From an uncultured Bacteroidota bacterium (GTDB lineage: Bacteria; Bacteroidota; Bacteroidia; AKYH767-A; JABDAW01): a stretch of 42,075 nucleotides of DNA. This document shows positions 1 through 42,075 of the stretch, in pieces (position 1 is the stretch's first letter; each line of letters starts with the position of its first letter). The position numbers and the translations under genes were made by a program. Under the pieces are notes generated by a model. It was given only the letters and a program-made list of their open reading frames with translations, was not told the DNA's origin and did not search any database. The stretch is taken from assembly GCA_903911135.1 (NCBI GenBank), contig CAIWCG010000129.1, forward strand, positions 1-42,075. The letters are read 5' to 3'.

Positions 1-232
1 CCTAACCGGTTTGGATTACGGCGTAACTGGAGTCGGTTACGCCGTGACTGGAGTCGGTTACGCCGTGACTGGAGTCAGTTACACCGTGACTGGAGTCAGT
101 TATGCCGTGACTGGAGTCAGTTACGCCGTGACTGGAGTCAGTTACGCCACGACTGGAGTCGGTTACGCAGAAATCCAAGCCGATTTCTCCGTAACTGGAG
201 TCGATTACGGCGTAACTGGAGGTGGTTTACAC
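1..232. repeat. Tandem array A, 21-bp unit with dyad
   Basis: Contiguous 21-bp units anchored at positions 5, 26, 47, 68, 89, 110, 131, 152, 173, 194 and 215; the unit at 173 is degenerate but keeps the register. The core of most units is the dyad TGACT-GG-AGTCA. Units written with GTAAC on the left keep symmetry through GTTAC on the right. The first visible unit carries the palindrome AACCGGTT in the same phase. The array is cut by the window edge. Long open frames here are an artefact of a period divisible by three. It lies 5' of structured element 1. Confidence 0.93.
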
Positions 233-284
233 TTAAAACCAAGGTTCTTTGGCTTCTAGGCAGGTTTGGAAATTTGTTGGGTTT

Positions 285-477
285 GTTGCGGCGAAAAGGC
301 AAAGCCTTTTCGCCAAAACCACGTTACTTGCCAAAAGCTCCTTCGAAGCAACCTGCCATCAAAGCATAGCCCCGATAGTAGCGGCAGCCCGCTGCTTTGT
401 TTCGGGTTTGGGGATGCAGCGGCTACAGCGGATAGCGGGACGCACCATGATACGAGAAGAAAACATAGGCTTCAAAA
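285..477 (+). repeat. Structured interspersed element, copy 1 (long form)
   Basis: The core runs from 341 to 477. Nested complementary segments are visible: CCCG 371-374 with CGGG 436-439, GTAG 378-381 with CTAC 423-426, and CCGCTGC 389-395 with GCAGCGG 416-422, around a variable loop. This long form also has a 5' hairpin (arms GGCGAAAAGGC and GCCTTTTCGCC, 290-314) shared with copy 3, then a GTTACTT segment nearly complementary to AAGCAAC. It is co-oriented with mutS and ends 43 bp before its start. The GCCCCGATAG / CAGCGGATAGCGGGA framework recurs between genes in many Bacteroidota genomes and may be the Flavo-1 RNA family; that match is from memory. Confidence 0.85.
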
Positions 478-506
478 GAAAAAGAGCCTCATACTCCACA
501 TTTTTA

Positions 507-514
507 TAATTTCG
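507..514 (+). promoter_or_regulatory. Probable -7 box of mutS
   Basis: TAATTTCG matches the Bacteroidota -7 consensus TAnnTTTG with one mismatch and lies 5 bp before the mutS start codon. It is downstream of element 1, so the element would sit upstream of this promoter rather than in the mutS leader. No clear -33 box is seen. Confidence 0.4.
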
Positions 515-519
515 CCGCT

Positions 520-3123
520 ATGTCCAAGGAAGAAAAATTCTCTGAAACGCCTCTCATGCGGCAATATGCCACCATAAAGGCCAAATATCCTGATGCGCTT
601 TTGCTGTTCAGGGTGGGCGATTTTTATGAGACTTTCGGCGAAGATGCAGTGAAGACTTCAGCCATATTGGGCATCGTCCTCACCAAAAGGGCCAATGTGG
701 AACTGGCTGGTTTTCCTTATCATTCCCTGGATTCTTACCTTCCCAAACTGGTGCGTGCCGGACAAAGGGTGGCTATCTGCGACCAACTCGAAGACCCTAA
801 GCTGACGAAGAAGATCGTGAAGCGTGGCGTCACCGAATTGGTGACTCCCGGTGTGGCTTTCAACGACAAGATTCTGGACCATAAGAGCAATAATTTCTTG
901 GCTGCCATCCATTTCGACAAGGAACGCTGCGGTATTGCGTTTGTGGATATCTCTACCGGCGAATTCATTGTGGCCGAAGGGACGCCGCAATATATCGACA
1001 AGCTGCTGCAGAGTTTGCAGCCGTCGGAAATCATCTTCCAGAAGAACCGAAACAAGGAATTTGTGGAGAATCATGGCAACAAGTTCTACACTTATCGCCT
1101 CGACGAATGGATTTTCAATGATGACTATGCCCGGAAAACGCTGCTGAAACAATTCGGCACGGTGTCGCTGAAAGGCTTTGGCATCGAGGAACTGAACTTG
1201 GCGATAATAGCTGCCGGTGCTGCCCTTCATTACCTCGCCGACATGCAGCACGACAAGATGGATCACATCAAGTCGATAGCCCGGATGGAGGAGGAGAAGT
1301 TTGTTTGGCTCGACCGCTTTACGATACGTAACCTGGAACTTATTTTTTCTGCCAATGATAATGCCAAGACATTGTTTGATGTGTTGGACAAGACCATTTC
1401 GCCCATGGGTGCCCGCCTCCTGAAACGTTGGATCATCATGCCATTGAAAGAAATAGAACCTATTGAAGAACGGCTGGAGGTGGTCAATCATTTTGTTCAT
1501 CACAGCGAATTGGCGGAGGTCATAAAACAGAACATCAAGCCCATCGGAGACTTGGAACGCCTGATCTCAAAGGCTGCCATGGAACGCATTTCGCCACGTG
1601 AACTGATGCAGCTGAACAAGGCCCTGCATGCCATCCTTCCCATCAAGAAAGCCTGTGAAGAATCAGATAACAACCAATTGAAAAAGATTGCCGACCAGCT
1701 TAATACTTGTCAAGTGCTGCGAGAAAGGATTACCAAAGAATTGATGCCTGATCCGCCTCCATTGGTGCAAAAAGGAAGCGTCATTGCAGCAGGAGTTTCA
1801 GAAGAACTGGATGAGTTGCGCGAGATAACTACGTCAGGGAAAGAATATCTTTTGAAGATTCAGCAACGCGAAATAGAACGTACCGGAATTCCTTCCTTAA
1901 AGGTTGGGTTCAATGGTGTCTTCGGTTATTATATTGAGGTGACGCATACCCATAAGGAAAAGGTGCCAAATGATTGGATCAGAAAGCAAACACTGGTGAA
2001 TGCCGAACGTTACATCACAGAAGAGCTGAAACATTATGAGGAGAAAATCCTTGGTGCCGAAGAGAAGATTCTAGGTCTCGAGACCATTCTGTTCAATAAT
2101 CTTGTTCGTGCCGTATCCGATTACATTCAACCGATACAGATGAATGCAATCTTGATAGCCAAGCTCGATTGTCTGTTGTCGTTTGCTACCATTGCAGTCC
2201 TCAATCATTACACCCGGCCACAAATCAATGATGGCAACATCCTGGATATAAAGAACGGCCGTCATCCGGTGATTGAAAAGCAATTGCCACCCGATGAACC
2301 ATACATTGCCAATGATATCTATCTAGATAACGAAACGCAACAAATCATCATCATTACCGGACCGAACATGTCAGGTAAGTCTGCCTTGTTGCGACAAACC
2401 GCTTTGATTGTATTGATGGCACAAATGGGTTCTTTTGTTCCTGCCACGTCGGTCAGTCTTGGTTTGATAGATAAGATCTTTACAAGAGTTGGTGCCTCCG
2501 ATAACATCTCTTCTGGCGAGAGTACCTTTATGGTTGAGATGAATGAGACTGCCAGCATCCTTAATAACATATCTCCACGTAGCCTCATTCTTCTTGATGA
2601 GATTGGTAGAGGAACCAGCACCTACGATGGCATTAGCCTTGCATGGGCCATTGCCGAATACATACACAATCATCCTACAGCAAAGGCTAAAACATTGTTC
2701 GCCACACACTATCACGAACTCAATGAGATGGCGCAAACATTGCCACGCATAAAGAACTTCAATGTATCCGTGAAAGAGATAGATAATAAAGTTCTATTCA
2801 TGCGGAAACTTGTTGCCGGTGGAAGCGAACACAGTTTTGGTATTCATGTGGCCAAGATGGCCGGTATTCCCAATAAGGTATTGAAGCGCGCAGAAGATAT
2901 TTTACTGCAACTGGAAAAGAATAGAAGTAACCCCGAGATGAATGCTCAACCCAAGATAATCAATGACAATCTTCAATTAAGTTTCTTTCAACTCGATGAT
3001 CCATTGCTTGAACAGATAAGGGAAGAGATCTTGAGCATTGACATCAATACCCTAACTCCTGTGGAAGCTTTGATGAAGCTTAACGAGATTAAGAAACTCG
3101 CCACTGGCAAGAGGAAAAACTGA
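520..3123 (+). CDS. mutS: DNA mismatch repair protein MutS
   Basis: MutS binds mispaired bases and small loops and uses ATP to recruit MutL in mismatch repair. The 867-residue protein has family length and order: an N-terminal mismatch-recognition domain with the FYE motif in [12 protein letters not shown], connector, core and clamp, then the ABC-type ATPase with Walker A GPNMSGKS (from residue 614), Walker B LLDE (D693/E694), the switch segment FATHYHE, and a C-terminal dimerisation helix. The Walker A has Ser-Ala where GGKST is usual, so it reads [12 protein letters not shown], still compatible with nucleotide binding. Base composition changes along the gene: the first third is about half G+C, the last part closer to one third. 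Its stop abuts the stop of the convergent transporter gene. Confidence 0.98.
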
Positions 3124-4368
3124 TCATTCCTTATCTGAAAGGTTAAGATGAAATAATTTCTTGGCTTTGGTGGCAGTAATTAGTACCACTAAAATTGTCA
3201 TGCAGCCACCAAAGATGACGGATGGAATCGTATTCATGAGTTTTGCTGCTACACCCGATTCAAACGCTCCTATTTCATTCGATGACCCAATGAAAATACT
3301 GTTTACTGCCGACACCCTGCCCTTCATGTTTTCAGGCGTCAAGGTATGTATCAGCGTGCTGCGAATGATGATGCTCACACTATCGAAGATTCCACTCAAT
3401 AGCAATAGGGAAAACGACAGGATGAAATTCTTTGACAAGGCAAACGATATCATGCAGGCACCAAATCCGGCAACACTCCACAATAATTTCTTGCCTGCGT
3501 TTTGTTGCATCGGTCTATACGCCAGAAATATTGCCATTACGATGGCTCCTATGGCTGGCGCTGCCCTTAAAATCCCTAAACCTTCTGCACCGACATTCAA
3601 TATTTCCTTTGCGAAAACCGGCAACAAAGCCACGGCACCACCAAACAACACAGCGAATAAATCCAGACACAATGCTCCCAAGATTATTTGATTGCTGAAC
3701 ACAAACTGCAACCCTTCAAGAATCTTTACCTTCATTCCAATATCCCGATTGTGCAGTGGAACAGGCCTAGACGGTATCAAAAGGTACAATACGAACGAAA
3801 GCAATATCAATCCCGACACAATAAGGTAGGTGGTACTGAAACAGCTAAGCCCAAAGATGATTCCGCTCATGGCCGGACCTGCAACGGCTCCAGTTTGCCA
3901 TGCCGTAGAACTCCAGGAGATGGCTTTTGAATAATCCTTTCGTTCAATCAGTTGTGGCATGAAGGCAAAATTTGCAGGCGTGATGAATCCCCTGGCCAAT
4001 CCGGTAATGCCGATGATGAAATAGATTGGAAGCCGAGTATTAACCAATAAATCTGCATTCAAATCCATAGAAAAATAAGTCAATGCCAGGCCACAGAAAA
4101 ACAATATGGAAACACAGAACAAAATGATTTTTCTTCTGCTGATGATATCTGCCACATGGCCAGCATATAGCGCCACCACAAAAAACGGCAAGGCCTCTGC
4201 CAAGCCGATGAACCCCAAAGAAAGTGGATCGCCGGTGAGCTTGAACAACTGCCAGCCCACTATCACAGACTGTATTTGTGTGGCGATGGTCATCACCAAC
4301 CGTCCGGTGATGAACAGCCTGAAATCCCGATTCTTTAAAACCGAAAACGTATCCCTTTTCGACGACAT
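3124..4368 (-). CDS. MFS transporter (EntS-like exporter family)
   Basis: A 414-residue membrane protein with about twelve hydrophobic helices, an early VLKNRDFRLF segment and a basic loop between helices 2 and 3 (GHVADIISRRK). These are typical of the MFS_3 branch that contains the enterobactin exporter EntS and related drug or siderophore exporters. The substrate cannot be read from the sequence. It lies 14 bp downstream of pcm on the same strand and is probably co-transcribed with it. Its stop codon abuts that of mutS with no gap. Confidence 0.9.
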   Translation of the reverse strand: MSSKRDTFSVLKNRDFRLFITGRLVMTIATQIQSVIVGWQLFKLTGDPLSLGFIGLAEALPFFVVALYAGHVADIISRRKIILFCVSILFFCGLALTYFSMDLNADLLVNTRLPIYFIIGITGLARGFITPANFAFMPQLIERKDYSKAISWSSTAWQTGAVAGPAMSGIIFGLSCFSTTYLIVSGLILLSFVLYLLIPSRPVPLHNRDIGMKVKILEGLQFVFSNQIILGALCLDLFAVLFGGAVALLPVFAKEILNVGAEGLGILRAAPAIGAIVMAIFLAYRPMQQNAGKKLLWSVAGFGACMISFALSKNFILSFSLLLLSGIFDSVSIIIRSTLIHTLTPENMKGRVSAVNSIFIGSSNEIGAFESGVAAKLMNTIPSVIFGGCMTILVVLITATKAKKLFHLNLSDKE

Positions 4369-4382
4369 TATTCAGATGCTGC

Positions 4383-5033
4383 TTACCACTGTTTATCCTC
4401 CAGAAGTGGCACAAACCGAAACTGCTTCAATTCGGTGGTTTCGAAACCCGATTCCGATGTTTTCTGAAGCACCGTCATCATCTGCACATCCCCGCTGCCT
4501 ACCGGAATCACCATTATGCCGCCCACCTTAAGCTGTTCCTTCAAGGCCTCCGGAACAAAAGGCGCTCCTGCCGTCACAAGCACCTTGTCGAAAGGCGCAT
4601 AATTCGGCAAGCCCTTATAGCCATCGCCATAAAAGAACTTGGGAGCATAGCCCAGCTGCGGCAGCAAGTTTTTCGTCTTGTCATACAGCAATTTCTGCCG
4701 TTCTATGGTAAAAACCTTAACCCCCATTTCCATCAGCACAGCCGTCTGATAGCCCGAGCCCGTCCCTATCTCCAGCACCTTGTCGCCACGCTTCAAATCC
4801 AGCAAATCCGTCTGGAAAGCCACTGTATAAGGCTGCGAAATCGTTTGCCCCGCACCTATTGGAAACGCCGTATCCTTGTAAGCAAATTCCAAAAAAGCCG
4901 CATCCATGAACAAATGCCTCGGCACGGCATCTATCGCCTTCAAAACCGCCTCATTCGTTATCCCTTTCTGCCGAAGGCCTTCCCCCAATTGCCGCCGTAA
5001 ACCCTTATGCTTGTAATCGTCTTTCATTGTCAT
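4383..5033 (-). CDS. pcm: Protein-L-isoaspartate O-methyltransferase
   Basis: This enzyme methylates isoaspartyl residues in damaged proteins, using S-adenosylmethionine, so they can return to aspartate. The 216-residue length fits the family. Visible motifs are the substrate-side segment PIGAGQTISQPYTVA (about 58-72) and the SAM-binding motif KVLEIGTGSGYQTAVL (85-100). The start could be Met1 or Met3 (MKDDYKHKG); both are plausible. It is the first gene of a probable two-gene minus-strand operon with the MFS transporter. A near-consensus -7 box (TAAATTCG on the minus strand) lies just upstream. Confidence 0.96.
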   Translation of the reverse strand: MTMKDDYKHKGLRRQLGEGLRQKGITNEAVLKAIDAVPRHLFMDAAFLEFAYKDTAFPIGAGQTISQPYTVAFQTDLLDLKRGDKVLEIGTGSGYQTAVLMEMGVKVFTIERQKLLYDKTKNLLPQLGYAPKFFYGDGYKGLPNYAPFDKVLVTAGAPFVPEALKEQLKVGGIMVIPVGSGDVQMMTVLQKTSESGFETTELKQFRFVPLLEDKQW

Positions 5034-5130
5034 TTTGTTGGCCGCGAATTTAGATTAAAGATTGGACTATCGCCTCCACCCTCCTCCATTTCTCCATTTA
5101 TAATTCATAATTCCTAATTTATAATTCTCT

Positions 5131-5290
5131 TTTGGGGGCGCCCCCTTTTAGCTGCCAAGGGAAAAAAGGCAGCTAAAAGAGGTCGGGGTGTTGCGTGGGT
5201 CGCTATCGCTCCGTTTTTGCCGCCACCAACAAACGCAAGACAAAGGCGGCAAAGAACCGCCTTCGGCGCCACTACACTCCCTCGCCCAAG
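5131..5290. repeat. GC-rich hairpin-forming intergenic element
   Basis: This block is much richer in G+C than the DNA around it and packed with self-complementarity: the palindrome GGGGGC-GCCCCC (5134-5145), a stem CTTTTAGCTGCC / GGCAGCTAAAAG (5145-5156 with 5168-5179), a stem TTTGCCGCC / GGCGGCAAA (5216-5224 with 5245-5253) and a small hairpin around GCCTTCGGC. An AATT-rich degenerate run (about 5100-5130) adjoins it, as similar runs adjoin elements 5, 6 and 8. No credible gene is present. I suspect another widespread Bacteroidota intergenic structured element, but cannot name a family. Confidence 0.55.
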
Positions 5291-5360
5291 AAGACACAGC
5301 TTATTTCGATGGATACACCTTTTTTTTAACTATTCCACCATCCTAAATTTGGCGGAAGGA

Positions 5361-5400
5361 GGTGTTTTCAAGGTAAAAAAGGTGTTTTACAAGGTAAAAA
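5361..5400 (+). repeat. Short direct repeat, two copies of about 20 bp
   Basis: Two near-identical copies of GGTGTTTTCAAGGTAAAAA lie head to tail immediately before array B. Their period is 20 bp and their sequence does not match array B, so they are probably a separate small duplication. Confidence 0.6.
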
Positions 5401-5642
5401 GCAAATGGATTTTGATAAATACCATTTGATGCCGATGAAAAACCAAATGGATATTCAGAAAAACCAAATGGATATTCATGAAATCCAAATGGATATTAAC
5501 AAAATTCAAATGGATATTGTTAAAAACCATTTGTATTTTGATAAAAACCAAACGGATATTGACGAAAACCAAATGGATATTGATAAAAACCAAATGGTTT
5601 TTCATCGGCATCAAATGGTTTTTATCAAAAACCATTTACAAA
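5398..5642. repeat. Tandem array B, 21-bp unit with dyad
   Basis: Twelve dyads are centred exactly every 21 bp from 5404.5 to 5635.5. The core is CCA-AA-TGG, extended in symmetrical units to ATCCA-AA-TGGAT or AAACCA-AA-TGGTTT. At 5425.5, 5530.5 and 5635.5 the core is inverted to CCA-TT-TG while staying in register; these are five units apart. Spacer bases vary. The array lies at the 5' end of element 2. Confidence 0.95.
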
Positions 5643-5714
5643 AAAACAGGAAATGGAATAAAAAAGTCTTGAACTTCGTCTAAGTGGATAAAGAACCTTT
5701 ATACTGAAAGCTTG

Positions 5715-5848
5715 TTCGAAGCTACCTGCCGTCAAAGCATAGCCCCGATAGTAGCGGCAGCCCGCTGCTTTGTATCGGTTTTGGGCTGGCAGCGGCTACA
5801 GCGGATAGCGGGACGCATCATGATACGAGAAGGAACCATAGGCTCCAA
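5715..5848 (+). repeat. Structured interspersed element, copy 2
   Basis: It contains the same core as copy 1: the ACCTGCCGTCAAAGCATAG lead-in, the GCCCCGATAG / GCGGATAGCGGGA frame, and CCGCTGC paired with GCAGCGG. The loop differs from copy 1. It is co-oriented with the oxidoreductase gene and ends 77 bp before its start, upstream of that gene's promoter. Array B is at its 5' side. The 5' hairpin of the long form is absent. Confidence 0.85.
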
Positions 5849-5899
5849 GCATAATCACATAAAGTACGATAGCTTATAATGACAGCATCAAAAAAATCG

Positions 5900-5907
5900 T
5901 ATTTTTG
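5900..5907 (+). promoter_or_regulatory. -7 promoter box of the glycan-type operon
   Basis: TATTTTTG is an exact TAnnTTTG match, 18 bp before the start codon at 5926. It implies a short leader and places element 2 upstream of the promoter. No convincing -33 TTG is visible. Confidence 0.65.
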
Positions 5908-5925
5908 CCGGCCTAACCAAAAAAT

Positions 5926-6900
5926 ATGCTGCGAATAGGAATAATAGGAGTCGGCCACCTCGGGAAAATACACTTGAAACTCATCAAGGAATTGCCTCAA
6001 TTCGAACTGGTGGGATTCTATGACCATGACGATGAAAACTCTGAATTTGCCGTTCGCGAGTTGGGGGTCAAACGCTTTTCATCGTTCCAGGAACTGGCCG
6101 ATCAGGTTGATGCCATCGACATCGTCACCCCTGCCCTATCGCACTTCGAATACGCCTCAAAAAGCTTGAGGATGAGCAAACATGTGTTCATAGAAAAGCC
6201 CATAACCTACTCCACCAAAGAAGCCAAAACCCTTGTTTCCCTAGCCGAAGAAGCCAACGTGAAAGTGCAGATAGGCCATGTAGAACGGTTCAATCCGGCA
6301 TTCATCGCCGCCTTGCCGTTCATCTCCCATCCCATGTTCATCGAAACCAAACGGTTGGCCAACTACAACCCTCGTGGAATGGATGTTTCCGTAGCCGTTG
6401 ATGTCATGATTCACGACATCGACATCATACTTAGTCTGATAAAATCGCCGGTAAAACGGGTCAGTTCCGTCGGTGCAGCCGTCATCGGCAAAACCGCCGA
6501 CATGATAAATGCCCGCCTCGAATTTGCAAATGGAGCCGTAGCCAACCTGTCGGCAAGCCGCATCGCCATGAAGAATGTCCGCGAAACGGTAATCTTTCAA
6601 AACGATTCGTATATCAACATCGATTTCCTGAACAAGACCACCCAAATCATCCGCCACAAAGCGGCAGGAAGCCCAATGGAAGGAAAAGCTTTCGCCATGG
6701 AACTGGCATCGGGACAAGACGGAAATATCCTCCAGTTCATCACCCCACCAATCATTTTGAGCAATGCCATCAAATCCGAATTGGAACAGTTTGCCTCCGC
6801 CATCGAGAATGATACCCCCACTCCAGTTACCATAGAAGCCGGCTATGAGGCACTGAACATTGCCAACAAGATCAATGAAATCCTTCGGCTTCGCAGTTGA
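5926..6900 (+). CDS. Gfo/Idh/MocA-family oxidoreductase
   Basis: This is an NAD(P)-dependent sugar or nucleotide-sugar dehydrogenase of 324 residues. The N-terminal Rossmann fold starts with IGIIGVGHLGKIH (4-16); the family EKP motif is at 90-92 and the segment IGHVERFNP (116-124) follows. A downstream MIHDIDIIL segment supplies the conserved His-Asp of the catalytic region. The VERFNP signature is shared with UDP-GlcNAc 3-dehydrogenase-like members, so a nucleotide-sugar substrate is possible but not proven. It heads the run of co-directional genes ending at 12104 and has its own promoter. Confidence 0.92.
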   Translation: MLRIGIIGVGHLGKIHLKLIKELPQFELVGFYDHDDENSEFAVRELGVKRFSSFQELADQVDAIDIVTPALSHFEYASKSLRMSKHVFIEKPITYSTKEAKTLVSLAEEANVKVQIGHVERFNPAFIAALPFISHPMFIETKRLANYNPRGMDVSVAVDVMIHDIDIILSLIKSPVKRVSSVGAAVIGKTADMINARLEFANGAVANLSASRIAMKNVRETVIFQNDSYINIDFLNKTTQIIRHKAAGSPMEGKAFAMELASGQDGNILQFITPPIILSNAIKSELEQFASAIENDTPTPVTIEAGYEALNIANKINEILRLRS

Positions 6901-6998
6901 TAGACAAAAACACGAATCATTGAAAAATTTGGAAAGCAACATAAGATATGTTAAAAACAATTAAAATGAAATTTCTTCGTTGAAACGACTATTGAATC

Positions 6999-7862
6999 AT
7001 GACTAAAATACCCTTTTCGCTTCGTTTCATTTTATTGTTTCTTCCGATACTGTTGCTCGGTTCTTGCTCCCTCTTCGAACCGCCTGCCGACATACCGTCT
7101 TATATCCATATCGATTCTATTGGCTTGACCACTAGCTCTAAAGAAGGCAGCAATTCTCATAAAATTAAGGACGCCTGGGTTTATGTAGATGGAAAAATCC
7201 AGGGTGTTTATCAATTACCTTGTACCTTTCCGGTTTTAGCTACAGGCTCTCACCAGATAGATGTCAAAGCGGGTATTTTCATCAATGGAATATCCAGCAC
7301 AAGAGGTTCCTATCCCTTTTATCAGTTCTATTCTACAACAGCAAATCTTTCGCCTCAAACCACCACCACCATCAAGCCGGTGGTAAGTTATTATTCCGGC
7401 TCCAATTTTATCTGGTTGGAGGATTTTGACGGAACAGGAATGTCCATGCAAATTGCCCCGGGCTCCACCGATAGCATCCGTAAAGATAGCATCAATGGCT
7501 TTGAAAAGCAATATGCTTATGCGATCATGAACACTACCACTCCCTACTTTGAATGTGAATCTATTTATAATTTTGCCCTTCCTACTAATGGAAATTCGGT
7601 TTATTTAGAAATGAATTACAAGGGGACAAATACAATCAGGGTTGGTGTTATCCCACACATGTCAGGAGTAATAATGGGCGAGGACACTGTTTTAGAAGTC
7701 AGGCCTTCATCAACTTGGAATAAGATTTATGTTGACCTTACATCGGTATGCGCATCCTATCCAAATGCTTATGGGTTTAATATATTCATTGCTGCCTATT
7801 TGGAAGATGGATTAACGAGCAGCGAAATTTATTTTGACAACTTGAAATTGATTTATCAATAA
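6999..7862 (+). CDS. Predicted lipoprotein of unknown function
   Basis: A 287-residue protein whose N-terminus is a lipoprotein signal peptide: basic MTKIPFSLR, a hydrophobic core and the lipobox LGSC with lipid-attachment Cys23. The mature part begins SLFEPPADIPSYIHID and looks like two beta-rich regions: a short PEGA/carboxypeptidase-regulatory-like segment (WVYVDGKIQGVYQLP) and a jelly-roll-like C-terminus ending SSEIYFDNLKLIYQ. I do not recognise a family. It lies between the oxidoreductase and the sugar transferase, which suggests a cell-envelope role. Confidence 0.8.
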   Translation: MTKIPFSLRFILLFLPILLLGSCSLFEPPADIPSYIHIDSIGLTTSSKEGSNSHKIKDAWVYVDGKIQGVYQLPCTFPVLATGSHQIDVKAGIFINGISSTRGSYPFYQFYSTTANLSPQTTTTIKPVVSYYSGSNFIWLEDFDGTGMSMQIAPGSTDSIRKDSINGFEKQYAYAIMNTTTPYFECESIYNFALPTNGNSVYLEMNYKGTNTIRVGVIPHMSGVIMGEDTVLEVRPSSTWNKIYVDLTSVCASYPNAYGFNIFIAAYLEDGLTSSEIYFDNLKLIYQ

Positions 7863-7934
7863 TCGAATGAATATGAAAGCCGTGAATAATAGCATAGATA
7901 AACTAAAAGGGTCAGCTACCAAGTAGATTTTGAG

Positions 7935-9350
7935 ATGAATAAACTGCTACAAACGATTAAGTATTTAATAGTTGATTTATTTGCAGCTATCCTTGCTTGG
8001 ACATTATTTTATACTTATCGAAAAGTGTATATCGAATCATTTCATTTTTACGAATTAAAGCAGTTTATTCACGATCCAAAATTGGATTATGCAATCATAT
8101 TCGTTCCATTATTTTGGTTGATGTTGTATGTCATTACTGGCACCTATAACCACATCTATCGAAAATCAAGATTAAAGGAAATAGGTCAGACACTTTATAT
8201 ATCCTTAATAGGGGTTCTGATTATCTTTTTTACAGTATTATTGGATGATTCCGTTAAAACCTACAAAACGTATTATCACACATTTTTTGTTCTCCTAGGT
8301 TTACATTTCTGTTTAACAGCACTTTTCCGTTTAATTCTTTCAACTAATGCAGCGCATAAAATACAAAAAAGGGAAATTGGATTCAATACGATTTTGATTG
8401 GAAGTAATGTTAAGGCAATCAACCTCTACAATGAATTTGAATCCCAAAATGTTTCTCAAGGAAATATATTTGTTGGTTATGTCCATGTAGATGAACGAAA
8501 TGGGAGTAAATTAGAAAACAATCTTAAACATATTGGAAGTATTAACGAAATAGAGAAACTGATTGTAAAATATGAAATTGAAGAAGTTATAATTGCAATT
8601 GAATCTGCAGAACATGAAAGTTTGGGGAGAATTATTAATTTATTGGAAGACACAAATGTGATAATTAAGATTTTACCTGATATGTATGATATTTTATCTG
8701 GATCAGTAAAAATGAATGCTATTTTTGGAGCACCTTTAATTGAAATTTATCCAACATTAATGCCATCTTGGCAACAATTCATGAAACGGGCATTTGATAT
8801 TTTTTTTTCTTGTTTTGTTTTAACCTTTCTATCTCCAATCTTTTTGTTGACCGCAATAGGTGTTAGGATGTCATCAAAAGGACCAATATTTTACAGTCAT
8901 GAGCGGATTGGGCAGCATGGCAAGCCATTTACAATTTTCAAGTTTAGATCAATGTATGCAAATGCCGAGAATGGACAGCCTAAACTTTCAAGCAAAGATG
9001 ATTGTAGGATCACTCCATTTGGAAAATTCATGAGACAATTTCGTCTTGATGAAATACCACAATTTTATAATGTCTTAATAGGGGATATGTCTATTGTTGG
9101 TCCAAGACCGGAAAGACAATATTTTATTGACAAAATAATGATCACCGCTCCCCATTATCGTCATTTACATAAGGTTAGACCAGGAATTACATCTTGGGGA
9201 CAGGTTAAATATGGTTATGCTGAAAATGTAGAACAGATGATTGCACGCTTAAAATACGATATAATTTATATTGAGAATATGTCACTCGCTTTAGATTTTA
9301 AGATTCTCATTTATACAGTTAAAATAGTTTTGCAGGGCAGAGGGAAATAA
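7935..9350 (+). CDS. Polyprenyl glycosylphosphotransferase (sugar transferase)
   Basis: It transfers a sugar phosphate from a nucleotide sugar to undecaprenyl phosphate, the first step of building many surface polysaccharides. The 471-residue protein has the usual plan: about four N-terminal membrane helices, a central nucleotide-binding-like domain (about 145-270), and from about residue 284 the catalytic domain, beginning KRAFDIFFSCFVLTFLSPIF and followed by KGPIFYSHERIGQHGKPF, FKFRSM, LDEIPQFYNVLIGDMSIVGPRPE and VRPGITSWGQV. The gene is strongly AT-rich compared with the oxidoreductase upstream. It is 24 bp from the next gene. Confidence 0.95.
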   Translation: MNKLLQTIKYLIVDLFAAILAWTLFYTYRKVYIESFHFYELKQFIHDPKLDYAIIFVPLFWLMLYVITGTYNHIYRKSRLKEIGQTLYISLIGVLIIFFTVLLDDSVKTYKTYYHTFFVLLGLHFCLTALFRLILSTNAAHKIQKREIGFNTILIGSNVKAINLYNEFESQNVSQGNIFVGYVHVDERNGSKLENNLKHIGSINEIEKLIVKYEIEEVIIAIESAEHESLGRIINLLEDTNVIIKILPDMYDILSGSVKMNAIFGAPLIEIYPTLMPSWQQFMKRAFDIFFSCFVLTFLSPIFLLTAIGVRMSSKGPIFYSHERIGQHGKPFTIFKFRSMYANAENGQPKLSSKDDCRITPFGKFMRQFRLDEIPQFYNVLIGDMSIVGPRPERQYFIDKIMITAPHYRHLHKVRPGITSWGQVKYGYAENVEQMIARLKYDIIYIENMSLALDFKILIYTVKIVLQGRGK

Positions 9351-9374
9351 GTTAAAAAAATAATATAATTTAAA

Positions 9375-10265
9375 ATGAAAAAAATTGCAGTAATTGGATC
9401 TGGAACAATGGGTAATGGAATTGCTCATGTGTTTGCACAAAATGAATTTAACGTAGCATTAGTCGATGTATCAGAAATCGCATTGACTAAAGGCATGGCT
9501 TCAATACGAAAGAATCTTGAAAGAATGCAAGTCAAAGGAAATATAACCGCTGAAGTTATTGATAGTACTATTAGAAATATTAAAACTTATACCTCCATTG
9601 AAGATGGTGTAATTGATAGTGACCTAGTAATTGAAGCAGCTACTGAAAATATCACCGTTAAATTAGATATTTTTAGGCAATTAGATTCAAAATGTAGTTC
9701 CAATACTATTCTCGCTAGTAACACTTCTTCAATATCAATAACCCAAATTGCGTCTGTAACAAAACGACCAGAAAAGGTTATTGGTATGCATTTCATGAAT
9801 CCAGTACCCGTTATGAAATTAATCGAAATCATCAGAGGTTATTCAACGTCTGATGAAACAACAACTACCATAATTGAATTATCGAAAAAAATAAACAAAG
9901 TCCCAACAGAAGTCAATGACTATCCTGGATTTATTGCGAATAGAATATTAATGCCAATGATAAATGAAGCAATCATATCATTATATGAAGGAGTGGCTGG
10001 TGTTATTGAAATTGATACCGTAATGAAACTAGGCATGAATCATCCAATGGGACCGTTACAACTGGCGGATTTCATTGGGCTGGATGTTTGCTTATCAATT
10101 CTTAATGTATTATATAATGGTTTTGGTAATCCCAAATATTCTCCATGTCCACTTTTGGTGAATATGGTTCAATCTGGAAATTTAGGTGTAAAATCAGGAA
10201 AAGGATTTTATGAATATACTCCTGGAAGTAAGGATTTAAAGGTTTCTCCGAACTTTAATAAATAA
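9375..10265 (+). CDS. 3-hydroxybutyryl-CoA dehydrogenase
   Basis: This NAD-dependent enzyme interconverts acetoacetyl-CoA and 3-hydroxybutyryl-CoA. The 296-residue length fits the stand-alone enzyme. It shows the Rossmann motif VIGSGTMGNGIAHVFA near the N-terminus, the catalytic segment IGMHFMNPVPVMKLIEII with its His, the following NDYPGFIANRILMPMINEA, and a C-terminal helical domain (MGPLQLADFIGLDVCLSI). Its position between a sugar transferase and secreted/membrane proteins is unexpected for fatty-acid metabolism; it may only be a passenger in the operon, or act on a related substrate. It shares the AT-rich composition of its neighbours. Confidence 0.95.
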   Translation: MKKIAVIGSGTMGNGIAHVFAQNEFNVALVDVSEIALTKGMASIRKNLERMQVKGNITAEVIDSTIRNIKTYTSIEDGVIDSDLVIEAATENITVKLDIFRQLDSKCSSNTILASNTSSISITQIASVTKRPEKVIGMHFMNPVPVMKLIEIIRGYSTSDETTTTIIELSKKINKVPTEVNDYPGFIANRILMPMINEAIISLYEGVAGVIEIDTVMKLGMNHPMGPLQLADFIGLDVCLSILNVLYNGFGNPKYSPCPLLVNMVQSGNLGVKSGKGFYEYTPGSKDLKVSPNFNK

Positions 10266-10292
10266 TTTAACAATCTTGATTTATTTTAGATA

Positions 10293-10709
10293 ATGAATTA
10301 TAAAACTGCATATATTAAGTTTATTTTTGTTCCTATTTTAGTTATTGTCTCGACATATTCATATTCTCAAATCCATAATTTAAATTCTACAGAAAAACTA
10401 TTAGTAAAGAAATGGCTGGAGTATAAAACTCTATACGAAGGCGAGATGAATGAAATACCATTAGCTGATGCTTCCATTTTTACATTCAGTGCTGATTTCA
10501 AATGGAAAAAAGAAGTGTTTAATCCTACTGTCATTTTCAAAGGCTCCTGGAAAGTTGATCCTGCTAAAAATATCGTTTATATAAAATGGGAAGAGGCCAT
10601 TGACAACAATACTTATCAATACAAAATAAAGATTCTTAATGAAAAGGAACTTGTTATTGAGCCAATCAATGCAAATACTGAAACGGTATATTACAAGATT
10701 AAAGATTAA
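10293..10709 (+). CDS. Small secreted protein, lipocalin-like in shape
   Basis: A 138-residue protein with an N-terminal signal sequence (hydrophobic FIFVPILVIVSTYSYS, probable cleavage before QIHNL). The mature part of about 110 residues has alternating strands and a FTFSADFKWKKE...GSWKVDPAKNIVYIKW pattern often seen in lipocalin-like domains of the phylum. I cannot assign a family. It is 27 bp after the dehydrogenase and 9 bp before the membrane protein gene, so it is almost certainly in the same transcript. Confidence 0.75.
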   Translation: MNYKTAYIKFIFVPILVIVSTYSYSQIHNLNSTEKLLVKKWLEYKTLYEGEMNEIPLADASIFTFSADFKWKKEVFNPTVIFKGSWKVDPAKNIVYIKWEEAIDNNTYQYKIKILNEKELVIEPINANTETVYYKIKD

Positions 10710-10718
10710 GAATATAAA

Positions 10719-12104
10719 ATGGGCATATTAGATTTTATTCTTACTCCAATTTATATTTTTATAATCTTCTTTTTGTCCCGATTTTTAGTTAAAAACAATA
10801 TTGAAAAAAAGCCTTACTATAAATATTACTTAACCGGATTAACCATAAAAATCATTGGGGGGTTTGGTGTTTGTATTATCTATTTGTATTATTATGGTAG
10901 TGGAGATACCCTATTATATTTTCATAGCGATAAGGTTTTACTTAGATTGATGATGAAATATCCAGGAACATTCTATTCCATCATGACTGGACATTTGACC
11001 CCTGAAAATAGAGCGGCATTTGACGATGAAACCGGCTATCCTAACTACTGGTATGATCCACATACTTTTTATATCGTTAGGTTAACAACGTTTATCTGCT
11101 TATTAGGTATGAAGAGTTTCTTGACGACAACAATACTTCTTGCTTGGTTTTCCTTTTCAGGAATTTGGAGACTGTTTGTGATGTTCTGTGAAGAATTTCC
11201 ACACTTGGAAAAACAATTCGCCTATGCCATATTTTATATTCCTTCTGTAGCATTTTGGGGTTCTGGATTATTAAAGGATACCATAACACTTTCCGCAATT
11301 TGTTGGTTTTCATATAGCTTCTACAAGGCCTTCATCAAGCGGGAGAATTTCATCAAAAACTTTATTTATGTATTCATTTCAATGTATCTGATCTTATCCA
11401 TCAAATCATACATTTTATATTCCCTCTTGCCAGGAACATTCTTATGGTTGACCTATACCAATTTAGGAAACATAAACAACAAGATCATCCGATATATCGT
11501 AGCTCCGTTCCTTTTGTTCGGAGGCTCCATTTCCATCTTTCTGTTATTAAAGCAGTTGGGCAATGAAATGGGTAAATTCAATGTAAATGAAATCTTGGAA
11601 CGTGCCGTAATTACCCAACAGGACCTTATCAAAGATTACAATGGCGGAAACACCTTCGATATAGGTAAGTTTGATGCCAACATACCAAGCATGCTTGCCA
11701 AAGCGCCCATTGCCATCGTGTCAGGATTGTTCCGTCCATTCATATGGGAGGCAAACAACTTGGTCATGCTCATTTCATCATTAGAAAACATGGCCATGCT
11801 TATCTTTACCATCTTGACTTTGATTAAAATTCGAGTATTTAATTTCTTTGGGTTGCTACGAACCAACCCTATGCTTCTCTTCGTATTTTCTTTTGCCATC
11901 TGTTTCGCCTTTTCGGTAGGATTATCGACACCGAATTTCGGAAGTCTGGTAAGATATCGTATCCCGTCCATCCCTTTCTTCCTTATCAGTTTGATTTTGC
12001 TTCGACATTTTTATGTTGAGAAAAAGGAAAACATCAAGGCCGTTACCGAATTGGATATAGAGACGAGATTGGCCAACAAAAAGACCTTCAGGCTCATCAA
12101 ATAG
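10719..12104 (+). CDS. Multi-spanning membrane protein, possibly glycan-related
   Basis: A 461-residue protein with about ten to twelve predicted membrane helices and conserved-looking loop segments YYGSGDTLLYF (about 65-75), PENRAAFDDETGYPNYWYDPHTF and FWGSGLLKDTI. Overall shape and context resemble membrane glycosyltransferases or O-antigen/exopolysaccharide polymerases, but no diagnostic motif allows a firm name. It is the last gene of the plus-strand run. Composition changes inside the gene: the 5' part is extremely AT-rich (about 20% G+C around 10750) while the 3' part from about 11650 approaches 50%. It converges with the YigZ gene, 18 bp away. Confidence 0.75.
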   Translation: MGILDFILTPIYIFIIFFLSRFLVKNNIEKKPYYKYYLTGLTIKIIGGFGVCIIYLYYYGSGDTLLYFHSDKVLLRLMMKYPGTFYSIMTGHLTPENRAAFDDETGYPNYWYDPHTFYIVRLTTFICLLGMKSFLTTTILLAWFSFSGIWRLFVMFCEEFPHLEKQFAYAIFYIPSVAFWGSGLLKDTITLSAICWFSYSFYKAFIKRENFIKNFIYVFISMYLILSIKSYILYSLLPGTFLWLTYTNLGNINNKIIRYIVAPFLLFGGSISIFLLLKQLGNEMGKFNVNEILERAVITQQDLIKDYNGGNTFDIGKFDANIPSMLAKAPIAIVSGLFRPFIWEANNLVMLISSLENMAMLIFTILTLIKIRVFNFFGLLRTNPMLLFVFSFAICFAFSVGLSTPNFGSLVRYRIPSIPFFLISLILLRHFYVEKKENIKAVTELDIETRLANKKTFRLIK

Positions 12105-12122
12105 AATCTGAAACTTGGGTTC

Positions 12123-12725
12123 TTAAATGCTTGCAACCCTTATTCCATCCAGCTTTCGGAACAAGGCAACAGAGCGTTCTTCCATGCTCTTGCGGAGTTC
12201 GATGATCAGCACCGAGTTTTCTGAAGATTGCTGGCTGATGACCTGAATGTTCTCTTGCTTGATTATCCTCATCACATCGTTCAGCTGAATGTAGGAACAC
12301 GTGATTTCATATCTCACATCGATGGTTTTGGTAATGATTTCAGCGTTCGCAATTGCCTCGGCAGCAGCGGTTTTATAAGCCTTTATCAAGCCGCTTACAC
12401 CCAATAAGGTGCCGCCAAAATAACGAACCACCACTACCAAAACGTTCGTCAAGTCATTGCTCAAGATTTGTCCAAGTATAGGTTTGCCGGCAGTTCCGCT
12501 TGGTTCACCGTCGTCGTTGGAACGGAAAACGCTTTTGTCGGGCAGCAGACGAAAAGCATAGCAATGATGGCGTGCCGAATGATGTTCCTTCTTCAGTTTC
12601 GCCACCAAATCCTTCACTTCCGCCTCGCTTTTCACGGGGTAGGCATAGCCGATAAACTTGCTGCCCTTCTCCTTATACAGGCCTTCGCTGGGGATGGAAA
12701 TCGTCTTGAAAGTGTCGTCAAACAT
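12123..12725 (-). CDS. YigZ/IMPACT family protein (UPF0029)
   Basis: A 200-residue protein with the IMPACT N-terminal domain: EKGSKFIGYAYPV, the conserved HHSARHHCYAFRL segment and the signature DDGEPSGTAGKPIL, then VVVRYFGGTLLGVSGLIKAY. The C-terminal about 70 residues form the small ferredoxin-like domain usual in YigZ. Family members are linked to translation control in eukaryotes; the bacterial role is poorly defined. Structured element 3 lies upstream in the same orientation. Confidence 0.95.
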   Translation of the reverse strand: MFDDTFKTISIPSEGLYKEKGSKFIGYAYPVKSEAEVKDLVAKLKKEHHSARHHCYAFRLLPDKSVFRSNDDGEPSGTAGKPILGQILSNDLTNVLVVVVRYFGGTLLGVSGLIKAYKTAAAEAIANAEIITKTIDVRYEITCSYIQLNDVMRIIKQENIQVISQQSSENSVLIIELRKSMEERSVALFRKLDGIRVASI

Positions 12726-12821
12726 CGTAATCTCGGTCGTTTTTCTCTTGAATCGGGATTCAAAATAAAGAAAATCTTCATCAATGACCTGAAATTTTGT
12801 CTTGATTCCTTAAATTTTCTT

Positions 12822-13014
12822 TTGGAGCCTATGGTTTCTTCTCGTATCATGGCCAGTCCCGCTATCCGCTGTAGCCGCTGCATCCCCATTGCCGACACCA
12901 AGCAGCGGGCTGCCGCTACTATCGGGGCTATGCTTTGACGGCAGGTTACTTCGAAAGAACTTCCATCAAGTAACCTGTCTGCGGCGAAAAGGCTTTGCCT
13001 TTTCGCCGCAGACA
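12822..13014 (-). repeat. Structured interspersed element, copy 3 (long form)
   Basis: Minus-strand copy with its core at 12822-12956, co-oriented with the YigZ gene and ending 96 bp before its start. It keeps both 5' hairpins: an 18-bp perfect stem at 12976-13014 (TGTCTGCGGCGAAAAGGC and its complement, 3-nt loop) and a 10-bp stem CAGGTTACTT / AAGTAACCTG (12942-12951 with 12968-12977). Copy 1 has the same first hairpin, which shows that the long form is the fuller version of the element. Confidence 0.85.
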
Positions 13015-13044
13015 ATCTCCAAATGCCTAAGTAAGCGAACGTTT

Positions 13045-13070
13045 CCTTTCAGGTTTCTCATCCTGAAAGG
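13045..13070. other. Hairpin, 9-bp stem
   Basis: CCTTTCAGG (13045-13053) and CCTGAAAGG (13062-13070) form a perfect 9-bp stem with an 8-nt loop. It is one of a series of hairpins between element 3 and the convergent unknown gene. The role is unclear; no strong U-tract follows on either strand. Confidence 0.6.
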
Positions 13071-13092
13071 TATTGTAGAAAATTACATCAAA

Positions 13093-13118
13093 CCTGCCAG
13101 AATGTGAAACCTGGCAGG
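13093..13118. other. Hairpin, 8-bp stem
   Basis: CCTGCCAG (13093-13100) and CTGGCAGG (13111-13118) form a perfect 8-bp GC-rich stem with a 10-nt loop. It could be a second terminator for the minus-strand gene ending at 13184, or one more structured intergenic hairpin. Confidence 0.6.
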
Positions 13119-13129
13119 AGCTAAACCCA

Positions 13130-13163
13130 AAAGCCCCCGAATGAATCATCATTCGAGGGCTTT
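13130..13163 (-). terminator. Terminator of the unknown gene 13184-14173
   Basis: Arms beginning AAAGCCC (13130) and ending GGGCTTT (13163) pair over about 15 bp with one bulge or mismatch. It begins 20 bp past the stop codon. On the minus strand the stem is followed by TTTTGGGTTT. Good intrinsic terminator geometry, though the U-tract is interrupted. Confidence 0.7.
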
Positions 13164-13183
13164 CTGCTTATCATTTGTTAGCC

Positions 13184-14173
13184 TTATAGGGCATCATGAA
13201 TATCTATTCTCCATTTGCCGGGTTCGGTGAGGTGATTGACAAAACCATTGATGTTATGATTGTCCACCGCTCCTAATAATGGTGCCATTAAGGTTCGACT
13301 CGAGTGTGGTGGAACGATCATTTTCAAAGCCCCTGGGGCTCCACCAGGTGTAGCAGAACCATAAATCCACATTTCTACATCGCCAACATTATAGCATGTT
13401 ACCTCGGTACCATCATCCAAAATTATAGGTCCTGCGGTGCCTATTTCATACGGTGGAGTGCTGATGAAACCACCATCGGCTGGCATGTGAATATGATTCA
13501 CCGTTCGCACTCGATACAGCAAATTGAAATTGAAAAACCCTTCGGCAGCCGCCACATCGGTACTGTTGTTTATAGCCACGGCTCCGCTGTCCACTATCAG
13601 TTGCTGAACCACTGCTGTACGCTGATTTTTTATCAGGGTACGGATGATGTTCACCGATGCAAACTTGCCCGTTTGGCCACTTCGGTTATTATCCCAATCA
13701 GTCACAAAACCCAAACAGGTTGTTACAAACGGAGCGCCCACCACACCGGAATGCGTATCGGCAGCCAACCAAAAATTATGCATCATTTCGCGTCCCTCTA
13801 TACGCGAAATTCTATCGAAGGGAGTCAATCCATGAGGATAAAATTCAAGATAGGCCGAATGATCGCTGGCAAACATATATCGGATATGTGGCTCTTCGGC
13901 ATGGACAAAATCCGCAAAATCCTGAATGCCACCATCCAAAACCTCGGTATCGCCAACTTGCTGAACCAGCGTCGTTGATTTCGATGAAATGGCATTTTGA
14001 AACGACGTGATGAGCAAATCTAAGGCTGCAATATAAACGGTATAATGCCCCGTCAAGTTGGCCGCATTCATGCGGGCACGATGGTCTTTTATGAAATTTA
14101 AAAGACGATAATTAGTGATGATTACACTAACGTAGAAGTGGAACAGGAAAGAGATTGGATTTAATTTTCGCAT
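13184..14173 (-). CDS. Unknown protein with beta-rich C-terminus
   Basis: A 329-residue protein that I cannot place. The N-terminal third looks helical (HFYVSVIITNYRLLNFIKDHRARMNAANLTGHYTVYIAALDLLITSFQNA is one such region, in two parts), the middle holds EEPHIRYMFASDHSAYLEFYPHGLTPFDRI, and the C-terminal part looks beta-rich (GTEVTCYNVGDVEMWIYGSATPGG). There is no convincing signal peptide. The start is uncertain: Met1 or Met35 (MNAANLTGHY). A perfect 16-bp palindrome lies 26 bp upstream of Met1. A good terminator follows. Neighbours give no functional hint. Confidence 0.75.
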   Translation of the reverse strand: MRKLNPISFLFHFYVSVIITNYRLLNFIKDHRARMNAANLTGHYTVYIAALDLLITSFQNAISSKSTTLVQQVGDTEVLDGGIQDFADFVHAEEPHIRYMFASDHSAYLEFYPHGLTPFDRISRIEGREMMHNFWLAADTHSGVVGAPFVTTCLGFVTDWDNNRSGQTGKFASVNIIRTLIKNQRTAVVQQLIVDSGAVAINNSTDVAAAEGFFNFNLLYRVRTVNHIHMPADGGFISTPPYEIGTAGPIILDDGTEVTCYNVGDVEMWIYGSATPGGAPGALKMIVPPHSSRTLMAPLLGAVDNHNINGFVNHLTEPGKWRIDIHDAL

Positions 14174-14198
14174 TTGATTCTTTTTTTAAATTGTTTTT

Positions 14199-14214
14199 CC
14201 CCATACGTATGGGG
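14199..14214. promoter_or_regulatory. Perfect 16-bp palindrome, possible operator
   Basis: CCCCATACGTATGGGG is identical to its reverse complement and lies 26 bp upstream of the first possible start codon of the minus-strand gene, next to an A/T-rich tract. Its position fits an operator for that gene; no second copy was seen in the window. Confidence 0.5.
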
Positions 14215-14344
14215 CCACCGGATACGGAGTCAATTGAAAGGATTGGGGACAAGCCGAAGCCTGAAGCCGCCACATCCAAAGAACCAAATATCATGAATTT
14301 CATGCCGCAAAGATAGAAATTAAATTAACAGGATGATTTCGTCA

Positions 14345-14655
14345 TCAAATGCAATCGACAGGTTAAAAACCTTACAAATGCCCTCGTTGACTTCGAGAAT
14401 TGGGTTTGCAACGTTACAAATGACCTCGTTGAGTTCGAGAATTGGATTTGCAACGTTACAAATGACCTCGTTGAGTTCAAGAAATGGATTTGCAACGTTA
14501 CAAATGACCTCGTTGAGTTCGAGAAATGGATTTGCAACGTTACAAATCGACTTGAGATTCGCAACGAGGCGATATGTAACGTTGCAAACCCCCTCGTTGA
14601 ATCCAATGTGGTCGTATGCAAGATTTCGAGCCTCCTCGTTGAGCATCTTTAGGCT
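14345..14655. repeat. Tandem array C, 42-bp unit (2 x 21)
   Basis: The 42-bp unit contains the dyad TTTGC-AACGTT-ACAAA, centred at 14370.5 (as AACCTT), 14412.5, 14454.5, 14496.5, 14538.5 and 14580.5, and a second segment CCTCGTTGA at 14382, 14424, 14466, 14508, 14592 and 14634. The unit at about 14545-14590 is inverted as a whole (TGTAACGTTGCAAAC; CAACGAGG at 14562), yet its dyad stays in register. The array sits in the divergent gap between an unknown minus-strand gene and the kelch gene. No structured element adjoins it. Confidence 0.93.
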
Positions 14656-14849
14656 GTAAACCAGCTTTCGGATGCCCAAACAGAACCAAATCACCTCATA
14701 AGTTCGCTGCTATATATAGGCATCAAGAGAAATTATACCCCAAAACCTTGTTTTTCTCAATCCAGTTATCTATTTTTGTAGCTCGAAAAAATGAATGAAT
14801 CGATAAAATATTAAAAACTAAACTCTGAAATCTTAATCATTATAGACAG

Positions 14850-14875
14850 TTGACAATAAAAGTGTAGCAACTTTG
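14850..14875 (+). promoter_or_regulatory. Probable promoter of the kelch gene
   Basis: TTG at 14850-14852 and CAACTTTG at 14868-14875 (one mismatch to TAnnTTTG) are separated by 15 bp. They lie 28 bp before the chosen ATG at 14904 and support that start over the upstream TTG codon at 14883. Confidence 0.45.
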
Positions 14876-14903
14876 GCAAGATTTGATTAAGGTAAATAAA
14901 AGC

Positions 14904-16361
14904 ATGAAAAAATATCTGATAATAATTTATTCTCTTATTGCTTTTCATTTTTATGGACAGACGGCAGGGAGTTGGTATCAGAAAGCAGATTTTGGCGGGA
15001 ACCAAAGATATGGTGCTGTCGGATTCAGTATTGATGGAAAAGGTTATATTAGTAAAGGGAATGATGTTACTCAAAATGCTAGAAATGATTTTTGGGAATA
15101 TGATCCAATAACCAATACTTGGACACAGAAAGCAAATTTTGCTGGAACAATCAGAGCAAATGCTGTTAGTTTCGTTATTGGAACAAAAGGGTATGTTGGT
15201 ACTGGGGTAGGCGGTTTTCGAATAGACTTTTTTGAATATGACCCAAGTACTAATATATGGACACAAAAGGCGAATTTTGCTGGTGCAGGCAGATGGGGTG
15301 CTGTTGGGTTTGGCATAGATTCCTTTGGTTATGTAGGGACAGGATTTAAAAGTGCATCACCACATTATTTGAATGATTTCTGGAAATATAGCCCTGCTAC
15401 CAATACTTGGACACAACTTGCTAATTTTGGGGGCACTGCAAGGGAGCTTGCTGTAGGTTTTAGTATCGGTTCAAAGGGTTATATTGGCACAGGATACGGA
15501 AGCACTGGTTATAAAAATGATTTTTGGGAATACAACCCTGCAATAAATACCTGGACACAGAAAGCAAATTTTGGTGGCACAGCAAGATATGGGGCTGTTG
15601 GGTTTAGCATCGGTACCTTGGGATATGTTGGTACAGGTTATGATGGAACAGAACAAACTGATTTTTGGTTGTTTGACCCTGCCGCAAATGCATGGGCACA
15701 ATTAACTTCATTTTCAGGAGTTGCACGCGAAAGTGCAGTGGGTTTCAGTATTGACAACGAGGGTTACATAGGAACAGGTTGGAATCAAAATGCTTATTAT
15801 AATGACTTCTGGATGTACGAAACGGTTACAGCCCCACTCCCAATTGAGTTGTTGAATTTTAATGCATCACCAATGAAATCAACTGTCTTATGTAAATGGA
15901 CTACTGCCACAGAAATAAACAATGAATTTTTCACAGTTGAAAGAAGTAAAGATGGAAAAGTTTTTGAGGAATTAGGAAAAGTTAATGGTGCAGGCAATAG
16001 CAATTCACAATTAAATTATTCATTTATAGATAAACAACCATATTCTGGACTCTCATATTATCGTTTAAAACAAACAGATTTCAATGGTAAGTACACTTAT
16101 TTTAACATCGTATCTGTTTTATTTGGCTCTAAAAACGATTATGTAATTTATCCAAATCCAACAACATCATTATTAAATATCCATTCAAATAATGTCAGTT
16201 CAGAATTGACGATTTATGATGTTACTGGCAAGGAAGTTTATAACATTACAATAAGTGGAATTGATAATTTTATTGATGTTTCAAAATGGAGAAATGGTAT
16301 TTATTTTTACCAAATAAGTAACGATAATACAACCGAAAGAGGCAAGTTCATCAAGGAATAA
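14904..16361 (+). CDS. Kelch-repeat T9SS surface protein
   Basis: From ATG at 14904 the protein is 485 residues and begins with a signal peptide (MKKYLIIIYSLIAFHFYGQ). It then carries about six kelch-type repeats of roughly 50 residues, each with NDFWEYDP..TNTWTQKANFGG and a G(Y/F)VGTG turn; together they should form a beta-propeller. A linker domain beginning PIELLNFNASPMKS follows, and the C-terminus is a T9SS sorting domain (YPNPTTSLLNIHS ... GIYFYQIS ... GKFIKE). It is predicted to be exported through the outer membrane and anchored or released. A strong terminator follows. Confidence 0.93.
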   Translation: MKKYLIIIYSLIAFHFYGQTAGSWYQKADFGGNQRYGAVGFSIDGKGYISKGNDVTQNARNDFWEYDPITNTWTQKANFAGTIRANAVSFVIGTKGYVGTGVGGFRIDFFEYDPSTNIWTQKANFAGAGRWGAVGFGIDSFGYVGTGFKSASPHYLNDFWKYSPATNTWTQLANFGGTARELAVGFSIGSKGYIGTGYGSTGYKNDFWEYNPAINTWTQKANFGGTARYGAVGFSIGTLGYVGTGYDGTEQTDFWLFDPAANAWAQLTSFSGVARESAVGFSIDNEGYIGTGWNQNAYYNDFWMYETVTAPLPIELLNFNASPMKSTVLCKWTTATEINNEFFTVERSKDGKVFEELGKVNGAGNSNSQLNYSFIDKQPYSGLSYYRLKQTDFNGKYTYFNIVSVLFGSKNDYVIYPNPTTSLLNIHSNNVSSELTIYDVTGKEVYNITISGIDNFIDVSKWRNGIYFYQISNDNTTERGKFIKE

Positions 16362-16378
16362 AAAGCTAAGTGGTTATT

Positions 16379-16413
16379 AAAAAAGGCGGTACAGATAGTG
16401 CCGCCTTTTGTTT
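16379..16413 (+). terminator. Terminator of the kelch gene
   Basis: AAAAGGCGGTAC and GTGCCGCCTTTT pair over 12 bp with one G-U and a 5-nt loop, followed by TGTTTT. It lies about 20 bp past the stop codon and directly before element 4. Confidence 0.88.
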
Positions 16414-16421
16414 TAAAGCCA

Positions 16422-16556
16422 TTTCGAGGCAACCTGCCGTCAAAACCTAGCCCCGATAGTAGTGGCAGCCCGCTGCTTGGTGTCGGTATTGGGGATGCAG
16501 CGGCTACAGCGGATAGCGGGAAGCACCATGATACGAGAACCTACCATAGGCTTCAA
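16422..16556 (+). repeat. Structured interspersed element, copy 4
   Basis: Core copy with CCCCGATAG, CCGCTGC / GCAGCGG and GGATAGCGGGA. It is co-oriented with the methyltransferase gene and ends 86 bp before its start, upstream of that gene's promoter. Its 5' neighbour is the kelch terminator rather than a tandem array. Confidence 0.85.
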
Positions 16557-16595
16557 AAAATCATGAATCAGATATTATTTTGGAAGGACATGGGG

Positions 16596-16623
16596 TTGAT
16601 TGTTCGGCAATATTGTAGTTTTG
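16596..16623 (+). promoter_or_regulatory. Promoter of the methyltransferase gene
   Basis: TTG at 16596-16598 and the exact -7 match TAGTTTTG at 16616-16623 are 17 bp apart. The -7 box ends 5 bp before the upstream GTG codon at 16628, so that codon is too close to the transcription start; the ATG at 16643 is the better start. Confidence 0.7.
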
Positions 16624-16642
16624 GCTCGTGAAAAATGCAGAA

Positions 16643-17500
16643 ATGAACACCTTTACTTCTTGTTTGATTTGCCATCACCCGGACTTGGTGAAAATGGCGG
16701 AATATGAGCGGGATTATTTGTGCAGATGCGGCAAATGCGGGTTTGTTTTTTCGGAGCGCATCCCTACCATGGAGGAGCTGGTGGCGAACTATTCGAATTA
16801 TCCACGGAGCAACAAGATTTCGGAGATAACCTTGAAGAGATATGATGAATTGCTGGCTTATTTCGAGCGTTTTCGGAAGACGAACAACATGATAGATGTG
16901 GGTGCCGGCGATGGATATTTCATTCAGCGTGCCAAAGAAAAAGGATGGAATGCGTATGCCACCGAATTTGACGACATTTCGGTAGAACTGTGCAGGCAAA
17001 AGGGCATAACCACGCATAAAGGCAAGCTGGAGGCGAAGAATTATGAGGCTGGAATGATGGATGTTATCTATTCGTCGGAGGTGATTGAACACATCAACAA
17101 TCCGGTGGAGGAGGTGAGAAATTTCAATGCGATTTTACGGTCGGGAGGAGTGGTTTATGTCACCACCCCGAACTTCAATAGCGTGTCTCGCAAGGTGCTG
17201 AAATCGGGTTGGAGAATCATTGAATATCCTGAACATCTGTGTTATTATTCTTCGAGAACATTGGGGAAATTATTCAAGGATAATGGCTTTTTGATTGAGC
17301 AAATAAAGACTACCGGCATCACGCCAAGCATTTTCTTCAAGCAAAAGACCAATGCAGTCCACTCGCATGTATCCACAGAAGAAATCCGTGAGAAAACAGA
17401 GACGAAACCCTTATGGAACTTCATAAAAAATACGCTTAATGCAATGCTCAACACCACCAAAACTGGTGATACGCTGAAGGGGAAGTTCGTTAAGAAATGA
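16643..17500 (+). CDS. Class I SAM-dependent methyltransferase with Zn-ribbon-like N-terminus
   Basis: From ATG at 16643 the protein is 285 residues. The N-terminus has a cysteine pattern CLICHHPD ... CRCGKCGFVF suggestive of a small zinc-binding module. The methyltransferase domain follows with motif I DVGAGDGYF (85-93), an acidic strand end (ATEFDD) and VIYSSEVIEHINNPVEEV, as in the Methyltransf_23 family. Related proteins often act on glycans or lipids, but the substrate here is unknown. The GTG start at 16628 is unlikely given the promoter position. Its stop codon abuts the stop of the convergent caspase-like gene. Confidence 0.9.
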   Translation: MNTFTSCLICHHPDLVKMAEYERDYLCRCGKCGFVFSERIPTMEELVANYSNYPRSNKISEITLKRYDELLAYFERFRKTNNMIDVGAGDGYFIQRAKEKGWNAYATEFDDISVELCRQKGITTHKGKLEAKNYEAGMMDVIYSSEVIEHINNPVEEVRNFNAILRSGGVVYVTTPNFNSVSRKVLKSGWRIIEYPEHLCYYSSRTLGKLFKDNGFLIEQIKTTGITPSIFFKQKTNAVHSHVSTEEIREKTETKPLWNFIKNTLNAMLNTTKTGDTLKGKFVKK

Positions 17501-18076
17501 TCAATCGTTTTTTGTCAACATCCTGAACTCGAGCTGGTCGGAGATAAGAGAAAACCCGCTGTTTATCTTGTTTCTGATGGCGTTAATCCCTCTTCCATCG
17601 AAGACATTGTTTTGCAATGTGAATAGTACCAGCAGTTCGAAAGCGGTAGAAATCATCCAGTCAACTTCATCGTTGTAGCCACAAACGGCAAGCGCTTTGG
17701 TTGTCCTGATGAATGACATGATTTCCTTCTTCGGAATGGAGAGTGTCTTGCAGGCAGCAAAGAATATCACGCGGTTATTGCACTTGCCTTCCAATAGCTG
17801 GGCAAGATCGACTAGGGTATAGTTTTCCTTCGAATTGATTTCAAATTCTCCAGGTCTTCCATGAAAAGCGAAATAGAGTATCGGATAGGACTTATATAAA
17901 CTCTGCGACCATTTCGACAATAAATAATTGATTTCTTCCTTCGTGGCGCATTTATGATGGATGTATTGGATTTTTTCCTGCTTTTCCAAAAGACTCAATA
18001 TGGATTCTACGGTAGATTTCTTGTTAAGATTTTTCTCCCAATGTCCTTCCAGGCAAAAAATTCCTTTTCTTCTCAT
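17501..18076 (-). CDS. Caspase/CHAT-like protein (DUF6642-like)
   Basis: A 191-residue single-domain protein. The order of features fits a caspase-like fold: an N-terminal strand RKGIFCLEGHW, a strand ending ILYFAFHGRPGEFEI with His72-Gly73, and a strand ending RVIFFAACKTL with Cys109, the usual His-Cys dyad arrangement. The later segment ALAVCGYNDEVDWMIS resembles the specificity region of CHAT proteases. I think this is the family now called DUF6642, from memory. No partner or substrate gene is evident nearby; the downstream-facing neighbour is a methyltransferase ending at the abutting stop. Confidence 0.7.
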   Translation of the reverse strand: MRRKGIFCLEGHWEKNLNKKSTVESILSLLEKQEKIQYIHHKCATKEEINYLLSKWSQSLYKSYPILYFAFHGRPGEFEINSKENYTLVDLAQLLEGKCNNRVIFFAACKTLSIPKKEIMSFIRTTKALAVCGYNDEVDWMISTAFELLVLFTLQNNVFDGRGINAIRNKINSGFSLISDQLEFRMLTKND

Positions 18077-18168
18077 CTTGTTTAAGGCTTTAAGTCATTA
18101 ACACGAGTCTATTATGAATGCAATTTGGTCGAAATGGAAAATATAATCGGTTCCTCAATATCCGTCGA

Positions 18169-19395
18169 TTAATAAATCAAGACTTTCTTTTCAGCAAAGG
18201 AATCACCCTTTCTGATTCTTACAAAATACATCCCTGCATGGATATTTGAAGTGGAAAGAGTCAGTTCCTTGGCATTCTGATTTTCATATTTCTGAATGCT
18301 TCTTCCAAGTTGGTCAAACAATTCCACACTATAGGATTTGTTATCATAATTTTGAAATGACAAATTAATATTACCAGTAGATGGATTAGGAAAAACTTCG
18401 ATGGAAGATGAAAAATCCTTTATTTCAGGAACATTTGTCAAGTAGCAATTCAAGTGATGATATAGAAAATCGCTGACAAAGTTCACTGTGGTATCCATAT
18501 ATGCCAAGTTGCTTGCACTCGTTCCGGCATAAGGCACATGGCCAGCACCGATAAATGTAAGTAAATGACATTCCGTGTTTACTGAAGGTGCATAAGCGTT
18601 GATGGTCGAGTCTCCATCCACTGGAACTACAGGAAAAGTTCCTACCATGGCCCATCCGGTGCCATAAGGAACCACATTGTCGGCAGTACCATGAACGGCG
18701 CACATCGGTTTGTCATTGTTGGTCATCCAAGTGGCATGTCCCAAAGCACCACAAAGACTTATCGGACCGCGAATATCCGATGAAAAGCCAGCATTGCCAC
18801 TGGTTCCTTCCAATCCGCCATTAGAATTTACCCATGCTAACAAAGAAGCAGGCACTTCGCTAATCTGATCCAAGTATGCAGTATGCAACGCCGTTAAAGC
18901 ACCTGCACTGCTACCAGCCACCCAAATCTGAGTGGTGTCAATCTTATAGGTATTAGTAGTTGAGCGATCCTTTCTGAAGAATCTTATCGCTGCCTTCTGA
19001 TCCTGAACCGCCCTGATCACCGCTTGCGTGGCATTGGTGCTGTCTATCGGATAAAATCCCAAACGATAGTTGATGGAAACTGTAACATAACCACGTTTTG
19101 CGAAATGATGGCACAATGAAACTACATCCACATCTGCCGAAGTGCCCGTTTGAAACGAACCCCCATGGGTAAAAAACACCAAGGGACGTGCCGCCAAGGT
19201 ATCGCCCAAAGGCTGATAGATATCCAAGGTAAGATTCGTAGTTCCACCGGTCCAGCTCGTGTTCGAACCGTAGCCGATGCCGGTACTCACCGTATCTGCA
19301 AACGTCTCCGTTTGGTATCTGCCGCCACACTGGGCGAATAGGTTGCTAATGCTGACGATTAACATCATCAAGGTAAGGGTAAGGATTTTTTTCAT
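18169..19395 (-). CDS. T9SS-secreted alpha/beta-hydrolase (carboxylesterase-like)
   Basis: Starting at the ATG at 19395 (408 residues), the protein has a signal peptide (MKKILTLTLMMLIVSISNLFAQ), then an alpha/beta-hydrolase domain with the oxyanion HGG (77-79), the segment YVTVSINYRLGFYP and the nucleophile elbow GSSAG with Ser163. DNVVPYGTG and GAGHVPY supply the likely acid and His region. The C-terminus is a T9SS sorting domain (FPNPSTGNINLSF ... GMYFVRIRKGD ... KKVLIY). It probably cleaves an ester outside the cell. A further in-frame ATG ten codons upstream is less likely because the -7 box overlaps it. Confidence 0.92.
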   Translation of the reverse strand: MKKILTLTLMMLIVSISNLFAQCGGRYQTETFADTVSTGIGYGSNTSWTGGTTNLTLDIYQPLGDTLAARPLVFFTHGGSFQTGTSADVDVVSLCHHFAKRGYVTVSINYRLGFYPIDSTNATQAVIRAVQDQKAAIRFFRKDRSTTNTYKIDTTQIWVAGSSAGALTALHTAYLDQISEVPASLLAWVNSNGGLEGTSGNAGFSSDIRGPISLCGALGHATWMTNNDKPMCAVHGTADNVVPYGTGWAMVGTFPVVPVDGDSTINAYAPSVNTECHLLTFIGAGHVPYAGTSASNLAYMDTTVNFVSDFLYHHLNCYLTNVPEIKDFSSSIEVFPNPSTGNINLSFQNYDNKSYSVELFDQLGRSIQKYENQNAKELTLSTSNIHAGMYFVRIRKGDSFAEKKVLIY

Positions 19396-19422
19396 GCTAA
19401 TTTGTTTTTTATTTTCGGGGCT

Positions 19423-19430
19423 CAAAAGTA
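19423..19430 (-). promoter_or_regulatory. -7 box of the esterase gene
   Basis: On the minus strand TACTTTTG is an exact TAnnTTTG match, 27 bp before ATG 19395. It overlaps the codon region of the alternative upstream start at 19425 and so supports the shorter protein. Confidence 0.65.
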
Positions 19431-19519
19431 GTAATAATTATTATCAAAGATGCATCAGCACAAAAAATTTCCCAAATCCAACTCATTTCCCCTTCTATAT
19501 TTCTAATTTATAATTTCAA

Positions 19520-19652
19520 TTTGGAGCCTATGGCAAGTTCTCGTATCATGGCCAGTCCCGCTATCCGCTATAGCCGCTGCCAGCCCATTTCCGACACCAA
19601 GCAGCGGGCTGCCGCTACTATCGGGGCTAGTTTTGATGGCAGCAGCTTCGAA
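19520..19652 (-). repeat. Structured interspersed element, copy 5
   Basis: Minus-strand core copy, co-oriented with the esterase gene and 124 bp from its start, upstream of the -7 box. Its 5' end faces array D about 40 bp away. An AATT-rich run follows its 3' end. Confidence 0.85.
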
Positions 19653-19692
19653 TGAACGTTGAACTAACTTAACAAAATGGCTTTTTTAACCA

Positions 19693-19880
19693 TAATTATC
19701 CATGGCAAATTGGTAATCTGCCATGGCGGAATGGTAATCTGCCGTGGCAGAATGGTAATCTGCCGTGGCAGAATGGTAATCTGCCGTGGCAGAATGGTAA
19801 TCTGCCGTGGCAGAATGGTAATCTGCCGTGGCAGAATGGTAGCCTGCCGTGGCAGAATGGCAATCTGCCACGACCATTTA
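19693..19880. repeat. Tandem array D, 21-bp unit with dyad
   Basis: Nine dyads are centred exactly every 21 bp from 19702.5 to 19870.5. The main core is CTGCC-GT-GGCAG. The first two centres are the symmetrical CCATGG and the last is inverted to GCC-AC-GAC. The array lies between elements 5 and 6, which point away from it on both sides. Confidence 0.96.
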
Positions 19881-19920
19881 GGTATAAATGTAAGGTATTT
19901 ACCGATTTCGCCAAAAGTCG

Positions 19921-20053
19921 TTTCGAGCAACCTGCCGTCGAAAATAGCCCCGATAGTAGCGGCAGCCCGCTGCTTGGTGTCGGTAATGGGGATGCAGCGG
20001 CTACAGCGGATAGCGGGACGTAGATGGGACGAGAAGAAACCGTAGGCTCCAAA
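19921..20053 (+). repeat. Structured interspersed element, copy 6
   Basis: Plus-strand core copy whose 5' end is about 40 bp from array D. Unlike most copies it does not precede a gene start; it points at the 3' end of the convergent propeller gene. An AATT-rich run (GAATTACGAATTAGGAATTA) follows its 3' end. Confidence 0.85.
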
Positions 20054-20080
20054 AAAGAATTACGAATTAGGAATTAGGAG

Positions 20081-20117
20081 AAAAAAAGACAGATGCAAAG
20101 GTTGCATCTGCCTTTTT
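20081..20117 (-). terminator. Terminator of the 939-aa T9SS gene
   Basis: CAGATGCAA and TTGCATCTG form a perfect 9-bp stem with a 3-nt loop, extended by AAAAAG / CTTTTT across one mismatch. On the minus strand it ends in a run of seven T and begins about 22 bp after the stop codon. Confidence 0.9.
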
Positions 20118-20138
20118 CATTATGGGGATTTTTAAGGT

Positions 20139-22958
20139 TTATTCCTTGGCTACCACTATTTTTTTGGTTTCGGAGAGGTCGCCGGAGGTGAGGTGACAGA
20201 AATAAATGCCGTTTGCCAAGGTGCCGGTGTTGAACCGGATGGTGTTCAGCCCTGCGTCTTTGATGCCTTTATAAAGCATTGCCATTTCCTTGCCTTGTAT
20301 GTCGTAAATCTTCATTTCTATGCTGCCTCGTTGCGGCAGGTTGAAGGAAATGGTGGTATGGTCGTTGGCAGGGTTTGGGTAGTTCCTCAACTGCATCGGC
20401 GAAGCAAGCGAATGGATGGCCTGGATGCCTTCGCCAAGCTGCGTGATGTCGGTAATGTTGGTGCTGAACATGCCGTTGCCATGGGTGGCCACAATGACCA
20501 ACCCGTCGGAGAGTCGGGTGTCTATCATGTCCACAATGGCATTGCCGATGGTGGCTGTTCCCTGATGTACCCACACGGTATGCACGCTGTCGAGATGAGA
20601 GGTGGCATAGAGCCCGGTGCTGGTTCCCATCCAATAAACGGTGTCGCCATTGACAGGCATGATGGAAGCCCAACGACAAGAAGGGCCATTGCCTGCACCC
20701 GACAAAAACTGTTCGAGATTGCCGGAGACGTTGGTCCAATGTGCGCCTGCATCGGAAGTAAAGAAAACACTCTTGACGAGGTAATTGGAAAATACTACCA
20801 TCGCCCTGTCAGCATTGGTAGGATCGATGGCGATACAGCTGACATTGGCTCCTGCATTGAATTGATTGGAGGTAATGACGGTATGAACGGGATGAGCGGT
20901 GTTGGCGCTGTCTATCCTTACGATGGCATGGTTGCTGGTGCCTACGTACAGCCTGTTTGCAGGGAATTTGGAGGCGGCTATGGCAGTAATCTGTCCAAGA
21001 CCAGTCAAAGAATCTATCTTGGTCCAGTTGGTGCTGATGGAATCATATTGATTGGTGAGTGCGATGGCAGATAAATCACTGTTCCTCCAGATGTGCGTGC
21101 TGTCAGGGAAATATAAAACGTTGTTGTCATTTGGATCGACGGCAAAAGGCTGAATGAAGTTATAGCCACCCCCTCCTATCGGGTCCACCCTTCTGAAAGC
21201 GATGGGGTTTCCATTGGCATCCAATTGAGAGCGATAAACTTTTCCCTGCTGAATGGAGAAGTAATAATAGTTGTGGTTATCGAGAACATAGGAATAACCG
21301 CCGTCACCTTTCGATGACCAAGTCCATGGGGCGGTAACATTGGCAGTATTGGTGAAGAACGAGCCGTTGTCCTGTAATCCACCCACGATGATTTCGTTGT
21401 TTGGCGTAGCATGGTCAACTGAACAGGCATAGAACTGCGTGGTGGTATAACCATTGTTGCAGGAAACCCAAGTAATGGCCGAATCCATGTTGCTCATAGT
21501 CTTGAATACGCCCCCATCGCAAGATGATATCATAGCATGGGGGTTATTATGGAAAAAGACCAGATTGTGCTGGTCGGGATGATGATTGGGATATAAGGTC
21601 ATGTTCGGAAACACACAATTAACACTGTATCCGCCTATCTGTGTCCAATTGTTATTGCTGGTATAAGCATCCGTAGAACGGAAAATGTCAGTTCCGCCCA
21701 AGAAGACCACATTTGAATCGCCCGGCTGAACACGAACATACATGTCATAACCACCTTGTGCAAAATAATTCCCGGCCATACTGGCATTATAAGGAATGTT
21801 TTGTGACAAGTCCACCCAATTACCTCCAGCAGAATCACCGTTTCCTGACAGATAGGTGTATTTCCATAAGCTATAATATTCGGTGTCGGGCTGATAGTTG
21901 ATATACATTACAGATGGTTTGCCCGCGCCTGGAGTTACGCTCAAGAAATACACATTATTCTCATTGTTAGGGTCTATTCCGATTACCGTCCTGTTATATA
22001 CATTAGGAAAAGTTGGAGGTGTTATCTTAGTCCAGGTAGTTCCATTCATCGATCTCCAAATTCCTTTCACTGCCGTTGGACCATCACTGCTCATAGTAGC
22101 ATATTTTGCACCATTATTAGCAATTGCGATATCTGTAAAGTAGGCTTGTTGAGAAGCATTCTGATAAAGCACTGCATTCCAGGTAGTTCCACTATCCAAA
22201 CTTCTATAAATTGCATTATAAGAAGCTGCATAAACCACCTCTGTAGTATCTACTGACTGATCTACTTTCATATTCCATATCAATTGCATATTGCTTACAA
22301 AAGATTGAGGCACATTCGAAGCTGTACTGGTTAAAGAGGTCCATGTTACTCCATTGTCATTCGATTTGAACATTCCATTTCCCATAGGAAAAGCACCGGT
22401 GGCAAAAGCAGAAGCACCATAGGCTTCGCCAGTGCCATAGAACCAATTATTAGTATGCCCTGTTCTGGTATCTTGAGTAACACAAGAGATATTATGCAAT
22501 GAGGATGGAGCGGTAACCTGCGTCCAAGAAGCTCCTTGATTAACAGAACGCCACATGTTACCGGATACACTTCCTGCCAAGAGAATACTGTCGTTGTTTA
22601 TATCCACAGCCAATGCTCTAGTCCTGCCACCTATGTTATATGGGCCTCGGCTCACCCAATCCAAAGGAGCTATAGCCATACGCATGTTATTCATTCCATC
22701 AATATCCTGTGGTAAAGTTGCCGCATATTCGGTTTCCAACTCATGCATATTAGAAGGGATAGTACCTGTAAGTGGGTCTTTTATTCTATTGAACTCATAA
22801 GTAAATGCCGCATTCGGATTTTCCTTATCCCCAGCACTCATTTCATCTTCACCTATCGGGCCCATCATTGCAGTCTTGGGCATTGGCAAGTTAATGAACA
22901 AAACCGTCCATGCCGCTATGAGCATAAAGATTCCAAATAATTTAATTGTATTCTTCAT
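20139..22958 (-). CDS. T9SS-secreted BNR/sortilin-like beta-propeller protein
   Basis: A 939-residue secreted protein. The N-terminus has one hydrophobic helix (KLFGIFMLIAAWTVLFINLP). The body contains repeated BNR/Asp-box-like motifs such as WRSVNQGASW, FKSNDNGVTW, YRSLDSGTTW and FTSDAGAHW, the pattern of sortilin/VPS10-type and sialidase-like propellers. It probably forms one large or two stacked propellers. The C-terminus is a T9SS sorting domain (NYPNPANDHTTISFNLP ... GIYFCHLTSGD ... KKIVVAKE). No catalytic residues can be claimed, so binding or adhesion is as likely as hydrolysis. A strong terminator follows. Confidence 0.92.
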   Translation of the reverse strand: MKNTIKLFGIFMLIAAWTVLFINLPMPKTAMMGPIGEDEMSAGDKENPNAAFTYEFNRIKDPLTGTIPSNMHELETEYAATLPQDIDGMNNMRMAIAPLDWVSRGPYNIGGRTRALAVDINNDSILLAGSVSGNMWRSVNQGASWTQVTAPSSLHNISCVTQDTRTGHTNNWFYGTGEAYGASAFATGAFPMGNGMFKSNDNGVTWTSLTSTASNVPQSFVSNMQLIWNMKVDQSVDTTEVVYAASYNAIYRSLDSGTTWNAVLYQNASQQAYFTDIAIANNGAKYATMSSDGPTAVKGIWRSMNGTTWTKITPPTFPNVYNRTVIGIDPNNENNVYFLSVTPGAGKPSVMYINYQPDTEYYSLWKYTYLSGNGDSAGGNWVDLSQNIPYNASMAGNYFAQGGYDMYVRVQPGDSNVVFLGGTDIFRSTDAYTSNNNWTQIGGYSVNCVFPNMTLYPNHHPDQHNLVFFHNNPHAMISSCDGGVFKTMSNMDSAITWVSCNNGYTTTQFYACSVDHATPNNEIIVGGLQDNGSFFTNTANVTAPWTWSSKGDGGYSYVLDNHNYYYFSIQQGKVYRSQLDANGNPIAFRRVDPIGGGGYNFIQPFAVDPNDNNVLYFPDSTHIWRNSDLSAIALTNQYDSISTNWTKIDSLTGLGQITAIAASKFPANRLYVGTSNHAIVRIDSANTAHPVHTVITSNQFNAGANVSCIAIDPTNADRAMVVFSNYLVKSVFFTSDAGAHWTNVSGNLEQFLSGAGNGPSCRWASIMPVNGDTVYWMGTSTGLYATSHLDSVHTVWVHQGTATIGNAIVDMIDTRLSDGLVIVATHGNGMFSTNITDITQLGEGIQAIHSLASPMQLRNYPNPANDHTTISFNLPQRGSIEMKIYDIQGKEMAMLYKGIKDAGLNTIRFNTGTLANGIYFCHLTSGDLSETKKIVVAKE

Positions 22959-22993
22959 TTGATTATTTATTATATTATGTTGTTAATTCTTAT

Positions 22994-23296
22994 TTAGATA
23001 CGCGTTGTAATCATTGCAATATACCGTCCCTCAATCAATCTATTCTCCTTATATGCCCTATCAAACCAATGTTTTTTTGCACTACAAGTAATTGCAATAT
23101 TAGTGCTATGTTCATCAATCTTACTAATCACAATCTCCAACTCAATTGCGGCATGAAACAATGTCGCCTTCCTATTGGCAATCATCAACCCAGGTTTGCC
23201 TTTATCCTCATGAATGGTAAAACCTTTCTTCGCAAATGTCTGCTTGGACCTCCTATAAACTTTCTCAAACGGCGACCTAAATGAAGTCATTTCCAT
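22994..23296 (-). CDS. Hypothetical protein, about 100 aa
   Basis: A basic protein with no signal peptide, beginning MEMTSFRSPFEKVYRRSKQTF and ending AMITTRI. The open frame extends to an ATG at 23341, but a perfect -7 box (TATATTTG, minus strand) lies inside that extension, so ATG 23296 is the better start. The fold looks alpha/beta with a segment AAIELEIVISKIDEHSTNIAI. I do not recognise the family. It is followed by the large propeller gene on the same strand, 35 bp away. Confidence 0.6.
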   Translation of the reverse strand: MEMTSFRSPFEKVYRRSKQTFAKKGFTIHEDKGKPGLMIANRKATLFHAAIELEIVISKIDEHSTNIAITCSAKKHWFDRAYKENRLIEGRYIAMITTRI

Positions 23297-23323
23297 AAAT
23301 CTATCACTCTTTTTTTCACGCCA

Positions 23324-23331
23324 CAAATATA
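23324..23331 (-). promoter_or_regulatory. -7 box of the 100-aa gene
   Basis: TATATTTG on the minus strand matches TAnnTTTG exactly, 27 bp before ATG 23296. It argues against the in-frame ATG at 23341. Confidence 0.55.
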
Positions 23332-23398
23332 CAATATCCATTTTATATCAGAATTACCACCATTGTAGTGAACTATAATGGTTAGATTGGATAATGGT

Positions 23399-23572
23399 TT
23401 TGAGTTTTGAAATCTCAAGTTTGAGTTTTGACTCCTTAATAATGATTTCTAAGGCCTCAAGTTTGGGTTTTGACACCTCAATAATGGTTTCTAAGGCCTC
23501 AACTTTGAGTTTTGACACCTCAATAATGATTTCTAAGGCCTCAACTTTGGGTTTTAACACCTTAAAATCCAA
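23399..23572. repeat. Tandem array E, 42-bp unit (2 x 21), alternating dyads
   Basis: Dyads are centred at 23412.5, 23433.5, 23454.5, 23475.5, 23496.5, 23517.5, 23538.5 and 23559.5, exactly 21 bp apart. From 23454.5 on, the core alternates AGG-CCT with TTGA-CACC-TCAA. The last unit reads TTAA-CACC-TTAA, with matching changes on both arms that keep the symmetry. It lies between two small minus-strand genes; no structured element adjoins it. Confidence 0.93.
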
Positions 23573-23641
23573 AACTAGAAAGTTTAAAACTTTATAATAT
23601 TTAGAATTATTTAATTTGGTGGAATGAAAAATCTCAAAAAA

Positions 23642-23830
23642 CTATCTAACTTGCTTAAGCAGATAACTGTAGGCCTTGCTAAGCACCACACTGTAAGATT
23701 TTCCTTCAAACAATTCGGAGGCACTGGTCTGCTTGTCGGTCAATATCAACTTGAATATTTCATCATCATCACGGTCAAGAGAAACTGTATATTTAATGAG
23801 GAGGGTCTTCAGCTTGGTGGTATTTCGCAT
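23642..23830 (-). CDS. Small hypothetical protein, 62 aa
   Basis: A 62-residue frame beginning MRNTTKLKTLLIKYTVSLD and ending YSYLLKQVR. Its main support is upstream: an exact -7 box TAACTTTG with TTG 16 bp further up on the minus strand, 26 bp before the ATG. No family is recognised. It lies between array E and the divergent histidine kinase gene. Confidence 0.5.
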   Translation of the reverse strand: MRNTTKLKTLLIKYTVSLDRDDDEIFKLILTDKQTSASELFEGKSYSVVLSKAYSYLLKQVR

Positions 23831-23856
23831 GGATTATAGTGTCGGTTTTCTTGCCG

Positions 23857-23883
23857 CAAAGTTAGTTATTTGGTTATTTTCAA
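23857..23883 (-). promoter_or_regulatory. Promoter of the 62-aa gene
   Basis: Minus-strand TTG (23881-23883), 16-bp spacer and exact -7 TAACTTTG (23857-23864). It is divergent from the kinase gene promoter region. Confidence 0.6.
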
Positions 23884-23966
23884 GTCATGTTTTAGAATGA
23901 AATTATCTTGGTATCGATAAAATCATTTTATTTGCACCCTAAATTTCCACACATCCCAACACAAAC

Positions 23967-25283
23967 ATGACTCGACTTTCGTTCATAGAAGTTTTTGTTT
24001 TCGGCGCTTCAGCCATAGCAGCGACGTATCATTTTGTGTTGTATTTGCTGCAGCGCGACAAGTTTCTATTGTATTACAGCTTTTACCTTACCTCTTTGAC
24101 TGCCTATATTGCCTTTAAGATATTCAGCAATAATTATAGTCCATTTCTGCCCAATACAAACATCATTCATTACATCATTGAGGATTTTCTTCAACTGTCG
24201 ATGGTATCCATATATACCACGTTTGCTGCGGTAACTCTTGAAGTTACCGAGAAGCCGAGATTGGTTCGGAATTTCTGGCTTGGTTTCATTTGGTTTTCTA
24301 TATTCGCTTTCATACTTCATCTAATCAAAGCATTGGTTTATGGCCCTGATTACATGGTATATTTCGAATATGGCCTGTCTCGTTTCAGTGTTATCTCCAT
24401 TGCTACTGTTGGACTGGGACTGGCAGCCTTGTTTCGAAAATCAACCTTTCAGCGAATCATTATCTTTGGTTCACTTGTTTATGACTTGTCAGGCTTTTTG
24501 AGTGCCTATTCCTTTACCTTTCATAAGGATTATTTCAGCTATAGCGGTGTAGAACCGTATTTGATAGGATGTTTGTTCGACATCATCATCTTTTCCACTG
24601 CGCTTGGTTATCGCTTGAAGAAAATAGATGAACAGAAAAATGAATTGCTTCAAAAGGAACTGTCCAATCAATTGGCTTTGGAAAAGATGCGATTGAACAT
24701 TGCCGAGAACCTGCATGATGATGTGGGGGCACAATTATCTACCGCAAGGATGTTTATAAGCAGCATGCGAGCTAAAGCAAGGGAAAACCATACCAGCGAA
24801 ATGGTGGAAAATTCCCTTAGCCTTATTGATTCTTCTTTGAACGACTTGAGAAAAATCATGGAAGACATGCATTCATCCACGCTTTACGACAAAGGATATT
24901 TTGTAGCCACCGAAGAGCTCGTAAATAGAATAAATCAGTTGAATCTGATAAAATTTACCTTGATATATCATGGCGAAAATTTACGGTTCGAGAACCGGAT
25001 TGAACATCAATTGCTTAGAATTACCCAAGAACTCATCAATAACTCATTAAAATATGCCAAAGCCCAAAACGTAACCATAGACCTGAATGTGCGTGATGGA
25101 AAAATCATTCTGTTGTATGAAGATGACGGCATCGGATTCGACATCAACAACATCAAGCGAGGATATGGATTATCGAACATAGAGACCAGAACGAATTCCC
25201 TCCGAGGAACAGTGGAATTCGACTCTGCTCCTGGTGCTGGGGCTCGGACAATCATTGAAATACCTGTAGTTTATGCAAAATAA
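23967..25283 (+). CDS. Sensor histidine kinase, NarL/DesK type
   Basis: A 438-residue membrane kinase. About seven hydrophobic helices occupy residues 5-215, resembling 7TM sensor modules and leaving little extracellular domain. A coiled-coil linker (KKIDEQKNELLQKELSNQLALEK) leads to a HisKA_3 phosphoacceptor NLHDDVGAQLSTAR with His250. The HATPase domain follows with N-box ITQELINNSLKYAKA, DDGIGFD and GYGLSNIETR. It should phosphorylate the response regulator encoded by the next gene, which it overlaps by 11 bp. The signal sensed is unknown. Confidence 0.95.
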   Translation: MTRLSFIEVFVFGASAIAATYHFVLYLLQRDKFLLYYSFYLTSLTAYIAFKIFSNNYSPFLPNTNIIHYIIEDFLQLSMVSIYTTFAAVTLEVTEKPRLVRNFWLGFIWFSIFAFILHLIKALVYGPDYMVYFEYGLSRFSVISIATVGLGLAALFRKSTFQRIIIFGSLVYDLSGFLSAYSFTFHKDYFSYSGVEPYLIGCLFDIIIFSTALGYRLKKIDEQKNELLQKELSNQLALEKMRLNIAENLHDDVGAQLSTARMFISSMRAKARENHTSEMVENSLSLIDSSLNDLRKIMEDMHSSTLYDKGYFVATEELVNRINQLNLIKFTLIYHGENLRFENRIEHQLLRITQELINNSLKYAKAQNVTIDLNVRDGKIILLYEDDGIGFDINNIKRGYGLSNIETRTNSLRGTVEFDSAPGAGARTIIEIPVVYAK

Positions 25284-25932
25284 CAAGATGCAATTATTGG
25301 TGGCTGATGACCACCGGCTTTTTATCGAAGGATTAAAACTGATAATGAAGGATGAACTTGATATTGACGTCAAGGATTATGCCTTGAATGGCAAGGAAGC
25401 CATTGAGAAATGCCAAAAACAGCCATTTGACTTTGTTTTGATGGATATAAACATGCCAGTTATTGATGGAATAGAAGCCATGCGGGAGATAAAACGCCAC
25501 GATGACCGGATAAAAGTGCTCATCTTAAGCATGCTTGGCGAATATTCGGTAGTTTCGAAAGCCTTGAAAGCAGGAGCTGATGGTTTTTTATTGAAGAACG
25601 CCGACATATCCGAATTCAAGAAAGCATTCGAAGAAATCAAGGCGGGAAATGTTTATCTATCGGAATCATTGAACGAAATATTCATCAAGGATAAGGCGGG
25701 CAGGTATATTTCTCGCCATGATTACATTCAATTCATTGATAATTTGGTAAGCCCCAGAGAGCAATCCATTCTGAAACTGATAGTGGAAGGACATACCAAC
25801 CCGGAGATTGCCGAAACCTTGTTCATTTCCGTCAAAACGGTAGATACGCATAGAAAAAACATGCTGGCCAAGCTGAATTTGCCAAATACAGCTGCCTTGG
25901 TTAAGTTCGCCATAGATAATAAATTGGTTTAA
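25273..25932 (+). CDS. Response regulator, NarL/LuxR family
   Basis: A 219-residue regulator: receiver domain with the acidic pair in LLVADDHRLF (Asp12-Asp13), phosphoacceptor Asp58 in FVLMDINMPVIDG and the conserved Lys in FLLKNADIS, then a LuxR-type HTH (about 156-217) with PREQSILKLIVEGHTNPEIA and VKTVDTHRKNMLAKL. It overlaps the kinase gene, so translation is probably coupled. Its HTH resembles the orphan HTH protein encoded about 290 bp downstream. Likely targets are the two promoters with inverted repeats at 26155 and 26438; this is inference. Confidence 0.96.
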   Translation: MQNNKMQLLVADDHRLFIEGLKLIMKDELDIDVKDYALNGKEAIEKCQKQPFDFVLMDINMPVIDGIEAMREIKRHDDRIKVLILSMLGEYSVVSKALKAGADGFLLKNADISEFKKAFEEIKAGNVYLSESLNEIFIKDKAGRYISRHDYIQFIDNLVSPREQSILKLIVEGHTNPEIAETLFISVKTVDTHRKNMLAKLNLPNTAALVKFAIDNKLV

Positions 25933-25935
25933 GAC

Positions 25936-26138
25936 CTGTTCTGCCGATAGGTCGAGAGGTTCTGCCGATAGGCCGCAAGGTTCTGTCGATTGGTCGAGAA
26001 GTTCTGCCGATTGGTCGCAAGATTCTGCCGATTGGTCGAGAATTTCTGTCGATAGGTCGAGAAGTTCTGTCGATAGGTCGAGAAGTTTTGCCGATAGGTC
26101 GAGAAGTTCTGTCGATAGGTCGAGAAGTTCTGCCGACA
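25936..26138. repeat. Tandem array F, 21-bp unit
   Basis: Ten units with TTCTG (or TTTTG) anchored at 25939, 25960, 25981, 26002, 26023, 26044, 26065, 26086, 26107 and 26128, all exactly 21 bp apart. The symmetrical core is TCGA-TAGG-TCGA in the GTCGAT units, with AGAA-G-TTCT at the unit junction. One unit reads GCC-GATA-GGC, keeping symmetry with different bases. The array starts 4 bp after the response regulator stop and ends just before the orphan HTH gene's promoter. Confidence 0.93.
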
Positions 26139-26154
26139 AGGTTAAAAACCTTAA

Positions 26155-26203
26155 AATACCTCTTTTGGTGTATTGTGGGAGGAAATTTTTGAGTGGTAAT
26201 TTG
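26155..26203 (+). promoter_or_regulatory. Inverted-repeat promoter of the orphan HTH gene
   Basis: The operator AATACCTC-TTTT-GGTGTATT (26155-26174) is an imperfect form of the perfect repeat at 26438. The -33 TTG (26173-26175) overlaps its right arm; a 21-bp spacer leads to TAATTTG at 26197-26203. The layout fits regulation by a NarL-type dimer. The -7 box is 16 bp before the chosen ATG. Confidence 0.7.
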
Positions 26204-26219
26204 CGCCCAAAACAAAATC

Positions 26220-26426
26220 ATGAACAATACAGGAATTTTATCGGACAGGGAAAAGGAGGTGGTACAACTGATAACGCATGGATTTACCGATACGGAAATA
26301 GCGGATAAACTGGACATCAGCCCAAAGACCGCCAGCACCCATCGGAAGAACATCCTTCGGAAACTGGAACTCAAAAACACGGCATTATTGATTCGGTATG
26401 CCTTCGAAAATAAATTGGTACGGTAA
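26220..26426 (+). CDS. Orphan LuxR-type HTH protein
   Basis: From ATG at 26220 the protein is only 68 residues, essentially one GerE/LuxR DNA-binding domain: SDREKEVVQLITHGFTDTEIADKLDISPKTASTHRKNILRKLELKNTALLIRYAFENKL. It has no receiver. It aligns along its length with the C-terminus of the response regulator just upstream, and both end in ENKLV or DNKLV, so it is probably a duplicated HTH. The longer frame starting at 26193 is excluded by the -7 box at 26197. The gene has its own inverted-repeat promoter, like the surface-protein gene that follows, so it may be autoregulated or compete with the regulator for sites. Confidence 0.85.
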   Translation: MNNTGILSDREKEVVQLITHGFTDTEIADKLDISPKTASTHRKNILRKLELKNTALLIRYAFENKLVR

Positions 26427-26437
26427 GTTTTATGCAA

Positions 26438-26486
26438 AATACACCTTTTGGTGTATTGCGCACAGAAAATTCTTGGCGTTAATTTG
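26438..26486 (+). promoter_or_regulatory. Inverted-repeat promoter of the surface-protein genes
   Basis: A perfect inverted repeat AATACACC-TTTT-GGTGTATT (26438-26457) has its right arm overlapping the -33 TTG (26456-26458). A 21-bp spacer leads to TAATTTG at 26480-26486, the same layout as the promoter 283 bp upstream. The inner heptamers TACACCT-TT-TGGTGTA resemble NarL-type 7-2-7 sites. A 7-bp hairpin (26495-26509) lies in the leader. Confidence 0.75.
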
Positions 26487-26559
26487 CCCCGTCCTAATCT
26501 TAAAGATTAATAATTAAACAATAAACATAAAAAATTAAAAAATTTAAAAATTTAAAGCA

Positions 26560-27618
26560 ATGAAAAAAGTAATCTTAACAATCGCAATGACGGCAGTAAT
26601 CATGCTTACTGCAAAAGCACAATCACACACACACACCGTAAGCAACGATGGTTCGGGCGGCGCTCAATTTACAACCTTTCAGGCGGCTATGGATGCGTCC
26701 ACAAATGGTGACACAATTTTAATCGAAGGCACCAACATTAATTACAGTGTTGCCAATTTAACCAAACAATTGGTGATAATTGGAATGGGATTCAATCCGA
26801 ATAAATCGAATCCAAGAAGAGCGAAACTTGGAAGTAACCAATTCCAATTGCATACAGTAGCCAATGGTTCAACATTTTATGGAGTTGAATTTACTAGTAC
26901 AGTTATTTTTTTTGAAGGCATAGCAAACATGGATTTTGAGGATTGTCTTTTTGATTTAGCATTCGATTGTGGCAATCAACCTGCCAATAATTTCGTTTTT
27001 CGGAATTGCATATTTCTATCATCAGAACAGGATGTTAACTTTTCCACAAACTCAGCTAACAATAATATCTTATTTGTAAGTTGTGTTTTCAATGGAAGGT
27101 TGGAATTTAATACAAACTCCGCACATTCTGTAACTATCGACCATTGTCTTTTTTTTGGTGACAATTTTCATTGCTTGAGTTCGGCAAGGGGACAAGTTAT
27201 ACAAAATTCCATTTTCATGAATACTACAGACCTTACAATAGGTATAAATACAGCAGATGAACATTTTAATAGAAATAATACTTTTACCAATAATATAGGC
27301 AGATTAAGCATTGACCCAAACCCAGCAGGGAATACCTCGTCTGGGAATTTGCATGATGTGGATCCTTTATTTGTTTCTACAGGTACATCTACCTATTCCT
27401 TCTCTTCAAATTATCATTTGCAGTTGAATTCACCAGCTATTAATGCAGCGTCTGATGGCAGCGATATAGGTCCCCATGGAAGCACATCGCATTTCAGCGA
27501 GACAGGAGAGGTTTTAATAACACCTATTATTCGTAGCCTGAACATTAACAATACCAGTGTAGCACCAAATGGAAACTTGAATGTAACCATTCACGCCACC
27601 ACCCCAACCGATCATTAA
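26560..27618 (+). CDS. Secreted right-handed beta-helix protein
   Basis: A 352-residue protein with a signal peptide (MKKVILTIAMTAVIMLTAKAQ). The body shows the GGAQFTTFQAAMDASTNGDTILIEG start common to pectate-lyase-like beta-helix proteins, then repeated short strands with N and F ladders (FEDCLFDLAF, FRNCIFL, FVSCVFNG, IDHCLFFG, IQNSIFMN). Near the end AINAASDGSDIGPHG is the usual closing motif of the fold. No clear T9SS sorting domain is present, unlike its neighbours. It is under the inverted-repeat promoter and 28 bp before the giant gene, so the two are probably co-transcribed. Enzyme activity cannot be inferred. Confidence 0.87.
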   Translation: MKKVILTIAMTAVIMLTAKAQSHTHTVSNDGSGGAQFTTFQAAMDASTNGDTILIEGTNINYSVANLTKQLVIIGMGFNPNKSNPRRAKLGSNQFQLHTVANGSTFYGVEFTSTVIFFEGIANMDFEDCLFDLAFDCGNQPANNFVFRNCIFLSSEQDVNFSTNSANNNILFVSCVFNGRLEFNTNSAHSVTIDHCLFFGDNFHCLSSARGQVIQNSIFMNTTDLTIGINTADEHFNRNNTFTNNIGRLSIDPNPAGNTSSGNLHDVDPLFVSTGTSTYSFSSNYHLQLNSPAINAASDGSDIGPHGSTSHFSETGEVLITPIIRSLNINNTSVAPNGNLNVTIHATTPTDH

Positions 27619-27646
27619 TAGGAAAATAAATCTAAAATAAAGAATT

Positions 27647-30600
27647 ATGAGACATATCAATAAAATATGGCTTATCGTTTCCTTTCTATTCATCGGTAGC
27701 TATTGCATTGCCCAAACGGTACCCCCATCAAGGGTTTCCCAGCAGGTAACGGCCTTGCAATACTACTTCAACACTCCCGACCCAGGTGTCGGGCAAGCAG
27801 GAAATGGAGCCATTATTCCGATAACGCCAACAAACGATTTCACGCAACAACTAACCATACCTTTCAGCAACCTACCCCTTGGCATCAATAATCTTTATGT
27901 GCGGGTTATGGATGAGAGCGGTAGCTGGAGCATTGCCGAGAGGAGAATGTTTTTAGTTGACAATTTAACCACAGGCAGTAATATTGTTGCTGCCGAATAC
28001 TACTTCGATTCAGATGTGAATGGAGTAGGCACCGGAACACCAATTGCCATTTCAGGTACCGATGTTACCCAGACCCTATCTATTCCTTTACCGAATTTAA
28101 GTCTTGGTATCCATAACTTATATATCAGGACACAAAATGCTGCAGGAGTTTGGTCCATAGCTGAAAGGAGATTGTTCTTGATTGATAATTTCTCTTTAAG
28201 CAATATTGTTGCTGGAGAATATTTTTTTGATACGGACAATGGAGTTGGCACAGGTACACCTCTAGCCCTATCAGGAAGCGATGTTACCCAGAATTTTGCC
28301 CTTTCATTGCCTACCTTGAGCAATGGAATACATGATTTATATATCAGAACACAAAGTGCAAATGGTGTATGGTCCATTGCCGAAAGACGCGTTTTTTTGA
28401 TTGACAATGCACTGTCTTCTCCCATTGTTGCCATGGAATATTTCTTTGATACCGATAATGGTGTAGGAACGGGGACACCCATTCCCGTTTCCACCTCATC
28501 AGACATCAACGGAACATTTGCCATCGTTATACCCTGCGGAATGGTTGCTGGCAATCACCAACTGTTCGTAAGAGCACAAAATGAAAATGGGATATGGAGC
28601 ATATTCGAAAGAGGAAGTTTTACCTCACTTTCAGGAATAGCTACACCAGTAGTTACAGCTAATGGACCTACCACATTTTGTACAGGAGGAAGCGTTGTCC
28701 TGTCGACCACGCCTGCTGGTGCAGGAATATCTTATCAATGGTTTAAAGATAATAACGCCATCACTGGGCAAACAAGCAATTCTTTTACTGCTACCGAAAG
28801 CGGCTCCTATACCATTCAGGCAAGCTGTGGCAATGATGTAAGCACTTCTACAGCAGTTACCGTGGTGGCAAGTGTTGGTGGTTCATTTGTTCCAACGATT
28901 ACATCAAGCAATTCAACAGTTTGTGAAGGTTCAACGGTAACACTAACGGCAATTACCAATCCAGTAGACCCCAATATGAATTATTTATGGAATACAGGAG
29001 AAACGAGTCAAAGTATAACAGTATCCACAGGTGGTACTTATCTCGTTAGGATATCGAATATATCTTGTTCGTTAACTAGAGAAATAAATTTAAACACTTC
29101 TCATCTTAGAGGATTAAATGTTACAACTCCTTCTAATTCATTATGCGCAGGAAATGATGTTTTATTATCCCCAAGTTTTGATGTTACAGGAGGTGATTTT
29201 TTTAATTACTCTGTTTCCTCAATTCCATATATTCCTGAAAATTTAATTGGCTCAACACAATTAATATCTAATAGAAGTATGAATAATGCTTTTACTTTAA
29301 GTGGAGATATTGATGATGGAATATCAACGGTGCCGCTTCCTTTTACTTTTCGTTTTTTTGGACATGATTTTAACTCTATTAATATTTCCACCAATGGAAA
29401 CGTTCAATTTGGGAATTCAAGATCCAGTTTTTTTGTTGCGCCCGACATTCTTAATCCAAGTCTTTTTAATTTTATTGCATGTGCTTGGACTGATATTAAT
29501 TTTAGGCAAGGCGGAACTTTATCATTTGGAACAACAGGAAATGCACCATTCAGAAAGTTTTATGTAGATTGGAACTCATTTGTATTTAGCAGGACTGATA
29601 TTATTCACAGTCAAATAGTAATAAATGAAACGACAGGTATAATAGAATGCTATTTCGATTTTTATAATTCCCCTATTAACTATTCAATCGGAATGGTGGA
29701 TGTTACTGGTAATGAAAATATTGCAGCCCCAGGCAGAAACAGGACAAATACTCAAATAAACACCCCTGAAGGATGGCGTTTTGACCCACATCTTTTTCAA
29801 AACTTATTTGATACCTATTCTTGGTCTGGACCAAATTCATTTTCATCAAGTAACACAAATCCAATAATCAACAATGCTCAAATTGTAAATTCTGGATCTT
29901 ATACTGTTACGGCTACTGATAATTTAGGGTGCACTATTTCAGCAGCAACCAATATTTCTGTTTCAGAATCATTCGTTCCTACAATAAATGCAAGCAGTAA
30001 TTTTGTTTGTCCCGGATCCAATGTAATGCTTTCAGCTGATGCCAATCCATTCGACCAAGCAATGACATTCTTATGGAATACTGGGGAAACCAGTCAAACC
30101 ATTTCAGTAACAACTGGAGGTAGGTATTCGGTTACCATCAATAATGGTAGCTGTTCCGTTTCAGAATCCATAAATTTAATTTCAGGGGTTCTTTCTGGAT
30201 TATCAGCAACTGCAACACCAAACTTACTTTGTGCAGGTCAGGACTTGAATCTTAGCTCCTTACCAGTATTTGCTAATTCTTCTAATAGTACATTGACCTT
30301 CTTTTGGTCAGGCCCGAATGGGTTTAGTTCAACAGATGCTAACCCTTTAATCAGTAATCTACAAGTTGTAAATTCAGGCACCTATTCGGTTACCGTTACG
30401 GATGATGCCGGTTGCAGTTTATCAGCCACCACTTCTAATGTTGCTGTTACCAGTGGACAAATTCAAGCCTTAAATTGCTCTGGCGATTTAATTGTTTCAA
30501 ACGATCATGGATTGTGCGGGGCTATCGTTAACTTCACTCCTGCAAATACTGGTCAGCAACTTAGTACCATAACTTATTCTGGAAATCATACACCTGGCAG

Positions 30601-33600
30601 TTTATTTAATCAAGGTACCACTTCTGTTACCGCTACAGCATCAAATGGATGTGCTTCCGCCTCCTGTACTTTTAACATAACTGTAAATGACAATGAACCT
30701 CCAATTATAAATTGTCCTTCATCAATCACACAATGTAATCCTGTTGTTACCTTTAATCCTACTGCAAATGATAATTGTGGAGGAAACATTTCCATGGTTT
30801 GCAATCCTCCAAGTGGAAATACCTTCCCTGTGGGCACCACAACCGTTTTGGTAACGGCAACCGATGTAGCAGGCAATACAAGCACCTGTTCTTTCAATGT
30901 AACCATACAGCCAATGTCGATTCTACCTACAAGCATATCCTCCAGCCAAGGTACAACTGTTTGTGGAACAACACTATTGACTGAAGTAGGTGGCAGCCTT
31001 GCTGGTGGCGGAAATTATGAATGGAAAGAGGGTAATTCTTGTGGAAACGGAACTACAATAAGCACCTCCTCTACTTGTACAACTACATCTGAAAGTGGTC
31101 TTCATAATTATTTTGTCAGAATAGTGGGTGCAACCTGCGTTAATTCTTCACTTTGTACATCCATTCCAATTACATCAACAATACCTCAAACGTATTTTCA
31201 GGATGCTGATGGCGATGGCTTTGGCAATCCTAATGTTCAAGTGCAGGCATGTTCACAACCAACAGGTTTTGTCCTTAACAATACGGATTGCAATGATCAT
31301 GATGCCACTATCAATCCAAATACGGTTTGGTTCTTGGATGCCGATAATGATGGTTATTTCGTAGGCAGCGGAATTACCCAATGCATATCACCTGGGGCAG
31401 GGTATAGGAATTCGGGAATTATTGGAAGTGGCGATTGTAATGATGCCAACCCCAATATACATCCAGGAGCACCTGAAACATTAAATGGAATTGATGATGA
31501 TTGCAATGGCATGATAGATGATATTTGCAGCGCTAACCAGATTATTTGGCAGAAATCTTTTGGAGGTTCAGGCACAGACATTGCTAATTCAATTAAAAAA
31601 ACCCCAGATGGAGGTTTCATCATTGCTGGGTCCACTACTTCCAACGACGGCGACGTAACTGGCAATCACGGTGGTCAAGATTTTTGGGTTGTTAAGATTG
31701 ATAAAAACGGAACAATTCAGTGGCAAAAAACTTATGGAGGTTCCGCTAACGATGTGGCCAACTGCATTCAAAACACTTTGGATGGAGGATATATAGTTAT
31801 AGGAACAACATCATCTACCGATGGTGATGTTGTCGGCCATCATACCATAGGTACTGATGCAGATGGCTTGGCTACTGAAGATGCTTGGGTAATAAAAATT
31901 GATAATTCTGGCAATACTCAGTGGAAAAAAGCGATTGGTGGTTCCAAAAGAGACAGAGGAACATTTATTTCTCAAAGAGTTGACGGAAGCTATTTAGCTG
32001 CCATCAATACAAATTCTCTTGATGAAGATTTTACATTTGGCGGCCCTTCAGGATCTCAATATCATGGATATGTTGTTGTGTTAGACAATTCTGGGAATTA
32101 TAACTTTTCAACCACTCTAGGGATGCCAAACTGTGGAACTCTTAATCCATTTTCTTCAGTAAATTCAATAACATCAGTAACAAGTGGCATTTTTGTATCT
32201 GTAGGGAAAACAACCAATTGCACTGGTGTAAACCCAACACATTATGGAATTGATTTGTTTAATGCAAACTTAACTTTTAGCACATCCAATGATTTGAATA
32301 CAGACTTCTCAGAGTATAAATCAATCGTGAATTCATCAAATGGTTATTATATTGGAGGAACAAAAGGAACATCATTCAAGAATTTTGAAATCGCTAAAGT
32401 TGATTTTACTCTGGCTACTGTATGGAGCCATAATTTTGGTGGTTCGTCAGATGATGTTTGCAATTCAGTTGCAAATTGTTTTGATGGAGGAATAATAATG
32501 GCTGGTTTATCACAATCAAATGATGGTGATGTGTCTGGAAATCACGGAGGTAACGATTATTGGGTGGTAAAAGTTGATGCAAATGGCAACAAACAATGGA
32601 CAAAAACTCTTGGAGGTTCTGGTAATGATATCGCAAATTCAATTGTTCAAGCTAATGATGCATCTTATGTTATCGCTGGTTCTTCCAACTCTATCGATGG
32701 GGACATAACTGGCAATCATGGAAGTCAGGATTTCTGGGTGGTGAAATTTACCAGTCCATTCCAAACAACCTTCTACCGTGATGCCGATGGGGATGGATAT
32801 GGCGACCCAAATAACTCTATTCAAGCTTGCCAACAACCTGTTGGTTATGTTGGTGACAATACCGATTGTGATGATACGCGTCCTTTAGTGCATCCAGGAT
32901 ATGTAAATGCTGGGCCTGACCAAACCAAATGCGGTGTTAACACTGCAACGCTGGCAGGTAGCAATCCTTTTACCGGGACTGGAACTTGGACTGGTCCAGG
33001 TGTATTTGCCAATAGCCATCTGTTCAACACAACAGTATCTGGTTTGAGCATTGGGCAGAATGTATTTAGATGGACAGTGGTTAATGGAACCTGTGGTGGT
33101 TCAGACGATGTAATCATTACCGTCAATCCTAATCCTACACCTACTATTGTCGGAAATCCAACTTTTTGTTTTAATGGCAGTGATTTGTTAACGACTCAAT
33201 CCTACTTAAGTTATGCTTGGAGTGCAAATGCGTTAAATTCCACTTCTCAAAATGTTACGGTAAATACTGCTGGCACCTACATTGTAACAGTTACCGATAA
33301 CAATCATTGTTCAGCTACCGCGACAAAAACAATAACAAGAAATGCACCAATTTCAACTACTATTACCTCTCCAGGAGTATTTTGTCAAGGTACACAAAGT
33401 ACACTCGGGGTAAGTTCAACGTTTTCACAATACCATTGGAGTAATAGCCAAAATAACCCCACGATCATAATTTCCACTAATGGCACCTATTCTGTTACCG
33501 TAACAACAACAGAAGGTTGTACAGGGACTGCAAGTAGAACTGTAACTTTTTTAGCAACTCCGATAGGAACAATTGTAGCGGGATCAATACTAAATTATTG

Positions 33601-34339
33601 CAATTCGGATTCCGTCTCGCTTTATGTAACACAAAACTTTTCATCTTATATTTGGAATAATGGAGACCATGCTCGATTTACTTATATTACAGTACCAGGA
33701 ACTTATACTGTTACCTACACCAGCAGCAATGGATGCACCGCTTCCACTTCAATCACCAAAACAAGGTTATGTGAAGAAGCTACTAATTTTTTGACCACTG
33801 GGATAACCAAAACAACTGCTGTAGCAAATTGGACACCCCCATCTTGCAGCAGCAACGGTTATTGGTTAACCTTGAATCAATTAACACCTTCATGGTCTCA
33901 GGTTCTTAATGTTTTTATACAACCAAATACTCATTTTACCTTCTCCTCCCTTATTCCTGGTACCCAATATGAATGGTTGCTTGGCACAGTATGTCATATT
34001 GATTTGGAAACTCATACATTTGGAGCAGATAATAGACATAATTTTACCACTTTAAATGCAAGAGAAACTGGTGAAAATGGATTACTTCAATCAAACTTTA
34101 ACGTTTTCCCTAATCCGGCTAACAATAATGTGAACGTTACTTTCTCAACGGATAAGTCAGAACCCTTCACTATTCGGATGATGGATGTTACTGGTAGAGT
34201 TGTTTTGGATTTCAACAGCATATCGGTGGAAGGTGACAATCAATATGAATTGGATCTTTCTTCGATTGCGAAAGGAATCTATATTGTAAGTTTGAGTAAG
34301 GCTGATGGTGTGCTTCAAACAAAATTGGTAGTTCAGTAA
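27647..34339 (+). CDS. Giant multidomain T9SS surface protein (2230 aa)
   Basis: Residues 1-22 are a signal peptide. Four repeats of about 75 residues (34-330) share EYYFD-DNGVGTGTP, LYIRTQN and GVWSIAERR-FLIDN. Ig-like domains follow (about 335-470), then a separate beta-rich insert (about 522-718, PLPFTFRFFGHDFNSINI ... GWRFDP), more Ig-like domains, two HYR-type domains (about 938-1091), MopE-like calcium-type motifs DADGDGFG ... NTDCND (about 1183-1290), repeats with GGSGTDIANSI / DGGFIIAGSTTSNDGD (about 1303-1708), a second DADGDGYG motif (about 1709-1755), SprB-like Ig modules, a fibronectin III-like domain (about 2044-2135) and a T9SS sorting domain (FPNPANNNVNVTF ... GIYIVSLSKADG). 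A cell-surface adhesion or matrix role is likely. Confidence 0.93.
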   Translation: MRHINKIWLIVSFLFIGSYCIAQTVPPSRVSQQVTALQYYFNTPDPGVGQAGNGAIIPITPTNDFTQQLTIPFSNLPLGINNLYVRVMDESGSWSIAERRMFLVDNLTTGSNIVAAEYYFDSDVNGVGTGTPIAISGTDVTQTLSIPLPNLSLGIHNLYIRTQNAAGVWSIAERRLFLIDNFSLSNIVAGEYFFDTDNGVGTGTPLALSGSDVTQNFALSLPTLSNGIHDLYIRTQSANGVWSIAERRVFLIDNALSSPIVAMEYFFDTDNGVGTGTPIPVSTSSDINGTFAIVIPCGMVAGNHQLFVRAQNENGIWSIFERGSFTSLSGIATPVVTANGPTTFCTGGSVVLSTTPAGAGISYQWFKDNNAITGQTSNSFTATESGSYTIQASCGNDVSTSTAVTVVASVGGSFVPTITSSNSTVCEGSTVTLTAITNPVDPNMNYLWNTGETSQSITVSTGGTYLVRISNISCSLTREINLNTSHLRGLNVTTPSNSLCAGNDVLLSPSFDVTGGDFFNYSVSSIPYIPENLIGSTQLISNRSMNNAFTLSGDIDDGISTVPLPFTFRFFGHDFNSINISTNGNVQFGNSRSSFFVAPDILNPSLFNFIACAWTDINFRQGGTLSFGTTGNAPFRKFYVDWNSFVFSRTDIIHSQIVINETTGIIECYFDFYNSPINYSIGMVDVTGNENIAAPGRNRTNTQINTPEGWRFDPHLFQNLFDTYSWSGPNSFSSSNTNPIINNAQIVNSGSYTVTATDNLGCTISAATNISVSESFVPTINASSNFVCPGSNVMLSADANPFDQAMTFLWNTGETSQTISVTTGGRYSVTINNGSCSVSESINLISGVLSGLSATATPNLLCAGQDLNLSSLPVFANSSNSTLTFFWSGPNGFSSTDANPLISNLQVVNSGTYSVTVTDDAGCSLSATTSNVAVTSGQIQALNCSGDLIVSNDHGLCGAIVNFTPANTGQQLSTITYSGNHTPGSLFNQGTTSVTATASNGCASASCTFNITVNDNEPPIINCPSSITQCNPVVTFNPTANDNCGGNISMVCNPPSGNTFPVGTTTVLVTATDVAGNTSTCSFNVTIQPMSILPTSISSSQGTTVCGTTLLTEVGGSLAGGGNYEWKEGNSCGNGTTISTSSTCTTTSESGLHNYFVRIVGATCVNSSLCTSIPITSTIPQTYFQDADGDGFGNPNVQVQACSQPTGFVLNNTDCNDHDATINPNTVWFLDADNDGYFVGSGITQCISPGAGYRNSGIIGSGDCNDANPNIHPGAPETLNGIDDDCNGMIDDICSANQIIWQKSFGGSGTDIANSIKKTPDGGFIIAGSTTSNDGDVTGNHGGQDFWVVKIDKNGTIQWQKTYGGSANDVANCIQNTLDGGYIVIGTTSSTDGDVVGHHTIGTDADGLATEDAWVIKIDNSGNTQWKKAIGGSKRDRGTFISQRVDGSYLAAINTNSLDEDFTFGGPSGSQYHGYVVVLDNSGNYNFSTTLGMPNCGTLNPFSSVNSITSVTSGIFVSVGKTTNCTGVNPTHYGIDLFNANLTFSTSNDLNTDFSEYKSIVNSSNGYYIGGTKGTSFKNFEIAKVDFTLATVWSHNFGGSSDDVCNSVANCFDGGIIMAGLSQSNDGDVSGNHGGNDYWVVKVDANGNKQWTKTLGGSGNDIANSIVQANDASYVIAGSSNSIDGDITGNHGSQDFWVVKFTSPFQTTFYRDADGDGYGDPNNSIQACQQPVGYVGDNTDCDDTRPLVHPGYVNAGPDQTKCGVNTATLAGSNPFTGTGTWTGPGVFANSHLFNTTVSGLSIGQNVFRWTVVNGTCGGSDDVIITVNPNPTPTIVGNPTFCFNGSDLLTTQSYLSYAWSANALNSTSQNVTVNTAGTYIVTVTDNNHCSATATKTITRNAPISTTITSPGVFCQGTQSTLGVSSTFSQYHWSNSQNNPTIIISTNGTYSVTVTTTEGCTGTASRTVTFLATPIGTIVAGSILNYCNSDSVSLYVTQNFSSYIWNNGDHARFTYITVPGTYTVTYTSSNGCTASTSITKTRLCEEATNFLTTGITKTTAVANWTPPSCSSNGYWLTLNQLTPSWSQVLNVFIQPNTHFTFSSLIPGTQYEWLLGTVCHIDLETHTFGADNRHNFTTLNARETGENGLLQSNFNVFPNPANNNVNVTFSTDKSEPFTIRMMDVTGRVVLDFNSISVEGDNQYELDLSSIAKGIYIVSLSKADGVLQTKLVVQ

Positions 34340-34363
34340 ACAAACAAATATCTTTTCATTTAT

Positions 34364-34400
34364 TTAAGGGCGGTACTGTTTGGTACCACCCTTTTACTTT
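34364..34400 (+). terminator. Terminator of the giant T9SS gene
   Basis: AAGGG-C-GGTAC and GTACC-A-CCCTT pair across one mismatch with a short loop, followed by TTTACTTTTT. It lies about 27 bp past the stop and directly before array G. Confidence 0.85.
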
Positions 34401-34410
34401 TTGCTTAGCC

Positions 34411-34547
34411 TAATCTCAGAACTCTTCTGAGGTACCTCAGAACTCTTCTGAGGTACCTCGGAACTCTTCTGAGATACCTCGGAACTCTTCTGAGATACCT
34501 CGGGACACTTCTGAGGTACCTCGGAACGCTTCTGAGGTACCTCAGAA
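34411..34547. repeat. Tandem array G, 21-bp unit with perfect palindrome
   Basis: Six dyads are centred exactly every 21 bp from 34433.5 to 34538.5, plus a half unit at 34412.5. The core is the perfect palindrome CTGAGG-TA-CCTCAG or its near form GAGATACCTC. The array lies between the giant gene's terminator and the 5' end of element 7. Confidence 0.95.
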
Positions 34548-34606
34548 TCATGCTTTTTCAGTCTAATCTAGCTATTCGCCAAGCTAATATTGGTGTTTTC
34601 AAAAGC

Positions 34607-34743
34607 CATTTCGAGCAACCTGCCGTCAAAACATAGCCCCGATAGTAGCGGCAGCCCGCTGCTTGGTGTCGGAAATGGGAAGGCAGCGGCTACAGCGGAT
34701 AGCGGGACGTAGTTGGTACGAGAAGTGGACATAGGCTTCAAAT
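34607..34743 (+). repeat. Structured interspersed element, copy 7
   Basis: Plus-strand core copy with CCCCGATAG, CCGCTGC and GGATAGCGGGA, co-oriented with priA and ending 54 bp before its start. Array G is 60 bp from its 5' end. Its loop (GGTGTCGGAAATGGGAAG) differs from other copies. Confidence 0.85.
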
Positions 34744-34773
34744 AATAAAATCATCATTAACTTTAAGATGTCT

Positions 34774-34781
34774 TAATTTAG
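34774..34781 (+). promoter_or_regulatory. Probable -7 box of priA
   Basis: TAATTTAG has one mismatch to TAnnTTTG and lies 16 bp before the priA ATG, downstream of element 7. Confidence 0.4.
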
Positions 34782-34797
34782 CGGCCAAATAAATACC

Positions 34798-37284
34798 ATG
34801 TCTGCCCCCACCTATTTCATCGATGTCATTCTGCCTTTGGCTTTGCCGAAACTCTATACTTATCGTATTCCGGCAGAACTTAATGACGACATCGGTGTGG
34901 GAAAACGGGTGGTGGTGAACTTCGGAAAGACCAAACTTTATACCGCTCTCATCCGCAACATCAAGGAAACGCCGCCCAGAGACTATGAGGCGAAATATAT
35001 CCTTTCCATATTGGACAAGGAGGCTATCGTGACTGAAAAACAGTTCGAATTGTGGGATTGGATGGCCGATTATTACCTGTGTTCCTTGGGCGAAATAATG
35101 AATGCTGCCTTGCCAGCGGGATTGAAACTGCAGAGCGAAACGAAGCTGGTGCTGACCAACAATTACAAGGAAAATTCCATGGATTTGGATGATAAGGAAT
35201 TCTTGATAATGGAGGCGCTGGAGACGAATTACATCTTGACCTTGGATGAGGTTTCGAGGATATTGGAACAGAAGACGATTTTCCCGATAATCAAGGCTTT
35301 GATAGATAAAGGGGTGTTGGTTATATACGAGGAGATGGATGCCAAATACAAACCTAAGCAACAGACTTATATAAGGCTTACGGAGGCTTATGGTGACCAT
35401 AAATTATTGGCTGGCGAGTTGGATAAGCTCAACAAAAAAGCACCCAAACAGGCTGAACTGCTGATGGCATTTTTGAAGCTGATTTATGATGACAAACAAC
35501 GTAAGGAACTGCTGCGCGATGAATTGGTGAAATATGCCAACTCCACCACCGAAGTGGTGAACCAACTGGTGAAGAAGGGCATCTTTGAATTGGAAAAGAA
35601 AGAAGTGTCGCGATTGCCGAAATCATTGGTGGATGTGAAGGATAAAATGGACTTGAATGAACACCAGGTGCAGGCTTATGACGAGATAAAGGAGCATTTC
35701 AACAAGAAGGACATACTCCTGCTTCATGGCATTACATCGAGCGGCAAGACGGAGATATACATCCATCTCATTGAGGAGACCTTGGCTCAAGGCAAACAAG
35801 TTCTTTACTTGCTTCCGGAGATTGCGCTGACTACTCAAATCATCAACAGACTGAAAAAACATTTTGGCAATCTGGTTCAAGTCTATCATTCCAGATTGAA
35901 TGAAAATGAACGCGTAGAGGTATGGAACAGCCTGATGAATCAAAACAAGAAAACAGGACAACAAAACATCTCCATCATCTTGGCGGCAAGGTCCGGGGTG
36001 TTTCTTCCCTATAAAAATCTAGGCTTGATAATCGTTGATGAAGAACACGAATCTTCCTTCAAGCAATTTGACCCAGCACCGAGATATCATGCCCGCGATA
36101 CGGCAGTGGTTTTAGGAAATCTCTTCAAAGCGAAAGTGCTGCTCGGTTCGGCAACTCCCTCTTTGGAAACCTATTACAACACGGAAAGCAATAAATACGA
36201 ATTGGTGCCGCTGAACAAGCGTCATGGCGGGGTGATGTTGCCTGAAATAATGCTGGTCAATGTAAGCGAAGAACGCCGAAAGAAGCTGATGAAATCTCAT
36301 TTCTCGCAACTTCTTTTGGATGAGATCAAGATTGCTTTGGATAACAAGGAACAGATCATCTTATTCCAAAATAGGCGTGGCTTTGCTCCCATTTTGGAGT
36401 GCATTCAGTGTGGCTGGACACCTCAATGCGTCAATTGCGATGTGTCCTTGAACTATCACAAGATGAATGACCAGTTGCGATGCCATTATTGCGGATATGT
36501 GGCCAAGATACCCCGTGTTTGCAGTGCTTGCGGCCATAACGACATCCGGATGAAAGGCTTCGGTACGGAAAAAGTGGAGGAGGAATTGGCTATATTCTTT
36601 CCTGACATTACCATTGCCAGGTTGGATTTGGATTCGACCCGTTCAAAATACAGCTATCAGCAGATTATCGGTGATTTCGAGACCAATAAAATCCAAGTTT
36701 TGGTGGGCACGCAAATGGTGACCAAAGGTTTGGACTTCGATAATGTGAGCATTGTAGGCATACTCAATGCAGACAGCATGCTGAACTTCCCCGACTTCCG
36801 GTCTTATGAAAGAAGTTTTCAATTGATGGCCCAAGTATCTGGCAGGGCTGGCAGAAAGCAAAAACGCGGTAAGGTCATCATTCAATGCAACAATCCGAAT
36901 CATCAAATCATTCAGCATGTATTGAACAACGATTACCAAAAGATGTATCTGGAGGAATTGGAAGAACGAAAGAAGTTCAATTATCCGCCTTTTTATAGGC
37001 TGATACAATTGACGGTAAAGCATAAGGATGCTTCCGTCATAGAGCATGCCGCGATAGAACTTGCCAATGCTTTGAGGGAGGCTTTGGGCAGCCGAGTGCT
37101 TGGCCCCGAAGCGCCCATGGTGGGAAGGGTGCGGAACATGTACCTCAAAGATATCCTCATCAAGATAGAGAAAAATGCCTCCATCAAGAATGCCAAAAGG
37201 ATTATCATGGAAATCATTGGCAATTTTAAGGATATCAAAGAAAATAAGAGCATTATCATCAATATTGATGTAGATCCTTATTAA
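34798..37284 (+). CDS. priA: Primosomal protein N' (replication restart helicase PriA)
   Basis: PriA reloads the replicative helicase at stalled or recombination-generated forks. The 828-residue protein has the N-terminal 3'-OH-binding domain (FIDVILPLALPKLYTYRIP), a winged-helix region, then the superfamily 2 helicase core with Walker A GITSSGKT (311-318) and DEEH box (414-417). Eight zinc-ligand cysteines lie between C535 and about residue 582 in CIQCGWTPQCVNC and CHYCGYVAKIPRVCSACG. The helicase C-terminal part has GTQMVTKGLDF and QVSGRAGR. Length and motif order are normal. Confidence 0.98.
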   Translation: MSAPTYFIDVILPLALPKLYTYRIPAELNDDIGVGKRVVVNFGKTKLYTALIRNIKETPPRDYEAKYILSILDKEAIVTEKQFELWDWMADYYLCSLGEIMNAALPAGLKLQSETKLVLTNNYKENSMDLDDKEFLIMEALETNYILTLDEVSRILEQKTIFPIIKALIDKGVLVIYEEMDAKYKPKQQTYIRLTEAYGDHKLLAGELDKLNKKAPKQAELLMAFLKLIYDDKQRKELLRDELVKYANSTTEVVNQLVKKGIFELEKKEVSRLPKSLVDVKDKMDLNEHQVQAYDEIKEHFNKKDILLLHGITSSGKTEIYIHLIEETLAQGKQVLYLLPEIALTTQIINRLKKHFGNLVQVYHSRLNENERVEVWNSLMNQNKKTGQQNISIILAARSGVFLPYKNLGLIIVDEEHESSFKQFDPAPRYHARDTAVVLGNLFKAKVLLGSATPSLETYYNTESNKYELVPLNKRHGGVMLPEIMLVNVSEERRKKLMKSHFSQLLLDEIKIALDNKEQIILFQNRRGFAPILECIQCGWTPQCVNCDVSLNYHKMNDQLRCHYCGYVAKIPRVCSACGHNDIRMKGFGTEKVEEELAIFFPDITIARLDLDSTRSKYSYQQIIGDFETNKIQVLVGTQMVTKGLDFDNVSIVGILNADSMLNFPDFRSYERSFQLMAQVSGRAGRKQKRGKVIIQCNNPNHQIIQHVLNNDYQKMYLEELEERKKFNYPPFYRLIQLTVKHKDASVIEHAAIELANALREALGSRVLGPEAPMVGRVRNMYLKDILIKIEKNASIKNAKRIIMEIIGNFKDIKENKSIIINIDVDPY

Positions 37285-37351
37285 ATCTATCATAAATAAG
37301 CCTATTTCAGGCATTATTGATGATAATATTACCCATATTGCACCATTGCAA

Positions 37352-37556
37352 ACAGCGAATAAATCAATTTATCTGGTATTGGGGAGTTCCCGAATACCGA
37401 ATAAATCAATTTATCTGGCATTGGGGAACTCCCGAATAGCTAAAAAATCAATTTATCTGGCATTCGGAAACTCCCGAATAGCTAAAAAATCAATTTATCT
37501 GGCATTCGGAAACTCCCGAATAGCGAAAAAACCAATTTATCTGGCATTCCGCCAAA
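37352..37556. repeat. Tandem array H, 42-bp unit (2 x 21), alternating dyads
   Basis: Nine dyads are centred every 21 bp from 37365.5 to 37533.5, with a degenerate tenth. Two types alternate: ATAAAT-CA-ATTTAT, and a longer arm pair (ATTCGG / CCGAAT around AAACTC, or GGTATT / AATACC with an inner GGG / CCC). The array fills the convergent gap between priA and apaG. No structured element adjoins it. Confidence 0.95.
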
Positions 37557-37563
37557 CTAAAAA

Positions 37564-37950
37564 TCAGTTCAATTTAAATGGGGCTATGAGGATAAATTCG
37601 GGAATCTTGACATCAAACTTTTCTTTGGTGGTTTTGTCAATCATCTGATAGGTACCATACATTTTTCCGAGTTCGGAGGTGAGATTGCAGCCCGAAATAT
37701 ACTGATGGCTTTCTCCGGGCGACAGTATCGGCTGAAAACCTACCACCCCCTCGCCTTCCACTTCGCTTTTTGTGCCAATGGAATCAAAAATAAACCAATG
37801 CCTGCGAAGCAATTGTACGGTGGTGCCGCTAAAATTTTCGATGGTAATCCTGTAGGCAAAATAATAATGCTGGTGCACGGGATTGGAGCGATTGGGCTCA
37901 TATGCGGTCTCTACACTTACTTTTATTCCGTTGGTTACTTCAGCTGTCAT
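37564..37950 (-). CDS. apaG: ApaG domain protein
   Basis: A 128-residue single-domain protein of the ApaG family, an Ig-like beta-sandwich. Recognisable segments are YFAYRITIENFSGTTVQLLRRHW, IFDSIGTKSEVEGEGVVGFQPIL and SPGESHQYISGCNLTSELGKMYGTYQM. In enterobacteria ApaG is linked to cobalt and magnesium tolerance; the biochemical role is not settled. It lies 42 bp after the RlmL-like gene on the same strand but has its own -7 box. Confidence 0.95.
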   Translation of the reverse strand: MTAEVTNGIKVSVETAYEPNRSNPVHQHYYFAYRITIENFSGTTVQLLRRHWFIFDSIGTKSEVEGEGVVGFQPILSPGESHQYISGCNLTSELGKMYGTYQMIDKTTKEKFDVKIPEFILIAPFKLN

Positions 37951-37967
37951 AATTTATTTTTCGACTA

Positions 37968-37975
37968 CAAAATTA
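37968..37975 (-). promoter_or_regulatory. -7 box of apaG
   Basis: TAATTTTG on the minus strand is an exact match, 17 bp before the apaG start and in the 42-bp gap after the upstream gene. Confidence 0.55.
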
Positions 37976-37992
37976 ATTATTCTATGGTAAAT

Positions 37993-39201
37993 TTATTCAT
38001 CTTCGTTTTCCTGCTCCACTCTTGCCTTCTTTTTTTTCGAGCCTTCATAAAGTTCAAACCTTAGAAACCGGCATTCCAACGCTCCATTATATACCGTTAT
38101 CTTTTTTGATGGATGAAGCCCGATATGTTTCGCCGCTTCTGGATTGGAAGTGATGAGCCAGGCAGTATATCCGGGAAATTTAAGCTTTAAACGATTGCCA
38201 ATTGTTTCATAAAGTGCATTGACGCCATCTTCATTCAGTCGTTCACCGTAAGGTGGATTAAAAACCACCATGCCTCCACCGGTAGGCGGAATGAATTGGT
38301 CTAATGGGATGCATTCTATCTTTATTTCATGAGATACCTTGATGTTTTCCATCGTTTCCCTGGCCACCGCCACCGCTTCAGGATTGATATCGGAACCCTG
38401 AATGATGATGTTCAAACTGCGATGTCGGTTCAAATAGGATTCATTGACGATGCTGTCCCAAAGGCGCTTGTCGAAGTCTCTCCACAACTCGAAGGCAAAT
38501 TGTTTTCTGAAGATGCCTGGTGGAATGTTTTTGGCCATCAATGCTGCCTCAGCAAGAAATGTTCCGGAACCACACATGGGATCGATAAAAGTCGTTCGCT
38601 TGTCCCAACCGCTAAGCATAATCAAGCCAGCAGCAAGCACCTCGCTGATGGGAGCTTCGATTTCCGCCTTTGGCCGATATCCTCTCTTATGCAAGGATTC
38701 GCCTGAACTGTTCAGGGAAATGGTGCACACATCCTTGCTGATTCTTACATGCAATCTCAAGGTAGGATTTCGCACATCAACGGAAGGTCTTTTGTCATAT
38801 TTGCTTCTAAATTGGTCGCAAATGGCGTCCTTGGTTTTTAATGCAACATATTTAGAATGGTTAATGCCAGAATCGAACACAACACCATCAATGGATAGCG
38901 TCTCATCTACAGACATGTATTGGTCCCAATTGATTTTCCCCACCTCATTATACAATATATCTTCATCGGGACAATCAAATTGGGCAATGGGTTTCAGGAT
39001 TTTGATTGCTGTCCTGCAATACAAGTTAGCTTTATATAATATTTCCTTGTCGCCTTCAAAATACACCGCCCTTCCACCTATCTTGATTTCTTTTGCACCC
39101 AACACATGAAGTTCTTCTGCCAATACTTCTTCAAGGCCAAATAAGGTAGTGGCTACATATTCATCATTTCTTCTTTTGACTTTTTCAGGGAACTTTTTCA
39201 T
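37993..39201 (-). CDS. THUMP-domain RNA methyltransferase, RlmL-like
   Basis: A 402-residue protein with the order seen in RlmL/YpsC proteins that make N2-methylguanosine in 23S rRNA: an N-terminal ferredoxin-like plus THUMP region (about 12-165) and a Rossmann methyltransferase domain. Motif I is DPMCGSGTFLAEA (207-219), the acidic SAM-binding strand is GSDINPEAV and the catalytic motif FNPPYGERL is at 314-322. It is the short form without the C-terminal RlmK-type second methyltransferase. The C-terminus is a charged tail (KKKKARVEQENEDE). Confidence 0.94.
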   Translation of the reverse strand: MKKFPEKVKRRNDEYVATTLFGLEEVLAEELHVLGAKEIKIGGRAVYFEGDKEILYKANLYCRTAIKILKPIAQFDCPDEDILYNEVGKINWDQYMSVDETLSIDGVVFDSGINHSKYVALKTKDAICDQFRSKYDKRPSVDVRNPTLRLHVRISKDVCTISLNSSGESLHKRGYRPKAEIEAPISEVLAAGLIMLSGWDKRTTFIDPMCGSGTFLAEAALMAKNIPPGIFRKQFAFELWRDFDKRLWDSIVNESYLNRHRSLNIIIQGSDINPEAVAVARETMENIKVSHEIKIECIPLDQFIPPTGGGMVVFNPPYGERLNEDGVNALYETIGNRLKLKFPGYTAWLITSNPEAAKHIGLHPSKKITVYNGALECRFLRFELYEGSKKKKARVEQENEDE

Positions 39202-39226
39202 GTATATATATTATTGAATGAGCTTG

Positions 39227-39234
39227 CAAAAATA
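39227..39234 (-). promoter_or_regulatory. -7 box of the RlmL-like gene
   Basis: TATTTTTG on the minus strand is an exact match, 25 bp before the start codon. No -33 TTG at normal spacing was found. Confidence 0.55.
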
Positions 39235-39306
39235 CGCACCTTTTATGGAATACCACCATTTTCAATGATTATATCTTCTAAAAATGATGTTTGGAAATGA
39301 ATTTAC

Positions 39307-40707
39307 TTAGTTAAAAATCTTACCTGGATTAAGAATATCGTTTGGGTCGAAAAGAGTTTTAATCCCCTTCATTAATTTAATTTGAACCTCGTCGAAAGGG
39401 ATGTCCATATAGCCTTTCTGCACCCATCCTATGCCATGTTCACCCGAAATGGTTCCACCTAATTCAACGCAAAGTTCAAAAATCTCCCGTATTCCCAAGG
39501 GTAGTTTATTTGTCCATTCTTCATCCGACAAATTTTCTTTAATGATGTTCACATGCAAGTTGCCATCACCTGCATGTCCATAGCATACCGATTTGAATCC
39601 ATATCTATTTCCAATTTCTTTCACCCCTTTTAATAACTTGGCAAGTTCGGCTCTTGGAACAACCGTATCTTCCTCTTTATAAACAGCATGAGAGCGTACC
39701 GCTTCAGCCACTCTTCTGCGCATCTTCCATAAGTTTTCTTTTTGAGCTGCCGTTTCGGCAAATAATATCTCATCACAATCAAACTGATACATCACTTCCG
39801 AAATCCTTTCACAATCTCGCATCAATGTTTCGGCATCATTGCCATCCACTTCTACCAGCAAGTGTGCTTTTGTCGATTCCTTTACTTCGATATTGACCTC
39901 AATGAATTTCATCACCCAATCGATAGCGTCGCGTTCCATGAATTCCATTGCAGAAGGCGTGATACCTGCCCGAAATACTGCCGATACTGCCTCACATGCA
40001 CGCTCTGCCGAAGCAAATGGAACCAACATCAACAAGGTTTGAGTTGGATAAGGAATAAGCCTGAACACAATCTTGGTTATTATTCCCAAAGTTCCTTCGC
40101 TTCCAATCATCAATTGAGTCAGATTATAACCCGTTGAGTTCTTCAACACGTTAGCACCGGTCCAAATGATTTCACCCGTAGGTAACACGACCTCTAAATT
40201 CAAGACATAATCCTTGGTAACACCATATTTCACAGCTTTTGGACCACCAGAGTTCTCAGCAAGATTTCCACCGAGAAAACAAGAACCTTTGCTTGCCGGA
40301 TCTGGAGGATAAAACAATCCCTTCACTATTACTGCCTCCTGAAATACTTGGTTTATCACTCCAGGTTCCACCGTAGCCTGAAGATTGCGTTCATCAATAA
40401 TCAAGATAGAATTAAACCTTTCCATCGCTATAATGACACCACCAAATACCGGCAAGGCACCACCACTCAAGCCTGTTCCGGCTCCTCTAGGGGTGGCAGC
40501 AATCAATTCTTTGTTGCAATGTTTCAGCACTTCCGATATCTCCTGTGCAGTTCTTGGCTTCACAATTACTTCAGGCATAAACTTCAAGTCCTCCGTTTCA
40601 TCATGCCCATAATGATTACGATTCTCCTCATCATGATACACATGCTCCTTCCCTACAATGGCTTCCAACACAGCAATATCCTCAGCAGTTATCTTCTTAT
40701 ATTTCAT
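39307..40707 (-). CDS. FAD-linked oxidase, glycolate/D-lactate dehydrogenase type
   Basis: A 466-residue flavoprotein of the GlcD/DLD family. The PCMH-type FAD-binding domain has PRGAGTGLSGGALP, PPDPASKGSCFLGGNLAENSGGPKAVKYG and IGSEGTLGIITKIVFRL; the C-terminal FAD-oxidase domain has YGHAGDGNLHVNI, the GEHGIGWVQK segment and the ending DPNDILNPGKIF. It oxidises a 2-hydroxy acid such as glycolate or D-lactate; the exact substrate is not readable. It has a strong promoter of its own and no operon partner in the window. Confidence 0.95.
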   Translation of the reverse strand: MKYKKITAEDIAVLEAIVGKEHVYHDEENRNHYGHDETEDLKFMPEVIVKPRTAQEISEVLKHCNKELIAATPRGAGTGLSGGALPVFGGVIIAMERFNSILIIDERNLQATVEPGVINQVFQEAVIVKGLFYPPDPASKGSCFLGGNLAENSGGPKAVKYGVTKDYVLNLEVVLPTGEIIWTGANVLKNSTGYNLTQLMIGSEGTLGIITKIVFRLIPYPTQTLLMLVPFASAERACEAVSAVFRAGITPSAMEFMERDAIDWVMKFIEVNIEVKESTKAHLLVEVDGNDAETLMRDCERISEVMYQFDCDEILFAETAAQKENLWKMRRRVAEAVRSHAVYKEEDTVVPRAELAKLLKGVKEIGNRYGFKSVCYGHAGDGNLHVNIIKENLSDEEWTNKLPLGIREIFELCVELGGTISGEHGIGWVQKGYMDIPFDEVQIKLMKGIKTLFDPNDILNPGKIFN

Positions 40708-40712
40708 GCAGG

Positions 40713-40742
40713 CAAAAATACTTATTTGCCCGTTGTTCGCAA
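40713..40742 (-). promoter_or_regulatory. Promoter of the FAD-oxidase gene
   Basis: Minus-strand TTG (40740-40742), 19-bp spacer and exact -7 TATTTTTG (40713-40720), 5 bp before the start codon. This is the cleanest Bacteroidota-type promoter in the window and implies a very short leader. Confidence 0.75.
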
Positions 40743-40798
40743 CACAATCATTCCTCCCAAGTAAATACCCAACCTAATCTTCAGAATTAAATTAATGC

Positions 40799-40806
40799 TT
40801 AATTTT
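40799..40806 (+). promoter_or_regulatory. -7 box of the outer-membrane-like gene
   Basis: TAATTTTG is an exact match, 30 bp before ATG 40837. No obvious -33 box. Confidence 0.55.
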
Positions 40807-40836
40807 GCGACAATAAATCTTAAATAAATTACCATT

Positions 40837-41907
40837 ATGATACGAACTATTAAAATTCTCGCCATTACCTTCATTATCCTCCTAGGGATAAACACCAAAA
40901 CCAATGCACAGCAACTCGTTCAGGACGTCCTCAAGGGCGGAGTAAACGATGCTGAAATCCTCGCCACCGATTACCTCTCCCCTTTCGGCAAGGCATTCGG
41001 TTCCGTGTTGAATCAAGGATGGTACAACACCGCCAAACCACATCATTTTCCTTTTGTCGACCTTACCCTTTATTGGAATTGGGCCATGATACCCTCTGCC
41101 GACAAGTCCTTCACCATACCATCCTTCCAGAACCTCCAACCACAAATCCCAAGTGTCACCACCTCCCCAACCATAGCCGGTAGTGGAGCTGGTACACCCA
41201 TGAATCTCTTCGCTCCAAACCCACTTAACCCCGGTCATGACACAAACATCGCCAAGTTCAACCTTCCCGCAGGCCTTGGCGTCTCCATGATGAGCCTCCC
41301 AATCCCACAACTCACCATAGGCCTCGTCAAAGGCACTGACCTTTCCATAAGATACCTCCCAACATTAAACATCCCCGGCTCCATCGACGCCAAAGCATCC
41401 ATTTGGGGCGTTGGCATCAAGCACGAGATAACACAATACATGAAATTCGTCGATAAGGCACCCATCGACATCTCCATACAAGGCGCCTACAGCCAATTCA
41501 AGTCAGAGTTAGGGCTAAACATGCAGCCGCAGGCCAGTGCCATACCTACCAATGCCGACTATACCACCCAAAAACTCCAATTCGCCGTCACCGCCTACAC
41601 CATAAACCTCTTGGTTTCGAAGAAACTCCTCATGTTCACCTTCTATGGCAGTGCCGGATACCAACACTCCTCCTCCACCATGAGTTTCGTAGGCAACTAT
41701 CCCATCACCACCATAAACAACAGCGGACAACTCGCCATCACCGACCTCAAAGACCCCATAAAAGTCGATCTCTCTGGCGTAAATGGACTAAAAGCCAACC
41801 TCGGCATCAGATATACCATGCTCATCTTCACCCTCCATGCCGACTACACCTTCGCCACCTATCCAGGCATCTCCGCAGGAATCGGCATCAACATCGACAA
41901 GAATTAA
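40837..41907 (+). CDS. Outer-membrane-like protein (DUF6588-like)
   Basis: A 356-residue protein with a signal peptide (IRTIKILAITFIILLGINTKTNAQ) and then predominantly beta structure with aromatic strand ends, e.g. LVSKKLLMFTFYGSAGYQHSS and ANLGIRYTMLIFTLHADYTFATYPGISAGIGINI, which suggest a beta-barrel. I think related proteins are called DUF6588, from memory. The coding strand is unusually C-rich at third positions compared with neighbouring genes. Function unknown. Confidence 0.82.
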   Translation: MIRTIKILAITFIILLGINTKTNAQQLVQDVLKGGVNDAEILATDYLSPFGKAFGSVLNQGWYNTAKPHHFPFVDLTLYWNWAMIPSADKSFTIPSFQNLQPQIPSVTTSPTIAGSGAGTPMNLFAPNPLNPGHDTNIAKFNLPAGLGVSMMSLPIPQLTIGLVKGTDLSIRYLPTLNIPGSIDAKASIWGVGIKHEITQYMKFVDKAPIDISIQGAYSQFKSELGLNMQPQASAIPTNADYTTQKLQFAVTAYTINLLVSKKLLMFTFYGSAGYQHSSSTMSFVGNYPITTINNSGQLAITDLKDPIKVDLSGVNGLKANLGIRYTMLIFTLHADYTFATYPGISAGIGINIDKN

Positions 41908-41954
41908 ATCCCCCTCCCTATCCAAATTCCCAATTTTTAATTCCTAACTCTTTT

Positions 41955-42075
41955 AAGGAGCCTATGGTATCATCTCGTATCAAGGCCAGTCCCGCTATCC
42001 GCTGTAGCCGCTGCCAGCCCATTTCCGACACCAAGCAGCGGGCTGCCGCTACTATCGGGGCTAGAAATGATGGCA
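41955..42075 (-). repeat. Structured interspersed element, copy 8 (cut by window)
   Basis: Minus-strand core copy, preceded on the left by an AATT-rich run. It points at the 3' end of the outer-membrane-like gene, as copy 6 points at a gene end. Its 5' end, where other copies carry arrays, is beyond the window edge. Confidence 0.82.

Follow-up and report, generated by a model that had tools for sequence, protein, structure and literature searches.

Palindromic repeats of the REP/BIME type are located between genes and sometimes occur in tandem, and the REPs share one palindrome common to each genome. A first search of the literature for intergenic repeats of 21 bp brought up no directly comparable case. 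Among the closest known systems is BrickBuilt of Porphyromonas gingivalis, a strictly intergenic minisatellite/MITE in which a 23-nt unit, with one sequence common to 19 copies, is flanked by repeated leader and tail segments (PMC4596501). At quasipalindromes, including those in rRNA genes and yeast coding genes, template switching produces arm homogenization, compensatory changes and inversion of the loop or spacer, bacteria included (PMC8794818, PMC8604942).

The window considered here, a 42,075-nucleotide stretch from the 3.8-Mb genome of an uncultured Bacteroidota bacterium, contains eight tandem arrays, whose sequence repeats every 21 or 42 bp (Table 1). Like BrickBuilt, these arrays are found in a member of the Bacteroidota, lie between genes and consist of direct, tandem, imperfect units of fixed length. 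Unlike BrickBuilt, they have a unit of 21 bp rather than 23 nt, are flanked by Flavo-1 or by a second dispersed element, and nearly every one of them has its own sequence; unlike REP/BIME repeats, they have no palindrome in common.

Table 1. Tandem arrays and dispersed elements in the window
Feature	Position	Strand	Description
Array A	16-221		21-bp period, dyad GACT-GG-AGTC, precedes Flavo-1 element
Array B	5360-5634		21-bp period; units ATCCA-AA-TGGAT and AACCA-AA-TGGTT
Array C	14368-14600		42-bp period, dyad ATTTGCAACGTTACAAAT
Array D	19703-19869		21-bp period, dyad GGCAGA-N7-TCTGCC
Array E	23398-23572		seven to eight 21-bp units, 42-bp superperiod
Array F	25938-26136		21-bp period, TCGA-TAGG-TCGA / GCC-GATA-GGC
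Array G	34415-34547		21-bp period, dyad ACCTC-GGAA-CTC-TTCT-GAGGT, precedes Flavo-1 element
Array H	37354-37549		42-bp period, dyad ATTCGGG-AACT-CCCGAAT
Flavo-1	364-446	+	array A on 5' side
Flavo-1	5737-5819	+	array B on 5' side
Flavo-1	12851-12933		RF01705 match
Flavo-1	16445-16527		RF01705 match
Flavo-1	19550-19632	-	array D on 5' side
Flavo-1	19942-20024	+	array D on 5' side
Flavo-1	34631-34713	+	array G on 5' side
Flavo-1	41984-42066		RF01705 match
Second dispersed element, GC-rich	5086-5290	-	5' side, as oriented here, faces array B

A genome-wide class of intergenic 21-bp arrays

In 1.60 Mb of the same genome, sampled as stretches, we identified 269 arrays with Tandem Repeats Finder after merging. 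The units of 228 arrays (1925 units) could be stacked without gaps, and these arrays represent 222 distinct consensus sequences. The period is 21 bp (or 42 or 63 bp), with 269 rows of 21, one of 20 and one of 19; over the first 1.13 Mb, lag identity was 0.70 at 21 and 0.83 at 42, compared to 0.25 elsewhere. As in the case of BrickBuilt, the location is intergenic: 252 of the 269 arrays lie outside genes as delimited by length-greedy ORF calling, though the ORFs cover 83.5% of the DNA. The gaps that hold arrays are of every type (between co-directional, divergent and convergent genes), and no preferred gene context was found across the 1.6 Mb, a mixture that led us to reject a promoter- or terminator-specific role. 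A CRISPR array is likewise ruled out, given that the units are contiguous at 21 bp and do not consist of constant repeats alternating with unique spacers.

Arrays with a 21-bp period are also present in two genomes of the same genus, G001 and G002. Between species, where conservation of individual arrays is assessed from a few loci, array H provides an example: it comes after a gene for an 828-aa protein, and behind the same-genus homologue of this gene (locus L209) there is likewise a 21-bp array, with a different sequence. In one array of G001 (L164, positions 1-131), the units change strand midway, from ACCGAGGTGTTTTACTTTTTT to ACCTTGGTAAAAAAGTAAATC. In G003, which belongs to another genus, an array (L211, positions 1-181) has a period of 40/20 bp instead of 21.

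Flavo-1 and a second dispersed element

The dispersed element that flanks many arrays is the Flavo-1 RNA (Rfam RF01705). Its eight matches in the window score 49.5-53.5 bits with the covariance model, above the family's gathering cut-off of 42; the copies studied here are distinguished by their multiplicity, by the 21-bp arrays on their 5' side and by heptamers on their 3' side. In 1.6 Mb, nhmmer yielded 158 matches at E<1e-6. Among copies with a visible flank, 67 of 89 have an array within 450 bp on the 5' side, as against 3 of 145 on the 3' side. Heptamers of the AATTANN type follow a number of copies, with at least two of the six counted forms present in 42 of 133. Flavo-1 looks more like a mobile or MITE-like element than like an RNA gene present in single copy. 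In F. psychrophilum, the position of Flavo-1 relative to transcripts gave no clue to its function (PMC9723704).

The second, GC-rich element is present in 36 copies in 1.6 Mb and is similarly one-sided, with an array next to 16 of 22 copies on one side and 0 of 32 on the other; short pieces of the copy at 5086-5290 also match G001 and G002. Some arrays lie between two elements that point outward, as does array D, each flank of which carries an outward-pointing Flavo-1. Among 171 well-visible arrays, 21 have elements on both sides and 124 lack both of the elements tested. We detected no copy of Flavo-1 in G001, G002 or G003; the search over 61 genomes was run with stricter filters, by which weak matches are lost. 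Given that G001 and G002 carry 21-bp arrays with no detectable Flavo-1, this element does not seem to be required for the arrays, and we reject Flavo-1 as their maker.

The paired change in array E

The preliminary description singled out array E for a change that affects both arms of the dyad in one unit and keeps the symmetry. All strings that it cited, in array E as well as in F and B, are indeed found where it placed them. The main core of array E, TTGA-CACC-TCAA, is present in the remaining units, the terminal unit reads TTAA-CACC-TTAA at 23554-23565 (centre 23559.5), and TTGA-CTCC-TTAA, with one arm changed, is located at 23428-23439 (centre 23433.5). A longer dyad, CTCAA-GT-TTGAG, spans the unit junctions. 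The paired change, from G-C to A-T, represents a single event, confined to the terminal unit, and the dyads of this array do not exceed chance: a column permutation null, which retains the substitutions and repeat structure of each array, matched the dyads of array E in 11% of the trials for arms of at least 4 and in 16% for arms of at least 5 (p 0.11-0.16). The same description saw comparable replacements in two other arrays. In array F, GCC-GATA-GGC (unit 25959) does occur beside TCGA-TAGG-TCGA, but dyad enrichment over column permutation is absent from this array, which has no dyad with arms of at least 5. In array B, ATCCA-AA-TGGAT and AAACCA-AA-TGGTTT are both present, but most units carry a mismatched pair at that position, so that each of the two variants amounts to one change and not to a pair of changes.

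By the same permutation, the dyads of arrays A (arms of at least 5, p=0.027), D (p=0.017), G (p=0.047) and H (p=0.023) each exceed chance at p<0.05, uncorrected over the eight arrays. The paired change in array E could be a coincidence, as its position within the null and its confinement to a single unit would indicate; given that the class to which array E belongs shows a compensatory effect between arrays (see below), we consider coincidence very improbable. On its own, the example of array E is weak, but the class-wide phenomenon is real.

Array E also raises the question of coding, in which case the 21-bp step would correspond to seven codons, the arrays would encode heptad-repeat peptides and the dyads would be incidental. 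On the minus strand, a frame is open through the array (23398-23655), immediately past the stop codon of a small ORF, and would encode coiled-coil-like heptads, (ALEIIIEVSKLKVE)n; across the class, open frames number 2.63 per array compared to 2.07 in permuted arrays. However, the frame of array E has no ATG, the arrays are intergenic, and the 1.6 Mb contain hardly any arrays whose period is another multiple of 3. Furthermore, codon-phase substitution bias is absent (0.468 versus 0.484 in the null), and the depletion of TA is the same as in the flanks and can account for the open frames. On these grounds, we reject the coding of heptads, which appears extremely improbable.

Dyad enrichment across the class

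Under column permutation of the whole class, perfect inverted repeats with arms of at least 6 number 755 against 345 expected. The excess is pronounced for arms of 6 with a 2-bp loop (98 versus 10.5) and for arms of at least 7 with no loop (48 versus 2.9). A local dyad score of at least 7 is reached by 14 of 170 consensuses of 21-bp arrays (~1.2 expected) and by 12 of 52 consensuses of 42-bp arrays (~2.3 expected). The length of the loop varies across the class from 0 to ~10. Where the two halves of a 42-bp array are unlike, another dyad is located exactly 21.0 bp from the first (match 0.44 versus 0.25). Given that symmetry of a 42-bp lattice about one axis entails symmetry about the axis 21 bp off, this second dyad may stem from palindromy of the lattice as a whole and not from two distinct sites.

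These features could be explained if the arrays were platforms for a symmetric (dimeric) DNA-binding protein, with a site every two helical turns and all sites facing the same side of the DNA, so that both the symmetry and the 21-bp step would be selected. The exact step in unrelated sequences, the dyads far above the null, the second dyad at 21.0 bp, the lower variability of matched arms and the absence of an RNA-strand bias (both described below) are all compatible with such a role. Against it, no motif common to 164 independent arrays was found, only weak 5-7-mers, so that a protein motif shared by all arrays is not supported. With 222 of 228 consensuses distinct, many proteins would be needed, or one that reads no sequence. 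The variation in loop length and the indifference to gene context also run counter to a binding platform, and the 21.0-bp spacing may follow from the palindromy of the 42-bp lattice. We regard a binding platform as possible but rather unlikely.

Paired changes between homologous arrays

Within arrays, the excess of paired over unpaired arm changes that the preliminary description had led one to expect is absent: on the best axis, we counted 28 double compensatory cells against 28.5 expected from the columns. Judged by the standard that this description had itself set, its reading fails at the level of single arrays. Among mismatched consensus pairs in dyad arrays, 59% of the single changes create a match, compared to 34-35% on control axes, and matched arm cells vary less than others (17.8% versus 21.3%). 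Lower variability would be expected of selection, but also of arms re-copied from each other.

Covariation between arm positions, which the same description had proposed to look for, does emerge when homologous arrays at separate loci are compared. Such arrays are connected by 125 similarity edges, compared to 4 in a shuffled null. Among 91 changed arm pairs between them, 19 (21%) are compensatory, whereas random axes give 6.1% (p=0.0005), and the compensatory pairs come from 8 of 23 families; a two-way count gives 26 of 119 versus 5.1%. A clear case is provided by L066, with CTTGCAGC-AAAC-GCTGCAAG, and L011, with CTTGTCGC-AAAC-GCGACAAG. These comparisons, like those between units, are unpolarized as to ancestral and derived state.

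Two groups of homologous arrays illustrate the variation. The 42-bp arrays of L074 (12240-12431), L086 (1-137) and L113 (11483-11658) have a constant GGCATAAACTG part, a TTATTA centre with variable, compensated arms and a common 3' flank, GGCATAAAAAATCGGG(C)TTTTAGCTTGTCAGGA. The arrays of L091 (29-173), L052 (3453-3614) and L078 (95-324) share a variable GC-rich palindrome, and the 3' flank GCCCCTTTTTCATGAATTCTTGGCT is common to L091 and L078.

Compensatory changes between homologous arrays, with loops apparently conserved (TTATTA, AAAC) and stems variable, would also be expected if the arrays were transcribed as chains of RNA hairpins whose stems are maintained, and the location of arrays 5' of the Flavo-1 RNA could be seen in the same light. 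However, no tolerance of G-U over A-C was found on a transcribed strand: G.T and A.C mismatches number 87 and 82, they do not segregate by array (p=0.96), and orientation by the flanking genes gives 47 versus 33 (p=0.15). Moreover, inverted loops are found, and gaps of all three types (convergent, divergent and co-directional) hold arrays. Maintenance of RNA stems therefore seems very unlikely.

A template-switch footprint

In array B, the core flips, for example between CCAAATGG and CCATTTG, and a TGATA/TATCA core is reverse-complemented between units. Across the class, we found 12 arrays (37 unit pairs) in which a core of 5-11 bp is flipped exactly to its reverse complement while the sequence on either side is conserved, compared to 1 array each for the reversed-only and complemented-only controls, which is the spacer inversion between inverted repeats that template switching produces. 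Given that inverting a loop leaves the symmetry unchanged, such inversions are not predicted by selection for symmetry. Multi-base changes that copy nearby sequence as its reverse complement, another mark of template switching, are common too: in 42 arrays, segments with at least three changes equal, in reverse complement, the context that the old unit itself provides. For segments of 10 bp, 30 arrays qualify (0 in the reversed and 1 in the complemented control), and for 12 bp, 22 arrays (0 in both controls), counts that were scored in already dyad-rich sequences, for which the controls are imperfect. The units thus share arm homogenization, loop or spacer inversion and compensatory multi-base changes with published template-switch quasipalindromes (PMC8794818, PMC8604942), and differ from those cases in that the changes recur within a minisatellite class of one genome.

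This footprint is the best discriminator between the two causes that had been offered for the paired changes. The flips and the re-copied segments favour the copying process, whereas selection on symmetry is compatible with the data and not required by them. We consider it probable that the symmetry comes mainly from template switching in a hairpin-prone, fast-turnover minisatellite, a class of intergenic arrays rewritten at the DNA level. On the evidence of the footprint, the units of these intergenic 21-bp arrays are rewritten repeatedly, class-wide: in the course of copying, a strand switches from one arm of a short inverted repeat to its partner, which then serves as template for the first (arm homogenization), or the loop is inverted. 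The altered unit might then spread over the array by slippage or unequal exchange. With such spread, both arms would usually already match within an array and paired changes would become visible only between related loci; the absence of covariation within arrays is what one would expect if units are homogenized. The arrays, passive or weakly functional, could form the cores of MITE-like intergenic elements, with Flavo-1 and the second dispersed element attached on the flank.

Copying errors alone do not account for the fixed 21-bp step, which corresponds to two helical turns; something other than copying error must hold the step at exactly 21. The step being unexplained by template switching, a selected or an enzymatic register is kept open. 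A dedicated DNA system might keep the arrays at two helical turns and one dyad per unit, with the base sequence free and Flavo-1 set alongside in a fixed orientation; the register would then be independent of sequence, as with a filament of the nucleoid or an enzyme that copies in steps of 21 bp. We find such a system distinctly unlikely.

Concluding remarks

Compensatory changes are usually read as proof of selection on structure. Here, they occur in sequence that is seemingly non-coding and not RNA-specific, alongside the inversion footprint of template switching, and the combination makes this genome a natural test bed for covariation that arises from copying alone. Furthermore, given the fixed step in hundreds of arrays of unrelated sequence and the one-sided placement of Flavo-1, the origin of the step and the nature of Flavo-1 become testable questions.
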